64,000 bases of DNA from Streptomyces lydicus (GTDB lineage: Bacteria > Actinomycetota > Actinomycetes > Streptomycetales > Streptomycetaceae). Of this stretch, positions 1-64,000 are shown one piece after another. The stretch covers positions 62,001 through 126,000 of the forward strand of contig NZ_CP017157.1 in the NCBI RefSeq assembly GCF_001729485.1, written 5' to 3'. The notes under the pieces are model-generated. The model ran no database searches. It saw only the letters and a program-made list of their open reading frames with translations, and had not been told where the DNA came from. The translations under genes and the position numbers were made by a program. The stretch's first letter is position 1; the number at the start of each line of letters is the position of its first letter.

Positions 1-2
1 TC

Positions 3-257
3 ACCCTCAACAACTACGGCGTCTTCGGCGTCGACGGCTCCACGCCGATCATCAACCACCCCGAGGCGGCGATGCTCGGTGTGGGCCGGATAGCCGCCAA
101 GCCCTGGGTGCATGACGGGGAGTTGGCCGTCCGGCAGGTCGTCCAGCTGTCGCTCACCTTCGACCACCGGGTGTGCGACGGCGGCACCGCCGGGGGCTTC
201 CTGCGGTTCGTCGCCGACTGCGTGGAGCAGCCCGCGCTGTTGCTGCGGGGGCTGTGA
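3..257 (+). CDS. Dihydrolipoamide acyltransferase E2, C-terminal fragment (second bkd cluster)
   Basis: This is the last 84 residues of a lipoate-dependent E2 acyltransferase whose start lies before the window. The visible part is the end of the catalytic domain. It carries the active-site motif DHRVCDGG, whose His and Asp transfer the acyl group from lipoyl-lysine to CoA. Only a C-terminal fragment is present, so substrate specificity cannot be read. A branched-chain 2-oxoacid role is inferred because a complete E1alpha-E1beta-E2 operon lies at 13255-16948 and Streptomyces commonly carry two such clusters close together. The TGA at 255-257 is clear and no truncation is suspected beyond the window edge. 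Confidence 0.85.
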   Translation, partial: TLNNYGVFGVDGSTPIINHPEAAMLGVGRIAAKPWVHDGELAVRQVVQLSLTFDHRVCDGGTAGGFLRFVADCVEQPALLLRGL

Positions 258-296
258 GCGCGGAGAGCCGCACGGGTGAGGGCGGCGGTGTCCGAG

Positions 297-320
297 CCGG
301 CCGCTGTGGCCCGGCCGGCC
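297..320 (+). terminator. Possible terminator after the E2 fragment
   Basis: A 7-bp GCCGGCC/GGCCGGC inverted repeat with a 10-nt loop lies 40 bp after the E2 stop. There is no U-tract, as is usual in Streptomyces. Short GC-rich repeats are common by chance here, so support is moderate. Confidence 0.35.
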
Positions 321-431
321 ACGCCAGGACCGGCCGCCTCACCGGGGCCCGCCACGGCATCCGCGCGGCGCTGAGCCTTCCGTCCCGTGCCGCCTCTGTG
401 TGAGCGCCCTGCCCCTGGTGATACTCAAGGG

Positions 432-1322
432 GTGAACGACCACATCGAGCACGACGCCGTCATCCTGGCCGGAGGCGCGGCCCGGCGGCTCGGCGGGGCG
501 GACAAACCCGCCCTCTCCGTCGGCGGCCGCGCCCTTCTGGACCGGGTGCTCGCCGCCTGCCCCGACGCGGCGATCACCGTCGTGGTCGGTCCCGGCCGCC
601 CGACCGCCCGGACCGTCGTGCGCGCCCTGGAGGACCCGCCCGGCGGCGGCCCGCTCGCCGCGCTGGACGCCGGCCTGCGGCACACCACCGCTGCCGTGGT
701 GCTCGCGCTCTCCGCCGACCTGCCCTTCCTGACCCCCGCCACCGTACGGACCCTGCTGGCGGCGGCCGAGGGGCCGGTTGACGGGGCGCTGCTCCAGGAC
801 GCCGCCGGGAAGGACCAGCCGCTGATCGCCGCCTACCGGGCCGCCTCGCTGCGCCGCGAGCTGGCGGTGGTGCGGGCCGAGCACGGCACCCTGGCCGGGC
901 TGCCGCTGCGGGCCGTGACGAACCGGCTGGTGCTGGCGCGGGTCAAGGACGCCGACGCCACGGCATCCTTCGACTGCGACACCTGGGAAGCCCTCAGCGC
1001 GGCGCGCGCCCGTATCAGGGAGCATGGACACGTGTTGGACGAATGGATCACCGCAGTCAAGGCCGAACTGGGCATCGAGCTCGATGTCGACACGGCGGCG
1101 CTTCTCGACCTCGCGCGGGACGCGGCGCACGGCGTGGCCCGCCCGGCCGCGCCGCTGACGACGTTCCTGATCGGTTACGCGGCGGGCCGGCAGGACCGGG
1201 ACGTGCAGGTGCTGTCCGACCAGGTCGCCGCACTGGCCAACCGCTGGGCGGCGGAGGCCGAGCAGGCCGCCGGTGGGCCCGACGCAGGTGCCGCGGGCGC
1301 CGAAGCGAAGCCCGCCGAATGA
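432..1322 (+). CDS. MobA-like nucleotidyltransferase fused to DUF6457
   Basis: A 296-residue protein. The N-terminal half is a GT-A fold NTP transferase of the MobA family with the P-loop-like signature LAGGAARRLGGADKP near residue 12 and an SADLPFL metal-binding segment near 97. MobA enzymes attach GMP to molybdopterin to give the bis-MGD cofactor. The C-terminal ~80 residues (from HVLDEWITAVKAELG) match the small helical DUF6457 family, often fused to or beside molybdenum cofactor genes. The GTG at 432 was chosen because the protein then starts about ten residues before the glycine loop; an upstream in-frame ATG at 387 is possible. The stop overlaps the moeA start (ATGA), so the two are translationally coupled. 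The exact nucleotide donor reaction is inferred from family. Confidence 0.85.
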   Translation: MNDHIEHDAVILAGGAARRLGGADKPALSVGGRALLDRVLAACPDAAITVVVGPGRPTARTVVRALEDPPGGGPLAALDAGLRHTTAAVVLALSADLPFLTPATVRTLLAAAEGPVDGALLQDAAGKDQPLIAAYRAASLRRELAVVRAEHGTLAGLPLRAVTNRLVLARVKDADATASFDCDTWEALSAARARIREHGHVLDEWITAVKAELGIELDVDTAALLDLARDAAHGVARPAAPLTTFLIGYAAGRQDRDVQVLSDQVAALANRWAAEAEQAAGGPDAGAAGAEAKPAE

Positions 1323-2920
1323 CCGACGGGGACAGGGGCGGAGCGCCCCCGGACGGGCTGCGTGTGCCCCGCGACGAGGGGCCCGGCGACCCGTTCGACG
1401 ATGCCCTGGCGCTGGCCAACGAGGGTCGGGGCACCGTTGCGGCCGACGCCGGAGCCGGCGGTGGCGCCACGGGTGGACGCCCCGTTCCGGGCGGCGAGCA
1501 CCCCGCCTCCGGCGGCGACCGGCCCGGTGCCGGCGGCGACCGCGTCGTCGGCCGCGGCGAGCGCGCCGAAGGCATCCCCTCCGGTGCGGATGCCTCCGCC
1601 GCCGCACCCCGCCGTGGGCCGGCCGACCTCCCCTGGCACACCGCCCGCCGGATCGCCGCGCGCGCCGTCTCCGGGCCGCCCGGGCCGACGACCACGGCGC
1701 TCGGCGAAGCGCTCGGCCGGACGCTCGCCGAGCCGCTGACCGCGCTCACCGATCTGCCGTCGTTCGACACCTCGGCGATGGACGGCTGGGCGGTCTCCGG
1801 CCCCGGCCCCTGGCGCCTCGACCGCCCCGCGGACGACGCCGCGACCGGCGCGCACCCCGGCATCCTCGCCGGCCACGCCCCCACGGAGGCGCTGCTCGAC
1901 GGCCATGCCGTACCGATCGCGACCGGGGCCCGCGTACCGGCCGGCGCCACCGCCGTGCTGCGCAGAGAACACGGCGAGGTGCGGGAACTCGCGGGCGGCG
2001 GGCGGCGGCTGTACGCACCGCGGCTCGCGCCGCCCGGCCAGGACATCCGCCCGCGCGGCCAGGAGTGCCGTCGGGGCGACCAACTGCTCGCCGCCGGGGT
2101 CCTGGTCACGCCCGCCGTGCTCGGTCTGGCCGCGGCGGCCGGTTACGACGAGCTGACCGCCTACCCCCGACCGCGGGCCGAAGTCCTGGTCCTGGGCGAT
2201 GAGTTGCTGGACAGCGGGCTGCCCCAGGACGGCCGGATCCGGGACGCGCTCGGCCCGATGCTCGTGCCGTGGCTGCACGCCCTGGGCGTCGAGGCGCCCG
2301 CTCCGCGCCATCTCGCCGACGACGCCGACACGCTGTACGAGGCCCTCGCCCGGTCCACCGCCGACGTGGTCATCACCACCGGCGGCACCGCGTCCGGCCC
2401 GGTCGACCACGTCCACCCCACCCTGCGCCGGCTGGGCGCCGAGGTGCTGGTGGACGGGGTGGCGGTACGTCCGGGGCACCCCATGCTGCTCGCCCGGCTC
2501 GCCCCGCGCCGGCACCTCGTCGGGCTGCCCGGCAACCCGCTCGCCGCGGTCTCCGGTCTGTGCACGCTCGCCGAGCCGCTGCTCCGCACCCTCGCGGCCC
2601 GCCGGCCCGTGGAGCCGTACCGCGCGCCGCTGGCCGCCGCGGTCCACGGGCATCCGCAGGACGTCCGGCTCGTCCCGGTGGTCTACCGCGACGACGAGCG
2701 GCACGGCCTGACGGCGGAGCCGCTGCGCTTCCACGGCCCGGCCATGCTGCGCGGGATCGCCGCCGCCGACGCACTCGCGGTCGTCCCGCCCGGCGGTGCG
2801 GACCCCGGCACGGAGCTTGAACTGCTGGAACTTCCCTGGTCAGCGGGCTGGGCGCCGGGTTCGTCGGCGGCTGGGCCCGCGGCCGGGGCGCCGTACGGGT
2901 TCTCCGGGGGAGCCGAGTGA
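1319..2920 (+). CDS. moeA: Molybdopterin molybdenumtransferase MoeA with long N-terminal extension
   Basis: A 533-residue MoeA, which inserts molybdate into adenylylated molybdopterin. Family signatures occur in order: SAMDGWAVSG, IATGARVPAGATAVLR, PPGQDIRPRGQE, the molybdopterin-binding-fold segment TTGGTASGPVDHVHPTL, and HLVGLPGNPLAAVSG. The conserved acidic residue of the GG-S-x-x-x-D loop is present as PVDHV. The ~130-residue Gly/Ala/Arg-rich N-terminus is unlike the roughly 410-residue E. coli enzyme and looks disordered. A start nearer the LPWHTARRIA segment cannot be excluded, but the ATGA overlap with the upstream gene favours 1319. The stop overlaps the K+ channel gene (GTGA), giving a three-gene coupled unit. 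Confidence 0.9.
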   Translation: MTDGDRGGAPPDGLRVPRDEGPGDPFDDALALANEGRGTVAADAGAGGGATGGRPVPGGEHPASGGDRPGAGGDRVVGRGERAEGIPSGADASAAAPRRGPADLPWHTARRIAARAVSGPPGPTTTALGEALGRTLAEPLTALTDLPSFDTSAMDGWAVSGPGPWRLDRPADDAATGAHPGILAGHAPTEALLDGHAVPIATGARVPAGATAVLRREHGEVRELAGGGRRLYAPRLAPPGQDIRPRGQECRRGDQLLAAGVLVTPAVLGLAAAAGYDELTAYPRPRAEVLVLGDELLDSGLPQDGRIRDALGPMLVPWLHALGVEAPAPRHLADDADTLYEALARSTADVVITTGGTASGPVDHVHPTLRRLGAEVLVDGVAVRPGHPMLLARLAPRRHLVGLPGNPLAAVSGLCTLAEPLLRTLAARRPVEPYRAPLAAAVHGHPQDVRLVPVVYRDDERHGLTAEPLRFHGPAMLRGIAAADALAVVPPGGADPGTELELLELPWSAGWAPGSSAAGPAAGAPYGFSGGAE

Positions 2921-4056
2921 AGCTCCCGCTGCACGACGCCGCGGCGCGCGAGGTACCCGAGGACCGCTCCCACCGGGTGATGCTGCCGCGCCGCGCGCCG
3001 AAGGCGCCGCTGCGGCAGGTCGGCCGGCGGCTGCTGATGGCGCTGCTCGTCCTGCTCGCCACGGTCTTCATCGTCTGGATGGACCGCGACGAGTACCACG
3101 ACAACGCCAACGGCACGGTGGACCTGCTCGACTGCTTCTACTACGCGACCGTCACCCTCTCCACCACGGGCTACGGCGACATCGTGCCCTACGGCGACAG
3201 CGCCCGGCTGCTGAACATCCTGCTCATCACGCCGCTGCGGGTGCTCTTCCTGATCATCCTGGTCGGGACCACACTGGAGGTGCTGACCGAGCGCACCCGC
3301 GAGCAGTGGCAACTGAAACGCTGGAGAAACGCCTTGCGCGACCACACCGTCATCGTCGGCTTCGGGACGAAGGGCCGTTCCGCCGTCCAGACCCTCCGCG
3401 CGACGGGGCTGAGCCGCGACCGCATCGTCATCGTCGACCCCAGCTCCAAGGTGATCGACGCGGCGGTGGCCGAGGGCTACGCGGGAGTGGTCGGCGACGC
3501 GACCCGCAGCGATGTGCTGCTGCGGGCCGAGATCCAGCGCGCCCACCAGGTCGTCATCGCCACTCAGCGCGATGACACCGCCGTGCTGGTCTCGTTGACC
3601 GCCCGTCAGCTCAACAAGAAGGCGACCATCGTCGCCGCGGTGCGCGAGGAGGAGAACGCCCCGCTGCTGCGGCAGTCCGGTGCCGACTCCGTGATCACCT
3701 CGGCCAGCGCGGCCGGCCGGCTGCTGGGGCTGTCCGTCCACAGCCCCAGCGCGGGCACCGTCATGGAGGACCTGATCCAGCAGGGCAGCGGCCTGGACCT
3801 GGTGGAACGGCCGGTGGTGAAGTCCGAGGTCGGCAAGTCCGTACGGGACACGGCCGATCTGGTCGTCTCGGTCCTGCGCGGCCACCGGCTCCTGGGATAT
3901 GACGACCCGGCGGCCAGCCCGCTGCAGAGCACCGACCGGCTGATCACCATCGTCCGCGCGGCCGCGACCGAGGAACCGGACGTCCCCGGCAAGCAGCCGG
4001 CGAAGCCGACTCTGCCCGGCACCGGCGTCTCCCCGATGCGCCGGCTGGATGAATAA
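2917..4056 (+). CDS. Potassium channel with RCK/TrkA-N domain
   Basis: A 379-residue membrane protein. A first hydrophobic helix (about 35-55) is followed by the pore loop and K+ selectivity filter TVTLSTTGYGDIVP, then a second helix (about 98-125). The cytoplasmic part is a TrkA-N/RCK Rossmann domain beginning HTVIVGFGTKGRSAV, which binds nucleotide and gates the pore, and a TrkA-C-like end. Two-TM channels of this type form tetramers with an octameric gating ring. It starts with GTG overlapping the moeA stop, so it is translated as the third cistron although no molybdenum link is known. The C-terminal ~35 residues are Pro/Lys-rich and probably flexible. The gating ligand cannot be read from sequence. 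Confidence 0.9.
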   Translation: MKLPLHDAAAREVPEDRSHRVMLPRRAPKAPLRQVGRRLLMALLVLLATVFIVWMDRDEYHDNANGTVDLLDCFYYATVTLSTTGYGDIVPYGDSARLLNILLITPLRVLFLIILVGTTLEVLTERTREQWQLKRWRNALRDHTVIVGFGTKGRSAVQTLRATGLSRDRIVIVDPSSKVIDAAVAEGYAGVVGDATRSDVLLRAEIQRAHQVVIATQRDDTAVLVSLTARQLNKKATIVAAVREEENAPLLRQSGADSVITSASAAGRLLGLSVHSPSAGTVMEDLIQQGSGLDLVERPVVKSEVGKSVRDTADLVVSVLRGHRLLGYDDPAASPLQSTDRLITIVRAAATEEPDVPGKQPAKPTLPGTGVSPMRRLDE

Positions 4057-4150
4057 CCCGATGATGTGCGCTGGTCGGAGGCCGACCCGGCCGTAGTCGT
4101 CGGCCCCCGCACCGTCGCTCCGCACGCGGACGGCGAGTAGCCTCGCGCCC

Positions 4151-5128
4151 ATGCGAGCGATCACTATCCCGGAGCCCGGTGGCCCCGAAGCACTTGTCTG
4201 GGCCGAAGTCCCCGATCCGCAGCCCGCAGAGGGCGAGGTCCTGATCGAGGTCGCGGCCAGCGCCGCGAACCGCGCCGATCTGCTGCAGCGTCAGGGCTTC
4301 TACGACCCGCCGCCCGGCGCCTCCCCCTACCCCGGCCTGGAGTGCGCGGGCCGGATCGCCGCGCTCGGTCCCGGCGTGCACGGCTGGGCCGTGGGCGACG
4401 AGGTGTGCGCGCTGCTGTCGGGCGGCGGCTATGCGGAGAAGGTGGCCGTCCCGGCCGGGCAGCTGCTGCCCGTGCCACCCGGCCTGGACCTGGTCACCGC
4501 CGCCGCGCTGCCCGAGGTGACCTGCACGGTCTGGTCGAACGTCTTCATGATCGCGCACCTGCGGCCCGGCGAGACACTGCTGGTCCACGGCGGCGCCAGC
4601 GGCATCGGCACGATGGCGATCCAGCTGGCCAAGGCGGTCGGCGCGCGGGTCGCGGTCACCGCCGGCGGACCCGAGAAGCTGGCCCGCTGCGCCGAGTTGG
4701 GCGCGGACCTCCTCATCGACTACCGCGAGCAGGACTTCGTCCAGGAGATCCGCAAGGGCACCGACGGCAAGGGCGCGGATGTCATCCTCGACATCATCGG
4801 CGCCAAGTATCTGCAGCGGAACGTCAAGGCGCTCGCCGTCAGCGGACGGCTTGCGATCATCGGGCTGCAGGGCGGGGTGAAGGCGGAGCTGAATCTTGCC
4901 GCCCTGATGGCCAAGCGTGCCGCGATCACCGGCGCCGGTCTGCGCGCCCGCCCGCTGAGCGAGAAGGCAGCCATCGTCGCCGCGGTACGGGAGCACGTCT
5001 GGCCGTTGATCGCCAACGGTCAGGTCCGGCCCATCGTGGACCGCACGCTGCCGATGGCTGAGGCCGCCGAGGCGCACCGCATCCTGGAAGCCAGCCAGCA
5101 CGTCGGAAAGGTCGTACTGACGGTCTGA
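4151..5128 (+). CDS. NAD(P)H quinone oxidoreductase, zeta-crystallin/PIG3 type
   Basis: A 325-residue medium-chain dehydrogenase/reductase without the structural-zinc cysteines. The N-terminal GroES-like fold (RADLLQRQGFYDPPPGASPYPGLE) resembles the PIG3/quinone reductase branch. The Rossmann NADPH site is LLVHGGASGIGTMAIQLAK at about residues 145-163. Such enzymes reduce quinones or enones with NADPH. A TAGCCT hexamer at 4138-4143 lies 7 bp before the ATG and no Shine-Dalgarno sequence is visible, so a leaderless transcript is plausible (inference). It stands alone between the channel gene and the secreted protein gene. Confidence 0.87.
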   Translation: MRAITIPEPGGPEALVWAEVPDPQPAEGEVLIEVAASAANRADLLQRQGFYDPPPGASPYPGLECAGRIAALGPGVHGWAVGDEVCALLSGGGYAEKVAVPAGQLLPVPPGLDLVTAAALPEVTCTVWSNVFMIAHLRPGETLLVHGGASGIGTMAIQLAKAVGARVAVTAGGPEKLARCAELGADLLIDYREQDFVQEIRKGTDGKGADVILDIIGAKYLQRNVKALAVSGRLAIIGLQGGVKAELNLAALMAKRAAITGAGLRARPLSEKAAIVAAVREHVWPLIANGQVRPIVDRTLPMAEAAEAHRILEASQHVGKVVLTV

Positions 5129-5267
5129 ACCGAGCCGTGAAGGCCGCCCCCGCCCGCCCCTCCCGAGCCGTCGCCGGGTACCCCCGCCGACGGCTTCAAG
5201 ATGCCGTGAATCTGATCACATGTGACGCTTGGCGAGTCACCCGACGGCTCGGCACGGGAGGGGCACT

Positions 5268-6104
5268 GTGGTCGCTCCAGGATTCCGTTCGCGCATTGCC
5301 ACCGGTCTGGTGGTCGCCGCCGTCGTCCTGCCCGTCCCTCTGGGAGCCACCTCCGCGGTGGCCTCGGACCGGCAGGCCACGCCGGTTGACCGGCCGCCGA
5401 ACCTCGTCCAGCCGGGCGATACGCCCGACGACTACGCGCCCGATGATCTGGCGCCCGAGATGCTCACCCCCGACGACTTCGCGATCGACGATCGTCTGAG
5501 CGAGCTGCCGGCGGCGGGTGGGGGCCTCGCCGGCCGCCCGGGGCGCTTCCGGGACCTGCCGGACCGCTTCCCCGACCTGCCGTACGGCCCCGGGCGCATG
5601 GCGCACCGGCCGTCGCACCGCCATCACGGCTGGGAGGGACGGTGGCACCACCACCCGCATCACCCGTTCGGCCGTGACTTCTCCTGGCCGGGCCCGTCGT
5701 ACTACGGCCGGTACTCCGACTACCCAGGTGAGGGTGGCCCCGGGCCGGCGCGGTCGGCGGACCCGCACGGCGCGGACCGGGCGCACCCCCGGCACGCCTC
5801 GGCTCCGAAGCGCCAGCCCTCGGCGTCCGCATCCCCCGACACCTGGCGGCCGTCTTCCCGCCGCGTCGACGCCGCGGACCAGGGCTCCCGGACTCCGTAC
5901 GAGTCGCTGCCGCCGCTCCCGACGCCGACCATGCCGGAGCAGCCGTCCCCTGCCACGGAAACCGCCGACGGTGACTCCGGTGGCAAGCCGTACGCCCTGG
6001 AAGTTCCCGCGGCCCCGGTCGAGAGGGTGCTGCCGATGGGGGCCGGGCTGGCGCTGACCGGCCTGGGGCTGGCCTTCCTGGGCCTGCGGCTGCGGCGTCG
6101 CTGA
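5268..6104 (+). CDS. Secreted, C-terminally anchored His-rich protein of unknown function
   Basis: A 278-residue protein that I do not recognise. The GTG at 5268 was chosen because GGGAGGGG lies just upstream and the protein then begins with a signal peptide (RSRIATGLVVAAVV, possible cleavage after AVAS near residue 33). The mature part has an Asp/Pro-rich stretch (PDDYAPDDLAPEML), then a His-rich patch at about residues 113-132 with nine histidines, and Ser/Pro-rich linkers. The C-terminus is a hydrophobic helix followed by RLRRR (about 257-278), which resembles a membrane anchor or tail of a wall protein, although a sortase LPxTG/LAxTG motif is absent. The histidines suggest metal binding (inference). 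The stop lies 8 bp before the parS array. Confidence 0.7.
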   Translation: MVAPGFRSRIATGLVVAAVVLPVPLGATSAVASDRQATPVDRPPNLVQPGDTPDDYAPDDLAPEMLTPDDFAIDDRLSELPAAGGGLAGRPGRFRDLPDRFPDLPYGPGRMAHRPSHRHHGWEGRWHHHPHHPFGRDFSWPGPSYYGRYSDYPGEGGPGPARSADPHGADRAHPRHASAPKRQPSASASPDTWRPSSRRVDAADQGSRTPYESLPPLPTPTMPEQPSPATETADGDSGGKPYALEVPAAPVERVLPMGAGLALTGLGLAFLGLRLRRR

Positions 6105-6112
6105 TCGCGACC

Positions 6113-6247
6113 GTTTCACGTGAAACGGCACGGCCCCCGTCCTGTTTCACGTGAAACGAGGCGTTGCTCCCGGCGGTTTCACGTGAAACGGGCATCAGCG
6201 CGGCTGTTTCACGTGAAACCGCGGGAATCCGGTGTTTCACGTGAAAC
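6113..6247. repeat. parS: Array of five parS centromere sites
   Basis: Five exact copies of the 14-bp palindrome GTTTCACGTGAAAC lie at 6113-6126, 6144-6157, 6176-6189, 6206-6219 and 6234-6247. This is the published ParB-binding parS sequence of Streptomyces. Centre-to-centre spacing is 31, 32, 30 and 28 bp, close to three helical turns, so the sites face roughly the same side of the DNA. The spacers are unrelated in sequence, so this is not a simple tandem duplication. The array fills most of the gap between the secreted protein gene and bpa, ending 85 bp before the bpa start. Confidence 0.95.
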
Positions 6248-6332
6248 CACATCTCGGTACGGCACGGAAGGGTGGATCACCTTCTCCCAGGGGCACCACC
6301 GTGGAGAAGCGCTGGTACGAGAGAATGGCGGC

Positions 6333-6887
6333 ATGGATATGCCGATGAACGAACGGTCGCAGGAGAATCCGCACGTCCTGGTTGTCGGCCCGGACGGCAT
6401 GGCACTCGGCGGCACCGGTGGCGGGAGCGACGGCGAGGAGCCCCGCGAGATCCCGGTGACGGACATGGTCGAACAGCCCGCCAAGGTCATGCGCATCGGC
6501 AGCATGATCAAGCAGCTGCTGGAGGAGGTAAAGGCCGCGCCTCTCGACGAGGCGAGCCGGGTCCGGCTCAAGGAGATCCATGCCAGTTCGGTGAAGGAGC
6601 TGGAGGACGGGCTGGCGCCCGAGCTGGTGGAGGAGCTGGAGCGGCTGTCTCTGCCGTTCACCGATGAGTCCGTGCCGACGGAGGCCGAGCTGCGGATCGC
6701 CCAGGCCCAGCTGGTGGGCTGGCTGGAGGGCCTCTTCCACGGCATTCAGACCGCGCTGTTCGCCCAGCAGATGGCGGCCCGCGCCCAGCTGGAGCAGATG
6801 CGCCGTGCGCTGCCGCCCGGTGTCGGGCTGGAGGGCGAGGAGGGCAAGCCCGCCCAGGGCGGTGCCCGCTCGGGCCCGTACCTCTAG
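6333..6887 (+). CDS. bpa: Bacterial proteasome activator Bpa (PafE)
   Basis: A 184-residue protein of the DUF2587/Bpa family, an ATP-independent ring activator of the actinobacterial 20S proteasome. The diagnostic core is present: VTDMVEQPAKVMRIGSMIKQ, the four-helix region, and LSLPFTDESVPTEAELRIAQ. The C-terminus is SGPYL, matching the proteasome-docking HbYX-like tail (GQYL in Mycobacterium) with the penultimate Tyr conserved. The N-terminal ~40 residues and the Gly-rich segment before the tail are probably disordered. The ATG at 6333 is chosen with GAGA upstream; in-frame ATGs at 6339 and 6345 are alternatives. It is transcribed alone, next to the parS array, and ends at a strong terminator. 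No pup or proteasome subunit gene is in the window. Confidence 0.93.
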   Translation: MDMPMNERSQENPHVLVVGPDGMALGGTGGGSDGEEPREIPVTDMVEQPAKVMRIGSMIKQLLEEVKAAPLDEASRVRLKEIHASSVKELEDGLAPELVEELERLSLPFTDESVPTEAELRIAQAQLVGWLEGLFHGIQTALFAQQMAARAQLEQMRRALPPGVGLEGEEGKPAQGGARSGPYL

Positions 6888-6947
6888 GGGCCTCGGGGGC
6901 CGGGGGCAAAGCCCGGGACCGCCCGGGCCGGGAGGGACAAGGACAGA

Positions 6948-6977
6948 AGGGGCCGGCACGTACGCGTGCCGGCCCCT
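6948..6977. terminator. Bidirectional terminator with UACG loop between bpa and the kinase gene
   Basis: A perfect 13-bp inverted repeat (AGGGGCCGGCACG) with a 4-nt loop TACG lies between convergent genes. UACG belongs to the unusually stable UNCG tetraloop class. Because the whole element is palindromic it can serve both transcripts. Confidence 0.85.
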
Positions 6978-7011
6978 CCGTCATGTTCTCCGGCCCCGAG
7001 GCCGTCCGGCG

Positions 7012-8679
7012 TCAGCCGCTACGGCCGGTCGAGATCGTCAGCTCGATGGTGTCGTCCTTGCTCGGGTACCACCAGCTGATCGCGTCCGGCTTCTGCTGGG
7101 TGACGGTGTTCTTGCCCCAGATCGCGCTGTCCTCCTGGCCGACGATCTTGTAGTGCCAGCCGGCGGCCTCGATGCACTTCTTCACCGAGTCCAGGTTCTT
7201 GTAGCGGAACGACGGGATGAGGATCTTGCCCTTGTCGGCGTAGCTCTTGGTGGGGCTGGTGCACTCCGACGTCAGGATCGTCGCGGTCTTGTCCTCGGGC
7301 CGGACGTTGTCGGTGGGCGAAGGCGAGTACGCCGATGTCGGGGTGACGTCCCCGCCGTTGTCGTCGCTGGAGCCGGCGCTCAGCCCGATGCCGACCGCGA
7401 TGGCGGTGACGACGACCACGCCGACGATCGCCGCGACGACGATCACGGGGGTGTTGTTCTTCCGCGCGCCGGGGCCGCCGGCCGAGGGCATCGAGGCCGT
7501 CACGGGCGGCGGGGTGTACGGCGGCGGGGCCTGGAAGCCGCCGGTGTTGAACGGGGCGGGACCGGGGATCGGGCCGGGAACGGGGCCGGGCGCCGGCGTC
7601 GGGTAGGCGTTGTTCAGCGGCGGGGGCGTCTGCGGCCCGAAGCCGGCCGCCTGCGTCGGCTGGTACGGCTGCTGCACGTTCGGCGGCACCGGGGTGTGCG
7701 GGGCGCCGGAGGCGGTGGGGAACACCGCGGAGGAGACCGAGGCACCGCTGGTACGGGCGCGCGGGCCCTCGCCGATGATCAGCGGCGTCGCGCCGGACTG
7801 CCCGGACCCGGCGATCCGCAGGCACTCGTCCCGCATCGCCTCGGCGGTCGGGAAGCGCTCGTTGGGGTTCTTCTTCAGCGCGCGGGCGACCAGTGCGTCG
7901 ACGGCCGGCGGCAGCGACTGGTTGATGCTCGACGGGACCGGCGGCTCTTCCTGGACGTGCGCGTAGGCGATGGCGAGCGGGGAGTCCGCGTCGAACGGCA
8001 GCTGACCGGTCAGCAGCTCGAAGAGCATGATGCCGACGGAGTAGAGGTCGGAGCGGGCGTCCACGCCGCGGCCCAGCGCCTGCTCCGGCGACAGGTACTG
8101 CGGGGTGCCGACGACCATGCCGGTCTGCGTCATGGAGGTCACGCCGGACTGCATGGCGCGGGCGATGCCGAAGTCCATGACCTTGACGACGCCCCGCTTG
8201 TTCAGCATCACGTTGCCGGGCTTGATGTCGCGGTGGACCAGCCCCATCTCGTGGCTGACCTCGAGCGCCGCCAGCACATCGGCAGTGATCTTCAGGGCTT
8301 TTTCCGTCGGCATCGCGCCATGCTGGGCGATGTCGTTGTCCAGGTCGGAGCGCAGCGGCTGGCCCGCGACGTACTCCATGACGATGTACGGCACCATGCC
8401 GCCGTCGAGCTGGTCCTCACCGGAGTCGAAGACCGAGACGATGTTGGTGTGCGTGAGTTTCGCCACGGACTGCGCCTCGCGGCGGAAGCGCTCGCGGAAA
8501 GCCTGCTCGCGACCGAGCTCGGTGTGCAGTGTCTTGATCGCGACGTCGCGGTCGAGGACGGTGTCGTGCGCGAGGTGCACGGACGCCATGCCGCCGGCCC
8601 CGAGAAGATCACGAAGCTGGTAACGTCCTCCGCCGACCGAACGGCCCTCGAATTGGCCCTGAGCGCCGTCCTGGCTCAT
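7012..8679 (-). CDS. Membrane Ser/Thr protein kinase with one PASTA domain
   Basis: A 555-residue PknB-type kinase. The kinase domain (about 20-280) has Gly-loop LGAGGMAS, Lys49, catalytic HRDIKPGN (Asp151), DFG Asp169 and an activation loop TSMTQTGMVVGTPQ rich in phosphorylatable Thr. A Pro-rich linker (about 310-410) leads to one transmembrane helix (VIVVAAIVGVVVVTAIAVG) and an extracellular region with a single PASTA-like repeat at the C-terminus (LIPSFRYKNLDSVKKCIEAA onward). PASTA domains sense muropeptides or lipid II in family members; a single copy is fewer than in PknB. The ATG at 8679 has GGGGGAAG upstream. The divergent neighbour at 9001 is a paralogous kinase. Confidence 0.93.
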   Translation of the reverse strand: MSQDGAQGQFEGRSVGGGRYQLRDLLGAGGMASVHLAHDTVLDRDVAIKTLHTELGREQAFRERFRREAQSVAKLTHTNIVSVFDSGEDQLDGGMVPYIVMEYVAGQPLRSDLDNDIAQHGAMPTEKALKITADVLAALEVSHEMGLVHRDIKPGNVMLNKRGVVKVMDFGIARAMQSGVTSMTQTGMVVGTPQYLSPEQALGRGVDARSDLYSVGIMLFELLTGQLPFDADSPLAIAYAHVQEEPPVPSSINQSLPPAVDALVARALKKNPNERFPTAEAMRDECLRIAGSGQSGATPLIIGEGPRARTSGASVSSAVFPTASGAPHTPVPPNVQQPYQPTQAAGFGPQTPPPLNNAYPTPAPGPVPGPIPGPAPFNTGGFQAPPPYTPPPVTASMPSAGGPGARKNNTPVIVVAAIVGVVVVTAIAVGIGLSAGSSDDNGGDVTPTSAYSPSPTDNVRPEDKTATILTSECTSPTKSYADKGKILIPSFRYKNLDSVKKCIEAAGWHYKIVGQEDSAIWGKNTVTQQKPDAISWWYPSKDDTIELTISTGRSG

Positions 8680-8895
8680 CGTTCCGCTTCCCCCTAGGCA
8701 CACGGCGCGCAACCCGCACGTGTAGCGATCAAAATCTGAAATTCTGCAGCCAAGTCTGCCCCAGGCCCCGGACACGTCAAGCTGTGTGCCCGTTCCGTGA
8801 CCAGATGTGCAAGATCCCGTCACGGCGACGAGACGTTCGGCACCTTTGATTACCCCAGGTGAGCTTGCGATACCGGGCGCCCGGCAGGTTTGATG

Positions 8896-8916
8896 GCCGG
8901 TCCACGACGGACCGGC
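8896..8916. promoter_or_regulatory. Perfect inverted repeat between the divergent kinase genes
   Basis: GCCGGTCC, a 5-bp spacer, then GGACCGGC. It lies in the 321-bp gap 8680-9000, 85 bp before the second kinase start. It could be an operator or an RNA hairpin. A TAGCGT hexamer at about 8932-8937, with a possible -10 role, follows it. Nothing else definite was seen in the gap. Confidence 0.45.
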
Positions 8917-9000
8917 GGGTGCCGCGGAGCCTGTAGCGTGCTCTAGCGAAGACCGATGACCTTACCGCTCTCATGCGGATCGATTCGACGGCGAGGACCG

Positions 9001-10053
9001 ATGGCACCGACGCAGAGCCCACAGGGCCCGTCCGATCCTGAGGCCACCGGCTCCAATATCCCCGACGCACCGGAGATGTGGGGCAACGGCGGGCTGGTCG
9101 GCGACGGCCGCTACCGGCTCACGCGACGGCTCGGCCGTGGCGGCATGGCGGAGGTGTTCGCGGCCGAGGACGTACGTCTGGGCCGTACCGTCGCCGTGAA
9201 GCTGCTGCGTGCCGACCTCGCCGAGGACCCGGTGTCCAAGGCCCGCTTCACGCGGGAGGCACAGTCCGTGGCCGGGCTGAACCACCACGCGGTCGTCGCG
9301 GTCTACGACTCCGGCGAGGACCTCGTCGGCGGCAACACCGTGCCGTACATCGTGATGGAGCTGGTCGAGGGCCACACCATCCGCGATCTGCTGCTCAACG
9401 CCGACGCCCCGCCGCCGGACCAGGCTCTGATCATCGTCTCCGGTGTGCTGGAGGCGCTGGCCTACAGCCATCAGCACGGCATCGTCCACCGTGACATCAA
9501 GCCCGCGAACGTGATCATCACCAACAGCGGCGCCGTCAAGGTCATGGACTTCGGTATCGCCCGTGCCCTGCACGGTGCGCAGTCGACCATGACGCAGACC
9601 GGCATGGTCATGGGAACGCCCCAGTACCTCTCCCCGGAGCAGGCGCTCGGCAAGACCGTCGACACCCGCTCCGACCTCTACGCCACCGGCTGCCTGCTGT
9701 ACGAACTGCTCACGCTGCGCCCGCCGTTCACCGGCGAGACCCCGCTGTCGGTCGTCTACCAGCACGTTCAGGACATGCCGGTGCCGGCCTCGCAGGTCGC
9801 CGACGTACCGCCGGAGCTGGACGGCCTGGTCATGCGGTCGCTGGCGAAGGACCCCGACGACCGGTTCCAGACCGCCGAGGAGATGCGCGGCCTGGTTCAG
9901 TACTCGCTGCAGATGCTTCAGGAGCAGGGCGGCCACACCGGGACATGGAGCACCGGCCCGGTGGCCATGCACGAGGGCGGTCTCGGCCCGGCCATGGGCA
10001 CGGCGGCCACCACCGCGCTGCCGCACTCCGACGCGGGCCAGACCACGGCCTAG
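9001..10053 (+). CDS. Ser/Thr protein kinase, catalytic half (ends at an in-frame TAG)
   Basis: A 350-residue PknB-like kinase lacking a membrane segment as read. It has Gly-loop LGRGGMAEV, Lys67, catalytic HRDIKPAN (Asp165), DFG Asp183, and activation loop STMTQTGMVMGTPQ that is nearly identical to the divergent paralogue. The ATG at 9001 follows GAGGACC; the upstream ATG at 8956 gives no better fit. Translation stops at TAG 10051-10053, but the same frame stays open beyond it: five sense codons, an ATG, a transmembrane helix and an extracellular tail run to 10611. The protein is therefore probably the cytosolic half of a single membrane kinase interrupted by one nonsense codon, or read through. 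All catalytic residues are intact. Confidence 0.9.
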   Translation: MAPTQSPQGPSDPEATGSNIPDAPEMWGNGGLVGDGRYRLTRRLGRGGMAEVFAAEDVRLGRTVAVKLLRADLAEDPVSKARFTREAQSVAGLNHHAVVAVYDSGEDLVGGNTVPYIVMELVEGHTIRDLLLNADAPPPDQALIIVSGVLEALAYSHQHGIVHRDIKPANVIITNSGAVKVMDFGIARALHGAQSTMTQTGMVMGTPQYLSPEQALGKTVDTRSDLYATGCLLYELLTLRPPFTGETPLSVVYQHVQDMPVPASQVADVPPELDGLVMRSLAKDPDDRFQTAEEMRGLVQYSLQMLQEQGGHTGTWSTGPVAMHEGGLGPAMGTAATTALPHSDAGQTTA

Positions 10054-10068
10054 CCGATCCTGGGCGGC

Positions 10069-10611
10069 ATGCGGGACGACGACGGCGGTTTCGACGGCGG
10101 GCCCCGGCCGGCCAAGGGCGGCCGCGGCAAGTTCCTGCTGATCGCGGCGCTCGCGGTGATCGCCATCGCGCTGGGCGTGGCCTTCGCCCTGCAGAACACC
10201 GGCGGGGGGAACAAGAAGCAGGAGACGCCCGCCACCCAGTCGCCGTCGCCGTCGCAGGACGACAAGACCAGCGAGCCGCCGTCGGATGAACCGAGCACCC
10301 CCCAGACCGAGCCCGGCGGCACCGGTGGCGACGGCGGTACGTACAGCCAGCCGCCGACGTCGCAGCCGAGCACGCCCCCGACGTCCGAGCCGCCCACCTC
10401 GCAGCCGCCGACGACCTCGACGCCGACGACGGAGCCGCCCACCGACACCACCGGCGGGACCACCGACGGCGGGACCACGGACGGTGGGACGACCGACGGG
10501 GGCACCGACAACGGCGGCACCGACAACGGTGGCACCACCACGGGGACGGACGGCGGCGCCACCGCCGGCACCGGCACCGACAGCGGCGCCACGCTCGGCA
10601 CCACCGGCTGA
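10069..10611 (+). CDS. Transmembrane and Thr/Gly-rich extracellular part of the split kinase
   Basis: A 180-residue open frame in register with the kinase gene, beginning 15 bp after its TAG. It encodes a charged cytosolic stretch (MRDDDGGFDGGPRPAKGGRG), one transmembrane helix (FLLIAALAVIAIALGVAF) and a low-complexity extracellular tail rich in Thr, Pro and Gly with short TDGGT/TDNGG repeats. The order kinase-juxtamembrane-TM-extracellular is the normal layout of membrane Ser/Thr kinases, so this is read as the displaced second half. Independent initiation at ATG 10069 has only a weak GGGCGG upstream. Without readthrough or re-initiation it may not be made. The sensed ligand is unknown and there are no PASTA domains. 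Confidence 0.65.
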   Translation: MRDDDGGFDGGPRPAKGGRGKFLLIAALAVIAIALGVAFALQNTGGGNKKQETPATQSPSPSQDDKTSEPPSDEPSTPQTEPGGTGGDGGTYSQPPTSQPSTPPTSEPPTSQPPTTSTPTTEPPTDTTGGTTDGGTTDGGTTDGGTDNGGTDNGGTTTGTDGGATAGTGTDSGATLGTTG

Positions 10612-10633
10612 CGCGGCGGCCCCGCCGCCCGCC

Positions 10634-11677
10634 TCAGCGGGTGAACGCGTCCTGCACGGCGTGGTACTCGCGGGTCCACCACACGGCCAGGGCGGCCGCC
10701 GCCGGGAATTGCGGATCGGTGCGGCGGTCGCCGAGCTGGTAGCGCCAGGTGAGCATCCAGAAGTCGTTGAGCCGCTCCCACCAGACCCGGTGGACGGCCG
10801 CGGCCAGTTCGTCGGCGCCGGCCCCGCAGGCGCTGCGGTAGGCGCCCGCGTACGCCGCCACCTTGGCCAGGTCCAGCGTGCCGCAGGGGCGTACGAAGAA
10901 GATCGCGGCGGCGCGGACCGCCTCCTCCGCGCGCGGTTGGACGCCCAGCCGGTCCCAGTCGACGATCGCGGTCGGCTCCGTGCCGCGGTAGAGCACGTTG
11001 AGCGGGTGGAAGTCGCCGTGCACCCAGCCGGTGGCGGGTTCCGCGCCGGGAGCCGGCCGGCGGTGCGCCTGCCGCTCCAGGAGGGCCCGGCGCTCCAGCA
11101 GACGGTGCTCGGCGAGTTCGTCGAAGCTGGTGCGCGGCCGGGCGCCGCGGGCCAGGGCGAGCAGCTCGTCGATCGTCTCGAAGGTGCGCTCGGGGTCGGC
11201 GCCGGTGTCCGTGCAGGGCGGCCGGGCGGGGTGCGGTTCGTCCGCCATGACCTGCTCCAGCGCGGTGTGGACGAGCCCGAGCAGGGCGCCGAGCCGACGG
11301 GACTGGCCGCCGGAGAGCGCGGCACCGCCGAGATGGCGGCCCTCGACCCAGGGGTGCAGGGCGTAGCAGCGGCCGTCGAGGACGGTGACGGTGCGGCCGT
11401 CGGCGTCGGCGACGGGCGGGGCGACCGGCAGTCCGAGGGCGGCGAGCCGCCGGGTGGCACGGTGCTGGCGGGTGAGGGCGGCGTGGTCGCCGTCGAGGTG
11501 GTGCTTGAGGAAGTAGCGGCCGCGGGTGGTGGCGAGGAAGTAGCCGTGGTTGAGCAGGCCCTCGGCGACCGGCTCGCAGGACAGCGGCGCGCCGGCGCCG
11601 GTGTAGTGGCGGAGCAGGGATCCCAGGGTGTCTCTGTCGGGCGTCGCAGCCGTCCGGACTACAGATGAGCGCAGCAC
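10634..11677 (-). CDS. APH-family phosphotransferase
   Basis: A 347-residue member of the aminoglycoside/homoserine kinase-like phosphotransferase family. The catalytic Brenner motif is HGDFHPLN, with AIVDWDRLGV as the metal-binding equivalent of DFG about 20 residues later. Many such proteins in Streptomyces phosphorylate small metabolites rather than antibiotics, and the substrate cannot be named. The GTG at 11677 is the longest start; an internal start near VVRTAATPD is possible. It is convergent with the kinase fragment, 22 bp apart. No neighbouring pathway suggests a role. Confidence 0.82.
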   Translation of the reverse strand: MLRSSVVRTAATPDRDTLGSLLRHYTGAGAPLSCEPVAEGLLNHGYFLATTRGRYFLKHHLDGDHAALTRQHRATRRLAALGLPVAPPVADADGRTVTVLDGRCYALHPWVEGRHLGGAALSGGQSRRLGALLGLVHTALEQVMADEPHPARPPCTDTGADPERTFETIDELLALARGARPRTSFDELAEHRLLERRALLERQAHRRPAPGAEPATGWVHGDFHPLNVLYRGTEPTAIVDWDRLGVQPRAEEAVRAAAIFFVRPCGTLDLAKVAAYAGAYRSACGAGADELAAAVHRVWWERLNDFWMLTWRYQLGDRRTDPQFPAAAALAVWWTREYHAVQDAFTR

Positions 11678-11729
11678 GCGCCAGATGTTAGATCAACTGC
11701 ACCCGTCGGAGTGGGTGATGGGGAAAGCC

Positions 11730-12149
11730 TTACGCAGAGTGCGCAAGGTGGTGGGCCGGTACCTCGGTGAGCCAGTGCAGCGTCACGAACTCCGGCTCGA
11801 TGCGCAGGAAGACCGGATCGAAGGGCTCCCCGTCGGCCAGCCGGGGTGTGGCGCCGAACCGCTCCCGCTCGGCGGCGGCCGGGGCGGCGACCCGCGCGGT
11901 GCCGGTGAACTGCACGGACCAGGTGTCGGCCGCGCCGCTGTTGACGTTGTCGGCCTCGTACGCGACCACACTGCCGTCCAGGGCCCGGTGGTAGTCGTAG
12001 CCGCGGTGCAGCCGCAGCATCAGCCGTCCGTCGTCGAGGACGAGATGCCGGGTGACGGTGGTGAAGGGCAGCGCCCGCCGACTGGCCGAGACCCGCCCGT
12101 AGGGGATGCGGCCGAGCAGCTCGATGGCACGGAAGGTGTCGGTGGGCAT
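11730..12149 (-). CDS. Pyridoxamine 5'-phosphate oxidase family (FMN split-barrel) protein
   Basis: A 139-residue protein with the flavin split-barrel pattern: an early GRVSASRRALPFTTVTRHLV strand pair, a central segment SVVAYEADNV, and TWSVQFTGTARV near residue 80. Family members bind FMN or F420 and reduce or oxidise small molecules, or only bind cofactor. It is too short to assign pdxH. The ATG at 12149 has a G-rich region upstream. It is followed 52 bp downstream on the same strand by the phosphotransferase gene, so co-transcription is possible. Confidence 0.8.
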   Translation of the reverse strand: MPTDTFRAIELLGRIPYGRVSASRRALPFTTVTRHLVLDDGRLMLRLHRGYDYHRALDGSVVAYEADNVNSGAADTWSVQFTGTARVAAPAAAERERFGATPRLADGEPFDPVFLRIEPEFVTLHWLTEVPAHHLAHSA

Positions 12150-12267
12150 GGCACCACCTTGCCGGTCGGCCCGGCGGGCCAGTAGGGCCCAGCAGCCCGG
12201 GGAAAAGGGGACGATGGTCCTGAATCACCTCGGTCCGGTCTGCGAGCCGGCCGGGGTGCCCGCGGGG

Positions 12268-12948
12268 TCAGTGCTTCTCGGCCTGCAGTCGCGCGACGTA
12301 CGCGGCGGCCTGGGAGCGGCGTTCCATGCCGAGCTTGGACAGCAGGCTGGAGACATAGTTCTTGATCGTTTTCTCCGCGAGGTGCAGCCGCTCGCCGATC
12401 GCGCGATTGGTCAGGCCCTCGCCGATCAGATCGAGGATCTTGCGCTCCTGGTCGGTGAGGCTCGCCAGCCGGTCGTCCTTCTTGGAGACGTTGCCGTCGC
12501 GCAGCCGTTCCAGGACGCGCGCGGTGGCGACGGGGTCGAGCAGCGACTTCCCGGCGGCCACGTCGCGGACCGCGGAGAGCAGCTCGTTGCCCCGAATGGC
12601 CTTGAGGACGTAGCCCGACGCGCCGGCCATGATCGCGTCGAAGAGGGCCTCGTCATCCGCGAAAGAGGTGAGCATCAGGCATTTGATGTCCTCGTTCTGC
12701 GAACGGATCTCACGGCAGACCTCGACACCGCTGCCGTCGGGCAGCCGGACGTCGAGCACTGCCACGTCGGGACGCGTCGCCGGGATCCTGACCAGGGCAT
12801 CTGCGGCGGTGCCGGCCTCGCCGACCACCTCGATGTCCTCCTCGACCGCGAGCATTTCGTGGACGCCGCGGCGGACGACTTCATGGTCATCGAGCAGGAA
12901 TACCGTGATTTTTCCGTCTTCGCGCACCACCCCAGTCTCACACATCAA
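12268..12948 (-). CDS. NarL/LuxR-type orphan response regulator
   Basis: A 226-residue regulator. The receiver domain has the acidic pair in FLLDDHEVV, phospho-acceptor Asp in VLDVRLPDG, and Lys in SGYVLKAIRG. The C-terminal LuxR-type HTH is LTDQERKILDLIGEGLTNRAIGERLHLAEKTIKNYVSSLLSKLG, very like DevR/DosR-class regulators. No histidine kinase lies nearby, so it is an orphan. It is divergent from the bkd operon with a 306-bp gap that contains a hairpin-like inverted repeat. ATG 12948 or the GTGs 18-21 bp downstream could be the start. From memory, an orthologous orphan regulator beside bkdA1 in S. coelicolor influences antibiotic production; this is not checked. Confidence 0.92.
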   Translation of the reverse strand: MMCETGVVREDGKITVFLLDDHEVVRRGVHEMLAVEEDIEVVGEAGTAADALVRIPATRPDVAVLDVRLPDGSGVEVCREIRSQNEDIKCLMLTSFADDEALFDAIMAGASGYVLKAIRGNELLSAVRDVAAGKSLLDPVATARVLERLRDGNVSKKDDRLASLTDQERKILDLIGEGLTNRAIGERLHLAEKTIKNYVSSLLSKLGMERRSQAAAYVARLQAEKH

Positions 12949-13034
12949 GTCTTCCCGTGCTCCAGGTCATCGATATAACGTGCCGTTGTCCCGGCGGCCT
13001 GCAACGCTGTGACCAGGAGTTGTTCCAAGCCTCC

Positions 13035-13065
13035 GCGATTTACTTGGAAATCCAAGCAAAATCGC
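13035..13065. promoter_or_regulatory. Operator-like inverted repeat between the response regulator and bkd genes
   Basis: The core CTTGGAAATCCAAG (13043-13056) is a perfect inverted repeat, and outer arms GCGATTT/AAATCGC extend it to 31 bp with one small bulge. A further TCCAAG half-site lies at 13024-13029. The region is locally AT-rich, unlike its surroundings. It lies midway between the divergent starts (12948 and 13255) and could bind the response regulator or an Lrp/BkdR-type regulator. Confidence 0.55.
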
Positions 13066-13254
13066 AGGTCAGCGCCGTTTCCACTTCGGCTTTGACAATG
13101 GGTAACGTGCAATGAGCAGGCCACCTTCCGGGAGCTTTGTTCCACCCGGATCCGGCCGCGTTCGCACACACCCCGTGCGCCGTATCGGATACCGGGTGAG
13201 CCGCAATACGGCCACCGGCGGACCCCGGGGGCCGGACAGACGGAGGAGCAGCAC

Positions 13255-14472
13255 GTGACCGTGGAAGGCACTGCGCAGCGGAAAAACGCCCGCGGCAGCA
13301 GCAAGCGCACCACCGCCAAAAAGGCGACGCCGGCGAAGAAGGCGTCCCCGGCCAAGACCGGCACCGCCGGCCGGGCCGAGCAGGCGGAGCAGGATCAGCT
13401 CGTACAACTGCTGACCCCGGAAGGGAAGCGGGTCGAGCACCCGGATTACTCGATCGACCTTTCTCCCGAAGAGCTGCGCGGCCTCTACCGCGACATGGTG
13501 CTGACGCGGCAGTTCGACGCCGAGGCGACCACCCTCCAGCGCCAGGGCGAACTGGGCCTGTGGGCCTCGCTGCTGGGCCAGGAGGCGGCCCAGATCGGCT
13601 CCGGCCGCGCGCTGCGCGACGACGACTACGTCTTCCCGACCTACCGCGAGCACGGTGTGGCGTGGTGCCGCGGTGTCGACCCGACGAATCTGCTGGGCAT
13701 GTTCCGCGGTGTCAATCACGGCGGCTGGGACCCCAACAGCAACAACTTCCACCTGTACACGATCGTGATCGGTTCGCAGACGCTGCACGCGACCGGCTAT
13801 GCGATGGGTGTGCAGAAGGACGGCGCGGATTCCGCGGTCATCGCGTATTTCGGTGACGGCGCTTCCAGCCAGGGAGACGTCGCGGAATCCTTCACCTTCT
13901 CCGCGGTCTACAACGCCCCGGTCGTGTTCTTCTGCCAGAACAACCAGTGGGCGATTTCCGAGCCCACCGAGAAGCAGACCCGGGTGCCGCTCTACCAGCG
14001 CGCCCGTGGCTTCGGATTCCCCGGCGTACGGGTCGACGGCAATGACGTACTGGCCTGTCTGGCAGTGACCAAGGCGGCGCTGGAGCGGGCCCGGACCGGC
14101 CAGGGACCGATGCTCATCGAGGCGTTCACCTACCGGATGGGCGCGCACACCACCTCCGACGACCCGACGCGCTACCGGGCCGACGAGGAGCGGGCGGCCT
14201 GGGAGGCCAAGGACCCGATCCAGCGGCTGCGGGTGTACCTGCAGAGCGAGGGCCTGGTCGACGAGGAGTTCCTCGCGTCGATCGAGGAGGAGAGCGTGGC
14301 CCTGGGCAAGCGGGTCCGCGAGGCCGTCCGCGCCATGCCCGACCCGGACCACATGGCGATCTTCGAGAATGTCTATGCCGACGGGCACGCGCTCGTCGAT
14401 GAGGAGCGCGCGCAGTTCGCCGCGTACCAGGCGTCGTTCGCCGATGCCGATGCCATCGCGGAGGGGAACTGA
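13255..14472 (+). CDS. bkdA: Branched-chain 2-oxoacid dehydrogenase E1 alpha subunit
   Basis: A 405-residue thiamine-diphosphate enzyme subunit. The ThDP motif is GDGASSQGDVAES, ending about 28 residues later at CQNNQWAIS. The substrate-side segment SLLGQEAAQIGSGRAL is typical of the BCKDH/acetoin E1 alpha class. With E1 beta it decarboxylates 2-oxoacids from Val, Leu and Ile to supply acyl-CoA for branched fatty acids and polyketides. The GTG at 13255 has GGAGGA at 13242-13247. Residues ~9-40 are a Lys/Ala/Pro-rich, histone H1-like extension not needed for the fold. First gene of a three-gene operon; the E1 beta ATG follows after 2 bp. No E3 gene is near. Confidence 0.93.
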   Translation: MTVEGTAQRKNARGSSKRTTAKKATPAKKASPAKTGTAGRAEQAEQDQLVQLLTPEGKRVEHPDYSIDLSPEELRGLYRDMVLTRQFDAEATTLQRQGELGLWASLLGQEAAQIGSGRALRDDDYVFPTYREHGVAWCRGVDPTNLLGMFRGVNHGGWDPNSNNFHLYTIVIGSQTLHATGYAMGVQKDGADSAVIAYFGDGASSQGDVAESFTFSAVYNAPVVFFCQNNQWAISEPTEKQTRVPLYQRARGFGFPGVRVDGNDVLACLAVTKAALERARTGQGPMLIEAFTYRMGAHTTSDDPTRYRADEERAAWEAKDPIQRLRVYLQSEGLVDEEFLASIEEESVALGKRVREAVRAMPDPDHMAIFENVYADGHALVDEERAQFAAYQASFADADAIAEGN

Positions 14473-14474
14473 CC

Positions 14475-15458
14475 ATGGCCGTCCACGAGAAGATCACCAT
14501 CGCCAAGGCGATCAACGCGTCGCTCCGTGCCTCCATGGAGGCCGACCCCAAGGTCCTCGTCATGGGCGAGGACGTCGGCAAGCTCGGCGGCGTCTTCCGC
14601 GTCACCGACGGTCTGCAGAAGGACTTCGGCGAGGACCGGGTGATCGACACCCCGCTCGCCGAGTCCGGCATCGTCGGCACCGCGATCGGCCTGGCGCTGC
14701 GCGGCTACCGCCCGGTCGTCGAGATCCAGTTCGACGGCTTCGTCTTCCCCGCCTACGACCAGATCGTCACCCAGCTCGCCAAGATGCACGCCCGTGCGCT
14801 GGGCAAGGTCAAGGTGCCGGTCGTCATCCGCATCCCGTACGCGGGCGGCATCGGCGCGGTCGAGCACCACTCCGAGTCGCCCGAGGCGCTCTTCGCGCAC
14901 GTCGCGGGCCTCAAGATCGTCACTCCCTCGAACTCCTCCGACGCCTACTGGATGCTCCAGCAGGCCATCGCGGGCGACGACCCGGTCATCTACTTCGAGC
15001 CCAAGCGCCGCTACCACGACAAGTCCCGGCTGGACACCGAGTCGATCCCCGACCCGCTGCACAAGGCCCGGGTCGTCCAGAACGGCTCCGACCTCACGCT
15101 GGCCGCCTACGGCCCGATGGTGAAGGTGTGCCTGGACGTCGCCAAGGTCGCGGCCGAGGAGGGCAAGTCGGTCGAGGTCGTCGATCTGCGGTCGCTCTCC
15201 CCGATCGACTTCGACACCGTGCAGTCGTCGGTGCAGAAGACCGGCCGGCTGGTCGTCGTCCACGAGGCACCGGTCTTCTTCGGCGCCGGTGCGGAGATCG
15301 CCGCCCGTATCACCGAGCGGTGTTTCTACCAGCTGGAGGCGCCGGTCCTGCGGGTCGGCGGCTTCCACTCCCCGTACCCGCCCTCCCGCCTGGAGGACGA
15401 ATATCTGCCGGGGCTGGACCGGGTGCTCGACGCCGTTGACCGTGCGTTGGCGTACTGA
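14475..15458 (+). CDS. bkdB: Branched-chain 2-oxoacid dehydrogenase E1 beta subunit
   Basis: A 327-residue transketolase-like beta subunit. Typical segments are VLVMGEDVGKLGGVFRVT, IDTPLAESGIVGTAIGLAL and RIPYAGGIGAVEHHSESPEA, which line the ThDP and subunit interface; the C-terminal transketolase domain has VVDLRSLSPIDFDTV. It pairs with the alpha subunit just upstream as an alpha2-beta2 E1. The 2-bp spacing from E1 alpha and 17-bp spacing to E2 indicate one operon with tightly balanced expression. The ATG at 14475 has GAGGGG just upstream inside the E1 alpha end. Confidence 0.95.
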   Translation: MAVHEKITIAKAINASLRASMEADPKVLVMGEDVGKLGGVFRVTDGLQKDFGEDRVIDTPLAESGIVGTAIGLALRGYRPVVEIQFDGFVFPAYDQIVTQLAKMHARALGKVKVPVVIRIPYAGGIGAVEHHSESPEALFAHVAGLKIVTPSNSSDAYWMLQQAIAGDDPVIYFEPKRRYHDKSRLDTESIPDPLHKARVVQNGSDLTLAAYGPMVKVCLDVAKVAAEEGKSVEVVDLRSLSPIDFDTVQSSVQKTGRLVVVHEAPVFFGAGAEIAARITERCFYQLEAPVLRVGGFHSPYPPSRLEDEYLPGLDRVLDAVDRALAY

Positions 15459-15475
15459 GGGTTTGAGGAGAGTTC

Positions 15476-16948
15476 GTGACCATGACTGCAAGTACCGCCA
15501 ACGCTCAGCGCTTCCGCGAGTTCAAGATGCCCGACGTGGGCGAGGGGCTGACCGAGGCCGAGATCCTCAAGTGGTACGTCCAGCCGGGCGACACCGTCAC
15601 CGACGGCCAGGTCGTCTGTGAGGTCGAGACCGCCAAGGCCGCCGTCGAGCTGCCCATCCCCTACACCGGGGTGGTGCACGAGCTGCGCTTCGGCGAGGGC
15701 GTCACCGTCGATGTCGGCACCGCCATCATCGCCGTCGACACCGACCCCGGTGCCGGTCCCGCCGAGGCCCCGGCCGCCGCGGAGGCCCCGCAGGAGGCCG
15801 CCGCCGAGGAGGAGGCCGAGCCGCAGGGCCGGCAGGCGGTGCTGGTCGGCTACGGCGCCGCGCCGTCCTCGACCAAGCGCCGGGCCCGCAAGCCGCAGCC
15901 GGGCGTACCGGCGCAGCCGGAGCCGGCGAAGGCCGCGCTCCAGGCCGAGCTGAACGGGCGGACCGCTCCGGCGGCGCCCGCCGCGCCCGTCGCCCCTGCG
16001 GTGCAGCCCGCGCCGGCTGCTCCGGCCGGGAGTGCCGTACCCGCCGTGGGCCGGCCGCTGGCCAAGCCGCCGGTGCGCAAGCTCGCCAAGGACCTCGGCA
16101 TCGACCTGGCGACGATCCTCCCGACCGGTCCGGACGGGATCATCACCCGCGAGGACGTGCACGCCGCCGCCACGTCGGCAGCACCGGCCGAGGTGCCCGG
16201 GCCCGTCGCGGTCGCCGCGGCCGAGTCCGGCACCGTCGACACCACCGCACGCGAGAGGCGGGTGCCGGTGAAGGGCGTACGCAAGGCCACCGCCCAGGCG
16301 ATGGTCGCCAGCGCCTTCACGGCTCCGCACGTCACGGAGTTCATCACCGTCGACGTGACCCGGACGATGAAGCTCGTCCAGGAGCTGAAGCAGGACCCGG
16401 ACATGGCGGGGCTGCGGGTCAACCCGCTGCTGCTCGTCGCCAAGGCGTTCCTGGTCGCCCTCAAGCGTCACCCCGAGGCCAACGCGGCCTGGGACGAGGC
16501 GAATCAGGAGATCGTCCACAAGGACTACGTCAATCTCGGCATCGCGGCGGCCACCCCGCGCGGGCTGATCGTCCCGAACATCAAGGACGCCGGGGTCAAG
16601 ACGCTTCCGCAACTCGCCGCCGAGCTGGGCGACCTGGTCGCCACGGCCCGTGAGGGCAAGACGTCCCCGGCGGCGATGGCCGGCGGCACGGTCACCATCA
16701 CCAATGTCGGTGTCTTCGGTGTCGACACCGGTACGCCGATCCTCAACCCGGGGGAGTCGGCGATCCTCGCCTTCGGCGCGGTCAAGCTCCAGCCGTGGGT
16801 GCACAAGGGCGCGGTGAAGGCCCGTCAGGTCACCACCCTGGCGCTGTCCTTCGACCACCGTCTGATCGACGGCGAACTGGGCTCCAAGCTGCTCGCGGAT
16901 GTGGCGGCGATCCTGGAGCGCCCGAAGCGGCTCATCACCTGGGGCTGA
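15476..16948 (+). CDS. bkdC: Branched-chain 2-oxoacid dehydrogenase E2 acyltransferase
   Basis: A 490-residue E2. It has one N-terminal lipoyl domain (about 12-90; lipoyl Lys54 in VETAKAAVELP), an Ala/Pro-rich linker, a peripheral-subunit-binding domain (VRKLAKDLGIDLATILPTG, about 197-230), a second Ala-rich linker, and the catalytic domain from about 260 with DHRLIDGE near the C-terminus. It transfers branched acyl groups from lipoate to CoA and scaffolds the complex. GAGGAG precedes GTG 15476; ATG at 15482 is an alternative. Its stop is followed after 34 bp by a parS site centred in a long inverted repeat. Confidence 0.94.
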   Translation: MTMTASTANAQRFREFKMPDVGEGLTEAEILKWYVQPGDTVTDGQVVCEVETAKAAVELPIPYTGVVHELRFGEGVTVDVGTAIIAVDTDPGAGPAEAPAAAEAPQEAAAEEEAEPQGRQAVLVGYGAAPSSTKRRARKPQPGVPAQPEPAKAALQAELNGRTAPAAPAAPVAPAVQPAPAAPAGSAVPAVGRPLAKPPVRKLAKDLGIDLATILPTGPDGIITREDVHAAATSAAPAEVPGPVAVAAAESGTVDTTARERRVPVKGVRKATAQAMVASAFTAPHVTEFITVDVTRTMKLVQELKQDPDMAGLRVNPLLLVAKAFLVALKRHPEANAAWDEANQEIVHKDYVNLGIAAATPRGLIVPNIKDAGVKTLPQLAAELGDLVATAREGKTSPAAMAGGTVTITNVGVFGVDTGTPILNPGESAILAFGAVKLQPWVHKGAVKARQVTTLALSFDHRLIDGELGSKLLADVAAILERPKRLITWG

Positions 16949-16968
16949 GCCGGCATACGGGACCATTC

Positions 16969-17010
16969 GGCCCCGGGGTGCGGTTTCACGTGAAACCACG
17001 CCCCGGGGCC
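16969..17010. terminator. parS: Terminator-like palindrome with parS at its centre (after the bkd operon)
   Basis: parS GTTTCACGTGAAAC at 16983-16996 is the middle of a 42-bp inverted repeat whose outer arms are GGCCCCGGGG/CCCCGGGGCC. There are only two internal mismatches. In RNA it would fold into a strong hairpin. It begins 20 bp after the E2 stop, between convergent genes. Confidence 0.85.
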
Positions 17011-17032
17011 GGGTCGCGTTCGGAGTGGCGTC

Positions 17033-17046
17033 GTTTCACGTGAAAC
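17033..17046. other. parS: parS site
   Basis: Exact GTTTCACGTGAAAC, 50 bp from the preceding copy. It lies 54 bp from the stop of the convergent small-protein gene. Confidence 0.93.
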
Positions 17047-17100
17047 GGCGCTCGGGGCCTGGCGGCGGCCCTGCAGGGCGGGCCTGCCGTACCGGGCCGG

Positions 17101-17277
17101 TCAGCCGCGGATGAGCTCCACCGCGCGGCTGAAGTGCGCCACCGGGCCGGTGGGGCCGGACTCGTCGGCGTGTGCCGCGCCGCGGGTCAGCGCGACGCCT
17201 GCCCACAGGCCGGCGACGATCAAAGCCAGTACGACGGTGTTCCGCGTACGGCGGCCGGCGTTCGTCCTGGACTGCAT
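17101..17277 (-). CDS. Small membrane-anchored or secreted protein
   Basis: A 58-residue protein, not recognised. It has a basic N-terminus (MQSRTNAGRRTRN), one hydrophobic segment (TVVLALIVAGLWAGVALT), then AAHADESGP, which could be a signal-peptidase site, leaving only about 25 residues outside. The ATG at 17277 is supported by AAGGGGAG 6-13 bp upstream; a longer frame starting at 17328 lacks such a signal. It stands alone, convergent with the bkd operon and separated from it by two parS sites. Function unknown. Confidence 0.7.
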   Translation of the reverse strand: MQSRTNAGRRTRNTVVLALIVAGLWAGVALTRGAAHADESGPTGPVAHFSRAVELIRG

Positions 17278-17372
17278 GGTCAACTCCCCTTGGGTTCGGA
17301 GCCTCCCCGGCTCCCTGCCTCCATTCACCCATGGGATTCGGGCCGATCCGTACGCGCCAGGTAGGGACTCCC

Positions 17373-17390
17373 GTCAACCTTTAGGTGGAC
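17373..17390. promoter_or_regulatory. Imperfect palindrome in a divergent promoter region
   Basis: GTCAACCTTTAGGTGGAC with one mismatched pair, enclosed by GTAGGG (17361) and CCCTAC (17390-17395). It lies between the small-protein gene and the GNAT-Nudix gene, 96 bp and 95 bp from their starts. It is operator-like in form only. Confidence 0.3.
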
Positions 17391-17484
17391 CCTACGTCCG
17401 CCTGTGGTCCCCCCTCGCGAGGGCGATCGCCCCGCGCCCGTAAAGGGTTTGCCGCCGAGGACCGCGCTGTTTACGGTCGGCGCA

Positions 17485-18357
17485 ATGAGCAACGACATGA
17501 TCATCCGGCGTTACCGGGCCGCCGACCAGGACATTGTCGGCGACCTGTGGTCCCGGGCCGCGCGGCAGGCCCATCCGTTCCTCGTGGGCGAGGGAGAGGG
17601 GGAGCGCGCCCGTATCCTCCGCGAGGTGTATCTCGTCCGGGCCGAGAACTGGGTCGCGGAGCGCGGCGGCACCGTCATCGGTCTGCTCGGGGTCCTGCCG
17701 GCCGGGCAGGCGCAGAGCGCGGGCGAAGGGCCCGGTGCCGAGGTCGGCGGGCTGTTCGTCGCGCCGGAGGCCCAAGGTGCCGGCGTCGGGCGGCAGTTGG
17801 TCGAGCATGCGGCGGCGCTGCACGGCGCGCTGACCCTGGAGGTCTTCGAGGCGAACGCCCGGGCCCGCCGCTTCTATGAGCGACTCGGCTTCAGTGAGCG
17901 GGGGCGGCGGACGGACGAGGAGACCGGCCATCCGCTGATCGCCCTGGAGCGCGCCGCGCCGCTGAAGTCGGTGAGCTGGCTGCATCTGCGCGAGGGGCGG
18001 CTGCTGAGCGTACGGACCCGCGGGAACGACACGTTCTACCTTCCGGGCGGCAAGTACGAGCCCGGCGAGACGGCGCGCGAGGCGCTCTCCCGCGAGCTGG
18101 CCGAGGAACTCGGCCTGGCGGTGCCCGCCGAGGAGCTGCGGGAGGCATTCGTCATCCATGACGTCGCGCACGGCAAGGGCGGACGGCGACTGCACATGAC
18201 CTGCTTCACCGGCGGGCCGCAGGACATCGCCCCGGCCCCGGGCCGGGAGATCGCCGAGTACGCCTGGTTCGGCCGACGGGAGGCGCACGAGCGCTGTGCT
18301 CCCGCCCATCGCCAGGTCGTGAGCCGGCTGATCGCCCAGGGCCTCATGCAGGGCTGA
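17485..18357 (+). CDS. GNAT acetyltransferase-Nudix hydrolase fusion
   Basis: A 290-residue two-domain protein. Residues ~3-150 form a GNAT N-acetyltransferase with the acetyl-CoA loop VAPEAQGAGVGRQLVEHAA and the C-terminal ANARARRFYERLGF motif. From about residue 165 a Nudix domain follows with the box GGKYEPGETAREALSRELAE and EELGL, complete in its catalytic Glu residues. The GNAT half would acetylate an amine and the Nudix half hydrolyse a nucleoside-diphosphate-linked compound. Their substrates are unknown but fusion implies a shared pathway or damage-control role. The ATG at 17485 precedes the first beta strand MIIRRYRAAD. Confidence 0.88.
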   Translation: MSNDMIIRRYRAADQDIVGDLWSRAARQAHPFLVGEGEGERARILREVYLVRAENWVAERGGTVIGLLGVLPAGQAQSAGEGPGAEVGGLFVAPEAQGAGVGRQLVEHAAALHGALTLEVFEANARARRFYERLGFSERGRRTDEETGHPLIALERAAPLKSVSWLHLREGRLLSVRTRGNDTFYLPGGKYEPGETAREALSRELAEELGLAVPAEELREAFVIHDVAHGKGGRRLHMTCFTGGPQDIAPAPGREIAEYAWFGRREAHERCAPAHRQVVSRLIAQGLMQG

Positions 18358-18444
18358 GGTGGGGCGCCGGGCGGTACAAGAGGCCCGCTACCAGGACAAA
18401 TACTCCCTCGGTCGTCCCGCATCGCGGAATGCGGTGCCGGACGC

Positions 18445-18464
18445 ATACCTGTTGTATCTATCCT
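18445..18464 (+). promoter_or_regulatory. Putative -10 region and ATAC-N5-GTAT repeat before the GntR gene
   Basis: ATAC-N5-GTAT at 18445-18457 overlaps a -10-like TATCCT at 18459-18464. The ATG follows 6 bp later and no Shine-Dalgarno sequence is visible, so a leaderless, possibly self-repressed transcript is plausible. Confidence 0.4.
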
Positions 18465-18470
18465 GTGCGC

Positions 18471-19154
18471 ATGCCTTCCGCGTCGCCGCCCACCGCCCCT
18501 GCCCGAGAGCCCTCCGCCAAGCAGCCGCCCGCTGCCGAACGCGTCTACACGCACATCAAGGACGCCGTCCTGGACCGCCGTTACGAGGGCGGAATGCTCC
18601 TCACGGAGGGCGAGCTGGCCGACGCCGTGGGGGTGTCCCGGACGCCGGTGCGCGAGGCGCTGCTGCGGCTGGAGGTGGAGGGACTGATCAAGCTCTACCC
18701 GAAGAAGGGCGCGCTGGTGCTGCCGGTCTCCGCGCAGGAGATCGCCGATGTCGTCGAGACCCGGCTGCTGGTGGAGAAGCACGCCGCGGCCAAGGCGGCG
18801 CCCGCGAACGAGGCGCTGATCGGCGAGCTGACCGAGCTGCTGGAGACCATGCGGGCGCAGGCCGACTCCGGTGACCTGGCCGCCGTCTCCGTCGCCGACC
18901 GCGCCTTCCATGCCGCGATCGTGCGCAGCGCCGGCAACCAGATCCTGGACCGCCTCTACGAGCAGTTGCGCGACCGCCAGCTGCGGATGGGTGTCGCGGT
19001 GATGCACGCCCACCCGGACCGGATCGCCAAGAACATCACCGAGCACGCCGAGATCCTCGAAGCCCTGCGGGCCGGTGACGCGGACGCCGCGACCGACGCC
19101 GTGCACCGGCACGTCAGCTGGGTCCGGAACCTCGCGCAGGGAGAGGTGCGATGA
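18471..19154 (+). CDS. GntR-family regulator (FCD/FadR subfamily)
   Basis: A 227-residue repressor-type protein. The winged HTH is LLTEGELADAVGVSRTPVRE followed by the wing LIKLYPKKGALVLPVS. The all-helical FCD ligand domain (about 95-215) has ETRLLVEKHAA, AVSVADRAFHAAIV and the metal-site-like HAEILEALRAGDADAATDAVHRHV. FCD regulators usually sense a carboxylate. Its stop overlaps the MFS gene start by 4 bp (ATGA), so it very likely controls that transporter and itself. The ATG at 18471 was preferred over an upstream frame because the protein then begins with a short Pro-rich tail before the HTH. Confidence 0.92.
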   Translation: MPSASPPTAPAREPSAKQPPAAERVYTHIKDAVLDRRYEGGMLLTEGELADAVGVSRTPVREALLRLEVEGLIKLYPKKGALVLPVSAQEIADVVETRLLVEKHAAAKAAPANEALIGELTELLETMRAQADSGDLAAVSVADRAFHAAIVRSAGNQILDRLYEQLRDRQLRMGVAVMHAHPDRIAKNITEHAEILEALRAGDADAATDAVHRHVSWVRNLAQGEVR

Positions 19155-20506
19155 GCGCCGGCACCGGCGGATCGGAGGGCTCCGGCGGCTCCGGCGCGAG
19201 CGGCTCCCCCGCCCGGCTGCTGCCCGCGGACCCGCCCGGCGGCCGCACGGCCATGGCGGTCTGGGGCATCGGCGTCGCGGTCTACTTCGTCGCGATCACC
19301 TACCGTACGAGCCTCGGCGTGGCCGGACTGGACGCCGCCGAGCGCTTCCACATCAATGCCTCGGCACTGTCCACGTTCTCCATCCTTCAGCTGCTCGTGT
19401 ACGCGGGGATGCAGATACCCGTCGGCCTCTTGGTCGACCGGCTCGGCGCCAAGAAGGTGCTGACCATCGGCGTGGTGCTCTACACCGCAGGCCAGTTCGG
19501 CTTCGCGCTCGCCGCGTCCTACCCGATGGCGCTCGGCTCCCGTGCGCTGCTCGGCTGCGGTGACGCGATGACCTTCATCAGCGTGCTGCGGCTGGGCTCC
19601 CGCTGGTTCCCGGCCCGCCGCGGCCCGCTGATCGCACAGATCGCGGCCCTGGTCGGCATGGCGGGCAACCTGATCTCCACGCTCGTCCTCGCCCGCTTCC
19701 TGCACACCTTCGGCTGGACCCCGACCTTCGCCACCAGTGCCGTCGGCGGCATCGTCGTGCTGGTCGTGCTGCTGCTCTTCCTCAAGGACCACCCCGAGGG
19801 GTTCGAGCCGCCGCCCGCGCCCGCCGCGCACAGCGGCGCCGGCTTCGTACGGCGGCAAATCGCGGACGCCTGGCGGGAGCCCGGAACCCGGCTGGGCATG
19901 TGGGTGCACTTCACCACCCAGTTCCCGGCGATGGTGTTCCTGCTGCTGTGGGGCCTGCCGTTCCTCGTCGAGGCGCAGGGACTGTCCCGCGGCACCGCGG
20001 GCGAACTGCTCACGCTCGTGGTGCTCTCCAACATGGCGGTGGGGCTGGTCTACGGCCAGGTCATCGCCCGCCACCACGCCGCCCGTACGCCGCTGGCCCT
20101 CGGCACCGTCGGCGCCACCGCGCTGATGTGGGCGATCGTGCTGTCCTGGCCGTCCGTGCACGCGCCCATGGGGCTGCTCGTCGCGCTGTGCGCCGTGCTC
20201 GGTGCCTGCGGTCCGGCCTCGATGATCGGCTTCGACTTCGCCCGGCCCGCCAACCCGCCCGAGCGCCAGGGCACCGCCTCCGGCATCGTCAACATGGGCG
20301 GCTTCACCGCGTCGATGACGACCCTGCTGGCGGTCGGCGTGCTGCTGGACGCCACCGGCCACAACTACCGGATCGCGCTCGCCTCGATCTTCGTCCTGGA
20401 GGCGGTCGGGGTGTCGCAGATCCTGCGACTGCGCCGCAGCGCGGCGCGACGGGAGAGCGAACGGCTGGTCGTCAGCCGGGTGGAGGCCGTGCACGTCCCG
20501 GCGTGA
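19151..20506 (+). CDS. Major facilitator superfamily transporter
   Basis: A 451-residue 12-TM MFS protein. The loop 2-3 signature appears as GLLVDRLGAKKVLTIG, and the first helix is GIGVAVYFVAITYRTSLGVAG. It resembles sugar-phosphate/nitrate-type anion antiporters (GCGDAMTFISVLRLGSRWFP in TM5), so an organic anion substrate is likely (inference). Translationally coupled to the GntR gene, which may sense the transported compound. The N-terminal ~35 residues are Gly/Ser-rich and cytosolic. It ends 62 bp before a parS locus. Confidence 0.9.
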   Translation: MSAGTGGSEGSGGSGASGSPARLLPADPPGGRTAMAVWGIGVAVYFVAITYRTSLGVAGLDAAERFHINASALSTFSILQLLVYAGMQIPVGLLVDRLGAKKVLTIGVVLYTAGQFGFALAASYPMALGSRALLGCGDAMTFISVLRLGSRWFPARRGPLIAQIAALVGMAGNLISTLVLARFLHTFGWTPTFATSAVGGIVVLVVLLLFLKDHPEGFEPPPAPAAHSGAGFVRRQIADAWREPGTRLGMWVHFTTQFPAMVFLLLWGLPFLVEAQGLSRGTAGELLTLVVLSNMAVGLVYGQVIARHHAARTPLALGTVGATALMWAIVLSWPSVHAPMGLLVALCAVLGACGPASMIGFDFARPANPPERQGTASGIVNMGGFTASMTTLLAVGVLLDATGHNYRIALASIFVLEAVGVSQILRLRRSAARRESERLVVSRVEAVHVPA

Positions 20507-20555
20507 GGCTGCGGGGGCCGGCCTGAGGAGGCACCGAGGACCGGCGTGCGGCGGT

Positions 20556-20604
20556 GGCGGGGGCCGCTGTTTCACGTGAAACGTCCCGCCGGGACGCCCC
20601 CGCC
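20556..20604. terminator. parS: Three-way inverted repeat with parS as one arm, between convergent genes
   Basis: An outer 9-bp stem GGCGGGGGC/GCCCCCGCC (20556-20564 and 20596-20604) encloses parS GTTTCACGTGAAAC (20569-20582) and, directly abutting it, GTCCC-GCC-GGGAC (20583-20595). As RNA this would fold into a three-way junction. It separates the MFS gene and the convergent MDMPI-family gene. Confidence 0.75.
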
Positions 20605-20623
20605 CCGTCTCCCGGTCTCTCCG

Positions 20624-21448
20624 CTACGGCGTGACCGCGAAGTTGGTGAGGATGGCGTCGGCGAGCTCACGGTCGCCGTCGATCTTGATCTGGTCGGCGA
20701 CCGCCGCGGGGCGGACCCGGCCGCAGGCCAGCTGGTGGAAGGTGTCCCAGTCCAGCGCGAGCGTCACGGTCGGGCCGAGGGAGACGCTGCCGTCGATCGT
20801 GGCGTTGCCCTCGGCGTCGATGCGGACCGTGCGCAGGAACTCCAGCGGTCCGCTGACGTCGAAGACGACCGCCGAATCAGCGGGGGCCTGGGCCCGCTTG
20901 GCGACGACGCCGGGCAGCACCTTCACCAGCAGATCCCGCGTGATCTGCGCGCCGGGAGAGTCCAGATTGCCGGGCTTGTCGAGCGCGCGGCGCAGGTCCT
21001 GCTCGTGCGCCCAGACGTCGAACGCCCGCTGCTGAAGCACGAATTCCAGCGAACGGTCCTCGCCGAGCGGGCTGCGCACCACGGCGTCCGGCTGACGGGA
21101 CTCGTTGCGCAGCTGCCGGGAGCGGCGGATGACGGTGTATTCGAGCTCGCTGAGCATCTCGGGCGCGGTGTGGTGCCGGCGGACGTCGACCTGCACCTCC
21201 ATGCGGCGGGCCGATTCGCTGCGTACGTGGTAGAGGTCGCGCGGCAGCGTGTGGATCGGCCGTGGGTCGCCCAGCATTTCGCATTCCAGGCCGATGACAT
21301 GGGAGACCACATCGCGAACGGACCATCCTGGGAGGCATGTCGCCTTGTTCCACTCGCCCTCGACGAGCGGAGTGACCAGCTCGGTTATCGCTTCTATGGA
21401 GTGCGTCCAGGCATCGATGGAGGACTGAAGGCTGGGATGGACGGTCAC
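20624..21448 (-). CDS. Maleylpyruvate isomerase/MDMPI-family mycothiol-dependent enzyme
   Basis: A 274-residue protein. The N-terminal DinB-like helical bundle begins IDAWTHSIEAITELVTPLVEGEWNKAT and has the metal-ligand pattern WSVRDVVSHVIGLE and later VWAHEQDLRRALD, typical of mycothiol-dependent maleylpyruvate isomerases. The C-terminal ~100 residues form an SCP2-like domain (VTLALDWDTFHQLACGR). Mycothiol is the actinobacterial replacement for glutathione. The actual substrate is unknown; such paralogues are many in Streptomyces. The GTG at 21448 is preceded by GAGGGG. Single gene. Confidence 0.85.
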   Translation of the reverse strand: MTVHPSLQSSIDAWTHSIEAITELVTPLVEGEWNKATCLPGWSVRDVVSHVIGLECEMLGDPRPIHTLPRDLYHVRSESARRMEVQVDVRRHHTAPEMLSELEYTVIRRSRQLRNESRQPDAVVRSPLGEDRSLEFVLQQRAFDVWAHEQDLRRALDKPGNLDSPGAQITRDLLVKVLPGVVAKRAQAPADSAVVFDVSGPLEFLRTVRIDAEGNATIDGSVSLGPTVTLALDWDTFHQLACGRVRPAAVADQIKIDGDRELADAILTNFAVTP

Positions 21449-21595
21449 GGGACCCCTCGGACGGTTCGTACGCGGGCTGCTGTCTGTGCAGTTAAGTTAC
21501 GCTGCGCACGGGCACCCCGGCAGTGCTTTCGGGGCACCATCGTAGGCGGATGTGCCCCTGCCGCAGCGGGCCGCGGCTCTTCCGGCGCCCGCCCC

Positions 21596-22126
21596 TCAGT
21601 CCTCGCCGCGCTCCCGCTCCGCCAGCCGGATCACACCCACCGCGATGGCGATGAGCAGCGGCGGATCCGCGTCCTCGCGTACGACATTGACCGCATAGGT
21701 GTCGCGGACGGTCAGCCAGCGGCGGGAGATCTCCGCGAGCAGTTCGCCCTCGTACTCGACCGCGAACTCGCGGTCCAGGATCTTTCCGCTGACGTCCAGT
21801 TCGGTGCCGTCCACCAGCTCGACGCGGTAGTGGTTGCGCAGCAGCGAGAGCCGCTTGCGCTTGATCGTGGCCAGCGGCCGGTCGTCCCGCTCGATCGTCA
21901 TCGTGTCGCGCAGGGCCAGCATCTTCTTGCGGATGGTGATCAGCACCCGGCGTTCGGGGTCCTTCAGCTCGAAGGTCTCCCGGAGCCGCAGTGCCTTCCC
22001 GTCGACGAGGAACGCGTGGTGGCCGTGCTCGTCCTCGATCCAGTAGTCGTCGCCGATACCGAAGATCCGGTCGCGTACGAGGTACTTGCGGGAGCGCGGG
22101 GGAGCCCCCGCCAGGGTTGGCTGCAT
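21596..22126 (-). CDS. LURP-one-related family protein
   Basis: A 176-residue protein of the LURP-one/tubby-like (DUF567) fold. Repeated beta strands are visible: KYLVRDRIFGIGDDYWIEDE, HHAFLVDGKALRLRETFEL, RVLITIRKKMLALRDTMTI, SLLRNHYRVELVDGTELDV. The characteristic 'RxxxSLLRNHY' strand is present. Bacterial members are uncharacterised; some bind lipids or are scramblase-like. The ATG at 22126 was chosen because the fold starts a few residues later and the next gene starts divergently at 22191; the open frame continues far upstream only as a shadow of that gene. Confidence 0.83.
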   Translation of the reverse strand: MQPTLAGAPPRSRKYLVRDRIFGIGDDYWIEDEHGHHAFLVDGKALRLRETFELKDPERRVLITIRKKMLALRDTMTIERDDRPLATIKRKRLSLLRNHYRVELVDGTELDVSGKILDREFAVEYEGELLAEISRRWLTVRDTYAVNVVREDADPPLLIAIAVGVIRLAERERGED

Positions 22127-22190
22127 GGGTGACGTGTTCCCCGGTGCCCCTGCGGAATGCGCGCGCACCGGAGTGACGTTGAATGTGCAC

Positions 22191-23999
22191 ATGGCTTCAC
22201 GTGCACGTGTCCGGGCCCCCGAGCTGATCGGCAAGGGCGGCTGGCTGAACACCGGCGACAAGGATCTCACCCTCTCCGACCTGCGAGGACGCATTGTCGT
22301 CCTGGATTTCTGGACGTTCTGCTGTGTGAACTGTCTGCATGTCCTGGACGAGCTGCGGGAGCTGGAGGAGCGGCACCGCGACACCGTCGTGATCATCGGC
22401 GTGCACTCCCCGAAGTTCGTGCACGAGGCCGAGCACCAGGCGGTGGTGGACGCCGTCGAGCGCTACGGCGTCGAGCACCCCGTCCTGGACGACCCCGAGC
22501 TCGCCACGTGGAAGCAGTACGCGGTCCGGGCCTGGCCGACGCTGGTGGTCATCGACCCCGAGGGGTACGTCGTCGCCCAGCACGCCGGCGAGGGCCATGC
22601 GCACGCCCTCGCGAAGCTCGTCGAGGAACTGGAGGCCGAGCACGGCGCGAAGGGCACCCTGCGGCGCGGCGACGGTCCGTACGTGCCGCCGGAGCCGGTC
22701 GCCACCGATCTGCGCTTCCCCGGCAAGGCCGTACGGCTGCCGGGCGGCACCTTCCTGGTCTCGGACACCACCCGGCACCAGCTCGTGGAGCTGGCCGCGG
22801 ACGGCGAGCAGGTGCTGCGCCGGATCGGCAGCGGCGAGCGCGGTCTGACTCCGGACTCCTTCAACGAACCGCAGGGCCTGGCGCTGCTGCCCGACGGCAC
22901 GGTCGCGGTGGCGGACACCGTCAACCACGCCCTCCGGATTTTCGACCCCGCGACGGGCGCCCTGGAGACGGTGGCCGGCACCGGAAAGCAGTGGTGGCAG
23001 GGCTCGCCGACCTCGGGACCGGCCCGCGAGGTGGCGCTCTCCTCGCCGTGGGACCTCGCCTGGTGGCAGGACCGGCTGTGGATCGCGATGGCCGGTGTGC
23101 ACCAGCTGTGGACGTACGACCCGGCCGCCGGCACGGTCGAGGTCGCGGCGGGCACGACCAACGAGGGCCTGGTGGACGGGCCGGCCGCCGAGGCGTGGTT
23201 CGCGCAGCCGTCCGGGCTCGCGGCGGCCGGCGACCGGCTGTGGGTGGCGGACTCGGAGACCAGTGCCGTGCGCTGGGTCGAGCGCGCCGAGGACGGCGAC
23301 GGCTATGTGGTCCGCACGGCGGTCGGCACCGGCCTCTTCGACTTCGGGCACCGCGACGGGCCCGCGGACCAGGCGCTGCTCCAGCACCCGCTGGGCGTGA
23401 CCGCGCTGCCCGACGGCTCGGTCGCCGTCGCCGACACCTACAACCATGCCCTGCGCCGCTACGACCCCGTCGGCGGCGAGGTCACGACGCTGGCGACGGA
23501 TCTGCGGGAGCCGTCCGCCGCGGTGCTGGCCGAGGACGACATCGTGGTGGTGGAATCGGCGCGGCACCGGCTGACCCGGCTGCGGCTGCCCGAGGAGGCG
23601 GTGCGCGTCGAGTCGGTGGCGCACCGCACCCAGCGCACGGCCACCGAGGTCGCCCCGGGCGCGCTGCGGCTGGAGGTGGTCTTCCAGGCCCCGGCGGGCC
23701 AGAAGCTGGACACCCGCTACGGCCCCTCGACCCGGCTGCTGGTCAGCGCGACCCCGCCCGAGCTGCTCGCCGAGGGCGAGGGGGCGGGGACGGATCTCGC
23801 CCGCGACCTGGTGCTCGCGGACGGTGTCACCGAGGGCGTGCTGCACGTCTCGGCGATGGCCGCGTCCTGCGACGACGCCCCGGACATCGAGTACCCCGCC
23901 TGCCATGTGCACCAGCAGGACTGGGGCGTCCCGGTCGAGGTCGTCGACGGCGGGACGGCCCGGCTGGGACTGGTCCTCGCGGGGCTGGACGCGGAGTAG
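22191..23999 (+). CDS. Thioredoxin-like protein with C-terminal NHL beta-propeller
   Basis: A 602-residue protein. The N-terminal domain is TlpA/thioredoxin-like: LRGRIVVLDFWTFCCVNCLH carries a CVNC redox pair, and AWPTLVVIDPEGYVVAQHAGEG the cis-Pro region. From about residue 175 NHL repeats form a beta-propeller (NEPQGLALLPDGTVAVADTV, QHPLGVTALPDGSVAVADTY). Human NHLRC2 has the same layout. No signal peptide is visible, so it is cytosolic as read. The ATG at 22191 is 64 bp from the divergent LURP-one start. Its partner proteins are unknown. Confidence 0.9.
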   Translation: MASRARVRAPELIGKGGWLNTGDKDLTLSDLRGRIVVLDFWTFCCVNCLHVLDELRELEERHRDTVVIIGVHSPKFVHEAEHQAVVDAVERYGVEHPVLDDPELATWKQYAVRAWPTLVVIDPEGYVVAQHAGEGHAHALAKLVEELEAEHGAKGTLRRGDGPYVPPEPVATDLRFPGKAVRLPGGTFLVSDTTRHQLVELAADGEQVLRRIGSGERGLTPDSFNEPQGLALLPDGTVAVADTVNHALRIFDPATGALETVAGTGKQWWQGSPTSGPAREVALSSPWDLAWWQDRLWIAMAGVHQLWTYDPAAGTVEVAAGTTNEGLVDGPAAEAWFAQPSGLAAAGDRLWVADSETSAVRWVERAEDGDGYVVRTAVGTGLFDFGHRDGPADQALLQHPLGVTALPDGSVAVADTYNHALRRYDPVGGEVTTLATDLREPSAAVLAEDDIVVVESARHRLTRLRLPEEAVRVESVAHRTQRTATEVAPGALRLEVVFQAPAGQKLDTRYGPSTRLLVSATPPELLAEGEGAGTDLARDLVLADGVTEGVLHVSAMAASCDDAPDIEYPACHVHQQDWGVPVEVVDGGTARLGLVLAGLDAE

Positions 24000-24006
24000 C
24001 GGCTCG

Positions 24007-24035
24007 GCGCCCGGGCTGTCGGCAGGCCCGGGCGC
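24007..24035. terminator. Bidirectional terminator
   Basis: Perfect 10-bp inverted repeat GCGCCCGGGC/GCCCGGGCGC with a 9-nt loop, in the 55-bp gap between two convergent genes. Confidence 0.8.
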
Positions 24036-24054
24036 GCGCTGCGCTGTGCGCGGG

Positions 24055-24708
24055 CTACTTCCCGACGCCCGCCGCCAGCTGGGCGCCGTGGACGCTCGAC
24101 GACCAGTTGGTGACCTTGCTCTTGCCGACGGAGATGTGCAGCCGCTTCTCGGCGAAGTTGACGGTGGCCGGACCGTGGGTGACGGAGTTGGCCGAGGTGC
24201 CCATGAAGTCGACGGTGACCGACTTCTGCTCGGTGCCCTTGGCGGCCGCGGTGTTGGTGGGGATGACCGCGTAGGCGTAGCCGTGGGAGGGCACCGTGAT
24301 GCGGGTGCCGTCGAACTGACCGGGGGTGCCCTGGAGCAGCGGCAACGGGTCCTTGGCGTTGTTGAAGCGCAGCAGCGGGGCGTTGTACAGCTTGCAGTCG
24401 CGGCTCGTGTTGTTCTTGAACTTCACGGTCACGTGGCTGTCGGCGCCGGTCTGCTGGGAGAACGTGAGCTTGTACGTGCTCGGGTAGCAGTCGGGCACGC
24501 GTCGCGAGGCCGCGCCCGCTCCTGCGCCCGCCGCGGCCGCACCACCACCGATGATCCTGCGCTTCTTGCTCTTGGACGACGAGGAAGAGGACTTCTTCGA
24601 CTTCTTCGAGGAGTGACTGTTGCAGCCGGTGAGCGCGAGCGAACCGGCCAATCCGAGGGCGAGCGCGGCGTAGGCAGCGGAGCGGCGGCGGGAGCGGGCT
24701 GCGGTCAT
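24055..24708 (-). CDS. DUF4232 lipoprotein
   Basis: A 217-residue lipoprotein. The signal peptide ends in lipobox LALTGC (Cys at about residue 29). A Ser/Lys-rich linker with runs of serine and a Gly/Ala segment lead to a DUF4232 domain: VTVKFKNNTSRDCKLYNAPLL, VPSHGYAYAVIPTN, and a conserved Cys pair. These secreted beta-sandwich proteins are abundant in Streptomyces and of unknown role. The ATG at 24708 starts a normal basic n-region (TAARSRRRSA). A second DUF4232 lipoprotein lies at 27240-28061. Confidence 0.85.
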   Translation of the reverse strand: MTAARSRRRSAAYAALALGLAGSLALTGCNSHSSKKSKKSSSSSSKSKKRRIIGGGAAAAGAGAGAASRRVPDCYPSTYKLTFSQQTGADSHVTVKFKNNTSRDCKLYNAPLLRFNNAKDPLPLLQGTPGQFDGTRITVPSHGYAYAVIPTNTAAAKGTEQKSVTVDFMGTSANSVTHGPATVNFAEKRLHISVGKSKVTNWSSSVHGAQLAAGVGK

Positions 24709-24880
24709 GGGTGGATCCCCCAGTGGGTCGCTGCGGTCAGCGAGGTGTGTCTGTCATGGCACGGCCACGATATCGAGTGCGGTCGAATGCGCCAGGGCGG
24801 GTGCGAACGGCACCCGGCCGGAAGCGCGTCGTCGCAGGTCAGATGGGTCGGTGGGGCGATGGGCGGGGTGCCGGCGAGGC

Positions 24881-25753
24881 TCATTCCGGACAACTGGGCA
24901 ACGGGGTGTTTTCCAGCTGTTCCGGGCGGATCCGGATGCCCGGCACCCACATCTGTTTCCCCTCGTGATCGATCCGGAACCACATGCTGCTGTGCCCGCC
25001 CACCTCGTCGGTGACGGTCACCCCGTTGGCGATCCGGCAGACCGCGTGCAGCACATCGCCGTGCCAGACGTGTCCCACGACGTTGGCGCGACGGTAGACC
25101 CGGTACGGGTCCCGGGCCAGGGCGAGGGCGCAGTTCTCGGTACGCCGGTGCCGGCAGTCCCGTTCGACGTTGTGCACGGTGATCAGGGCGGAGCCGGTGC
25201 CCCGGGCCGGGCTCTGCGGCTGCGGGGTCGCACCGTCGCCCGGGGAAGCGTCGGGCCCTGTCAGGGCGGGGACCGCCAGTGCCGCCGCGGCCAGTACGGC
25301 GGCGGTGCCGAGCGCGGCGAGGGCCAGCCGTAGCCGGCGCCGCCCGGCCGCCGGTGCGGTGGCGTCCCCGGCCGGTGGCTCCGCACGCGTCGCTCCTTCC
25401 GGCTCCGGCGAGGCCGCCACGCCGGCTTCACCGGCGTCCGCCGCCTCCTGGGCCCGGTGGAGCAGTGCGACGAGGGCGGGCAACCGGTCCTCGCCGGTGA
25501 AGGAGAGCTTGCACCACTGCACCAGCAGCCGCTCGTCGGGCAGGCTCTGCCCTCGCAGATAGCGGGAGAGGGACGAGCGGCTGGCAGGCAGCCGGCTCTC
25601 CAACTCCTTGAGGCTGTATCCGAGTTCGCCGTGCATACGGCGCAGTGCGGCGACGAACTCCCGTACCGGGCCGGAGAGTTCGTCGGGCAGCGGGGCGAGC
25701 GGCTTGCGGGGGGGCTGAGCGGCGTGGTTCTGATTGCCAGGCACGTCTGGCAT
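24881..25753 (-). CDS. Membrane-anchored XRE-type HTH protein with extracellular domain
   Basis: A 290-residue protein. The N-terminal HTH (LGYSLKELESRLPASRSSLSRYLRGQ, about residues 44-70) is XRE-like. A linker is followed by one transmembrane segment (LALAALGTAAVLAAAALAVPAL, about 140-162). The extracellular domain of ~110 residues begins ALITVHNVERDCRHRRTENC and contains Cys residues and VVGHVWHGDVLHAVC, reminiscent of bacterial SH3-like modules. Single-pass HTH proteins of this sort are frequent in Streptomyces and may couple an outside signal to DNA. The ATG at 25753 lies 24 bp below a large hairpin. Confidence 0.83.
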   Translation of the reverse strand: MPDVPGNQNHAAQPPRKPLAPLPDELSGPVREFVAALRRMHGELGYSLKELESRLPASRSSLSRYLRGQSLPDERLLVQWCKLSFTGEDRLPALVALLHRAQEAADAGEAGVAASPEPEGATRAEPPAGDATAPAAGRRRLRLALAALGTAAVLAAAALAVPALTGPDASPGDGATPQPQSPARGTGSALITVHNVERDCRHRRTENCALALARDPYRVYRRANVVGHVWHGDVLHAVCRIANGVTVTDEVGGHSSMWFRIDHEGKQMWVPGIRIRPEQLENTPLPSCPE

Positions 25754-25777
25754 TCCAGCACAGCGGACATGCCCGCG

Positions 25778-25818
25778 CGAGGGGCACTTCCGCTCCCCTG
25801 TGACGGAAGTGCCCCTCG
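25778..25818. terminator. Large hairpin between parS pair and HTH gene
   Basis: A perfect 15-bp inverted repeat (CGAGGGGCACTTCCG) with an 11-nt loop. For minus-strand transcription it follows the amidase-like gene and the two parS sites, and precedes the HTH gene start by 24 bp. It can be a terminator of the former, or an attenuator or operator for the latter. Confidence 0.7.
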
Positions 25819-25855
25819 ATACACGATCCGGATCGGACCCGGATCGGTTGGTGAC

Positions 25856-25869
25856 GTTTCACGTGAAAC
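25856..25869. other. parS: parS site
   Basis: Exact GTTTCACGTGAAAC; centre 22 bp from the neighbouring copy, the closest pair in the window. Confidence 0.94.
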
Positions 25870-25877
25870 CCACGGAT

Positions 25878-25891
25878 GTTTCACGTGAAAC
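25878..25891. other. parS: parS site
   Basis: Exact GTTTCACGTGAAAC, 36 bp after the stop of the minus-strand cysteine hydrolase gene at 25928. Confidence 0.94.
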
Positions 25892-25927
25892 GCCGTGTTG
25901 CGCCGTACCGGCCCTGTGTTCGGCCGG

Positions 25928-26941
25928 TCAGTCGCCGAACATGACGGGCCGATAGAACTTGAACTCCGCGTCGCCTCCCGGCAGTCCGTAGGTCAGCGTC
26001 CGGTGATCGGTGCCGTGGCCGCCGCGCTGTTCGTAGGCCGTGTACGAGGAGTGCGCCTCGTTGTTCCACCTCTCGAAGATCACGACGTGCCGGTTGTTGT
26101 TGTCGCCGGCCGCGTCGATGAGCAGGTCACCGGGCTTCAGCTCGCCGAGCGCGATGGGGCGGGTGATGCTGCGGTTGGTGGCCAGGCCCACGGTGTTGGT
26201 GCCCGGTGTCGGCAGTCCCAGTGCCATGGAGGCGTAGCCGGAGCAGTCCTGGCGAAAGCCGTCCTTCCAGACCTTGGCCTGGCTGTACGGGACCTGGGAG
26301 CCGTTGTCGGCGGTGAGCCAGGTGGCGGCCCGGTTGAGCATCTCCTGCCGGGAGTCGCCGGGCTGCGGCTGACCGCCGCCCTGGACCGGTACGCCCGGCA
26401 GCCGGTCCTGCGGGACGTCCACGGCGACCACGCTGAGGAATCCCGTGACCGGCCCCGTGAGATGCGCCATGAACGTCGAGCAGGCGGAGCCCTCGCACAC
26501 CTTGCGGTCGGTGTCGACCTGGTAGTCGGCGGTGATCCGGTCCTGGCCCGCCGCGGTCTTGTTGATCATCCCGACGGCAGGGGAGCCGGTGTCCGCGGTG
26601 GCGTGCACCACCCACCGGGTGCCCCAGGTCGGGAAGTCGGCGGCGGCCGCGGCCCGGCGCCCGGAAGCGGCTCCGGTGGTGCGGGCGGAGACGGCGGTGG
26701 CCGCCGTAGCGGTGTCGCGGGTGAGCTTGGTCGAGGCCGCCGACGTGCCGGCCGGTGTGCCGTGGGCGAGGCCGGCGAACGCGGTGACGCCGAGGCCGGC
26801 CGCGGCCACGGCGGGCAGCACCCGGCGCACCGTCGTCCCGCGGAACGGGGACCGCCGGCGCTCCGCCGGGCCGCCCGTGGCGGCGGTTTGTTGCGTGGCG
26901 GTGGTGGAGTCCACCGGGTGCGTGCTGCTGTGCTCGTACAT
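25928..26941 (-). CDS. Secreted NlpC/P60- or CHAP-like cysteine hydrolase
   Basis: A 337-residue exported protein. A twin-positive, Pro-rich n-region and hydrophobic stretch VLPAVAAAGLGVTAFAGLAHG form the signal. The C-terminal ~150 residues hold a papain-like pattern: catalytic Cys in RQDCSGYASMALGL, then LKPGDLLIDAAGD and His in NRHVVIFERWNN. Such enzymes hydrolyse peptidoglycan peptides or amides. The central region (about 120-190) has a Cys pair (KVCEGSACSTF) and no family I recognise. The ATG at 26941 is preceded by GGAGGGGA; an open frame to 27157 upstream lacks such a signal. Single gene. Confidence 0.8.
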   Translation of the reverse strand: MYEHSSTHPVDSTTATQQTAATGGPAERRRSPFRGTTVRRVLPAVAAAGLGVTAFAGLAHGTPAGTSAASTKLTRDTATAATAVSARTTGAASGRRAAAAADFPTWGTRWVVHATADTGSPAVGMINKTAAGQDRITADYQVDTDRKVCEGSACSTFMAHLTGPVTGFLSVVAVDVPQDRLPGVPVQGGGQPQPGDSRQEMLNRAATWLTADNGSQVPYSQAKVWKDGFRQDCSGYASMALGLPTPGTNTVGLATNRSITRPIALGELKPGDLLIDAAGDNNNRHVVIFERWNNEAHSSYTAYEQRGGHGTDHRTLTYGLPGGDAEFKFYRPVMFGD

Positions 26942-27179
26942 GCCGATTCCCCTCCGTGGACGGCCGGTTGGCCTGGTGCCCGTCGGCCGGTCGATGAGCC
27001 GCCGCCCGGTCTGGAGGCGGTGACGGGGACCATCGTGTGCCGGGGGCGCGGGCCGGCCGGAGGTTCCGTGTCCCGCGGGACGTCCCGGCCCGGTGCGAGG
27101 CTGTGACCTGCGGGAACCTCGTCCGCGTGAGACAGGCGGAAGCGTCGTACGAGACATGACGGGACGGTGCGCAGGCGAA

Positions 27180-27209
27180 AGGGCGCCCGCTCGGGGAGGC
27201 GGGCGCCCT
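27180..27209 (-). terminator. Terminator of the second DUF4232 gene
   Basis: Perfect 11-bp stem AGGGCGCCCGC/GCGGGCGCCCT with an 8-nt loop, 30 bp past the minus-strand stop. The remainder of the 298-bp gap 26942-27239 shows nothing else definite. Confidence 0.82.
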
Positions 27210-27239
27210 GCTCAGGGGTGGTGGCTCAGTGGCTCGGGC

Positions 27240-28061
27240 TCACCAGGTCGTCGCCTCGTTCGCATCGGACTGCCAGTACGTCACCCAGGCGCTGTCGTCG
27301 ACGTACACCGAGCCGCCAGGGATCGGCACCGCGGCCGAACCGCCGATGCTGCCCTTGCCGTCGCGGCCGGGAAGGCTGACGGACAGCGAGGTCATGGTGC
27401 GGCCGTGGTGCCCGGAGCCGTCGGCGGACGAGGTCATCACACCCGCGTAGCCGGACTGGCCGGGGGCGAGGGTGACCACGGACTGCGGCTTGCTGTCCGG
27501 CAGTTCGGCGAGCGGCGCCTGCGCCCCGTCGAACCTCAGGTACGGGGCCAGGTACAGGTCGCAGGTGGCGCCGGAGGTGTTGGTGGCCACCAGCAGCAGA
27601 TGATTGACCGGCCGCTTCAGCGGCTGGGCGACGATGCGGATCTTGGCGGCGTCACAGGCGCTGTGCCGCACGGCTGGCGCGCTGCCGACCCTGCCCGCAC
27701 CCTGCGCCCGAGAGCCTGCCCGGGAGCCCGCCCGGGAGCCCGCCGCGGTGTCGCCCCAGCCCTTGGCGGACGCCTGCTCCGCGCCGCCCCTGTCGGGCCG
27801 CGCACCGCCCTGCCCGGCGCTGCCAACCGTCGCCGGGGTGTCCGCGGTGGTGTCCGGCGTCCCGTCCGCCGGACCCTTGGCGTCCTGCTGCGCCGGGGTG
27901 TACGGCTTGGCGGCGCCGGTCCGCAGCGGGTTGTCCTGGCCGCAAGCGGTGAGGGTGAGCGCGGCGACGGCGGTCAGGCCGGCCGCGGCGATCCGCAGCG
28001 TACGGCGGCGGACGGCGCGGGCCGTACGAGGGTTGCTGGCCTGGCTCAGGCTGCGCGGCAT
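27240..28061 (-). CDS. DUF4232 lipoprotein
   Basis: A 273-residue lipoprotein with lipobox LTLTAC (Cys about residue 40) after a basic n-region. The linker contains three tandem AGSR units (about residues 108-119). The C-terminal DUF4232 domain has KIRIVAQPLKRPVNHLLLVA, TCDLYLAPYLRF and SDSKP-like loops with two Cys. Only the domain type is shared with 24055-24708; the linkers differ. Secreted and cell-surface; function unknown. The ATG at 28061 is the only sensible start for the signal peptide. Confidence 0.85.
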   Translation of the reverse strand: MPRSLSQASNPRTARAVRRRTLRIAAAGLTAVAALTLTACGQDNPLRTGAAKPYTPAQQDAKGPADGTPDTTADTPATVGSAGQGGARPDRGGAEQASAKGWGDTAAGSRAGSRAGSRAQGAGRVGSAPAVRHSACDAAKIRIVAQPLKRPVNHLLLVATNTSGATCDLYLAPYLRFDGAQAPLAELPDSKPQSVVTLAPGQSGYAGVMTSSADGSGHHGRTMTSLSVSLPGRDGKGSIGGSAAVPIPGGSVYVDDSAWVTYWQSDANEATTW

Positions 28062-28253
28062 CTCCGGTCTCCCCCGGGTCGGTGGTGGTCCTGCGTTCCG
28101 TCCACCACTCTGCCGCCGGCCGTTGCCGTGTCACTAACGTGCGCCTAACGCCCCCTCGGCGGGACCAGGCGGCCGGTGCGGTGACCGGGCGTGCGGCGGG
28201 GCGACCGCGGCCCGCCGGCTGCACCGGCCACCGCCCGCCTCACCTCCTGCCGC

Positions 28254-30293
28254 TCAGCCGCGCTCGTCGCTCTCCTCACCGGCACCGCTCCTCCTGCCCT
28301 TGCCGCCCTCCCCGCGCTCGTCGCGCGCGAAGAGCTGCGTCAGCGTGCTGATGGTGTAGACGTCGGTGGCCTCCTCGTCCACCAGATGCATCTCGGCGAG
28401 CCGGTCCAGGCCGTCCTGGGTGCGTTCCGGGTCGTACCCGGCGAGCGCCGCCGCCACCGAGGCGTTGAGATGGCCGTCGGCGCTGGTCGCCAGGGCGCTG
28501 AGCAGCCGTGCGTCGTCCGCCGACAGCCGGGCGACGGACATCCGCAGCGCCGCCGCCATCCCGGTGTCCTCCGCCGACAGCAGCGCCAGCCGCCGCCGCT
28601 CGTCGCGCAGCGCGGCGGCGAGCCGGGCCAGCCGCCAGCGCGGCCGGGCGGTCAGCTGGGCGGCCGCGGCGCGCAGGGCCAGCGGCAGCCCGTCGCACAG
28701 GTCGACCAACTCCCGGGCAGCGGCCGGGTCCTCGGCCACGCGCTCCGGACCGAGCATGGCCCCGAGCAGCGCGGCGCCCTCCTCATGGCCGAGTGCCTGG
28801 AGCCCGACGGGACGGGCGCAGTCGGTGGCGACCAGACCGTCGAGGCGGCTGCGGCTGGTGACGACCGTGGCGCAGTGCAGGCCACCGGGCAGCAGCGGCC
28901 TGACCTGCGCCGAGCTACGCGCGTTGTCGAGGACGACCAGCAGCCGGCGGTCCGCGACCAGTGACCGGAACAGCGCCGAGGCGGCCTGCGCCGAACCGGG
29001 TACCCGTTCCTGGGGCGTGCCGAGCGCGAGCAGGAAGTCGCGCAGGATCTCGGCGGGCGCGGCCTCGTCGCCCTCGCCGAAGCCCCGCAGATCCGCGAAG
29101 AGCTGCCCGTCGGGGAAGGCGTCCGCGTGCAGATGGGCCCACTGCACGGCGCAGGCGGTCTTGCCGACGCCGGCCGGTCCCGCGACCACCGCCAAGGGGC
29201 TCTCGCCGGTCGTACGGTCGGTCAATGCCTCGGTCAGCGCGCCGAGTTGCTCCTCCCGGGCCAGGAAGCGGGCCGGGGGCCTGGGCAGCAGCCGCGGTGC
29301 CGACCCGGTCCGCCCGGAGCCGTCACCGGCGGTCGACCCGCCGTCCGCACCGCCCGGGCCACCGGTCGCGTCACCGGCAGCGGGTCGCTCCCCGGCGGAC
29401 GCCTCGATCGCCTCTCCCGCGTCGGCGCCTCCTTGGAGCGGCACCCGTCCGCCCTGTCCGTGTTTCACGTGAAACGACGGTGCTCCGGCGGGGCCGTCGC
29501 CCGCCCCGCGCGTGGCGTCCGCCGGCCGGTTGGGCTGACGCCCCGCGCCGGCCGCCTCGGCACGCAGAATCTCCTCGTACGCCTCGCGCAGCCGCTCGCC
29601 GGGATCGACACCCAGCTCCTCGTTGAGCAGCCGGCGGGTGCGGTGGAACCACTCCAGCGCGTCGGACTGCCGGCCGGTACGGAACAGCGCCCGCATCAGC
29701 CCGGCGATCAGGCCCTCCCGCAAGGGGTGGTTGACGGCGGCGGAGTAGAGGATGGCCGCTGCCTGCTCATGCTCACCGAGCGCGCCGTGCGCCCGCCCCA
29801 GCGCTTCGACGGCCGTCAGCCGGCGCTCCTCCAGGGCATGTGCCGCGGCCGCGAACGGCGGGCTGGTGACCGTGCCGGTCAGCGCGGGCCCGCGCCACAG
29901 CCCCAGCGCCTCGCGCAGCAGCGGCACCGCATCGGCCGGTGCCGCCTCGGGGCGGGCCAGCGCCACCAGCTCGCCGAACCGGTGGGCATCGATCAGTTCT
30001 TCCGGCAGACGCAGCAGGTAGGCCGAGCCGTGGGTGGTCAGCTCGATGCCGTATGCCTCCGCCCCGCCCTCGGCGAGCGTGGCGCGCAGCCGGGAGACGT
30101 GGCCCTGGACGACCGTACGGGCGTGTTCGGGTGGCTCGTCCTCCCACAGGGAGTCGATCAACTGCTCCAGTGGGACGGTGGTGTTGGGCTGCAGCAACAG
30201 CAGCGCCAGCACACTGCGCCGTTTGGCGGGCCCGAGCGACAGCTCTCCGGAGCCGGTCGTCACGGCGATCGGGCCGAGCAGTGAGAATTCCAA
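28254..30293 (-). CDS. AfsR/SARP-family regulator with BTAD and NB-ARC domains
   Basis: A 679-residue regulator. An OmpR-like winged HTH (about 1-95; GPAKRRSVLALLLLQPNTTV) and BTAD (about 96-245; HRFGELVALAR, EALEWFHRTRRLLNEELGVDPG-like end) define a SARP. A low-complexity linker (about 246-335) contains FHVKH, encoded by an exact parS. The NB-ARC ATPase has P-loop VVAGPAGVGKTACAVQ and RRLLVVLDNA. A winged-helix region ends the protein; the TPR array of full AfsR is missing. The start is TTG 30293 with GGAGGG eight bp before it, inside the end of the M18 gene, so the two are translationally coupled. Targets are unknown; no antibiotic cluster is adjacent. Confidence 0.9.
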   Translation of the reverse strand: MEFSLLGPIAVTTGSGELSLGPAKRRSVLALLLLQPNTTVPLEQLIDSLWEDEPPEHARTVVQGHVSRLRATLAEGGAEAYGIELTTHGSAYLLRLPEELIDAHRFGELVALARPEAAPADAVPLLREALGLWRGPALTGTVTSPPFAAAAHALEERRLTAVEALGRAHGALGEHEQAAAILYSAAVNHPLREGLIAGLMRALFRTGRQSDALEWFHRTRRLLNEELGVDPGERLREAYEEILRAEAAGAGRQPNRPADATRGAGDGPAGAPSFHVKHGQGGRVPLQGGADAGEAIEASAGERPAAGDATGGPGGADGGSTAGDGSGRTGSAPRLLPRPPARFLAREEQLGALTEALTDRTTGESPLAVVAGPAGVGKTACAVQWAHLHADAFPDGQLFADLRGFGEGDEAAPAEILRDFLLALGTPQERVPGSAQAASALFRSLVADRRLLVVLDNARSSAQVRPLLPGGLHCATVVTSRSRLDGLVATDCARPVGLQALGHEEGAALLGAMLGPERVAEDPAAARELVDLCDGLPLALRAAAAQLTARPRWRLARLAAALRDERRRLALLSAEDTGMAAALRMSVARLSADDARLLSALATSADGHLNASVAAALAGYDPERTQDGLDRLAEMHLVDEEATDVYTISTLTQLFARDERGEGGKGRRSGAGEESDERG
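29462..29475. other. parS: Intragenic parS site
   Basis: Exact GTTTCACGTGAAAC inside the linker of the SARP/NB-ARC gene, where the minus strand reads it as FHVK. It is the only copy of the fifteen located in a coding sequence. Confidence 0.93.
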
Positions 30294-30294
30294 C

Positions 30295-31590
30295 TCAGCC
30301 CTCCAGGAAGGCTGTCAGGGCGTTCGCCAGCAGATAGGGGTCCTCGGCGCCGCACAGTTCACGTGCCGAGTGCATGGACAGGATCGCCACGCCGATGTCG
30401 ACGGTGGCGATGCCGTGCCGGGCCGCGGTGATGGGACCGATCGTGGTCCCGCACGGCATTGCGTTGTTGGAGACGAAGCTCTGCCACGGCACCCCGGCGC
30501 GCTCACAGGCAGCCGCGAAGACCGCCCGCCCGCTGCCGTCCGTCGCATAGCGCTGATTGACGTTGACCTTCAGGATCGGGCCGCCGTTCGGCATCGGGTG
30601 GTGGCTCGGGTCGTGCCGCTCGCTGTAGTTGGGGTGCACGGCGTGCCCGGTGTCGGACGAGAGACAGACGGTGCCGGCAAAGGCCCGGGCCCGGTCCTCG
30701 TACGAGCCGCCGCGCGCGAAGACCGAGCGCTCCAGCACCGTCCCGAGCAGCGGACCGTCCGCGCCGGTGTCGGACTGGCTGCCGTTCTCCTCGTGGTCGA
30801 AGGCGGCCAGCACCGGGATGGCGGTCAGCCGGCTGCCGGCGGCGGCAGCGGCGGTGAGCGCGGCCGTACCGGCGTGCACGGACAGCAGGTTGTCCATCCG
30901 CGGGCCGGCGACCAGCTCGCGGTCGCGTCCCAGGTAGGCGGGCGGTTCGATGCTGTGGACCATCAGGTCCCAGCCCTTGACGTCCTCGGCCGGGACGCCG
31001 ATCTCGTCAGCGACGAAGGAGATCAGATCCCCCTCGGCCACCTCGCCCAGGCCCCAGATCGGTGTCATGTGGCGCTGCTTGTCGAGCTTGAGCCCCTCGG
31101 AGTTCACCGAGCGGTCGAGGTGCACCGCCAGCTGCGGCACCCGCAGCAACGCCCGGTCGACATTGACCAGTCGGTGGCTCCCGTCAGCCAGCGTGACCCG
31201 GCCGCTCAGCCCCAGATCGCGGTCGAGCCAGGTGTTGAGCAGGGTGCCGCCGTAGATCTCGACGGCGATCTGCCGCCAGCCGCGGGCGCCGGTATCCGGA
31301 ATCGGCTTGACCCGCAGATTGGGAGAGTCGGTGTGCGCCCCGACAATGCGGTACGGAGTGGCGGCATGCACGCCCTCGGGCACGTACCAGGCGATGATCG
31401 CGCCACCGCGCAGTACGTACTTCCCGCCGCTCTCGCCGTCCCAGGCGTCGACCTCGGCGACCTGCCGGAAGCCGGCCTTCTCCAGCCGCTCCGCCGCGTT
31501 CGCCACCGCGTGGTAGGGCGACGGACTGGCGGCAAGGAAGGACATCAGGTCGTCGGTGTGGCCGCGATCGAAGCGGGCGGAGTTGGTCAT
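30295..31590 (-). CDS. M18-family aspartyl aminopeptidase
   Basis: A 431-residue di-zinc aminopeptidase. Metal and catalytic segments appear in order: GAHTDSPNLRVKP (His), PRMDNLLSV (Asp), FDHEENGSQSDTG (Glu-Glu), VCLSSDTGHAVHPNYSERHD (Asp, His), and a C-terminal His in ILSMHSARE. M18 enzymes remove N-terminal Asp/Glu and form dodecamers in the cytosol. The ATG at 31590 was chosen for the conserved start DLMSFLAASPSPYHAVANAA. The stop lies one base before the TTG of the SARP gene, so the peptidase is first in a two-gene operon. Confidence 0.93.
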   Translation of the reverse strand: MTNSARFDRGHTDDLMSFLAASPSPYHAVANAAERLEKAGFRQVAEVDAWDGESGGKYVLRGGAIIAWYVPEGVHAATPYRIVGAHTDSPNLRVKPIPDTGARGWRQIAVEIYGGTLLNTWLDRDLGLSGRVTLADGSHRLVNVDRALLRVPQLAVHLDRSVNSEGLKLDKQRHMTPIWGLGEVAEGDLISFVADEIGVPAEDVKGWDLMVHSIEPPAYLGRDRELVAGPRMDNLLSVHAGTAALTAAAAAGSRLTAIPVLAAFDHEENGSQSDTGADGPLLGTVLERSVFARGGSYEDRARAFAGTVCLSSDTGHAVHPNYSERHDPSHHPMPNGGPILKVNVNQRYATDGSGRAVFAAACERAGVPWQSFVSNNAMPCGTTIGPITAARHGIATVDIGVAILSMHSARELCGAEDPYLLANALTAFLEG

Positions 31591-31664
31591 GGATTCAGCA
31601 TAAAGAGCGGCGCCCCGCATTCCCCGCGTGCGTGCGGCGCGACTCCGTACCCTTCCGGCCACGA

Positions 31665-31685
31665 TTTCAGCATTCGAGGCTGAAA
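31665..31685. promoter_or_regulatory. TTTCAG-N9-CTGAAA inverted repeat upstream of the aminopeptidase
   Basis: A locally AT-rich 6-bp inverted repeat 75 bp before the M18 start. Its form suits an operator, but no known consensus was recognised. Confidence 0.3.
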
Positions 31686-31770
31686 ACCCTGCTGGACTGA
31701 GCGATTCCGGTCGTTGGGTGACATGTGGCGCCGGACGAGGGGCGCGCGGGCGGAGGCCGGGCGTGACGAA

Positions 31771-31800
31771 GCCCGCCTCTCCGGGGGAAGAGAGGCGGGC
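31771..31800 (-). terminator. Terminator of the acyl-CoA dehydrogenase gene
   Basis: Perfect 10-bp stem GCCCGCCTCT/AGAGGCGGGC with a 10-nt loop, 68 bp past the minus-strand stop. Confidence 0.78.
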
Positions 31801-31868
31801 GGCGTCAGTCTGCAAGGCCAATCTGAGAGACCTCTAAGAACGCCGCGGGCGGACCGCGGTCGGAGTGC

Positions 31869-33695
31869 TCAGAACGCGGCCTCGTCGAGCTCCATCAGCG
31901 ACTGGTCGACGGACTCGGCCAGCCCGCGCTCGACGCCGACGCCCGGCAGGACGTTGTGGGCGAAGAACTTCGCCGCGGCGATCTTGCCGGTGTAGAAGGG
32001 CTTGTCCTTCGCGGAGGCGCCGGCCAGCTTCTCGGCGGCCACCGCCGCGCCCTTGAGGAGCAGGTAGCCGATGACGACATCGCCGGAGGCCAGCAGCAGG
32101 CGGGTGGTGTTCAGACCGACCTTGTAGATGGACTTGACGTCCTGCTCGGTCGCCGCGAGGTCGGTCAGCATGGCGCCGACGATGGCCTCCAGGTCGGCGG
32201 CGGCCTTGGCCAGTTCGCCGCGGGCCTGCGCCAGCTCCTCCCCGCCGGTGTTGTCGGCGAGGAACTTCTTGATCTCGTCGGACAGCACGGTGAGTGCCTG
32301 GCCCTGGTCACGGACGATCTTCCGGAAGAAGAAGTCCTGGCCCTGGATCGCGGTGGTGCCCTCGTAGAGGGTGTCGATCTTGGCGTCCCGGATGTACTGC
32401 TCGATCGGGTATTCCTGCAGGTAGCCGGAGCCGCCGAAGGTCTGCAGCGACTGCGCGAGCTGCTCGTAGGACTTCTCCGAGCCGTAGCCCTTGACGATCG
32501 GCAGCAGCAGGTCGTTGAGGCGGTTGGCGGCGGCGGCGTCCTCGCCCGCGGCCTCCTTGGCGATGATCTCGTCCTGGACCGTGGCGGTGTAGAGCACCAG
32601 GGCGCGCATGCCCTCGGCGTACGCCTTCTGCGTCATCAGCGAGCGGCGCACGTCGGGGTGGTGGGTGATGCTGACGCGCGGCGCGCTCTTGTCGGTGAAG
32701 GCCGCCAGGTCCGGGCCCTGCACCCGCTCCTTGGCGTACTCCAGCGCGTTGAGGTAGCCGGTGGAGAGGGTGGCGATGGCCTTCGTGCCGACCATCATCC
32801 GGGCGAACTCGATGATCTTGAACATCTGGCGGATGCCGTCGTGCTTCTCGCCGAGCAGCCAGCCCTTGGCCGGGTGGTTGGCGCCGAAGGTCATCTCGCA
32901 GGTGTTGGACGCCTTGAGGCCCATCTTGTGCTCGACGTTCGTGGCGTAGACGCCGTTGCGCTCGCCCAGCTCGCCGGTCTCCCAGTCGAAGTCGTACTTC
33001 GGCACGATGAAGAGCGACAGGCCCTTGGTGCCCGGACCGGCACCCTCGGGGCGGGCGAGGACGAAGTGCACGATGTTCTCGGACATGTCGTGCTCACCGG
33101 AGGTGATGAAGCGCTTCACGCCCTCGATGTGCCAGGAGCCGTCCTCCTGCTGCGTGGCCTTCGTGCGGCCGGCACCGACGTCCGAACCGGCGTCCGGCTC
33201 GGTCAGCACCATCGTGGAGCCCCACTGCTTGTCCACCATCAGCTCGGCTATGCGGTGCTGCTCCTCGGTGCCCTCGTCGTGCAGGACGCCGGCGAAGGCG
33301 GGGCCGGACGCGTACATCCAGACCGCCGGGTTGGCGCCCAGGATGGTCTCGGCGAAGGCCCACAGCAGGGAGCGCGGCGCGGTGGTGCCGCCGATCTCCT
33401 CCGGGATGCCCAGACGCCACCACTCGGCGTCCATGTACGCCTGGTAGCTCTTCTTGAAGCTGTCCGGAATCGGCGCGGTGTTGGTGTCCGGGTCGAAGAC
33501 CGGGGGGTTGCGGTCGGTGTCCGCGAAGGACTCCGCCAGCTCGTTCTCCGACAGGCGGGCGATCTCGGACAGCACGCTCTTGGCGGTGTCGACGTCCATC
33601 TCCGCGAACGGTCCGGTGCCGTACACGCTGTCACGGCCCAGTACCTCGAAGAGGTTGAACTCGATGTCGCGGAGATTCGACTTGTAGTGGCCCAT
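31869..33695 (-). CDS. Acyl-CoA dehydrogenase, long-chain (FadE5-like)
   Basis: A 608-residue flavoenzyme, longer than the ~380-residue short-chain type and matching the very-long/long-chain group with an extra C-terminal helical domain (about 470-608). Signatures: [16 protein letters not shown] (FAD/substrate), [15 protein letters not shown], and [14 protein letters not shown] where the catalytic Glu of this branch lies. It catalyses the first step of fatty acid beta-oxidation. The ATG at 33695 is preferred to 33731 because [19 protein letters not shown] is the conserved start. From memory, a pirin in S. ambofaciens was reported to bind such a dehydrogenase; a pirin gene lies 0.8 kb away here. 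Confidence 0.92.
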
Positions 33696-33861
33696 GGGTA
33701 CGGCTCCGTAGGGGTTCGGGAGAGGACCCAAGGCAGGGACCTCAGACGCAATACCGGCTAGTAGTTAAATGATGCTACCCGCGGGTAATAAGAATCAACC
33801 CCTTCCGCCCATCTGTGACGAGCGTCCCCCGGTGAATCGCCGACTCAGTACGCTGTGCCGC

Positions 33862-34344
33862 ATGTACGGCTACGACCAGAACGCGGGTGCCGGGCAGCAG
33901 CAGTACGGCGCGCCACCGCCACCGCCCCCGCCGCAGCAACCGGCCTCCGGGGGGTACGGCGAGCAGCCGCTGTACCCCGAGCCGTCCCCGCCCTCCCTCG
34001 CCGACGCGGTGCGTGCCTTCACCACCGGCTCGATGTCCGCCGAGGACTTCCAGGGCATCTTCTCCACCTCCAAGGTCTACTGCCCGCGCGGTGACAACCC
34101 CGGCTTCCTGGCGCTGCACAACACCCAGCAGCCGGTGATCCCGATGTTCACCTCGCTCAAGGAGCTGCGGCGGTACGCGGGCAAGGAGTCCAAGTACTTC
34201 GTGATCACCGGCGCCGAGGTGCTCGACCTGCTGCCGACCGGCTACGGGTTCGTGCTCGACATGGAGGGCGACCACCGCATGGTCTTCGACGCGAAGGCCG
34301 TGGAGCAGATGGTGGACTTCGCGATGCGTCGGATGTACGGCTGA
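33862..34344 (+). CDS. SseB-like N-terminal domain protein
   Basis: A 160-residue protein. The N-terminus is Tyr/Gln/Pro-rich (YGYDQNAGAGQQQYG with a run of prolines) and probably disordered. Residues ~45-160 resemble the SseB/YP_ domain of Streptomyces proteins: SLADAVRAFTTGSMSAEDFQ, FLALHNTQQPVIPMFTSLKE, VLDLLPTGYGFVLDMEGDHR. The same domain occurs in type III secretion enhancer SseB, but no such system exists here. TACGCT at 33849-33854 lies 7 bp before the ATG without a Shine-Dalgarno sequence; a leaderless transcript is possible. Divergent from the acyl-CoA dehydrogenase gene. Confidence 0.72.
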   Translation: MYGYDQNAGAGQQQYGAPPPPPPPQQPASGGYGEQPLYPEPSPPSLADAVRAFTTGSMSAEDFQGIFSTSKVYCPRGDNPGFLALHNTQQPVIPMFTSLKELRRYAGKESKYFVITGAEVLDLLPTGYGFVLDMEGDHRMVFDAKAVEQMVDFAMRRMYG

Positions 34345-34394
34345 CCGCTCCCGCCGCACCCCATATCACCGTTTTGACCTGCGGAAACGCGGGT

Positions 34395-34441
34395 GGGAAT
34401 GCCGCACGCCTTGCAGGTTGTTCAGTATTCAACTAAGTTGA
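34395..34441 (+). promoter_or_regulatory. SigR-like promoter overlapped by a palindromic operator, before pirin
   Basis: GGAAT (34396-34400) and GTT (34420-34422) are 19 bp apart, matching the published GGAAT-N18/19-GTT pattern of the thiol-stress sigma factor SigR. The palindrome TCAAC-TAA-GTTGA (34429-34441) falls at the expected transcription start and resembles MarR/HxlR-type operators. The pirin ATG follows at 34464 with GAGGAGG. Confidence 0.5.
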
Positions 34442-34463
34442 CTGCACGACCGAGGAGGCCGTC

Positions 34464-35417
34464 ATGCCCGCTGTGACCGTAGAGAACCCGCTGGCCCTGC
34501 CGCGTGTGGCGGCACCCGCCACCGCGCACACCCGTCCCGTGCTGGCCGTTGCCACCGCTCCGAGCGGATTCGAGGGCGAGGGCTTCCCGGTGCGCCGGGC
34601 GTTCGCCGGCATCGACTACAAGTACCTCGACCCGTTCATCATGATGGACCAGATGGGCGAGGTGGAGTATGCGCCGGGAGAGCCCAAGGGCACGCCCTGG
34701 CACCCGCACCGCGGCTTCGAAACCGTCACGTACCTGATCGACGGCACGTTCGTGCACCGTGACTCGCACGGTGGCGGCGGCACCATCAACGACGGCGACA
34801 CCCAGTGGATGACGGCCGGCTCCGGCCTGCTGCACATCGAGGCGCCGCCGGAGTCGCTCGTGATGTCCGGCGGTCTCTTCCACGGCCTCCAGCTGTGGGT
34901 GAACCTGCCGAAGAGCGACAAGATGATGGCTCCTCGGTACCAGGACATCGGCGGCGGCCAGGTGAAGCTGCTGACCTCCGCGGACGGCGGTGCGCTGCTG
35001 CGGCTGATCGCCGGTGACCTCGACGGCCACCGGGGACCGGGCGTCACGCACACCCCGATCACGATGATGCATGTGACCGTGAACCCGGGTGCCGAGCTCA
35101 CCCTGCCCTGGCGCAGCGACTTCAACGCTCTCGCCTACGCGCTCGCCGGCCGCGGCTCGGCCGGCGCCGAGGGCCGTCCGTTCCGCATGGGGCAGGCGGT
35201 CGTGTTCGGCACCGGTGACTCGATCACGATCCGGGCGGACGAGACCCAGGAGTCGCGCAGCCCGAACTTCGAGGTCGTCCTGTTGGGCGGGCTGCCGATC
35301 CGCGAGCCGATGATGCACTACGGCCCGTTCGTGATGAACACCCACGCCGAACTGGCCCAGGCATTCGAGGACTTCCAGGCCGGCCGGCTCGGCACCATCC
35401 CGGCCGACGAGGTCTGA
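34464..35417 (+). CDS. Pirin-family protein
   Basis: A 317-residue bicupin. The N-terminal cupin has the metal site HPHRGFETVTYLIDG (two His), a third His in GTFVHRDSH and Glu in HIEAP, as in human pirin and YhhW. The C-terminal half keeps PITMMHVTVNPGAELTLPW. Pirins bind Fe(II) and act as redox switches or quercetinases. The ATG at 34464 has GAGGAGG upstream. The promoter looks redox-linked (SigR-like) and carries an operator palindrome. It is monocistronic and its transcript ends in the parS-centred palindrome at 35448-35483. Confidence 0.92.
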   Translation: MPAVTVENPLALPRVAAPATAHTRPVLAVATAPSGFEGEGFPVRRAFAGIDYKYLDPFIMMDQMGEVEYAPGEPKGTPWHPHRGFETVTYLIDGTFVHRDSHGGGGTINDGDTQWMTAGSGLLHIEAPPESLVMSGGLFHGLQLWVNLPKSDKMMAPRYQDIGGGQVKLLTSADGGALLRLIAGDLDGHRGPGVTHTPITMMHVTVNPGAELTLPWRSDFNALAYALAGRGSAGAEGRPFRMGQAVVFGTGDSITIRADETQESRSPNFEVVLLGGLPIREPMMHYGPFVMNTHAELAQAFEDFQAGRLGTIPADEV

Positions 35418-35447
35418 GGTCCCGTCGGGCGGGCGGCCACGAGGTGA

Positions 35448-35483
35448 CCGGGGGCGGTGTTTCACGTGAAACACCGCCCCCGG
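35448..35483. terminator. parS: Perfect 36-bp palindrome: terminator arms around parS
   Basis: parS GTTTCACGTGAAAC (35459-35472) is the exact centre of a perfect inverted repeat with outer arms CCGGGGGCGGT/ACCGCCCCCGG. It starts 31 bp after the pirin stop and 49 bp before the next gene. As DNA it is a ParB site; as RNA it would be an 18-bp-arm hairpin with no unpaired loop beyond steric limits. Confidence 0.9.
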
Positions 35484-35532
35484 GCCCGTTCCGCCTCCGC
35501 CCCGGGGCGGGCGGCCGTGGTGGACTGTCGGG

Positions 35533-36687
35533 GTGCGAAACGACTCGGATCACGACCCCCGCGGCGCCGACGGCGAACGACCGCTGCCCGACAAGCCGTT
35601 GCTGCCGATCGAGGCCCGCCGTGCCGCGGCCTGGTGCCTGGTCGCGCTGCTGATCGCGGCCGTGCTGGCCCTCGGGGTGTGGCTGTGCATCTTCCTGAGC
35701 GCGGCGGTCACCCCCGTCCTGCTGGCGCTGCTCGGCAGTGCGCTGCTCGGGCCGCTCTACCGCCGGCTGGTGGCGATGAAGCTCAACCGCTCGCTGGCGG
35801 CCGGGCTGACCTGCGCGGTCCTCGTGGTGGTGGTCGGCGGCGCCGGTTACATCGTCGTCAGCGCTCTGATCGACACCGGGGACCAGATCCTGGCCTCGCT
35901 CAAGGACGCCGCCAAGGATCTCTCCAAGACCTTCGGCGCGGCCGGTACCTCGCTCGACGACCTCGCCAACAACGCCAAGGGTTTGGTCAGCAAGTTCGGC
36001 GGGGTCGCGGCCTCGGGACTGCTGGCCGGGGTCAGCGTGGTCAGCCAGTTCATCGCCGCGTCGGTGCTGGCCCTGCTGCTGACGTTCTTCTTCCTGCGGG
36101 ACTCCGGCAAGGCCGTCCGCGCGCTGCACGACTGGGCGCCGGGCAACTCCGCGCCGCAGCTGGAACGGATGGCCCGCCGCGGTTTCCAGGCCATAGAGGG
36201 CTTCATGCGCGGCACCACCCTCATCGCGCTGATCGACGCCACCTGCATCACCGTCGGACTGCTGGTCCTCCAGGTGCCCGGCGCCCCCGGCCTGGGCGCG
36301 CTGGTCTTCGTCGGCGCCTACATCCCCTACCTCGGTGCCTTCATCTCGGGCGCCGTCGCGATCCTGGTGGCGTTCGCCGACCGGGGCTTCGTGATCGCGC
36401 TCTGGGCTCTCGGTGTGGTCCTCGCCGTACAGGTGCTGGAGGGGCATGTGCTCCAGCCGATGATCCAGAGCCGTACGGTCCAGATGCATCCGGCGACCGT
36501 CATGCTGGCGATCACCGCGGGCGCCAGCCTCGCCGGCATCCTCGGCATGCTGCTGTCCGTCCCGCTGACCGCCGCCGCCTCCGGCGTGCTGCACGAGCTG
36601 CGCAAGCACTACGCCGCCGGCTCGGCCTCCGAGGCGGACTCCGACTCCGGTGACACCGGGCCTGCGGCCTCCGCCGCGTCCTCGTAG
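35533..36687 (+). CDS. AI-2E family transporter (TqsA-like permease)
   Basis: A 384-residue membrane protein of the AI-2 exporter/UPF0118 family with about seven transmembrane helices. Typical features are the paired N-terminal helices, the long amphipathic extracytoplasmic-type segment (about 120-160, TGDQILASLKDAAKDL), and the C-terminal GHVLQPMIQSRTVQMHPATVM motif. Substrates of most members are unknown; Na+/H+ exchange has been shown for some. It begins with GTG 35533. The last 79 bp overlap the 3' end of the convergent SpoIIE gene, and its tail (GSASEADSDSGDTGPAASAASS without structure) is Ser/Ala-rich. Confidence 0.88.
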   Translation: MRNDSDHDPRGADGERPLPDKPLLPIEARRAAAWCLVALLIAAVLALGVWLCIFLSAAVTPVLLALLGSALLGPLYRRLVAMKLNRSLAAGLTCAVLVVVVGGAGYIVVSALIDTGDQILASLKDAAKDLSKTFGAAGTSLDDLANNAKGLVSKFGGVAASGLLAGVSVVSQFIAASVLALLLTFFFLRDSGKAVRALHDWAPGNSAPQLERMARRGFQAIEGFMRGTTLIALIDATCITVGLLVLQVPGAPGLGALVFVGAYIPYLGAFISGAVAILVAFADRGFVIALWALGVVLAVQVLEGHVLQPMIQSRTVQMHPATVMLAITAGASLAGILGMLLSVPLTAAASGVLHELRKHYAAGSASEADSDSGDTGPAASAASS

Positions 36688-38783
36688 AGCTCGAACCACG
36701 TCGACTTGCCGTCGCCGCGCGGATCCACCCCCCACGCCCCGGCCAGCAGCTCCAGCAGCACCAGCCCGCGTCCCGAGGACGCCAGCTCGCCGGGGCTGCG
36801 ACGGTGCGGCAGTTCATCGCTGCTGTCGGAGACGTCGACGCGGATCCGCCGGGCGCCCGGTGCCCCGGAGATCTCGGCGACCAGCAGCGCGTCCCCGTCG
36901 GTGTGCGTCAGGACGTTGGTGATCATCTCGGAGACCATCAGCACCGCCGAGTCGACCTGGTCGGCGTCGGCCCAGTCGTGCAGCACCTCGCGGACCTGCC
37001 GGCGGGCCTCGGCGATCCGCTGCGGCTCGGCCTGCGCGACGGCGAGCACGGTGCGCCGCACCGGCTGCCGGGCCAGTGGGCCACCGGCGCCCACCCCGCA
37101 GCTGGCGACCTCGCGGCGCAGGAGCAGTACGGCGATGTCGTCCTCACGGCGGTCCACCAGCGGACCCGTGGTGTGGTGCGAGGACGGCCCGTGCACCGCC
37201 TGGACCAGGGCGTCGGCCAGCCGCTCCAGGTCCTCGTGGTCCGCGTCGGGCTGATGCGACTCGATGATGTCGCGCAGCCGGGCCCAGCCGGTCTCCAGGT
37301 CGTGGCCGCCGGTCTCGATCAGCCCGTCGGTGCACACCACCATGGTTTCGCCCGGTTCCAGCACCAGCCGGGTGGTGGGGTAGTCGGCGTCCGGGACGAT
37401 GCCCAGCGGCAGCCCGCCCGCGGTGGGCCGGACCAGCATCGTGCCGTCGGCCAGCCGGATCGCCGGATCCGGGTGCCCGGCCCGGGCGATGTCCAGCAGG
37501 CCGGTCGCCGGGTCCACCTCGATGTACAGACAGGTCGCGAAGCGCTGGTCGTCCTCGGCGTGGCCGTGGAACTCGGTCGCGTTGATCCCGGCGAGGAAAC
37601 GGGAGGCCCGCGCGAGCACCGCGTCGGGGTGGTGGCCCTCGGACGCATAGGCGCGCAGCGCGATCCGCAGCTGCCCCATCAGGCCGGCGGCCCGGACGTC
37701 GTGCCCCTGGACGTCCCCGATGACCAGCGCGAGCCGGCCGGACGGCAGGGGGATCATGTCGTACCAGTCGCCGCCGACCTCCAGCCCGCCGCCGGTCGGG
37801 ACGTAGCGGGCCGCGACCGTCATTCCCGGGATGTCCGGCTGCACCGTCGGCATCATGCTGCGTTGCAGTCCCAGCGCCAGCTCCTGCTGCTCCTCCTGCA
37901 TCCCGGCCCTGGCCAGTGCCTGGGCCAGCATCCGGGCGACGGTGGTCAGCACCGAGCGCTCGTCGGGGGTGAAGGCGACCGGTTGGGCGAAGGCCGCCAT
38001 CCAGGCGCCGATCGTCCGGCCCGCGTTGACCAGCGGCAGGAACGCCCAGGACATGCGGCCGAAGGGGGCGGCCAGCGGCCAGGTGGCGGGGTAGCGGCGG
38101 CTGTACTCCTCGGGGCTGGGCAGATAGAGGGCCCGCCCGGAGCGGATGACCTCGGCGGCCGGGTAGTCGGTGTCCAGCGTCATGTCGAGGAAGGGCTTCT
38201 GGTCGTCCGGGTGGTGGCCGTGGTGGCCGATCACCGAGATCCGGTCGCCCTCGATCCCGAAGACCGCCAGGCCGTCCGGCATGAAGCCGGGCATGGACAG
38301 CCCGGCCGCCACCCGCAGCACCTCGGCCGTGGACCGGGCCTCGGCCAGCGCCCGCCCCGCGTCCAGCAGGAATGCCTCACGGGAGCGGCGCCAGTCGCCG
38401 GTTATCGGGGTGTGCGCCGCGGAGGTCCCGGGCTGTGGCTCGGGCACCTCCTGGAGCGTGCCGACCAGCTCGAAATCGCCGTCGACGAGCCGGGGCCGGG
38501 AGCGGGAGCGGACGATGCGCAACACCCGCCCCTGCTCGTCCACGATGCGCAGCCGGGCCTCGGCGAGCGTCTCCTCGGCCACCGCGAGCTGCACGATGCC
38601 GTTGATCTCGGCGAAGTCGACGGGATGAAAACGGGAGCGTACGGCGGCCTCGCTGAGTTCCACCGGCTCGGCGGGGAGCCCGAGCAGCCGGGCCGCCTCG
38701 GCGTCCAGGGCCACCTGCCCCGAGGCGTTGTCCCAGCGCCACAGGCCGGTCGCGATGGCGGCCAGGAGGTCCTTGGTGCGCAT
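36609..38783 (-). CDS. SpoIIE-type phosphatase with PAS, GAF and RsbW-like kinase domains
   Basis: A 724-residue signalling protein. A PAS domain (about 5-110, GLWRWDNASGQVALDAEAAR) precedes a GAF domain (about 140-295), then a PP2C-type SpoIIE phosphatase (about 320-545; GGDWYDMIPLPSGRLALVIG and CTDGLIE with metal-binding Asp). The C-terminal ~130 residues are an anti-sigma-type ATPase (SEMITNVLTHTDG N-box and SSGRGLVLLELLA). Such proteins dephosphorylate anti-sigma antagonists and phosphorylate them in turn, a single-chain partner-switch. The ATG at 38783 is the natural start. Its 3' end overlaps the permease gene in antisense by 79 bp. Confidence 0.93.
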   Translation of the reverse strand: MRTKDLLAAIATGLWRWDNASGQVALDAEAARLLGLPAEPVELSEAAVRSRFHPVDFAEINGIVQLAVAEETLAEARLRIVDEQGRVLRIVRSRSRPRLVDGDFELVGTLQEVPEPQPGTSAAHTPITGDWRRSREAFLLDAGRALAEARSTAEVLRVAAGLSMPGFMPDGLAVFGIEGDRISVIGHHGHHPDDQKPFLDMTLDTDYPAAEVIRSGRALYLPSPEEYSRRYPATWPLAAPFGRMSWAFLPLVNAGRTIGAWMAAFAQPVAFTPDERSVLTTVARMLAQALARAGMQEEQQELALGLQRSMMPTVQPDIPGMTVAARYVPTGGGLEVGGDWYDMIPLPSGRLALVIGDVQGHDVRAAGLMGQLRIALRAYASEGHHPDAVLARASRFLAGINATEFHGHAEDDQRFATCLYIEVDPATGLLDIARAGHPDPAIRLADGTMLVRPTAGGLPLGIVPDADYPTTRLVLEPGETMVVCTDGLIETGGHDLETGWARLRDIIESHQPDADHEDLERLADALVQAVHGPSSHHTTGPLVDRREDDIAVLLLRREVASCGVGAGGPLARQPVRRTVLAVAQAEPQRIAEARRQVREVLHDWADADQVDSAVLMVSEMITNVLTHTDGDALLVAEISGAPGARRIRVDVSDSSDELPHRRSPGELASSGRGLVLLELLAGAWGVDPRGDGKSTWFELYEDAAEAAGPVSPESESASEAEPAA

Positions 38784-39063
38784 TGCCTCACTTTAGGGGC
38801 GTTTGGTGGGGCGCGACAGCGTGCCGGAATGTGACCGTCGTCCCACTCGCGAGCCCTTCTTCCGACCCCGAAGTCGCTGATGCGTATATGTCAACGAAGA
38901 GGCGGGGGCCGGGACGGTAACCTGGAGCGGTTATGTCAATCCTGGGGTGGCCTTTCGGGCGACCGACGGGGAGAGCGACCGGGCGTGTGAGCCCGAGTTC
39001 CGATCCCTCTCCTCTGCTCCCGACAACTCCTCACCTCGACACTCGCGACGACTTGGATGAGCG

Positions 39064-40827
39064 ATGCACCGGTACCGGTCCCATAACTGCGGCGAGCTCC
39101 GAGCCGCGGACGTCGACACGGACGTCCGCCTCAGCGGCTGGCTGCACAATCGACGTGACCTGGGCGGCATCCTCTTCATCGATCTCCGGGACCACTACGG
39201 TCTCGTGCAGCTCGTCGCCCGCCCCGGCACCCCCGCCGCCGAGGTGCTGGACAAGCTGACGAAGGAGACGGTCGTCCGCGTCGACGGCAAGGTCGTCTCG
39301 CGCGGCGCCGAGAACGTGAACCCGGAGCTGCCGACCGGCGAGATCGAGATCGAGGTCTCCGAGGTCGAGGTCCTGGGCGCGGCCCAGCAGATCCCCTTCA
39401 CGATCAACGCCGACGACGGCGTCAACGAGGAGAAGCGCCTGGAGTACCGCTTCCTCGACCTGCGTCGTGAGCGGATGCACCGCAACATCATGCTGCGCTC
39501 GGCCGTCATCTCGGCGATCCGCCACAAGATGACGAGCCTCGGCTTCAACGAGATGGCGACGCCGATCCTCAGCGCCACGTCCCCCGAGGGCGCCCGCGAC
39601 TTCGTGGTGCCGTCCCGCCTCCACCCCGGGAAGTTCTACGCGCTGCCGCAGGCCCCGCAGCAGTTCAAGCAGCTGCTGATGATCTCGGGCTTCGACCGCT
39701 ACTTCCAGATCGCCCCCTGCTTCCGTGACGAGGACGCCCGCGCGGACCGCTCGCCGGGCGAGTTCTACCAGCTCGACGTCGAGATGAGCTTCGTCGAGCA
39801 GGAGGACGTCTTCGGACCCATCGAGCAGCTGATGACCGAGCTGTTCGAGGAGTTCGGCGGCGGCCGCCACGTCACCTCGCCGTTCCCGCGGATCCCGTTC
39901 CGCGAGGCGATGCTGAAGTACGGCTCCGACAAGCCGGACCTGCGCGCCCAGCTGGAACTGGTCGACATCACCGATGTCTTCGAGGGCTCGGAGTTCAAGG
40001 CGTTCGCCGGCAAGCACGTCCGTGCGCTGCCGGTGCCGGCCGTCCAGGCCCAGCCGCGCAAGTTCTTCGACCAGCTCGGCGACTACGCGGTCCAGCACGG
40101 CGCCAAGGGCCTGGCCTGGGTGCGTGTCGGTGAGGACGGCTCGCTGACCGGCCCGATCGCCAAGTTCCTGACCGAGGAGAACGTCAAGCTCCTCAACGAG
40201 CGCCTCGGCCTGGAGCCCGGCCACGCGGTCTTCTTCGGCGCCGGCGAGTTCGACGAGGTCTCGAAGATCATGGGCGCGGTGCGCGTCGAGGCCGCCAAGC
40301 GGGCCGGCCACTTCGAGGAGAACGTCTTCCGCTTCTGCTGGATCGTCGACTTCCCGATGTACGAGCGGGACGAGGACACGGGCAAGATCGACTTCTCGCA
40401 CAACCCGTTCTCCATGCCGCAGGGCGGTCTGGAGGCGCTGGAGAACGAGGACCCGCTGGACATCCTCGGCTGGCAGTACGACATCGTCTGCAACGGCGTC
40501 GAGCTGTCCTCCGGCGCGATCCGGAACCACGAGCCCGACATCATGCTCAAGGCGTTCGAGATCGCGGGCTACGACCGGGACACCGTCGAGGAGAAGTTCG
40601 CGGGCATGCTGCGCGCGTTCCGCTTCGGCGCCCCGCCGCACGGCGGTATCGCCCCCGGCGTCGACCGCATCGTCATGCTGCTCGCGGACGAGCCGAACAT
40701 CCGCGAGACCATCGCGTTCCCGCTGAACGGCAACGCGCAGGACCTGATGATGGGCGCCCCGACGGAGCTGGAAGAGGCCCGGCTCAAGGAGCTCCACCTC
40801 AACGTCCGCAAGCCGCAGGTGAAGTAG
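39064..40827 (+). CDS. aspS: Aspartyl-tRNA synthetase
   Basis: A 587-residue class II synthetase of bacterial type with a GAD insertion. The OB-fold anticodon domain starts VRLSGWLHNRRDLGGILFID. Class II motif 2 appears as FDRYFQIAPCFRDEDARADR and motif 3 as GGIAPGVDRIVMLLADEPNI. It charges tRNA-Asp. The ATG at 39064 is well placed. The 280-bp gap before it (38784-39063) contains a possible -10 TAACCT near 38920 but no T-box or other leader that I can recognise. Its transcript ends at the perfect parS-centred palindrome 40853-40884. Confidence 0.97.
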   Translation: MHRYRSHNCGELRAADVDTDVRLSGWLHNRRDLGGILFIDLRDHYGLVQLVARPGTPAAEVLDKLTKETVVRVDGKVVSRGAENVNPELPTGEIEIEVSEVEVLGAAQQIPFTINADDGVNEEKRLEYRFLDLRRERMHRNIMLRSAVISAIRHKMTSLGFNEMATPILSATSPEGARDFVVPSRLHPGKFYALPQAPQQFKQLLMISGFDRYFQIAPCFRDEDARADRSPGEFYQLDVEMSFVEQEDVFGPIEQLMTELFEEFGGGRHVTSPFPRIPFREAMLKYGSDKPDLRAQLELVDITDVFEGSEFKAFAGKHVRALPVPAVQAQPRKFFDQLGDYAVQHGAKGLAWVRVGEDGSLTGPIAKFLTEENVKLLNERLGLEPGHAVFFGAGEFDEVSKIMGAVRVEAAKRAGHFEENVFRFCWIVDFPMYERDEDTGKIDFSHNPFSMPQGGLEALENEDPLDILGWQYDIVCNGVELSSGAIRNHEPDIMLKAFEIAGYDRDTVEEKFAGMLRAFRFGAPPHGGIAPGVDRIVMLLADEPNIRETIAFPLNGNAQDLMMGAPTELEEARLKELHLNVRKPQVK

Positions 40828-40852
40828 CGCCGGCGGAGCCGCACAGACGCCG

Positions 40853-40884
40853 AGGGGCGGTGTTTCACGTGAAACACCGCCCCT
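40853..40884. terminator. parS: Perfect 32-bp palindrome: terminator arms around parS
   Basis: parS GTTTCACGTGAAAC (40862-40875) is the exact centre; outer arms are AGGGGCGGT/ACCGCCCCT. It starts 25 bp after the aspS stop. The arm CGGTGTTTCAC is shared with the 35448-35483 element, though the distal sequence differs. Confidence 0.9.
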
Positions 40885-40960
40885 TCGGCGTAAGCGGCCG
40901 CGTGCTCCAACCGCACCACATTTGTGGCCGGGTCACGGCCGCGGACGCACTGTGGTGCCC

Positions 40961-42712
40961 ATGCAGCAAGCCAGCCTTCTCCCCGGCACGTCCGTCCTGG
41001 GCACGCGGACGCGCACGGCACACTTCGCTCCGGTCCGCGATCTGCGGTGGCTGATCGCGCTGGCCGTGGTCTTCACCGCTGCCCAGCTCTACCTGGCCGT
41101 CGGCACGCCCGGCCTGGGATGGGACGAGACGGTCTACGTCAGCCAGGTCGACCCCCGCGCCCCGGCCGCGTTCTTCAGCGCCCCGCGTGCCCGCGGCATC
41201 ACCCTGCTCCTCGCCCCGGTCGCCGTCCTGACCACCTCGGCGCCCGTCCTGCACTGCTACCTCGCGGTGCTCTCCGGCGCCGGGTTCCTGCTCACCCTGT
41301 GTCTCTGGCGGCGTCTGCTGCCCGCCCCCGTACCGGCGCTGGGCGGTGCGCTGTTCGCGGGTCTGTGGATCACCCTCTTCTACGGTCCGCAGGCGATGCC
41401 CAACCTGTGGACCGCCTATGCCGCCCTCGTCGCCACCGGCTGCTTCCTGCTGGCCGTACGGCAGCCGGCGGCCCAGCTGGCCCCGGGCGCCGGCCGGAGC
41501 GCGGCGGTGGGCCTCGCCGTCGCGGTGGCCGTGGCCGGCCTGATGCGTCCCCTCGACGCCGTCTGGCTGGCCCTGCCGCTCTTCGCCGCGGCGCTCTGCG
41601 TCCCCGCCTGGCGGCGCTCCACCGTGCTGCTGGCCGTGCCGGCCGGCCTGGCCCTCGGCTGCGCCGAGTGGATCGTGGAGGCATTCACCTCCTACGGCGG
41701 GTTGTTGGCCCGGCTGCGGCAGGCCGGGGAGATCCAGGGCGGGCTGGGCTGGCACCCGTCCTTCGGCGACCACGCACGGGCCCTCCAGGGCAAGACGCTC
41801 TGCCGTCCCTGCGACCTGGCCTGGGACCATCCGGTCACGGCGGTGTGGTGGTTCGCGCTGCCCCTGGCGGTCGCCGGAGCGGTGTGGGCGGCGTCGCGGG
41901 CCCACGAACCCGGCGGGACGCTGCACCGCTTCGGGCCGGTGTGGCCCGTCCCGCGCGGCCGCGCACCGGGCAGCGGGCGCGGCGAACTCGGCCTGGAGCC
42001 GGTACGCCTGGGCACCCTCGGGCTGAACCCCGTGCGGGCGGTCGGCCTCGGTCTTGACGGCGCGATGCACCGCTACGGACCGGTCTGGCCCCCGTCCAGC
42101 CTGCGCGACCCCGGCGGGGCGCGGCACCGCTACGGTCCGGGTCCCATCGCCCTCCCCGCCCTGGCCGGCCTCTGCCTCGCCCTCCCCTATCTGCTGATGG
42201 TGGACTACGCGGCCCCGCGCTTCCTGCTGCCCGCCTATGCCCTGCTGCTGATGCCCGCGGCCTGGTTCCTGTACTGGCTGACCCTGCTGCCCCGCCGCCG
42301 GCACGGCTGGGCGATCGCCGCCCTGGTCCTCGCGCTGCTGGCCCATGAGGGGATGCAGCTGGCGATCCTGTACAAGATGCACCGGGCGACCGTCCGCGCC
42401 CAGCACGACATCGGGCGCGTCGTCGGCACGCTGCGCACCGCGGGGGTCCGGCCGCCCTGCGCGGTGAGCGGCGAGGAGGCGGTACGGCTGGCGTACGGGA
42501 TCCGCTGCGCGGCCCGGCAGCCCGGCGGCCACGACGCCAGCATCAGCCCGGCGGGCCTGACCCGGCTGGGCGCCCGCCACCCCGCCGCCGTGGTCCTGGC
42601 CGCCGGCCGGAAGCCGCCGCGCTACGCCCGGGACTGGCGTCCGGTCCGCCTCCCGCCGACGCCCGGCCTGAAGCGGCTCAGCGCCTATCTGTCCCCGGCG
42701 GCCCGGCCCTGA
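40961..42712 (+). CDS. Polytopic membrane protein, GT-C glycosyltransferase-like
   Basis: A 583-residue protein with about ten transmembrane helices. The first extracytoplasmic loop has GWDETVYVSQVDP after helix 1, the Asp-Glu arrangement expected of GT-C polyprenyl-phosphate glycosyltransferases. A hydrophilic insertion (about 315-400) contains three related units: LHRFGPVWP, MHRYGPVWP and RHRYGPGP. The last ~110 residues are soluble (HDIGRVVGTLRTAGVRPPCAV) and would face outside. Sugar and acceptor are unknown. The ATG at 40961 is chosen; the frame upstream runs into the parS palindrome. No sugar or wall gene lies beside it. Confidence 0.72.
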   Translation: MQQASLLPGTSVLGTRTRTAHFAPVRDLRWLIALAVVFTAAQLYLAVGTPGLGWDETVYVSQVDPRAPAAFFSAPRARGITLLLAPVAVLTTSAPVLHCYLAVLSGAGFLLTLCLWRRLLPAPVPALGGALFAGLWITLFYGPQAMPNLWTAYAALVATGCFLLAVRQPAAQLAPGAGRSAAVGLAVAVAVAGLMRPLDAVWLALPLFAAALCVPAWRRSTVLLAVPAGLALGCAEWIVEAFTSYGGLLARLRQAGEIQGGLGWHPSFGDHARALQGKTLCRPCDLAWDHPVTAVWWFALPLAVAGAVWAASRAHEPGGTLHRFGPVWPVPRGRAPGSGRGELGLEPVRLGTLGLNPVRAVGLGLDGAMHRYGPVWPPSSLRDPGGARHRYGPGPIALPALAGLCLALPYLLMVDYAAPRFLLPAYALLLMPAAWFLYWLTLLPRRRHGWAIAALVLALLAHEGMQLAILYKMHRATVRAQHDIGRVVGTLRTAGVRPPCAVSGEEAVRLAYGIRCAARQPGGHDASISPAGLTRLGARHPAAVVLAAGRKPPRYARDWRPVRLPPTPGLKRLSAYLSPAARP

Positions 42713-42729
42713 CCCGCCCGCCACGCAAC

Positions 42730-42766
42730 GCGCGCCCGCCCGGTCCCGAGGACCGGACGGGCGCGC
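42730..42766. terminator. Bidirectional terminator
   Basis: A 9-bp plus 7-bp stem (GCGCGCCCG, one mismatch, CCGGTCC) with CGA loop, in the 76-bp gap between the convergent GT-C-like gene and metG. Confidence 0.85.
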
Positions 42767-42788
42767 TGGTTGTCCGTGCGCTGCGCGC

Positions 42789-44504
42789 CTACTGCTCGGC
42801 GCCGCCGAAGCGCTCGCGGTAGGACTCCAGGTCCTCCTCGGTGATCTTCGCGAAGAGCACCGGCGGGACCGTGAAGGGCGTACCGGCCGGCACCGAGGCG
42901 AGCGCCTTCGCCTCGTCCTGCGAGACCCACGGCGCGGTGTCGTTCTCCAGCGCGAACGCGCTCCGCATCGCCTTCGCCGACGTCGGGATGAACGGCTCGG
43001 AGACCACCGCGTAGAGGTGGATGAGGTTCATGGCCGTGCGCAGGGTCAGCGCCGCCGCGTCCTTGTCGGTCTTGATCTCCAGCCAGGGGGCCTTCTCCTC
43101 CAGGTAGGAGTTGCCCGCGCTCCACAGGGCGCGCAGCGAGGCCGCCGCCTTGCGGAACTGCAGGGCCTCCATGTGGCCCTCGTACTCCGCCAGCAGTCCG
43201 GCGATCTCCTCGCCCAGCTTCTGCTCCGCGGCCCCGGCCTCGGCGCCCGCGGGCACGTCGTCGCCGAACCGCTTCCGCGAGAACGACAGCACCCGGTTGA
43301 CGAAGTTGCCGAGGGTGTCCGCCAGGTCCTTGTTGACCGAGGAGGAGAACAGCTCCCAGGTGAAGGAGGTGTCGTCCGACTCCGGGGCGTTGGCGATCAG
43401 GAAGTAGCGCCAGTAGTCGGCCGGCAGCAGCTCCAGCGCCGCGTCCGTGAAGATGCCGCGCCGCTGCGAGGTGGAGAACTTGCCGCCGTAGTAGTTCAGC
43501 CAGTTGAACGCCTTGAGGAAGTCGACCTTCTTCCACGGCTCACGGGTCCCCAGCTGGGTGGCCGGGAACATCACGGAGTGGAACGGGACGTTGTCCTTGG
43601 CCATGAACTCCGTGTAGCGGACGTTCTCGGCCTCGTACCACCACGCCTTCCAGTCGCGGTTCTGCGGGTCGACGTCGGCCCACTCCTTCGTCGCACCGAT
43701 GTACTCGATCGGGGCGTCGAACCACACGTAGAAGACCTTGCCCTCGGCCGCCAGCTCCGGCCACACGTCGGCCGGCACCGGGACGCCCCAGTCCAGGTCA
43801 CGGGTGATCGCCCGGTCCTGCAGCCCCTCGGTCAGCCACTTGTGCGCGATGGAGGACGCCAGGGTCGGCCACTCCTTGCTGCCGTTGCCCTCCAGCCAGC
43901 CCTCGACCTCGTGCTGGAGCTTCGACTGGAGCAGGAACAGGTGCTTGGTCTCCCGCACCTCCAGGTCGCCGCTGCCGCTGATCGCCGAGCGGGCGTCGAT
44001 CAGATCGGTCGGGTCCAGCACCCGGGTGCAGTTCTCGCACTGGTCGCCGCGCGCCTTGTCGTAGCCGCAGTGCGGGCAGGTGCCGACGATGTAGCGGTCC
44101 GGCAGGAAGCGGTCGTCGGCGACCGAGAACACCTGGCGGATCGCCCGCTCCTCGATGAAGCCGTTCTCGTGCAGCTTGCGCGCGAAGTGCTGGGTGAGCT
44201 CGACGTTCTCCGGCGAGGAGCTGCGGCCGAAGTAGTCGAATTCGAGGCTGAAGCCCTCGTAGATGGCCTTCTGCTTGTCGTGCTGCTCCGCACAGAACGC
44301 GTCGACCGACTGCCCGGCGTCCTTCGCCGCCAGCTCCGCCGGGGTCCCGTGCTCGTCCGTCGCGCAGATGTAGAGCACGTCGTGCCCGCGCTGCCGCAGG
44401 TACCGGGCGTAGACATCGGCCGGGAGCATGGACCCCACCATGTTGCCCAGGTGCTTGATCCCGTTGATGTACGGAAGGGCGCTGGTGATGAGGTGTCGAG
44501 CCAT
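42789..44504 (-). CDS. metG: Methionyl-tRNA synthetase
   Basis: A 571-residue class I synthetase. The HIGH region is [20 protein letters not shown], zinc knuckle cysteines are [17 protein letters not shown], and the KMSKS equivalent is [11 protein letters not shown]. The C-terminal anticodon-binding helices begin about residue 395. There is no C-terminal EMAP/Trbp dimerisation domain, consistent with length. It charges both initiator and elongator tRNA-Met. The ATG at 44504 begins [14 protein letters not shown] directly. It is preceded by the DHA2 transporter gene on the same strand, 179 bp away. Confidence 0.96.
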
Positions 44505-44683
44505 TGCCGGCTGCTCCCAAGTCGCTACGGTGAGTGAGGATTTGCTTTACGGAACGTCAATATCGTACTGGACGGGGTGAGGGGCCAGGCGAGGGCTTTT
44601 CGGGGCCGGGGGCGGGGGGATCCGGCCGCCGGGGCGCCGGGGCGACGGGAGGGGCCGCACTGCCGGTCCGTCGACCGGCGGGG

Positions 44684-46276
44684 TCAGCGCACCGCCGACT
44701 CCGCGCTGTCCGCACTGCCCGTCGCCGGCACCTGGTCCTGTCGCGGAGCCGGCCCGTTCACGATCAGCCCGGCGGCGAGGGCCGCGCCCAGCATGATCAC
44801 CGAGCCGACCCCGATGGCCACCGTGAACCCGTGTACCACCCCCGCCTTCACCACGGCCTCCCGGACCGCCGGCGGGACCGGGTGCCCGCCGCTGTGTCGC
44901 GCCGCGTCGGCCAGGCGGCTCGCGAGGTACGTCGCACTCGTCGACGTCGCGATGGTGTTCAGCAGCGCCGTCCCGATCGAACCGCCCACCTGCTGCGCGG
45001 TGTTGACCGTCGCGGACGTGACCCCGGCGTCCCGGGGCGCGACCCCCGCGGTCGCCGTGGCCATGACCGGCATGAAGGTCAGCCCCATGCCCAGCCCCAC
45101 GAGCAGTTCGGCCGGCAGCACGTGCGCGGCGTACGCGGACTCCGCCGTCAGGAACGTCAGGGTGAACAGTCCCGCCGAGGCCAGCAGCGCGCCCGGCACC
45201 ATCAGGAAGCGCGGCGGGACCAGGTGCAGCAGCCGGGCGGAGATCTGCGTCGAGCCGATGACGATCGCCGCCACCATGGGCAGGAAGGCCAGCCCGGCCT
45301 TCAGCGGCGAATAGCCCAGCACGGTCTGCAGGTAGTAGGTCAGGAACAGGAACATCCCGAACATCGCGATGACCGCGAGTGCCATGGTCAGGAACGCCCC
45401 GCCGCGGTTCCGGTCCCGCACGACGTGCGGCGGCAGCAACGGATGCCGCGCCCGGGCCTGCCACCACGCGAAGGCCCCCAGCAGCAGCACGCCGCCCACC
45501 AGCATCCCCACGACCAGCCCGTCGCCCCAGCCGCGCGGCCGCGCCTCACTGCACCCGTAGACGATCGCGACCAGCCCGCTGCACCCCAGCAGCACGCCGG
45601 GAATGTCCAGATGCGCCCGCTGCGGTACGGCCTTGCTCCGCAGCACCACCGCCGCAGCCGCGAAGGCCACCGTCGCCACCGGCACATTCACGTACAGGCA
45701 CCAGCGCCAGTTCAGGTACTCGGTCAGCAGCCCGCCCGCGATCAGCCCGATCGCCGCGCCGCCGCCCGCGATGGCTCCGTAGATCCCGAAAGCCTTTCCC
45801 CGCTCCCTGCCCACCGTGAACGTGGTGGTCAACAGGGACAGCGCACTCGGCGCCAGCAACGCGGCGAACGCCCCCTGCAGGGCCCGCGCCCCGAACAGCA
45901 GGCCCGAACCGCCGGCCGCCCCGCCCAGCCCGGACGCCACGGCGAACCCCACCAGCCCCACCATGAACGTCTTCTTCCGGCCCACGAGGTCCGCGATCCG
46001 CCCGCCGAGCAGCAGCAGCCCGCCGAACGCGAGGGTGTACGCGGTGATCACCCACTGCCGGTTCGCATCCGACATGCCCAGGTCCCGCTGGGCCGACGGC
46101 AGCGCGATATTCACGATGGTCGCGTCCAGCACCACCATCAACTGCGCAATGGCGATCACCACCAGCGCCCACCAGCGCCGCGGGTCCGGTTTCGCGGGGG
46201 CGGCCCAGCTGGGGGTGGTCGGGCCCCGGGCCGCGGCGGGCCGCCCGGCCCCCGCACCTTCGCTCGCGCCACTCAT
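44684..46276 (-). CDS. DHA2-family MFS drug/proton antiporter (14 TM)
   Basis: A 530-residue exporter. After a Gly/Pro/Ala-rich tail, TM1 holds LMVVLDATIVNIALPSAQRD, the DHA2 motif D1, and loop 2-3 has GRIADLVGRKKTFMVGLVGF (motif A). Motif C is present in TM5 (GAIAGGGAAIGLIAGGLLTE). Members expel antibiotics, dyes or siderophores by proton exchange. No TetR or MarR gene is attached, so control cannot be seen. The ATG at 46276 is the likely start; a GTG at 46286 is out of frame. The 257-bp gap on its upstream side (46277-46533) holds only GC-rich repeats with no clear element. Confidence 0.9.
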   Translation of the reverse strand: MSGASEGAGAGRPAAARGPTTPSWAAPAKPDPRRWWALVVIAIAQLMVVLDATIVNIALPSAQRDLGMSDANRQWVITAYTLAFGGLLLLGGRIADLVGRKKTFMVGLVGFAVASGLGGAAGGSGLLFGARALQGAFAALLAPSALSLLTTTFTVGRERGKAFGIYGAIAGGGAAIGLIAGGLLTEYLNWRWCLYVNVPVATVAFAAAAVVLRSKAVPQRAHLDIPGVLLGCSGLVAIVYGCSEARPRGWGDGLVVGMLVGGVLLLGAFAWWQARARHPLLPPHVVRDRNRGGAFLTMALAVIAMFGMFLFLTYYLQTVLGYSPLKAGLAFLPMVAAIVIGSTQISARLLHLVPPRFLMVPGALLASAGLFTLTFLTAESAYAAHVLPAELLVGLGMGLTFMPVMATATAGVAPRDAGVTSATVNTAQQVGGSIGTALLNTIATSTSATYLASRLADAARHSGGHPVPPAVREAVVKAGVVHGFTVAIGVGSVIMLGAALAAGLIVNGPAPRQDQVPATGSADSAESAVR

Positions 46277-46533
46277 CTCGCGCCACTCATAACGACCCGC
46301 CTCATCCGGCCGGCACGATCACCCCGACCGCCGGCCGCCCGTGGGGGGCGCGATCGGAGCGCTTCACCCACTCAGCCTAGGGAGGGGAGCGGGGGCGCGC
46401 CTGCTGTGCGAGGAGTGCTCCCTGGGGGCCCGGGAACGCGGGCGGGAAAAGCTGCGGCCGCGGCGGGCCGCTGGGGCCCGGCCGCGGCCGGTGGTGCTGC
46501 TGGGGTGTGCGGAGGGCCGGGTGGGGCCGCTGG

Positions 46534-48195
46534 TCAGTTGTCCTTGAGGACGCCGGCGGTGCGGGCCTCCGTGAGCCACTCGGGGAACTCGACCATCAGC
46601 TGCTGGTAGAGCTCGTCGTGGGAGAGGCTGCGGGGCTCGCGGCCGGCGTGGAAGAAGCCGGCGTTGTCGACGCGGCGCTTCTCCGGGACGGTCAGGTCGT
46701 CGAGCTTGCGGAGGAAGTCGAAGCCCTTGGCCTCCGGGTCACCGAAGCCGATGAACTGCCAGAAGATGGGCAGTTCAGCCGCCTCGCACAGGGCGCGCTC
46801 GGCCGCCGGCTTGGAGGTCGGGGCGCCGTCGGTCTGGAAGATGACGAAGGCGGGGGCGGTGCTGCCGGACTTCTTGTAGTGCTCCACGACCGCGTTGACG
46901 GCCCAGTGGTAGTTCGTACGGCCCATGTGGCCGAGGCCGGCGTGCAACTCCTCGATGCGGCCCTCGTAGTTGGTGAGGTCGATGTCGGCGGTGCCGTCGA
47001 TGTCGGTGGAGAAGAACACGACGGGGACGGTGGGGTCGTCGTCGAAGTGCGCGGCGAGGCCGAGGGCCTGTTCGGCGAGGTTCTGGACCGTGCCGTCCTT
47101 GTAGTAGTTGCGCATCGAGCCGGAGCGGTCGAGCACGAGGTAGACGGCGGCGCGCTGGGTGGTCAGGCCGTGCTTCTCCAGGGTGGCCCCGGCGGACCGG
47201 TAGAGACCGAGGAGGGCGGGGGCGGTGGTGGGGAGGGAGTTGCCGGAGGCGGGGGCGGTGTCGCCCGTGGCGTCGGTGGCCTCCGTGACGTCGGTGGCCG
47301 CGCTGACCGGAGTGGCCTCGGTGGCGTCGGCGGTGTCGGTGGCCTCGGCGGTGTCGGCGGCCTTCGGCTCCGATGCTGCCGGCTCGGGGGCCGCCGCCGG
47401 CTCGTTGGTGGCCTCAGCGGCCGGCTCCGGCTCCGGCGTGCTCTTCGGCTCGGCTGCTGCCTCCGCCTTCGGCGCGGCGTCGGCCGCGGCTTCGACCTCG
47501 GCCTCGGCCTTGGCCTCGACCTTCGCCTCGACCTTGGTCTCGGGCTCGGGCTGCGCTTCCGCGTCCGCCTTCACGGCGACGGGCTCGGCGACGGGCTCCG
47601 CAACCGGCTCCTCGACGGCCTCCGCGACAGGCTCGGCAGTCGGAGTCGCAGTCGCGTCCGGGACCGGCGCCGGCTCGTCGAAAGCCTGGCTGACGAGGTC
47701 GGTGGTGCCGGCTGCGGACTCGGACTCGTCCTCGGCCTGCTCCGCGCTCGGGGCCTCGGCCTTGTCCTCGGCCTTGTCCTCAACCTCGGCCTCGGCCTTG
47801 GTCTCTGCCTCAGGCGCGGTCTCGGTCTCGGCAGCGGCCTTCTCGGTCGTCGCCTTCTCGGCCGGGTCCGCCGTGGGCTCGTCCCGCACGTCGGCCGCGT
47901 CCCATACGTCGATGACGTCGGCGGTGTCCCGTACGGGCGCTTCGGCGCGGTCCACCGGGCTGCCCTGGGCAGGCAGGGTGGGCGTCGGGGCCGGGTTCGA
48001 CGCACGGTCGTCCGAGGGGGCCGTACGAGCGGCCGGAACCTCGGCTTCCGGGGCGGGCGCCGGAGTGGCTTCCTCGCGGGCCTCCGGGATGGTCGCGGAC
48101 TCCGGCTTGTCGGCGCCGCTCGGGGCCGCGCCGGATTCTTCACGGGTCGCCTTGGAGCGACCGAAAGCGTTGCGCAGCAGACTCCGAATGCCCAT
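46534..48195 (-). CDS. von Willebrand A/TerF-type domain protein with long acidic N-terminal region
   Basis: A 553-residue protein. Residues ~20-320 are a low-complexity Glu/Ala/Pro/Thr polyampholyte with EPVAEPVAEP and AEATDTADATEA repeats. The C-terminal ~220 residues form a vWA domain like those of tellurium resistance (TerF/TerY-type) proteins, starting GATLEKHGLTTQRAAVYLVL. The MIDAS motif is DRSGSMRNY, with Thr in GHMGRTNYHWA and Asp in FQTDGAPTS. Ter-system vWA proteins act with TerD-family Ca2+-binding proteins, none of which are in the window. The ATG at 48195 begins GIRSLLRNAFGRSK, an amphipathic, possibly membrane-touching helix. It is preceded by operator-like repeats. Confidence 0.87.
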   Translation of the reverse strand: MGIRSLLRNAFGRSKATREESGAAPSGADKPESATIPEAREEATPAPAPEAEVPAARTAPSDDRASNPAPTPTLPAQGSPVDRAEAPVRDTADVIDVWDAADVRDEPTADPAEKATTEKAAAETETAPEAETKAEAEVEDKAEDKAEAPSAEQAEDESESAAGTTDLVSQAFDEPAPVPDATATPTAEPVAEAVEEPVAEPVAEPVAVKADAEAQPEPETKVEAKVEAKAEAEVEAAADAAPKAEAAAEPKSTPEPEPAAEATNEPAAAPEPAASEPKAADTAEATDTADATEATPVSAATDVTEATDATGDTAPASGNSLPTTAPALLGLYRSAGATLEKHGLTTQRAAVYLVLDRSGSMRNYYKDGTVQNLAEQALGLAAHFDDDPTVPVVFFSTDIDGTADIDLTNYEGRIEELHAGLGHMGRTNYHWAVNAVVEHYKKSGSTAPAFVIFQTDGAPTSKPAAERALCEAAELPIFWQFIGFGDPEAKGFDFLRKLDDLTVPEKRRVDNAGFFHAGREPRSLSHDELYQQLMVEFPEWLTEARTAGVLKDN

Positions 48196-48230
48196 CGGCG
48201 AACCTCTCTTGCGGGTGGTGGGTGCGGCGT

Positions 48231-48266
48231 ATGTCCGTGAAGCGCGGACATGTCCCTGACCAGGAC
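48231..48266. promoter_or_regulatory. TGTCC/GGACA repeats upstream of the vWA gene
   Basis: ATGTCCG-N7-CGGACAT (48231-48251) abuts and overlaps the palindrome GGACATGTCC (48246-48255), and AGGAC follows at 48262-48266. Four half-sites alternate in orientation 36-70 bp before the vWA start. The rest of the 658-bp gap 48196-48853 shows no gene, hairpin or RNA that I can support. Confidence 0.45.
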
Positions 48267-48853
48267 GGATACGTAAGCGTAGCGGCCGGGAAGGGCCTCA
48301 TCGTGGGACCCCGCGCCTTGTGGGGTGGGCTATCCGGGGGGTCTGTCGGGCCAAGTGGTTTCGGTCGGAGCTACGTGATCTTGCCGCGGTGGCATCGCTG
48401 CTGCGTACGGGGCTGATCGCCGGCCGTCGGGCGTCAAGGGGGTCGGTCATCAGTGATGCGGGTGCGCCTGATGATGAGTGCCGAGGAGCTCGGGCCGCAA
48501 GAGGCGCAGGGGGACCAAGAGTTGAGATGAGGCGGGGGAGTTGCAAGCCGGGAGAGGCGCGGGAGTGGGGGTGTTCCGTGTGTGTAGGGGGAGATGGCGG
48601 GGTATCAGGGCAGGAAACCGTCCCGCGCGGCAGATTCCTCTTTTCTCCGCCTTCCGGGGCGCTTTCCCCCCGCCGCCACATCACGCGCCGGAAACGAAGT
48701 GGCAAGAGGTGGGTAAGAACTGAGTCGTTCAGGTATCCGATGCGCAGGTGTGCCCGTCTTCTCCGGTGACCATTGTCCCGAGCCGCCCGTTGTGCCATAG
48801 GCGGCCGGTAAGAAGGCAAGAACCCTTCCGAGGGTGACGGGAGATGTGGGCGC

Positions 48854-50155
48854 ATGGGGCTGACCAGTCAGTCGCTCGAGTACACGGTGGTCGTGCTGGC
48901 GTTGGCTTGTGTGGCCGCCACGGTGTGGCTCTGGCCCCGGCTGTCGAAGCGCGGGATCGCACCCGTGCTGGGCAGGCTGGGCGCCATCGTGGTCACCCAG
49001 GTGTCGATCGTGTGCGCGCTCGCCCTCGCCGTGAATGCGAACTTCGAGTTCTACGGCAACTGGGACGAGCTGCTGGGCAACAACGAAGAGGCACCGGCGT
49101 CGGTGAGCCAGGGCGACGGCCAGTACGCCTCGGTCGGCAACCTCAAGGGCGGGCTGGTCCAGCCGGCCGGCCCGCAGGGCCTGGACCGGGTGACCGGGCT
49201 GCCCAAGGGCCCCGCCGACAAGGTGGGCAAGGTCGAGTCCGTCCGGATCATCGGCCGCCGTACCCGCGCCATCAACCCGGGCTTCGTCTACCTGCCGCCG
49301 CAGTACTTCCAGCAGCAGTTCCGCCGGCAGCGCTTCCCCGTCATGGTCGTCATCAGCGGCTACCCCGGTGGGATCATGAACCTCGCGCAGCACCTCCAGG
49401 TGCCGCAGAACGCGGGCCGGCTGATCGCCCAGGGCAAGATGCAGCCGACCGTCATCGTGATGGTGCGGCCGACGATCGCGCCGCCGCGCGACACCGAGTG
49501 CGTGGACGTGCCGGGCGGGCCGCAGGCCGAGACGTTCTTCACCAAGGACCTGCCGGACGCCATGCGGTCGGCCTACCGGGTGGGCCATGACCCCAGCGCC
49601 TGGGGCGCGTTCGGGTACTCGTCCGGTGGCACCTGCTCGCTCCAGCTGGCGATGCGCAACCCGCACGCGTACACCTCGGCGGTGTCGCTCTCCGGTGACT
49701 ACGCGATCAAGGACGACCTGACCACCGGCAGCCTCTTCGGCGCCGGCCCGGCGGGTGCCCAGCGCGAGCGTGAGCACGACCTGCTGTGGCGGCTGAAGAA
49801 CCTGCCCGCACCGCAGGTCTCCGCCCTGGTGGCCAGCAGCCGCAAGGGCGAGGCGGACTACGGCGCCACCATGAAGTTCCTCCACGCGGCCAAGGCGCCG
49901 ATGACGGTCGACTCGATCATCCTGCCGCAGGGCAGCCACCAGTTCTCGACCTGGCGGCGTGAGGTCGTGCCCGCGCTGGAGTGGCAGAGCCAGCAGCTGA
50001 CGTTCCCCCAGGACACCGAGGCCGTGCCGCCGCGGAAGACGCCCCCCGGCAAGGTGGGCCAGGGCGGTGCCGCGGGGAAGACGGCCGGGCCGAGCAAGGC
50101 ACCGGCGGCGTCCGACGGCCGCCGCCGGGTGGAGGCGGAGCGTCCGCGGGGCTGA
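48854..50155 (+). CDS. Membrane-anchored alpha/beta-hydrolase (esterase D/mycolyltransferase-like)
   Basis: A 433-residue protein. Two N-terminal hydrophobic helices (about 9-27 and 40-60) anchor an extracellular alpha/beta-hydrolase of the esterase/antigen-85 superfamily. The nucleophile elbow is GYSSGGTCSLQ, an oxyanion-side segment is VVISGYPGG, and the likely catalytic His is in LPQGSHQFSTWRR. It has a long Lys/Pro-rich C-terminal tail. Streptomyces lack mycolic acids, so a general carboxylesterase role is more likely than mycolyl transfer. The ATG at 48854 has GGGAG upstream. It is monocistronic and followed by a strong terminator. Confidence 0.85.
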   Translation: MGLTSQSLEYTVVVLALACVAATVWLWPRLSKRGIAPVLGRLGAIVVTQVSIVCALALAVNANFEFYGNWDELLGNNEEAPASVSQGDGQYASVGNLKGGLVQPAGPQGLDRVTGLPKGPADKVGKVESVRIIGRRTRAINPGFVYLPPQYFQQQFRRQRFPVMVVISGYPGGIMNLAQHLQVPQNAGRLIAQGKMQPTVIVMVRPTIAPPRDTECVDVPGGPQAETFFTKDLPDAMRSAYRVGHDPSAWGAFGYSSGGTCSLQLAMRNPHAYTSAVSLSGDYAIKDDLTTGSLFGAGPAGAQREREHDLLWRLKNLPAPQVSALVASSRKGEADYGATMKFLHAAKAPMTVDSIILPQGSHQFSTWRREVVPALEWQSQQLTFPQDTEAVPPRKTPPGKVGQGGAAGKTAGPSKAPAASDGRRRVEAERPRG

Positions 50156-50171
50156 CCGCACAGGAACAGCG

Positions 50172-50202
50172 CAGGGGCGCCGGGACTTTCCCGGCGCCCC
50201 TG
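50172..50202 (+). terminator. Terminator of the esterase gene
   Basis: Perfect 13-bp stem CAGGGGCGCCGGG/CCCGGCGCCCCTG with a 5-nt loop, 17 bp past the stop. Confidence 0.9.
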
Positions 50203-50314
50203 TTCGCGTTTGAGGGGCCTCCGGGCGAACGTGATCTGTACATGATCCCTGTGGCCGCGGGTAACCGACGAGACCTCGGGCACACGGCCCGGCCCGTCGA
50301 CCCGGGAGGCTCCC

Positions 50315-50878
50315 ATGGTGCGTACGCAACCGGCTGAGGAGGGGCGGCCGTCGGCGGCTGCGCGCGCCCCGCTGGCGGTGCGGATTCTGTTGCTGGTGGT
50401 CGCGTTCGCCGCGATGGTGGCCTTCGCGGCGGCGCTGGCCCGGATCACGCTGACCCCGTCGGCCGCCTCGGTTCCGCTGACCCACCCGAACCTGCGGCCG
50501 GGCGCGTCGATCCGGGACTACCTCGGTGCGCCGAACCTGGCGGACGCGGCCAAGCAACTCGGCGGCAACGTGGTGCTGGGTGTGCCGTTCGGTGTGCTGT
50601 GGCCGGTGCTGGAGCCGCGGGTGCGCGGGCTGGTGCGGGTGGGGGTGGCGACGGCGCTGGTGATGCTGCTGGTGGAGCTGGTGCAGGGGGCGTTGGTCAC
50701 CGGCCGGGCGTTCGACATCGACGACGTGATCCTCAACTGCGCCGGCGCGCTGCTCGGCTATCTGCTGCTGGGGCGCCGGCTCGGCCGGGCGGTCCACCCG
50801 CGGCGCCGGCACTGGTGGCACCGGCTGTCCGGCAAGCGGGCGCCGGCCGGCGTCAAGTCCTCGGGCGCGGAAGGCTGA
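50315..50878 (+). CDS. VanZ-family membrane protein
   Basis: A 187-residue protein of the VanZ/phosphotransbutyrylase-linked membrane family, with about four transmembrane helices. Conserved segments are LGGNVVLGVPFGVLWPVL, LVMLLVELVQGALVTGRAFDIDDVILN and CAGALLGYLLL. VanZ of enterococci gives slight teicoplanin resistance; the housekeeping role of others is unclear. The ATG at 50315 has GGGAGG six bp upstream. It is convergent with the polysaccharide deacetylase gene 37 bp away. The basic C-terminal tail is cytosolic. Confidence 0.87.
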   Translation: MVRTQPAEEGRPSAAARAPLAVRILLLVVAFAAMVAFAAALARITLTPSAASVPLTHPNLRPGASIRDYLGAPNLADAAKQLGGNVVLGVPFGVLWPVLEPRVRGLVRVGVATALVMLLVELVQGALVTGRAFDIDDVILNCAGALLGYLLLGRRLGRAVHPRRRHWWHRLSGKRAPAGVKSSGAEG

Positions 50879-50915
50879 CGGGCCCGCGGGGCGGTGGCGG
50901 CTGCCCCGCGGCGGG

Positions 50916-51782
50916 CTACGGCCGGTAGACCATGCCCGGCTCCGGCTGCGCCGGCGACAGCAGCTGGGAGACCGTGACGACGGTGTAGCCGCGCTTCTTC
51001 AGCTCCTTGAGGATGCCGGGGACGGCCGGCACGGTGCCCTGGTAGATGTCGTGCAGCAGGATGATGCCGTCGCGTCGGGTCTGCTCCAGCACGCGCTTGG
51101 TGATCAGGGCCGAGTCGTTGGTCTGGTAGTCCTTGGCGGTCACGCTCCACAGGACCTGCGCCAGCCCGAGTTCCTTGCTGATCCGGGAGACCTCGCCGTC
51201 GGTCCTGCCCTGCGGCGGGCGCATCAGCCGGGGCGTCTTGCCGGTGATCTTGTGGACCGCGTCCTGGAGGCGGGACAGCTCGCGCTTGGCCTCGGCGGGG
51301 TCGATCTCGGTGAGGATCTGGTGCGACCAGGTGTGGTTGGCCAGCTCATGGCCCTCGGCGTCGATCCGCTTCACCTCGGCGGGGCGCTTGTCGACGTGGT
51401 TCTTGCCGAGCATGAAGAAGGTGGCGTGCACCTGCTCCTTCTTCAGGATGTCCAGCAGGCGGTCGGTGTTCTCGCTGGGGCCGGCGTCGAAGGTGAGCGC
51501 GACGCACTTGGCCTTGCGGCAGTCGACGTCCGAGCCGGCGCCGTCCCCGCCCTCGGCCGGCGCGTTCTCCCCCGGCCCGTTCTTCCCGGCGCCGTTCTTT
51601 CCGTCCGCGTCCGCGGCGAGCCGGGCGTCCTTCTCCTTGACGGCGGCCGCCGGGGCGTCGGCACGGGCGTCGGCCGGCGCCGTGACGTCGTAGGTGGCGC
51701 AGCCGCTGACGGCCAGGACCAGCGAGGTGGCCGTCAGCAGGCCGGCTATGGACGTGCTCCGGGCCGCGGGAGTCTTCGGCAT
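50916..51782 (-). CDS. Polysaccharide deacetylase lipoprotein (NodB/PgdA type)
   Basis: A 288-residue lipoprotein. Lipobox VSGC (Cys about residue 28) follows a signal peptide; a Lys/Gly/Asp-rich linker leads to the NodB domain from about 90. The catalytic motif LTFDAGPS keeps the base Asp but replaces the usual second, metal-binding Asp by Ala, as seen in a subset of actinobacterial members. The metal His pair is NHTWSHQ. Other motifs are RPPQGRTDGEV and ILLHDIYQG. It would deacetylate peptidoglycan or other N-acetylglucosamine polymers outside the cell. It shares its upstream region with the betaine permease gene (divergent). Confidence 0.9.
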   Translation of the reverse strand: MPKTPAARSTSIAGLLTATSLVLAVSGCATYDVTAPADARADAPAAAVKEKDARLAADADGKNGAGKNGPGENAPAEGGDGAGSDVDCRKAKCVALTFDAGPSENTDRLLDILKKEQVHATFFMLGKNHVDKRPAEVKRIDAEGHELANHTWSHQILTEIDPAEAKRELSRLQDAVHKITGKTPRLMRPPQGRTDGEVSRISKELGLAQVLWSVTAKDYQTNDSALITKRVLEQTRRDGIILLHDIYQGTVPAVPGILKELKKRGYTVVTVSQLLSPAQPEPGMVYRP

Positions 51783-51910
51783 GGGGGCTCTTTTCGGACG
51801 CGGGCGGTCGGCGACGAGCCCGCTTCCGGGCAGGGCGAAGCCGGCGCGGGCCGAGGCGTGCCCGGCCGCGCCGACCACCGGTCGCACCGGTTCCAGGGGC
51901 TCGGAAGGGA

Positions 51911-51955
51911 CTATACATAGGCAGTACACACTCGATGTATACGTGGGGTGTGTAC
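51911..51955. promoter_or_regulatory. Symmetric four-half-site operator between deacetylase and ABC permease genes
   Basis: Half-sites CTATACA (51911), GTACACA (51924), TGTATAC (51936) and TGTGTAC (51949) occur as forward, forward, reverse, reverse with starts 13, 12 and 13 bp apart. The inner pair makes GTACACA-N5-TGTATAC and the outer pair also matches in inverted orientation. The stretch is AT-rich against the background. It suits a regulator binding as two dimers (TetR/GntR-like). Confidence 0.65.
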
Positions 51956-52047
51956 AGCCTGGTGTGCCGGCCTGGGCGGGCGACGGGGCGCGCACGATCG
52001 GACGCCTCCGCCGTGCCGCTCCGCCCCCGCCGGGGTGGACTCGTAGC

Positions 52048-52797
52048 GTGACCGCACCGCCGCCGGACGACTGCCTGGCCCGGAATGACTGGATCTGCGG
52101 CGAGTACCTGAGCACCCGCCGGCAGATCCTGCTCGACGCGGTCCTCCAGCACCTTCAGCTCACCGTCGTCTCGGTGGCGCTCGGGCTGGTCATCGCGGTG
52201 CCGCTGGCGCTGCTGGCCCGCCGCCGGCGCTGGACGGTCGGGCCGGTGCTCGGCATCACGACGCTGATCTACACGATCCCGTCGCTGGCGATGTTCTCGC
52301 TGCTGCTGCCGTTCTACGGGCTCTCCGCGACCCTCGTCGTGGTCGGTCTCGCGCTCTACTCCCTCACCCTGCTCGTGCGGAACATCCTGGCCGGGCTGAA
52401 CGGCGTGCCCACCGGGGCCAAGGAGGCCGCCCGCGGCATGGGTTACGGGCCGACGCGCCAACTGCTCACCGTCGAGCTGCCGCTGGCCCTGCCCACCGCG
52501 ATGGCCGGGCTGCGGATCGCCACCGTCTCCGCGGTCGCGCTCACCACCGTCGGCGCGATCGTCGGGTACGGCGGACTGGGCAACCTCATCTACGCCGGGA
52601 TGAACTCGTTCTTCAAGGCGCAGGTGCTCACCGCGTCCGTGCTGTGTGTGGTCATCGCGGTCGTCCTCGACCTGCTGCTGCTCGGGGCGGAGCGGCTGCT
52701 GACTCCCTGGCGGCGGGCGAGCCGCCGGGCCCGGGTGCGGAGCCGGGCCGGAGCAGGGATCAGGCGGCTGGTCGCGGCGCCGGGGCGGCGCACATGA
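52048..52797 (+). CDS. Glycine betaine/choline-type ABC transporter permease
   Basis: A 249-residue permease of the OpuCB/ProW type with about five to six transmembrane helices. The inner-membrane EAA loop reads GAKEAARGMGYGPTRQLLTVELPLALP. The N-terminus has GEYLSTRRQILLDAVLQHLQLT, typical of family members. The GTG at 52048 gives a short hydrophilic head; upstream open sequence runs through the operator and is not believed. It overlaps the next permease by 4 bp (ATGA), so the two are made together and probably form a heterodimer. Confidence 0.9.
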   Translation: MTAPPPDDCLARNDWICGEYLSTRRQILLDAVLQHLQLTVVSVALGLVIAVPLALLARRRRWTVGPVLGITTLIYTIPSLAMFSLLLPFYGLSATLVVVGLALYSLTLLVRNILAGLNGVPTGAKEAARGMGYGPTRQLLTVELPLALPTAMAGLRIATVSAVALTTVGAIVGYGGLGNLIYAGMNSFFKAQVLTASVLCVVIAVVLDLLLLGAERLLTPWRRASRRARVRSRAGAGIRRLVAAPGRRT

Positions 52798-53468
52798 ACA
52801 CCCTCTCCGCCGTATGGGACTGGCTGACCACGGGTGCCAACTGGGTGGGGGAGAACGGCGTCTGGCACCGCCTGGAACAGCACCTCGTGCTCACCTTCGC
52901 CTGTCTGGCGCTCAGCGCCCTGATCGCGCTGCCGGTCGCGCTGACCCTCGGCCACCTCGGGCGCGGTGGCGCGCTGGCGGTCAACCTCGCCAACGTCGGA
53001 CGCGCGGTGCCCACCTTCGCCGTCCTCGTCCTGCTGCTGCTCACCCCCCTCGGGCGGCACGGCCAGTGGCCGACGATCATCGCGCTGGTGCTGTTCGCCA
53101 TCCCGCCGCTGCTGACCAACGCGTACGTGGGTATGCGGGAGGTGGACCAGGACGTCGTAAGGGCCGCGCGAGGAATGGGAATGACCGGGACACAACTGGC
53201 GTGGCGGGTCGAGGTGCCGCTCGCCTTTCCCCTGGTGCTGACCGGCATCCGGATCGCCGCGGTCCAGCTCGTGGCCACCGCCACGCTCGCCGCGCTGGTG
53301 GGCGGCGGCGGGCTGGGCCGGATCATCACCGCGGGCTTCAACCTCGCCAGCACTCCGCAGGTGGTGGCCGGTGCGGTGCTGGTGGCGGTGTTCGCGCTGC
53401 TGATGGAGGCCGCCTTCGAGCTCGTCGAGCGGCGGGCGCCGGGATGGGTACGGGGGCGGGCCCGGTGA
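52794..53468 (+). CDS. Second glycine betaine/choline-type ABC permease
   Basis: A 224-residue permease of the same family. The EAA loop reads VRAARGMGMTGTQLAWRVEVPLAFP, and NWVGENGVWHRLEQHLVLTF is the typical N-terminus. Its stop overlaps the GTG of the substrate-binding protein (GTGA). With the preceding gene it forms the channel of an OpuC-type osmoprotectant importer. Confidence 0.92.
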   Translation: MNTLSAVWDWLTTGANWVGENGVWHRLEQHLVLTFACLALSALIALPVALTLGHLGRGGALAVNLANVGRAVPTFAVLVLLLLTPLGRHGQWPTIIALVLFAIPPLLTNAYVGMREVDQDVVRAARGMGMTGTQLAWRVEVPLAFPLVLTGIRIAAVQLVATATLAALVGGGGLGRIITAGFNLASTPQVVAGAVLVAVFALLMEAAFELVERRAPGWVRGRAR

Positions 53469-54424
53469 GGGCCGGGCGCACCGCCCTCGCGGCAGCCACG
53501 GTCCTCGTCGCCGTCGCCCTCACCGGCTGTGCGACCGGTCCGTCCCTGGAGACCCGCTCCGCGATCACTGCCGCACCGGGGGACAGCCGCGATCTGGCGA
53601 TCGGTTCGGCCGGCTTCACCGAGAGCGAGCTGCTCGCCCACATGTACGCGGCGCTGCTCGACCACGCCGGCTACCGGACCCATATCGTCACCGTCGGCAA
53701 CCGCGAGCTGTACGAACCCGCGCTGGAGGTCGGCCAGATCGATGTCGTCCCCGAGTACGCCGCCACCTTCGCGGACTGGCTCAACGCCAAGAACCGGGGG
53801 TCCACGGCGCCCCCGGTCGCCTCTCCCGACCTGAACGTCACGATGGCCGCGCTGCGCGGACTCACCGCGCCCCGCGGGTTGACCGCCCTCCCGGCCGGCC
53901 GGGCCGTCGACCAGAACGCCTTCGCGGTGAGCGCCGCCTACGCCCGCGAGCACCACCTCAAGACCCTCAGCGACCTGGGCCGCGCCAAGCTGCCGGTGCG
54001 CCTCGCGGCGGGCGACGAGTGCGTCCAGCGGCCGTTCTGCGCCCCGGGGCTGAAGAAGAAGTACGGGATCAACGTCACCGCCATCGACCCGAAGGGGGTC
54101 GGCACCACGCCCGCCAAGCAGGCCGTGCAGAACGGGCAGGACCAGATGGTGCTGACCACCAGCACCGATGCCACCCTCGACCAGTTCGGGCTGGTGCTGC
54201 TCACCGACGACAAGAAGCTCCAGAACGCCGATAACGTCCTCCCGGTCGTCAACCGCGCCCGCGCCGGCGGCCCGCGCGCGGCCGCCGCGCTCAACCGCCT
54301 CAACAAGGTCCTGACCACCGCCGATCTGGCGCGCCTCAACGAGCAGGTGGACAGCTGGCGGCGGCTTCCGGCGGATGTGGCACGCAACTACCTCGAAGCG
54401 AAGCGGTTGTTGCCGAAGAGCTGA
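53465..54424 (+). CDS. Glycine betaine/osmoprotectant-binding lipoprotein (OsmF/OpuCC type)
   Basis: A 319-residue lipoprotein with lipobox VALTGC (Cys about residue 20). The type II periplasmic-binding fold follows: IAIGSAGFTESELLAHMYAALL-like start, GQIDVVPEYAATFADWL, and QDQMVLTTSTDATLDQF. It captures quaternary ammonium osmoprotectants and hands them to the two permeases. Residue 1 is GTG 53465. A terminator and the first of two parS sites follow within 50 bp. The ATPase is encoded on the other strand at 54571. Confidence 0.91.
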   Translation: MRAGRTALAAATVLVAVALTGCATGPSLETRSAITAAPGDSRDLAIGSAGFTESELLAHMYAALLDHAGYRTHIVTVGNRELYEPALEVGQIDVVPEYAATFADWLNAKNRGSTAPPVASPDLNVTMAALRGLTAPRGLTALPAGRAVDQNAFAVSAAYAREHHLKTLSDLGRAKLPVRLAAGDECVQRPFCAPGLKKKYGINVTAIDPKGVGTTPAKQAVQNGQDQMVLTTSTDATLDQFGLVLLTDDKKLQNADNVLPVVNRARAGGPRAAAALNRLNKVLTTADLARLNEQVDSWRRLPADVARNYLEAKRLLPKS

Positions 54425-54435
54425 GGCGGCGGGGT

Positions 54436-54454
54436 CGCCCGGTCCCACCGGGCG
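54436..54454 (+). terminator. Terminator of the betaine permease operon
   Basis: 8-bp stem CGCCCGGT/ACCGGGCG with a CCC loop, 12 bp past the stop and 3 bp before a parS site. Confidence 0.7.
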
Positions 54455-54457
54455 GGT

Positions 54458-54471
54458 GTTTCACGTGAAAC
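54458..54471. other. parS: parS site
   Basis: Exact GTTTCACGTGAAAC, 33 bp after the binding-protein stop and directly beside the terminator stem. Confidence 0.94.
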
Positions 54472-54530
54472 AGCACCGGCAGCCAGGACCGGTGGGTGAG
54501 GCGAAGCGCCGCACGGCCGACACCGCAGCT

Positions 54531-54544
54531 GTTTCACGTGAAAC
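54531..54544. other. parS: parS site
   Basis: Exact GTTTCACGTGAAAC, 26 bp from the stop of the convergent ATPase gene and 73 bp centre-to-centre from the other copy. Confidence 0.94.
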
Positions 54545-54570
54545 CGGCCCTGCCCACTTCTGAGGCGTGC

Positions 54571-55728
54571 TCACTCGGTGGGCACCGAATCCACCTCGGC
54601 CCGTTCCCGCGGCACCCCGCGCTCGTCCGAGTCGATCGTGCGGCGCAGCGCCTCATGGAGCGTGGTCGGGGTGAGCACCCCCAGGAAGCGCCGGTCGTCC
54701 AGGACCGCGATCCAGCCGGCGTCGTGCTTCAGCATTTCGCTGAAGGCGGCCTTGAGCGTGCCGGTGACCGGTACCCACGCCTCCATGCGACGGGCGTGCC
54801 CCGCGACCGTGCCGTCCGCGCCGGCCAGTTCCTCGGTGCCCACCCAGCCGTGCAGGGCGCCGTTCTCGTCGAGCACCACCGCCCACCGGGCGCCCTCGGC
54901 CCGCAGGCGCCGGGCCGCCTCGGCGGCCGGCTCGCCGAGCCGGGCGAACGGCGGGCGTTCCAGGTCGCCACGGTCGATTCCGGTGACCGACAGCTGTTTC
55001 AACGCCCGGTCGCTGCCGACGAATTCGGCGACGTAGGGGGTGGCGGGGGCGCCCAGGACGCTCGCGGGGGTGTCGTACTGCTCGATCCGGCCCTCGCCGT
55101 AGACCGCGATCCGGTCGCCGAGCCGGATGGCCTCCTCGATGTCATGGGTGACCAGCAGCACCGTCTTGTGCATGGTGGCCTGGAGGCGCAGGAACTCCTT
55201 CTGCAGCCGTTCACGGACGACCGGGTCGACCGCGCCGAACGGCTCGTCCATCAGCAGGACGGGCGGATCGGCGGCCAGTGCCCTGGCCACCCCGACCCGC
55301 TGGCGCTGACCGCCGGAGAGCTGTTCGGGATAGCGCGAGCCGTGGACCGCCGGATCGAGGCCGACCAGTTCGAGGAGTTCGGCGGCCCGCTCGCGTGCCT
55401 TGGCCTTCTTCCAGCCGGTCAGGAAGGGCACGGTGGCGGTGTTGTCGAGGACGGTGCGGTGCGGGAAGAGCCCGGTCTGCTGGATGACGTAGCCGATCCG
55501 CCGGCGCAGCTGGACCGGGTCGACCCCGGCGACGTCCGCGCCGTCGACATAGATCTTCCCGTCCGTGGGGTCGATGAGCCGGTTGACCATCATCATGGTC
55601 GTGGTCTTGCCGCACCCCGACGGCCCGACGAGCGTCACCAGCTCCCCCTCGCCGACCTCGAAGGAGAGGTCGTCGACGGCGGTGGTTCCGTCGGGGTAGC
55701 GCTTGGTGACGGACGCGAACCGGATCAT
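54571..55728 (-). CDS. Glycine betaine-type ABC transporter ATPase with CBS domains
   Basis: A 385-residue ATPase of the OpuCA/ProV class. Walker A is GPSGCGKTT, signature LSGGQRQRVGVARAL, Walker B VLLMDEPFGAVD, and the switch His is in LVTHDIEEAI. Two CBS modules form the C-terminal third (about 265-375), which in OpuA-type systems sense ionic strength or c-di-AMP. It is the only ATPase near the two permeases and binding protein, and so is their presumed partner, yet it is convergent to them with two parS sites between. The ATG at 55728 gives the standard start MIRFASVTKRYPDG. Its last ~15 residues are acidic. Confidence 0.93.
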   Translation of the reverse strand: MIRFASVTKRYPDGTTAVDDLSFEVGEGELVTLVGPSGCGKTTTMMMVNRLIDPTDGKIYVDGADVAGVDPVQLRRRIGYVIQQTGLFPHRTVLDNTATVPFLTGWKKAKARERAAELLELVGLDPAVHGSRYPEQLSGGQRQRVGVARALAADPPVLLMDEPFGAVDPVVRERLQKEFLRLQATMHKTVLLVTHDIEEAIRLGDRIAVYGEGRIEQYDTPASVLGAPATPYVAEFVGSDRALKQLSVTGIDRGDLERPPFARLGEPAAEAARRLRAEGARWAVVLDENGALHGWVGTEELAGADGTVAGHARRMEAWVPVTGTLKAAFSEMLKHDAGWIAVLDDRRFLGVLTPTTLHEALRRTIDSDERGVPRERAEVDSVPTE

Positions 55729-55802
55729 TGAGCCATTGAATCCCGGTGCCTCTGGACGGTCCCGTCATGCGGGCAATCGGGTGGGAAGCGGCGGCCCGGC
55801 CG

Positions 55803-56507
55803 TCAGCCGTTCGTGCCGTTCCCGTCGTCCGGCCCGCCGGTCATCCGGTATCCGGCGCCGGGCACGGTCTCGATCAGCGGCGGGTCGCCGAGCTTGGCGC
55901 GCAGCGTGCCGAGCGTGACGCGGACGGCATTGGTGCGGTAGCTGGTGTGCTCCTCCCACACCTCCTCGATCAGGTCGTCACCGCTGACCACCTCGCCCCG
56001 CGCGCGCAGCAGCACCTCCAGCACGCCCAACTCCGTGTGCGACAGGGCCAGCGGTCGGCCTTCGCGGGCCGCCAGCCCGCGGGCGGTGTCGACGGTGACA
56101 CCGGCGTGCGCGATGACCGGGGCCGGGACGGGCCGGGGCCGCCGGCCCAGTGCCAGGACCCGGGCGAGCAACTCCTCGTGCGTGAACGGCTTGGTGAGGT
56201 AGTCATCGGCACCGAGCCCCGGCCCCCGGGCGTCGGGCCGGTGGTGGACCGTGCCGGGGGAGGTCAACATCAGTACCCGTGTCAGCAGTTGCCCGCCGAC
56301 CACCTGCCGGCAGACCTCGTCGCCGTGCAGGCCGGGCAGATCCTGGTCCAGGACGAGCACGTCGTACCCGCCGAGCCGTAGTTTCGCCAGCGCCGCACGG
56401 CCGTCACGGACGGTCTCCGCCGTGATCGCGTCGCGGCGCAGTCCCGCGCCGATCACCTCCGCGAGGGACGCCTCGTCCTCCACCACCAGAACGCGCATGG
56501 GGTCCAT
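55803..56507 (-). CDS. OmpR-type orphan response regulator
   Basis: A 234-residue regulator. The receiver has VLVVEDEASLAEV (acidic pair), phospho-acceptor Asp in VLVLDQDLPGLHG, Thr in LMLTSPG and Lys in YLTKPF. The C-terminal winged HTH reads ALSHTELGVLEVLLRARGEV and TNAVRVTLGTLRAKLGDPPL. No sensor kinase lies adjacent. A start at the internal Met (PMRVLVV) is an alternative. Between the ABC ATPase and this gene there are 74 bp on the same strand, so some co-transcription is possible. Confidence 0.92.
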   Translation of the reverse strand: MDPMRVLVVEDEASLAEVIGAGLRRDAITAETVRDGRAALAKLRLGGYDVLVLDQDLPGLHGDEVCRQVVGGQLLTRVLMLTSPGTVHHRPDARGPGLGADDYLTKPFTHEELLARVLALGRRPRPVPAPVIAHAGVTVDTARGLAAREGRPLALSHTELGVLEVLLRARGEVVSGDDLIEEVWEEHTSYRTNAVRVTLGTLRAKLGDPPLIETVPGAGYRMTGGPDDGNGTNG

Positions 56508-56715
56508 ATGTACCCGAGGAGCACCTTTCTTCGAGGGAGGCGCCCGGCCGAACCGCCGTCGCCGGCCACCGCCCGGCGGGTCCGGCCGGGTCCGCCCTGC
56601 GGGGCCGTACGAGTTGCTTCCGCCGCACCGCCTCTCCTCCTGCCGCGTCCGGCCGCACCGGCGTGCTTACGATCCACTTCGGCCACCGGTCGGACGGGTG
56701 GAAGGGAACGCCACG

Positions 56716-57657
56716 ATGAGAGCCGTAGCAGTCAGCGCATTCGGTGAACGGCCGCAGCTCATGGAACTGCCACAGCCCGAACCAGGGCCCGGGGAGGTCT
56801 TGGTGCGGCTGTCCGCCGCCGGACTCAACCCCGTCGACTGGAAGCTCGCCGACGGCATGTTCGGTGACGCCGTCCCGGCGTCCTTCCCCCTCGTGCTGGG
56901 GTCGGACGGCGCGGGCGAGGTGCTCGCGATCGGCCCCGGCGTACGGCGGTTCACCGTCGGCGACGCGGTGTTCGGCCAGTTCCAGCGCCCGCAGCACGGC
57001 GGCGGCTCGTACTGCGAACTCGCCCTCGCCGACGAGGACCGCATCGCGCACGCCGCGCGCAGCGTCACCTACGCGACCTCCGCCGCACTGCCGACCGCCG
57101 GCATGACCGCGTACAACCTGGTCGAGGAGACCCGGATCAGCGAGGGCAAGCGGGTGCTGATCGTCGGCGCGACCGGCGGCGTGGGCACCTTCGTCACCCA
57201 GCTCGCGGCCGGCCGCGGCGCCGAGGTGATCGCCACCTCCCGCCCGGGCATGGCGGAGCTGATGCGGAACCTGGGCGCCGCGGAGACCGTCGACCACACC
57301 GCGGGCCCGGTCGCCGACCAGGTCCTCGCGGCCCATCCGGACGGCGTGGACGTGCTGATCGACATGGCCGGCGGCCCTGCGGAGTTCGCCGGGCTGACCC
57401 GGACCGTACGCGACGGCGGCACGGCCGTCTCGCTGATCGGCTCGGCCGACGCGGACGAGCTGACCGACAACAACCTGCGCGGCTTCAACTTCGTCAACCG
57501 CCCCTCGCCGCAGCTCCTGGAGATCCTCGCCGGCCAGGTCGACGCGGGCCGGCTCACCGTCCTCGTCGGCCGCGAGGTCCCCCTGGAGGAGGCGCCGGAA
57601 GCGCTGGAGGCCAGCCGCACCGGCCGGGCGCAGGGGAAGACGGTCCTGGACATCTGA
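56716..57657 (+). CDS. NADP-dependent zinc-less MDR oxidoreductase
   Basis: A 313-residue quinone reductase-like enzyme. The GroES-like part reads LSAAGLNPVDWKLADGMFGD and the Rossmann loop RVLIVGATGGVGTFVTQLAA. A Ser follows the Rossmann strand (ATSRPG), indicating NADPH preference. It differs from the paralogue at 4151 in the substrate region. The ATG at 56716 has GAAGGGA upstream; the frame before it is not supported. The divergent gene is the response regulator 208 bp away. Confidence 0.87.
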   Translation: MRAVAVSAFGERPQLMELPQPEPGPGEVLVRLSAAGLNPVDWKLADGMFGDAVPASFPLVLGSDGAGEVLAIGPGVRRFTVGDAVFGQFQRPQHGGGSYCELALADEDRIAHAARSVTYATSAALPTAGMTAYNLVEETRISEGKRVLIVGATGGVGTFVTQLAAGRGAEVIATSRPGMAELMRNLGAAETVDHTAGPVADQVLAAHPDGVDVLIDMAGGPAEFAGLTRTVRDGGTAVSLIGSADADELTDNNLRGFNFVNRPSPQLLEILAGQVDAGRLTVLVGREVPLEEAPEALEASRTGRAQGKTVLDI

Positions 57658-57704
57658 ACCGTCGCGCACCGCCGTCGCGCCACGGGTCGTCCGGCCGGCC
57701 GCCG

Positions 57705-58697
57705 TCACGGACGGCGGCCGGCCGTCCCCGTTCGCCGTGCCCGCCACGCCCGCAGCGCCGGCGGCCCCGCCGCGGCCAGCGCCGCGGTGAGCGTTCCCGC
57801 GGCGAAGACCAGCCAGATCCCGGCGCGCAGCGGTCCGGTCAGGGCCTCGGCGTAGGCGTCCGCCGCGGGCCGGGAGACCATCGGGGGAAGCGCGTCCAGG
57901 GCCCGGCCGCGGGCCAGCGCGAGCACCGCGGCCAGCAGGACGGCGGCCGCCGCGCAGGCCGCCCCCGCCCGGACCAGTGCCCACCGCCGGCGCCGCGCCA
58001 GCAGCAGACCACCGCACAGCGACAGCGTGGCGGCCGGCGGCAGCAGCAGCGCCCCGTCCCGCACCGCGTCGTAGACCGCCCGGATCCGCGGCACGTCGGG
58101 CGCCCGGAGCAGCACGATCTCCACCCCGGACCGCGGTACCCGGCGCACGAGGTCCAGGCCCGTGCCGCCCTCCGACAGCTGGTGCCTGACCCGCTCCAGT
58201 ACCGGCGTCAGGTCGAGGGTGATCGGGGCGCGGCCGGAGGCGGCCAGGGAGCCGTCGAGGGTCCGGTGGGCGGTCCGGTGCACCCCGTTCCACAGGGCGG
58301 GAAAGCCGCGGCCGGTGACGACCTGGCGGACCTGCTTGGCCACGAAGTCGCGGAGGCCGCGGGTGAAACGGGCCCGTACGGCCGGGCGTTCGGCGGGCTC
58401 GACGGCCTTCAGCAGCCCGTCGAGCCGGATGTGTGCCATCACCCCGTCGGTCACGTCGTCGACGACCGCCTTCTGGACGGCGTCGTTCCCGGCCAGCGGG
58501 GCCACCGCCGCCACATAGGCGTCGGTCTCGGTCAGTTCGGCCCGGGCCCGGGTGGCGGCCAGGCTGAGCGGCAGCAGCAGCGCCCCCACCACGAGCAGCA
58601 CCCCGCCGGCCACGGCCCGGCCGAGCCCCGGCCCCCGTGGCGGCCGCCCGCCCGCCGTCACCCGCCCGCCGGGGCGTACGGGTGCGCTCGCTGACAT
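57705..58697 (-). CDS. Membrane protein of unknown function
   Basis: A 330-residue protein. One N-terminal transmembrane helix (GLGRAVAGGVLLVVGALLLP) is followed by a ~180-residue extracytoplasmic domain (ELTETDAYVAAVAPLAGND, FTRGLRDFVAKQVRQVVTG, NGVHRTAHRTLDGSL), then three helices near the C-terminus. This order, with 'xVxxVAPLAxDxxVQxAV', resembles Streptomyces integral-membrane proteins without known role. The ATG at 58697 has AGGAAGGA upstream. Possibly in one transcription unit with the secreted protein at 58808, 110 bp upstream. Confidence 0.72.
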   Translation of the reverse strand: MSASAPVRPGGRVTAGGRPPRGPGLGRAVAGGVLLVVGALLLPLSLAATRARAELTETDAYVAAVAPLAGNDAVQKAVVDDVTDGVMAHIRLDGLLKAVEPAERPAVRARFTRGLRDFVAKQVRQVVTGRGFPALWNGVHRTAHRTLDGSLAASGRAPITLDLTPVLERVRHQLSEGGTGLDLVRRVPRSGVEIVLLRAPDVPRIRAVYDAVRDGALLLPPAATLSLCGGLLLARRRRWALVRAGAACAAAAVLLAAVLALARGRALDALPPMVSRPAADAYAEALTGPLRAGIWLVFAAGTLTAALAAAGPPALRAWRARRTGTAGRRP

Positions 58698-58807
58698 CGC
58701 GTCGTCCTTCCTGGCGGGGTGGACTGCGGCCACCTTCCAGGCAAGTGCCGGCGCCCGCCGCACGCGACCGGGGCCGGTGCCAACGGGTGACCCCCGCGCG
58801 GCGGCGG

Positions 58808-59410
58808 TCAGCCCGCGCGCGCCGCCCGGGACCGGCGGACCGCGCGCACCACGCCGGGCCCCAGCAGCGCCGCCGCCGCGGCGCCCACTGCCCACCCCGC
58901 CCAGCCGTCACCCGCGCTCGCCCGGCGCGACTCCGGGAGGTCGTCGACATCGCCCGAGCAGGCGGCGGGGGCGTAGGACTCGTCCACGTAGACACAGGCG
59001 GTGGCGGCGGCGCGCAGGGTGCCGGGAGCGGCGGACGCGACCGGGCCGGGGCGGTCGCCGAGGACCGCGCTGGCGGTGAACACCTGGACGTCGTGGGCCG
59101 GCAGGTCGGCACGCCAGGTGACCTTCTGCTGCCCCATGCCGTGGCCCCCGACGAGCCCGCCGGGCGCGGTGGCGGAGGTGGTGGTGGCCGGCATCCGCTG
59201 CTCGATGCGGGCGCCTTGGACCGCGGCGGCGCCGAGGTTGTGGACGGTGACGCGGTAGTCCAGCCGGCGGCCCGACTCGGCGTCGTCGGTGCCGTCGGTC
59301 ACCTCCACCGTCACGGAGACGGCGGGGGGTGTCTGCCGGGCGGAGGCGGCGGCGAACGGGCCGGGGAGCGTGGCGGCGCACAGCAGTGCGCAGACAACGG
59401 CGGTTCTCAT
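58808..59410 (-). CDS. Secreted protein with DUF11-like domain and C-terminal anchor
   Basis: A 200-residue exported protein. The signal peptide (MRTAVVCALLCAATL, cleavage near AASA) is followed by an Ig-like DUF11-type domain: VSVTVEVTDGTDDAESGRRL, DYRVTVHNLGAAAVQGARI, with two Cys in TACVYVDESYAPAAC. A hydrophobic helix GWAGWAVGAAAAALLGPGVV and basic tail end the protein, giving a surface-displayed domain. The ATG at 59410 was preferred to the longer frame because it begins the signal peptide. Confidence 0.72.
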   Translation of the reverse strand: MRTAVVCALLCAATLPGPFAAASARQTPPAVSVTVEVTDGTDDAESGRRLDYRVTVHNLGAAAVQGARIEQRMPATTTSATAPGGLVGGHGMGQQKVTWRADLPAHDVQVFTASAVLGDRPGPVASAAPGTLRAAATACVYVDESYAPAACSGDVDDLPESRRASAGDGWAGWAVGAAAAALLGPGVVRAVRRSRAARAG

Positions 59411-59527
59411 GTCGTCATCCGAGCACCGCGGCCCCCGCCGCCGGTGGCAGGCGGCCCGCTCGCGGCCCGGGTTCACCCGAGTGAGGGGCGGCGAACCGGG
59501 CCGGGACCGGGCGCCGGCCCTCGGCGC

Positions 59528-60556
59528 TCAGGGCCGGCGCGGCTCCTGGCGGTGCACCGGCCCGTGGGTGTCCTCGCAGTGCTCGCTGCCGGGACGCTCC
59601 GACCCGTCGGCGGCCGCGTGGCCGGGCCCCGGGCCCAGCGTCAGCACGTCGCCCGCGGAACCCTGTTCGCCGAGGTGGTCGACCTGGAGGGTGGCGTGCG
59701 TGATGCCGTACCCCCCGCTCAGCAGCTCCTGCAGGTTCCGGCGGACCTTGTGGCAGTCGCCGCCGGGCGCCACCAGGATGTGCGCGGACAGCGCCGGCTG
59801 CCCGGAGGTGATCTGCCAGATGTGCAGATCGTGCACCTCGACGACCTCGTCCTGGGAGACCAGCCGCTCGCCCAGCGCGTCCGGGTCCAGGCCGGCCGGT
59901 GCGGCCTCCATGAAGATCCGCCCGGACTCGCGCACCAGCCCCGTGCCGGCCCGCAGCATCAGCGCCACGACCACCAGCGAGGCGATGGCGTCGGCCCGCG
60001 TGAAGCCCGTGGTGAGCACGATCAGACCGGAGATCGCGGTGGCGACGAAGCCGAACAGGTCGGTGAGGATGTGCTGGTAGGCGCCCTCGACGTTCAGGCT
60101 GGAGCGGTTGGCCCTGGAGAGCAGCCAGGTGCAGATCAGGTTCACCACGATCCCGGACAGCGCGGTGATCAGCACCAGCCCGCCGGTCACCGCGGGCGGC
60201 GAGATCAGCCGCTGCACGGCCTCGTACGCCAGCCACACCGACAGCAGCAGCAAGGTGATGCCGTTGGCCTGCGCGGAGAGGATCTCGGCGCGCTTGAGCC
60301 CGTACGTGTAGCCGCCGCGGGCCGGCCGGGCGGCCAGCCGCATCGCGATCAGCGCCAGCACGATCGAGACCGCGTCGGTGAGCATGTGCGCGGCGTCCGA
60401 GATCAGTGCCAGCGACTGCGCCAGCACACCGATGACGACCTCGACCGCCATGTACGCGGTGAGCAGCAGCAGCGCTGCCCGCAGCCAGCGCCGGTCGGCG
60501 TCCGGTGACACCCCGTGCGAGTGGCCGTGGCCGTGGCTGTGCGCGTGCTCGGTCAT
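59528..60556 (-). CDS. Cation diffusion facilitator (CzcD/ZitB-type zinc exporter)
   Basis: A 342-residue CDF antiporter with six transmembrane helices. The N-terminus is the His-rich TEHAHSHGHGHSHGVS. The metal sites are SDAAHMLTDAVSI in TM2 and HILTDLFGFVATA in TM5 (HxxxD). The C-terminal cytosolic domain ends with DTHGPVHRQEP, rich in His. It exports Zn2+ and related ions in exchange for protons. The ATG at 60556 was chosen by the conserved His cluster. The upstream sequence has GTTGCGAAGCAAAC (about 60580-60593), a weak ArsR/CzrA-like repeat. The gap 60557-60852 shows no cobalamin riboswitch. Confidence 0.92.
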   Translation of the reverse strand: MTEHAHSHGHGHSHGVSPDADRRWLRAALLLLTAYMAVEVVIGVLAQSLALISDAAHMLTDAVSIVLALIAMRLAARPARGGYTYGLKRAEILSAQANGITLLLLSVWLAYEAVQRLISPPAVTGGLVLITALSGIVVNLICTWLLSRANRSSLNVEGAYQHILTDLFGFVATAISGLIVLTTGFTRADAIASLVVVALMLRAGTGLVRESGRIFMEAAPAGLDPDALGERLVSQDEVVEVHDLHIWQITSGQPALSAHILVAPGGDCHKVRRNLQELLSGGYGITHATLQVDHLGEQGSAGDVLTLGPGPGHAAADGSERPGSEHCEDTHGPVHRQEPRRP

Positions 60557-60852
60557 GTCGGCGCTCCTTCCCGAGGTCTCGTTGCGAAGCAAACCGCACT
60601 TCGGCAAAAGATCCAAAGGCTGCATCGGTGACCGTTGTCATTCCCGTCCAACGGCCTATCGTGCCTGGTCAGAGCGGTGCGGACGGGGGCGCGCGGAAGC
60701 CGGGAAACGGACGTGGACCATCCGGTCCCGAGGGCGCACGGGCGCTGCCGGCGCCGGGCGGCAGCCCACAGCCCGGTCGCGGAGGCGCACCGACCGGTCA
60801 GTAGAGTTCGGCTCCGTCACCGAGCCAGTCTCCGATTCCGAGGTATCCGGCA

Positions 60853-62139
60853 GTGAGCCCCGCAGCACCCGCCCCGGCGGATCCCGACCGCCTGACCGTC
60901 GTCGGCATCGGAGCCGACGGCTGGGCCGGGCTGCCCGCCGCCTCCCGGCAGGCACTGTGCGACGCCGACGTCCTCATCGGCGGCGCCCGGCAGCTCGCGC
61001 TGCTGCCCGACGGGTGCGCGGGCGAGCGCGTCCCGTGGCCGTCCCCGCTGCGGCCCGCCGTCGCCAGCCTGCTCGCCACCCACGCCGGGCGCAGGGTGTG
61101 CGTGCTGGCCAGCGGCGATCCGATGTTCTACGGGATCGGGCGGACGCTGACCGAGGTGCTGGCGGAATCCGCCGCGGAGTCCCCCGGGCCCGCGGGCTCC
61201 GGGCACCCCGGCCTCCGCGTCCTGCCGCACCCCTCCTCGGTGTCCTACGCCTGCGCCCGCCTCGGCTGGCCGGTCGAGGACACCGAGGTCGTCACGCTCG
61301 TCGGGCGGCCCGCCGAAAACCTGCTGCGCGCGCTGTACGACGGCCACCGCCTGCTCGTGCTGTCCGCCGGGGCCGGCACCCCCGCCGAGGTCGCTGCCCT
61401 GCTGCGGGCGCACGGCTTCGGCCCGACCCGGATGCGCGTACTGGAGCAACTCGGCGGTGAGCGCGAGCGGTTGACCGAGGGCGTGGCCGCCGACTGGGAC
61501 GCGCCGCCCGCCGACCCGCTCAACGTCCTCGCCCTCGACCTCGCCCGGGCCCCCGGCACCCCGCCGCTCTCCACCGTCCCCGGTCTCCCCGACACCGCCT
61601 ACGAGCACGACGGCCAGCTGACCAAGCGTCATGTCCGGGCCGCCACGCTCGCCGCGCTGGCGCCGGCCCCCGGTGAACTCCTGTGGGACATCGGCGGCGG
61701 CTCCGGCTCCATCGCCGTCGAATGGCTGCGCGCCCACCGCGGCTGCCGCGCCGTCAGCGTCGAGCGGGACGCCGTACGGGCCGAGCGGATCGGCCGTAAC
61801 GCGCGCTCGCTCGGGGTGCCGGCGCTGCGCGTCGTGCACGGTCCGGCGCCCGCCGCGCTGGCCGGCCTGCCCACGCCGGACGCGGTGTTCATCGGGGGCG
61901 GTCTGACCGCCCCCGGCCTGTTGGACGCCTGCTGGGAGGCGCTGCCCCCGGGCGGCCGCCTCGTCGCGAACACCGTGACGCTGGAGTCCGAGGCGCTGCT
62001 CGCCGACCGGTACCGGCAGCACGGCGGCGAACTGGTCCGGCTCGCCGTCTCCCACGCGGTACCGGTGGGCGGCTTCACGGGCTGGCGGCAGGCGATGCCG
62101 GTCACCCAGTGGTCGGCGGTCAAGCCCCCGGCGGGGTAG
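60853..62139 (+). CDS. cobL: Precorrin-6Y C5,15-methyltransferase (decarboxylating), CobL (CbiE-CbiT fusion)
   Basis: A 428-residue bifunctional enzyme of cobalamin synthesis. The N-terminal CbiE half has LTVVGIGADGWAGL, the GGARQL segment and VLASGDPMFYGIGRTL, typical of uroporphyrinogen-type methyltransferases. The C-terminal CbiT half is an AdoMet-dependent methyltransferase with LLWDIGGGSGSIAVEWL and a terminal AMPVTQWS. It methylates C5 and C15 and decarboxylates the acetate side chain. Start is GTG 60853. A TAGAGT near 60801 may be a -10. First gene before cobM; a cbiD gene ends the window on the other strand. Confidence 0.94.
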   Translation: MSPAAPAPADPDRLTVVGIGADGWAGLPAASRQALCDADVLIGGARQLALLPDGCAGERVPWPSPLRPAVASLLATHAGRRVCVLASGDPMFYGIGRTLTEVLAESAAESPGPAGSGHPGLRVLPHPSSVSYACARLGWPVEDTEVVTLVGRPAENLLRALYDGHRLLVLSAGAGTPAEVAALLRAHGFGPTRMRVLEQLGGERERLTEGVAADWDAPPADPLNVLALDLARAPGTPPLSTVPGLPDTAYEHDGQLTKRHVRAATLAALAPAPGELLWDIGGGSGSIAVEWLRAHRGCRAVSVERDAVRAERIGRNARSLGVPALRVVHGPAPAALAGLPTPDAVFIGGGLTAPGLLDACWEALPPGGRLVANTVTLESEALLADRYRQHGGELVRLAVSHAVPVGGFTGWRQAMPVTQWSAVKPPAG

Positions 62140-62246
62140 CCCCCGTCACCGCCCCGGCGGGGCAGCCACCCGCCACCGTGCCCGCGCCGCGAGGGGCACC
62201 CGCCCGTCCCCCGTCCCGTCCCCGTCCCCCAGGAGACCGCACAGCC

Positions 62247-63011
62247 ATGACCGTCCACTTCATCGGCGCGGGACCCGGCGCCGCCGACCTGATCACCGTG
62301 CGCGGTGCCCGGACCCTCGCCGCCTGCGGGGTGTGCCTGTACGCCGGCAGCCTGGTGCCGCGTGAGCTGCTCGCCGAGTGCCCGCCCGGCGCCCGCCTGA
62401 TCGACACCGCGCAGCTGGACCTCGACACCATCACCGCCGAGATGGTCCGCGCCCACGAGGAGGGGCACGACGTCGCCCGGCTGCACTCCGGCGACCCGTC
62501 GGTCTTCAGCGCGGTCGCCGAGCAGATGCGCCGGCTGGACGCGGCCGGGGTGCCGTACGACGTGGTGCCGGGCGTGCCCGCGTTCGCCGCGGCGGCCGCG
62601 GCCCTCAAGCGCGAGCTGACCGTGCCCACCGTCGGCCAGACCGTCATCCTCACCCGCGTCGCCCAGCGCGCCACGCCGATGCCCGAGGGCGAGGACCTCG
62701 CCACGCTCGGCCGCAGCGGCGCGCTGCTGGTCCTGCACCTGGCCGCGATGTACGTCGACCGGGTCGTCGGCGAACTCCTGCCGCACTACGGCGCCGACTG
62801 CCCGGCGGCCGTCGTCGCCATGGCCTCCCGCCCCGACGAACTGGTCCTGCGCGGCACCCTCGCCGACATCGCGGACCGGGTGAAGGCGGCGGGCGTGGTC
62901 CGTACGGCGGTGATCATCGTCGGCCGCACGCTGGGCGCCGAGCAGTTCCGCGACAGCCATCTGTACTCGGCGGACCGGGAACGCCCGCACGGACCCTGCG
63001 AACGGAACTGA
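62247..63011 (+). CDS. cobM: Precorrin-4 C11-methyltransferase
   Basis: A 254-residue tetrapyrrole methylase. The family signature is VHFIGAGPGAADLITVRGAR, with YAGSLVP and DVARLHSGDPSVFSAVAEQM. It methylates C11 of precorrin-4 with AdoMet. The ATG at 62247 has AGGAGA upstream; the frame open before it has no such signal. It is 107 bp downstream of cobL on the same strand. Confidence 0.94.
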   Translation: MTVHFIGAGPGAADLITVRGARTLAACGVCLYAGSLVPRELLAECPPGARLIDTAQLDLDTITAEMVRAHEEGHDVARLHSGDPSVFSAVAEQMRRLDAAGVPYDVVPGVPAFAAAAAALKRELTVPTVGQTVILTRVAQRATPMPEGEDLATLGRSGALLVLHLAAMYVDRVVGELLPHYGADCPAAVVAMASRPDELVLRGTLADIADRVKAAGVVRTAVIIVGRTLGAEQFRDSHLYSADRERPHGPCERN

Positions 63012-63196
63012 CCCCCTGTCACCCCGTGGACGCGTCAGCAGTGGCGTCGGCTGGGACATCTGACTGTTTATATGACCGCATCGGGGTGAATATCCGTTAT
63101 CCGGCCTCCGGCGGCCGGTAAGCAACGTGCAACACCCAAGGGAGACCGCATCGACGGAGCACGAGCGGATCAACCGAAACGAAGGAGCACGCCACG

Positions 63197-63577
63197 ATGC
63201 GCACCAGACTGGCCGCCGGATCGGTCGCCGCCGCAGCCCTGCTGACCCTCTTCGGCAGCAGCGCCGCCCTCGCCGACACCGCGCCCACCACCCCGCGGAC
63301 CACCACCGACCCCGCACCGACGCCCGACCACTCGCGTTGGATGCACGACGACGCCGGCCGCACCCCCGCCGCCGCCGACTACTCCGGCCGGACCCGCGAG
63401 TCCGCGAGCCGGACCAGCGACCGCCAGGAGCGCCCGGACTGGATGCGGGAGAACCCGCTGCGGCTGACCACCTGTGCCCTCGGGACGGCGCTGACGGCGC
63501 TGACCGGCAGCGGCCGGGACTGCGTGGCGGACCGGATGGGCATCCACGTCAGGGCCGCCCAGGGGGCGCGCAAGTAG
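63197..63577 (+). CDS. Small secreted protein
   Basis: A 126-residue exported protein, not recognised. The signal peptide (MRTRLAAGSVAAAALLTLF, cleavage near ALADTAP) is followed by a Thr/Pro-rich stretch, then polar residues with WMHDDAGRTPAAA and two cysteines near the end (TTCALGTAL, GRDCVADR), which could form one disulfide. ATG 63197 follows GAAGGAGC. The 185-bp gap before it has an AT-rich stretch (GTTTATATGACC) that may hold its promoter. Convergent with cbiD and 9 bp from its stop. Confidence 0.68.
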   Translation: MRTRLAAGSVAAAALLTLFGSSAALADTAPTTPRTTTDPAPTPDHSRWMHDDAGRTPAAADYSGRTRESASRTSDRQERPDWMRENPLRLTTCALGTALTALTGSGRDCVADRMGIHVRAAQGARK

Positions 63578-63586
63578 CGCGGACGC

Positions 63587-64000
63587 CTATCGGGACGGGG
63601 TGTTCCGGCGGACGTCGCCGGGCCCCCGTGGCTCCGCCCGCCCCACCACCAGCCCCGCCCGGTCGATGCAGATGACGTCGACCGCGACGGGCGCGCCCCG
63701 CAGCACGGCCAGCGCCTCGTCCCGTGCCGTCGCCGCCACCAGGTCCCCGAGCGGCACCCCGGCCGCCGCGCACAACTGGAGGGCGGCCAGCCCGGTGTTG
63801 GCCTCCGCCACCGCGCCCGCCAGCGCCTCGTTCGCCCCGCCGCGCCGGGCCAGCTCCGCGAGGAAGCCCTTGTCCACCTGCGACCGCGCCGAGTGCAGAT
63901 CGAGGTGCCCGGCCGCCAGTTTGGACAGCTTGGCGAACCCTCCGCAGAGGGTGAGCCGGTCCACGGGGTGCCGCCGGAGGTACTTCAGCACCGCCCCCGC
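63587..64000 (-). CDS. cbiD: Cobalt-precorrin-5B C1-methyltransferase CbiD, C-terminal part
   Basis: The C-terminal ~137 residues of CbiD; the gene runs off the window end. Diagnostic segments are RLTLCGGFAKLSKLAAGHLD, then LHSARSQVDKGFLAELARRG and AANTGLAALQL-like helices. CbiD methylates C1 of the corrin ring in the anaerobic-type route. Its presence with cobL and cobM indicates a mixed cob/cbi cluster continuing beyond 64000. The 5' end cannot be seen. Confidence 0.9.
   Translation of the reverse strand, partial: AGAVLKYLRRHPVDRLTLCGGFAKLSKLAAGHLDLHSARSQVDKGFLAELARRGGANEALAGAVAEANTGLAALQLCAAAGVPLGDLVAATARDEALAVLRGAPVAVDVICIDRAGLVVGRAEPRGPGDVRRNTPSR

What the first reader, a model, noticed from the sequence alone, without database searches (positions are those of the whole stretch)
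35448..35483. parS is the exact centre of a perfect 36-bp terminator-like palindrome
Eleven bp on each side of the 14-bp parS continue the same symmetry. It sits 31 bp after the pirin stop. One element would serve as a ParB site in DNA and a transcription-ending hairpin in RNA. A dual-use centromere/terminator has not, to my knowledge, been described.
Basis: partly seen in the sequence, partly recalled or inferred. Interest (0 to 1): 0.75.

Follow-up and report, generated by a model that had tools for sequence, protein, structure and literature searches.

The report
Centromere site inside a gene-end hairpin
In Streptomyces bacteria, some of the short DNA sites that the chromosome-segregation protein ParB binds also form the tip of a strong hairpin just after a gene ends, so one sequence appears to be shaped both by chromosome segregation and by the ending of transcripts.

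Summary
In detail: 35448-35483 is a perfect 36-bp palindrome centred on parS. It is not a one-off. In six genomes of the genus (155 parS sites), 26 have at least 8 of 10 complementary flank pairs, against 2.6 by permutation. Of these, 24 lie within 110 nt after a stop codon, 1 elsewhere between genes and 1 in a called gene.

At the pirin site the arms change in pairs across species. At a genus-wide site after the CCA-transferase gene (called pcnA here), 47 of 47 judged genomes have parS and 41 have an armed one. There all 16 arm pairs show two-sided changes, with 43 compensatory changes on a 35-genome tree. Relatives without parS carry other hairpins there. Sometimes two parS share one pair of outer arms.

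Best reading: parS is the tip of a U-poor terminator or 3'-end hairpin. Termination was not tested. A G-U/A-C test did not separate RNA from DNA selection; neutral palindrome repair remains a partial rival. Listings of searches showed no paper on it.

The parts
35448..35483 (.). 36-bp perfect palindrome: parS at the tip of a gene-end hairpin
35459..35472 (.). parS, GTTTCACGTGAAAC
   Evidence: parA- and parB-like genes in the same genome
35448..35458 (+). 5' arm of the hairpin, CCGGGGGCGGT
35473..35483 (+). 3' arm of the hairpin, ACCGCCCCCGG; no U-run behind it
34464..35417 (+). pirin gene whose transcript would end in the hairpin
   Evidence: Pfam Pirin and Pirin_C
35533..36687 (+). next gene, AI-2E family transporter, same direction; starts 50 bp after the hairpin
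   Evidence: Pfam AI-2E_transport
40853..40884 (.). second parS hairpin of the window: perfect 32-bp palindrome; parS 40862-40875 begins 34 nt after aspS (39064-40827); a bulged CGCCGA/TCGGCG stem extends it
16968..17011 (.). third parS hairpin of the window, 92% complementary arms; parS 16983-16996 begins 34 nt after the stop at 16948

Best explanation
At many gene ends in Streptomyces the parS palindrome is the tip of a long GC-rich hairpin that acts as a U-poor intrinsic terminator or as a 3'-end-forming and protecting structure. As double-stranded DNA the 14-bp core loads ParB. When transcribed, the same core plus its flanking arms folds into the hairpin that ends or protects the upstream transcript. 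SHOWN: the palindrome; its recurrence; its concentration at gene 3' ends; paired change of the arms; other hairpins in the same slot in relatives without parS. INFERRED: that RNA polymerase stops or that 3' ends form at the base of the hairpin; that ParB occupies these particular parS; that the parS core, being already a hairpin seed (GUUUC-ACGU-GAAAC), was captured into, or recruited as the tip of, existing terminators.
For: (1) Six genomes, 155 parS: 26 armed (8 or more of 10 flank pairs) against a permuted mean of 2.6, maximum 9 in 2000 permutations; still 22 against 1.75 (maximum 7) for pairs 3-12 only. (2) Place: 24 of 98 sites within 110 nt after a stop are armed, against 1 of 33 other intergenic and 1 of 24 in called genes, Fisher p = 0.0006, treating sites as independent; in a larger, partly redundant pool, tandem 19/90, convergent 21/73, divergent 0/16, other 1/41. 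(3) Covariation at the pcnA site: 27 genomes; 84.7% of cells paired (the five invariant parS pairs included) against 71.1% shuffled and 42-51% slid; all 16 arm pairs have both-sided changes; score 0.355 against 0.124 shuffled and at most 0.130 slid. (4) On a tree of 35 genomes, 43 Watson-Crick to Watson-Crick double changes and 32 losses at pairs 1-10; for pairs 3-10, 34 double changes against 1-6 for slid partners. (5) Pirin site: score 0.366 against 0.147 shuffled and at most 0.171 slid; S. violens and S. ochraceiscleroticus (L030, L032) have a wholly different stem with a compensatory C-G/T-A change between them. (6) Same slot without parS: 69 species after pirin have a median best window of -36.1 kcal/mol against -26.9 for shuffles; parS-less stems after pcnA in L215, L219, L223, L227, L240. 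(7) Two parS inside one pair of outer arms: 8 of 68 neighbouring pairs against 1.2 permuted, maximum 5. (8) The hairpin base is 66 nt after the stop; Streptomyces transcript ends at intrinsic terminators have medians of 66-76 nt after the coding sequence, about 4 nt beyond the stem, with few U and long stable hairpins (PMC12207403, passages seen).
Against: No transcript data. No U-run at this site; T count after armed stems only 2.10 of 10 against 1.54 (p = 0.05). G-U pairs in the sense strand are not clearly preferred over A-C: 3 against 7 and 12 against 11 at the pcnA hairpins, 13 against 10 in 23 tandem sites. The predicted separate hairpin at unarmed gene-end parS was not found. Most gene-end parS (74 of 98) are unarmed. 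One of 11 pirin-site relatives (L028) has no arms, and neither has the nearest relative by pcnA (L147) at the pcnA site. Outside the family only 1 of 56 sites is armed.
Confidence: 0.72

Rival explanations
1. Neutral palindrome growth: a perfect 14-bp palindrome seeds hairpin extrusion, and template switching during replication copies one flank onto the other, giving long complementary arms without any function in RNA.
For: Changes go mostly directly from one Watson-Crick pair to another with few G-U intermediates (43 double, 27 to other non-pairs, 5 to G-U); no clear G-U/A-C asymmetry. Template switching is reported to create and maintain RNA hairpins (PMC8794818, title and start of abstract seen in the listing).
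Against: It should act wherever parS lies in free intergenic DNA, but arms are concentrated at gene 3' ends, with 0 of 16 divergent sites (small number). Hairpins without parS exist in the same slot. It could well be the mutational route by which selected terminator arms are kept, rather than a full rival.
Confidence: 0.14
2. The long palindrome works as DNA: extended arms strengthen ParB loading, help cruciform extrusion or form a special centromere class.
For: The pairing is mostly Watson-Crick and strand-symmetric; the T-A pair next to parS is near constant; at the pcnA site the arms have a GAGGGGCG-like consensus, which recurs at this site and at 40862.
Against: The arms still vary (24 distinct 10-mers in 28 genomes) and some stems are unrelated (L030, L032, L175). 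Arms also surround two parS at a time and persist around a damaged core (L033, GTTTCCCGTGAAAC). The placement follows gene ends.
Confidence: 0.09
3. The hairpins are a dispersed repeat: copies of one GGGGCGGT-parS-ACCGCCCC element spread between gene ends.
For: Three sites of this genome share that 30-bp core (97459, 102862, 8182762), and similar G-rich arms are common at the pcnA site.
Against: Other armed sites of the same genome have unrelated arms, and orthologous sites differ between species while staying paired. The outer flanks of the three sites are not alike.
Confidence: 0.05

Closest known systems
DNA uptake sequences (DUS) as inverted repeats in Neisseria terminators
   Same: A short DNA signal read by a protein also forms the stem of a terminator hairpin (PMC2397512, passages seen).
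   Different: There two copies of the signal in inverse configuration make the stem and the purpose is DNA uptake. Here one palindromic centromere site is the tip and the arms are other sequence.
Streptomyces U-poor intrinsic terminators (HS-U-lack, 'I-shaped')
   Same: Long stable GC hairpin, few U, transcript end about 66-76 nt after the coding sequence (PMC12207403 and PMC8269248, passages seen).
   Different: The apex is an intact parS core instead of free loop sequence.
Chromosomal parS of Streptomyces
   Same: Same 14-bp site; many copies near oriC. S. venezuelae ParB ChIP-seq peaks correspond almost all to parS (PMC4852455, passages seen); on average 22.8 (11-65) parS per chromosome in 20 genomes (PMC8743542, passages seen).
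   Different: In the passages that I saw, these papers do not describe flanking arms or gene-end hairpins.
Pseudomonas parS3/parS4 upstream of genes
   Same: A parS that also matters for transcription of neighbours (PMC7022226, passage seen).
   Different: There ParB bound upstream represses expression; here parS sits at transcript ends and its RNA copy would matter.

Membership tests
Chromosomal parS | Consensus GTTTCACGTGAAAC (recalled; also in PMC7022226 as TGTTNCACGTGAAACA), clustered near parAB/oriC | tested here: met
   Exact match; 38 of 40 copies within 143 kb of the contig ends, ParA- and ParB-like genes at 8.195-8.197 Mb of 8.201 Mb; the oriC position itself is inferred
Chromosomal parS | Bound by ParB in the cell | not testable with these tools
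   Only literature on S. venezuelae as a whole
Canonical Rho-independent terminator | GC-rich stem-loop | tested here: met
   16-bp central stem; 81-nt stretch -60.7 kcal/mol, z = -5.0
Canonical Rho-independent terminator | U-run directly after the stem | tested here: not met
   No stem with T-run found in 34000-37000; tail GCCCGTTCCG
U-poor (I-shaped) Streptomyces terminator | Stable hairpin shortly after the stop codon, few U | tested here: met
   Base 66 nt after the stop; armed gene ends as a group (13 with a single parS) have median -39.2 against -27.3 kcal/mol for 137 ends without parS
U-poor (I-shaped) Streptomyces terminator | Transcript 3' ends at the stem base | not testable with these tools
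   No Term-seq tables could be opened (0 supplement look-ups allowed)
U-poor (I-shaped) Streptomyces terminator | Stem kept by compensatory change | tested here: met
DUS-type terminator | Stem built from two inverted copies of the signal | tested here: not met
   One palindromic parS at the apex here; two parS sharing one stem in 8 of 68 neighbouring pairs elsewhere

The most novel reading that the evidence does not exclude
ParB on the DNA and hairpin formation in the RNA compete or cooperate: when ParB fills these parS (for example during sporulation) it changes where transcripts of the neighbouring genes end, so the centromere is wired into gene-end regulation; and, the other way, terminators keep RNA polymerase from sweeping ParB off the centromere.
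Probability: 0.15. Interest if true: 0.88.

Novelty: new variant of a known kind. Interest (0 to 1): 0.7.

Why it matters
It would suggest how Streptomyces can keep dozens of parS in compact gene-rich DNA: a gene-end hairpin is a place where a palindrome costs little. It gives a natural set of paired hairpins whose DNA is bound by a CTP-switch clamp, in which conflicts between transcription and centromere assembly can be measured. It also gives parS predictors a flank rule, and shows a centromere site evolving inside a structure that keeps its pairing.

Tried and rejected
RNA against DNA selection by counting G-U against A-C mismatches: no clear asymmetry, so not decisive. Prediction that unarmed gene-end parS have a separate terminator: not supported; an earlier version was confounded by the larger masked length at twin sites and is not used. 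Generality in the class: 39 genomes outside the genus had a parS; I fetched regions of 20 of them, and 1 of 56 sites is armed (L193:2761), so no claim is made outside Streptomycetaceae. A second set of 11 genomes (70 parS; 14 armed, permuted 3.0, maximum 9; 12 of 34 gene-end, 0 of 20 other intergenic, 2 of 16 in genes) was fetched around pcnA after I knew that site to be armed, so it is not an independent replicate. In the six-genome set 9 of the 26 armed sites are pcnA sites, among them the one counted as 'in gene' (L141:16301). A free-energy limit of -25 kcal/mol separates little: 65 of 69 parS-less pirin ends reach it, but shuffles average -26.9, and the 28 of 33 parS-less pcnA ends of other genera have no shuffle control. 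Plasmid BLAST of the site: no match. Rfam: no match in 34400-41200. Gene contexts come from a home-made caller (first tried), not from annotation; short genes may be missed. The context classes were wrong through a bug and were redone. Parsimony ties were resolved towards Watson-Crick states, which favours double changes; the slid controls share that bias. Permutation and Fisher tests treat sites as independent although genomes are related.

Full report
WHAT IS THERE. The window lies at G000:C1:62001-126000 of an 8.2-Mb single-contig genome. I take it to be a Streptomyces, because its pirin protein is 97% identical to that of S. lydicus. At 35448-35483 stands a perfect 36-bp palindrome: parS GTTTCACGTGAAAC (35459-35472) with 11 more complementary bases on each side. 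It begins 30 nt after the pirin stop codon (35417) and ends 50 bp before the start of the next gene, an AI-2E family transporter in the same direction. The RNA folds into a central 16-bp stem with a 4-nt loop (for the whole intergenic stretch). No U-run follows.

NOT ALONE. The genome has 40 exact parS, 15 of them in the window. Most have little flank symmetry, but 8 of 40 have at least 8 of 10 complementary flank positions. Three of these are in the window: this site, 40862 after aspS, and 16983. I fetched 115 parS sites of five further genomes of the genus (G008, G010, G011, G012, G014); with the own 40, that makes 155. Three parS of G014 and three of G010 lay outside the fetched stretches. 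26 of 155 are armed; exchanging right flanks between sites of the same genome gives 2.6 on average and never more than 9 in 2000 permutations. Counting only pairs 3-12, since the two pairs next to parS may belong to the ParB consensus, gives 22 against 1.75, maximum 7. Nine of the 26 are at one orthologous place, the pcnA site described below.

WHERE. With genes called by a simple codon-usage caller, 24 of 98 parS within 110 nt after a stop codon are armed, but 1 of 33 other intergenic and 1 of 24 inside called genes. The intergenic exception is the parS at the parA start (see noticed items). The in-gene case (L141:16301) lies in the pcnA end region. In a pooled, partly redundant set, convergent ends are armed in 21 of 73, tandem in 19 of 90, divergent in 0 of 16 and the rest in 1 of 41. 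For 36 armed gene-end sites of both genome sets the nearest stop is a median 28 nt from the parS edge.

PAIRED CHANGE AT THE PIRIN SITE. In 80 named Streptomycetaceae loci with the pirin gene (the best 80 of at least 576), 11 have an exact parS just after it, all among the 14 loci with the best matches to the window's pirin. In 9 of these 11 the strongest hairpin window includes an intact parS, in L033 it includes a damaged one, in L028 none. L026, L027, L029 and L035 have GGGGGCGGT-type arms. L030 and L032 have an entirely different CACGGC(C/T)GTGCCCGG stem that pairs fully or with one U-G, and differ from each other by a compensatory C-G/T-A change. L031, L034 and L039 have two parS inside one pair of outer arms (8, 7 and 7 of 10 pairs). 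L033 keeps the arms around a damaged core (GTTTCCCGTGAAAC), with an intact parS next to it. L028 has parS without arms. For eight single-parS sequences (the window and seven relatives; L031, L033, L034 and L039 were left out because their layout differs) the covariation score is 0.366 against 0.147 shuffled and at most 0.171 for slid partners.

PAIRED CHANGE AT A GENUS-WIDE SITE. After the CCA tRNA nucleotidyltransferase gene (called pcnA here; NCBIfam TIGR02692), as a rule between it and a convergent neighbour, all 47 genus genomes that could be judged have parS within 130 nt; 41 have at least one armed parS, and in 44 the strongest hairpin window holds a parS. Usually there are two parS, each with its own arms. 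For the hairpin next to the neighbour gene, 26 of 28 genomes have at least 8 of 10 pairs with 24 different arm sequences, and for the one next to pcnA 15 of 28 (28 of 30 loci used; L167 and L171 have another layout). L147, the nearest relative of the window's genome by pcnA, is unarmed there. An alignment of 27 of the 28 (L165 left out) shows two-sided changes at all 16 arm pairs and a covariation score of 0.355, against 0.124 shuffled and at most 0.130 slid; RNAalifold predicts the inner 17 pairs of that stem by itself. On a tree of 35 of 41 genus loci (six skipped for layout or length), 43 double Watson-Crick changes and 32 losses fall on pairs 1-10; for pairs 3-10, 34 double changes against 1 to 6 in slid controls. 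The arms share a GAGGGGCG-like consensus at this site, so they are not free of sequence preference.

BEFORE AND BESIDE parS. Where relatives lack parS in the same slot they have other hairpins: after pirin, 69 species have a median best window of -36.1 kcal/mol against -26.9 for shuffles. After pcnA, family members of other genera without parS (33 of 56 judged) have a median of -38.8 (no shuffle control), and L215, L219, L223, L227 and L240 show clear long stems without parS. In one sister genus (g47), 10 of 11 judged loci carry sites changed fully or half to GTTCCACGTGGAAC, a Pseudomonas-type parS (recalled), and L209, L218, L220, L236, L244 and L253 keep arms of at least 8 of 10. Across the held loci, 8 of 68 neighbouring parS pairs share complementary outer arms, against 1.2 permuted, maximum 5. 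A DNA-only extended ParB palindrome does not predict this.

LIMITS. Termination was not tested. Strand asymmetry of wobble pairs did not discriminate. Few G-U intermediates appear on the tree, as template switching or two-strand use would give. U content after armed stems is only slightly raised. Masking the parS region, armed, unarmed and parS-less ends have equally weak remaining hairpins, so unarmed sites do not show the separate terminator that I had predicted. Outside the family, 1 of 56 parS in 20 fetched regions is armed. Literature: the listings of searches for parS with terminator, hairpin, intergenic or convergent genes, and for the parS letters with Streptomyces, showed no title or abstract start about parS in terminators. 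Some listings were cut (15 of 23 papers, 12 of 28), and subscription journals are mostly not held. I saw passages of PMC7022226, PMC5157956, PMC4852455, PMC8743542 and PMC12511625, not whole texts.

VERDICT. The comparative evidence makes dual use the best reading: DNA centromere site plus RNA gene-end hairpin. The RNA half still needs a 3'-end measurement.

Noticed in passing
L022:16176-16189 (G000:C1:8197175); also L273:5405, L275:3937, L279:4984, L280:1952, L282:16932: A parS stands about 10 bp before an ATGGACGA-type start that looks like parA's; its partly complementary flanks (CCGCCCCCgATGg) would pair over the start codon, hinting at an autoregulatory hairpin or ParB operator at parA.
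   Followed up: partly
L209, L218, L220, L236, L237, L244, L249-L251, L253 (genus g47): In one sister genus 10 of 11 judged loci carry pcnA-end sites changed fully or half to GTTCCACGTGGAAC, with arms kept in several: a shift of the centromere motif.
   Followed up: partly
L131:1467, L232:130, L028:16536, L031:10986, L221:1415: Two parS in a row inside one pair of complementary outer arms, at several different gene ends.
   Followed up: yes
window 6113-6247: Five parS at 28-32 bp spacing within 135 bp after one gene, without arms: a parS array of another kind.
   Followed up: no
window 29462-29475: A parS inside a called gene; relatives L028, L029, L030, L032, L033 and L035 have parS inside a called gene at a similar distance from pirin.
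   Followed up: no
L193:2761: Single armed parS (12 flank pairs by the arm score, 25 nt after a stop) outside Streptomycetaceae.
   Followed up: no
L177 (G042:C12:160000-178000): Nine parS in 8.2 kb in a genome of another family; the gene caller finds almost no genes there, so the stretch may be a mobile or unusual region.
   Followed up: no
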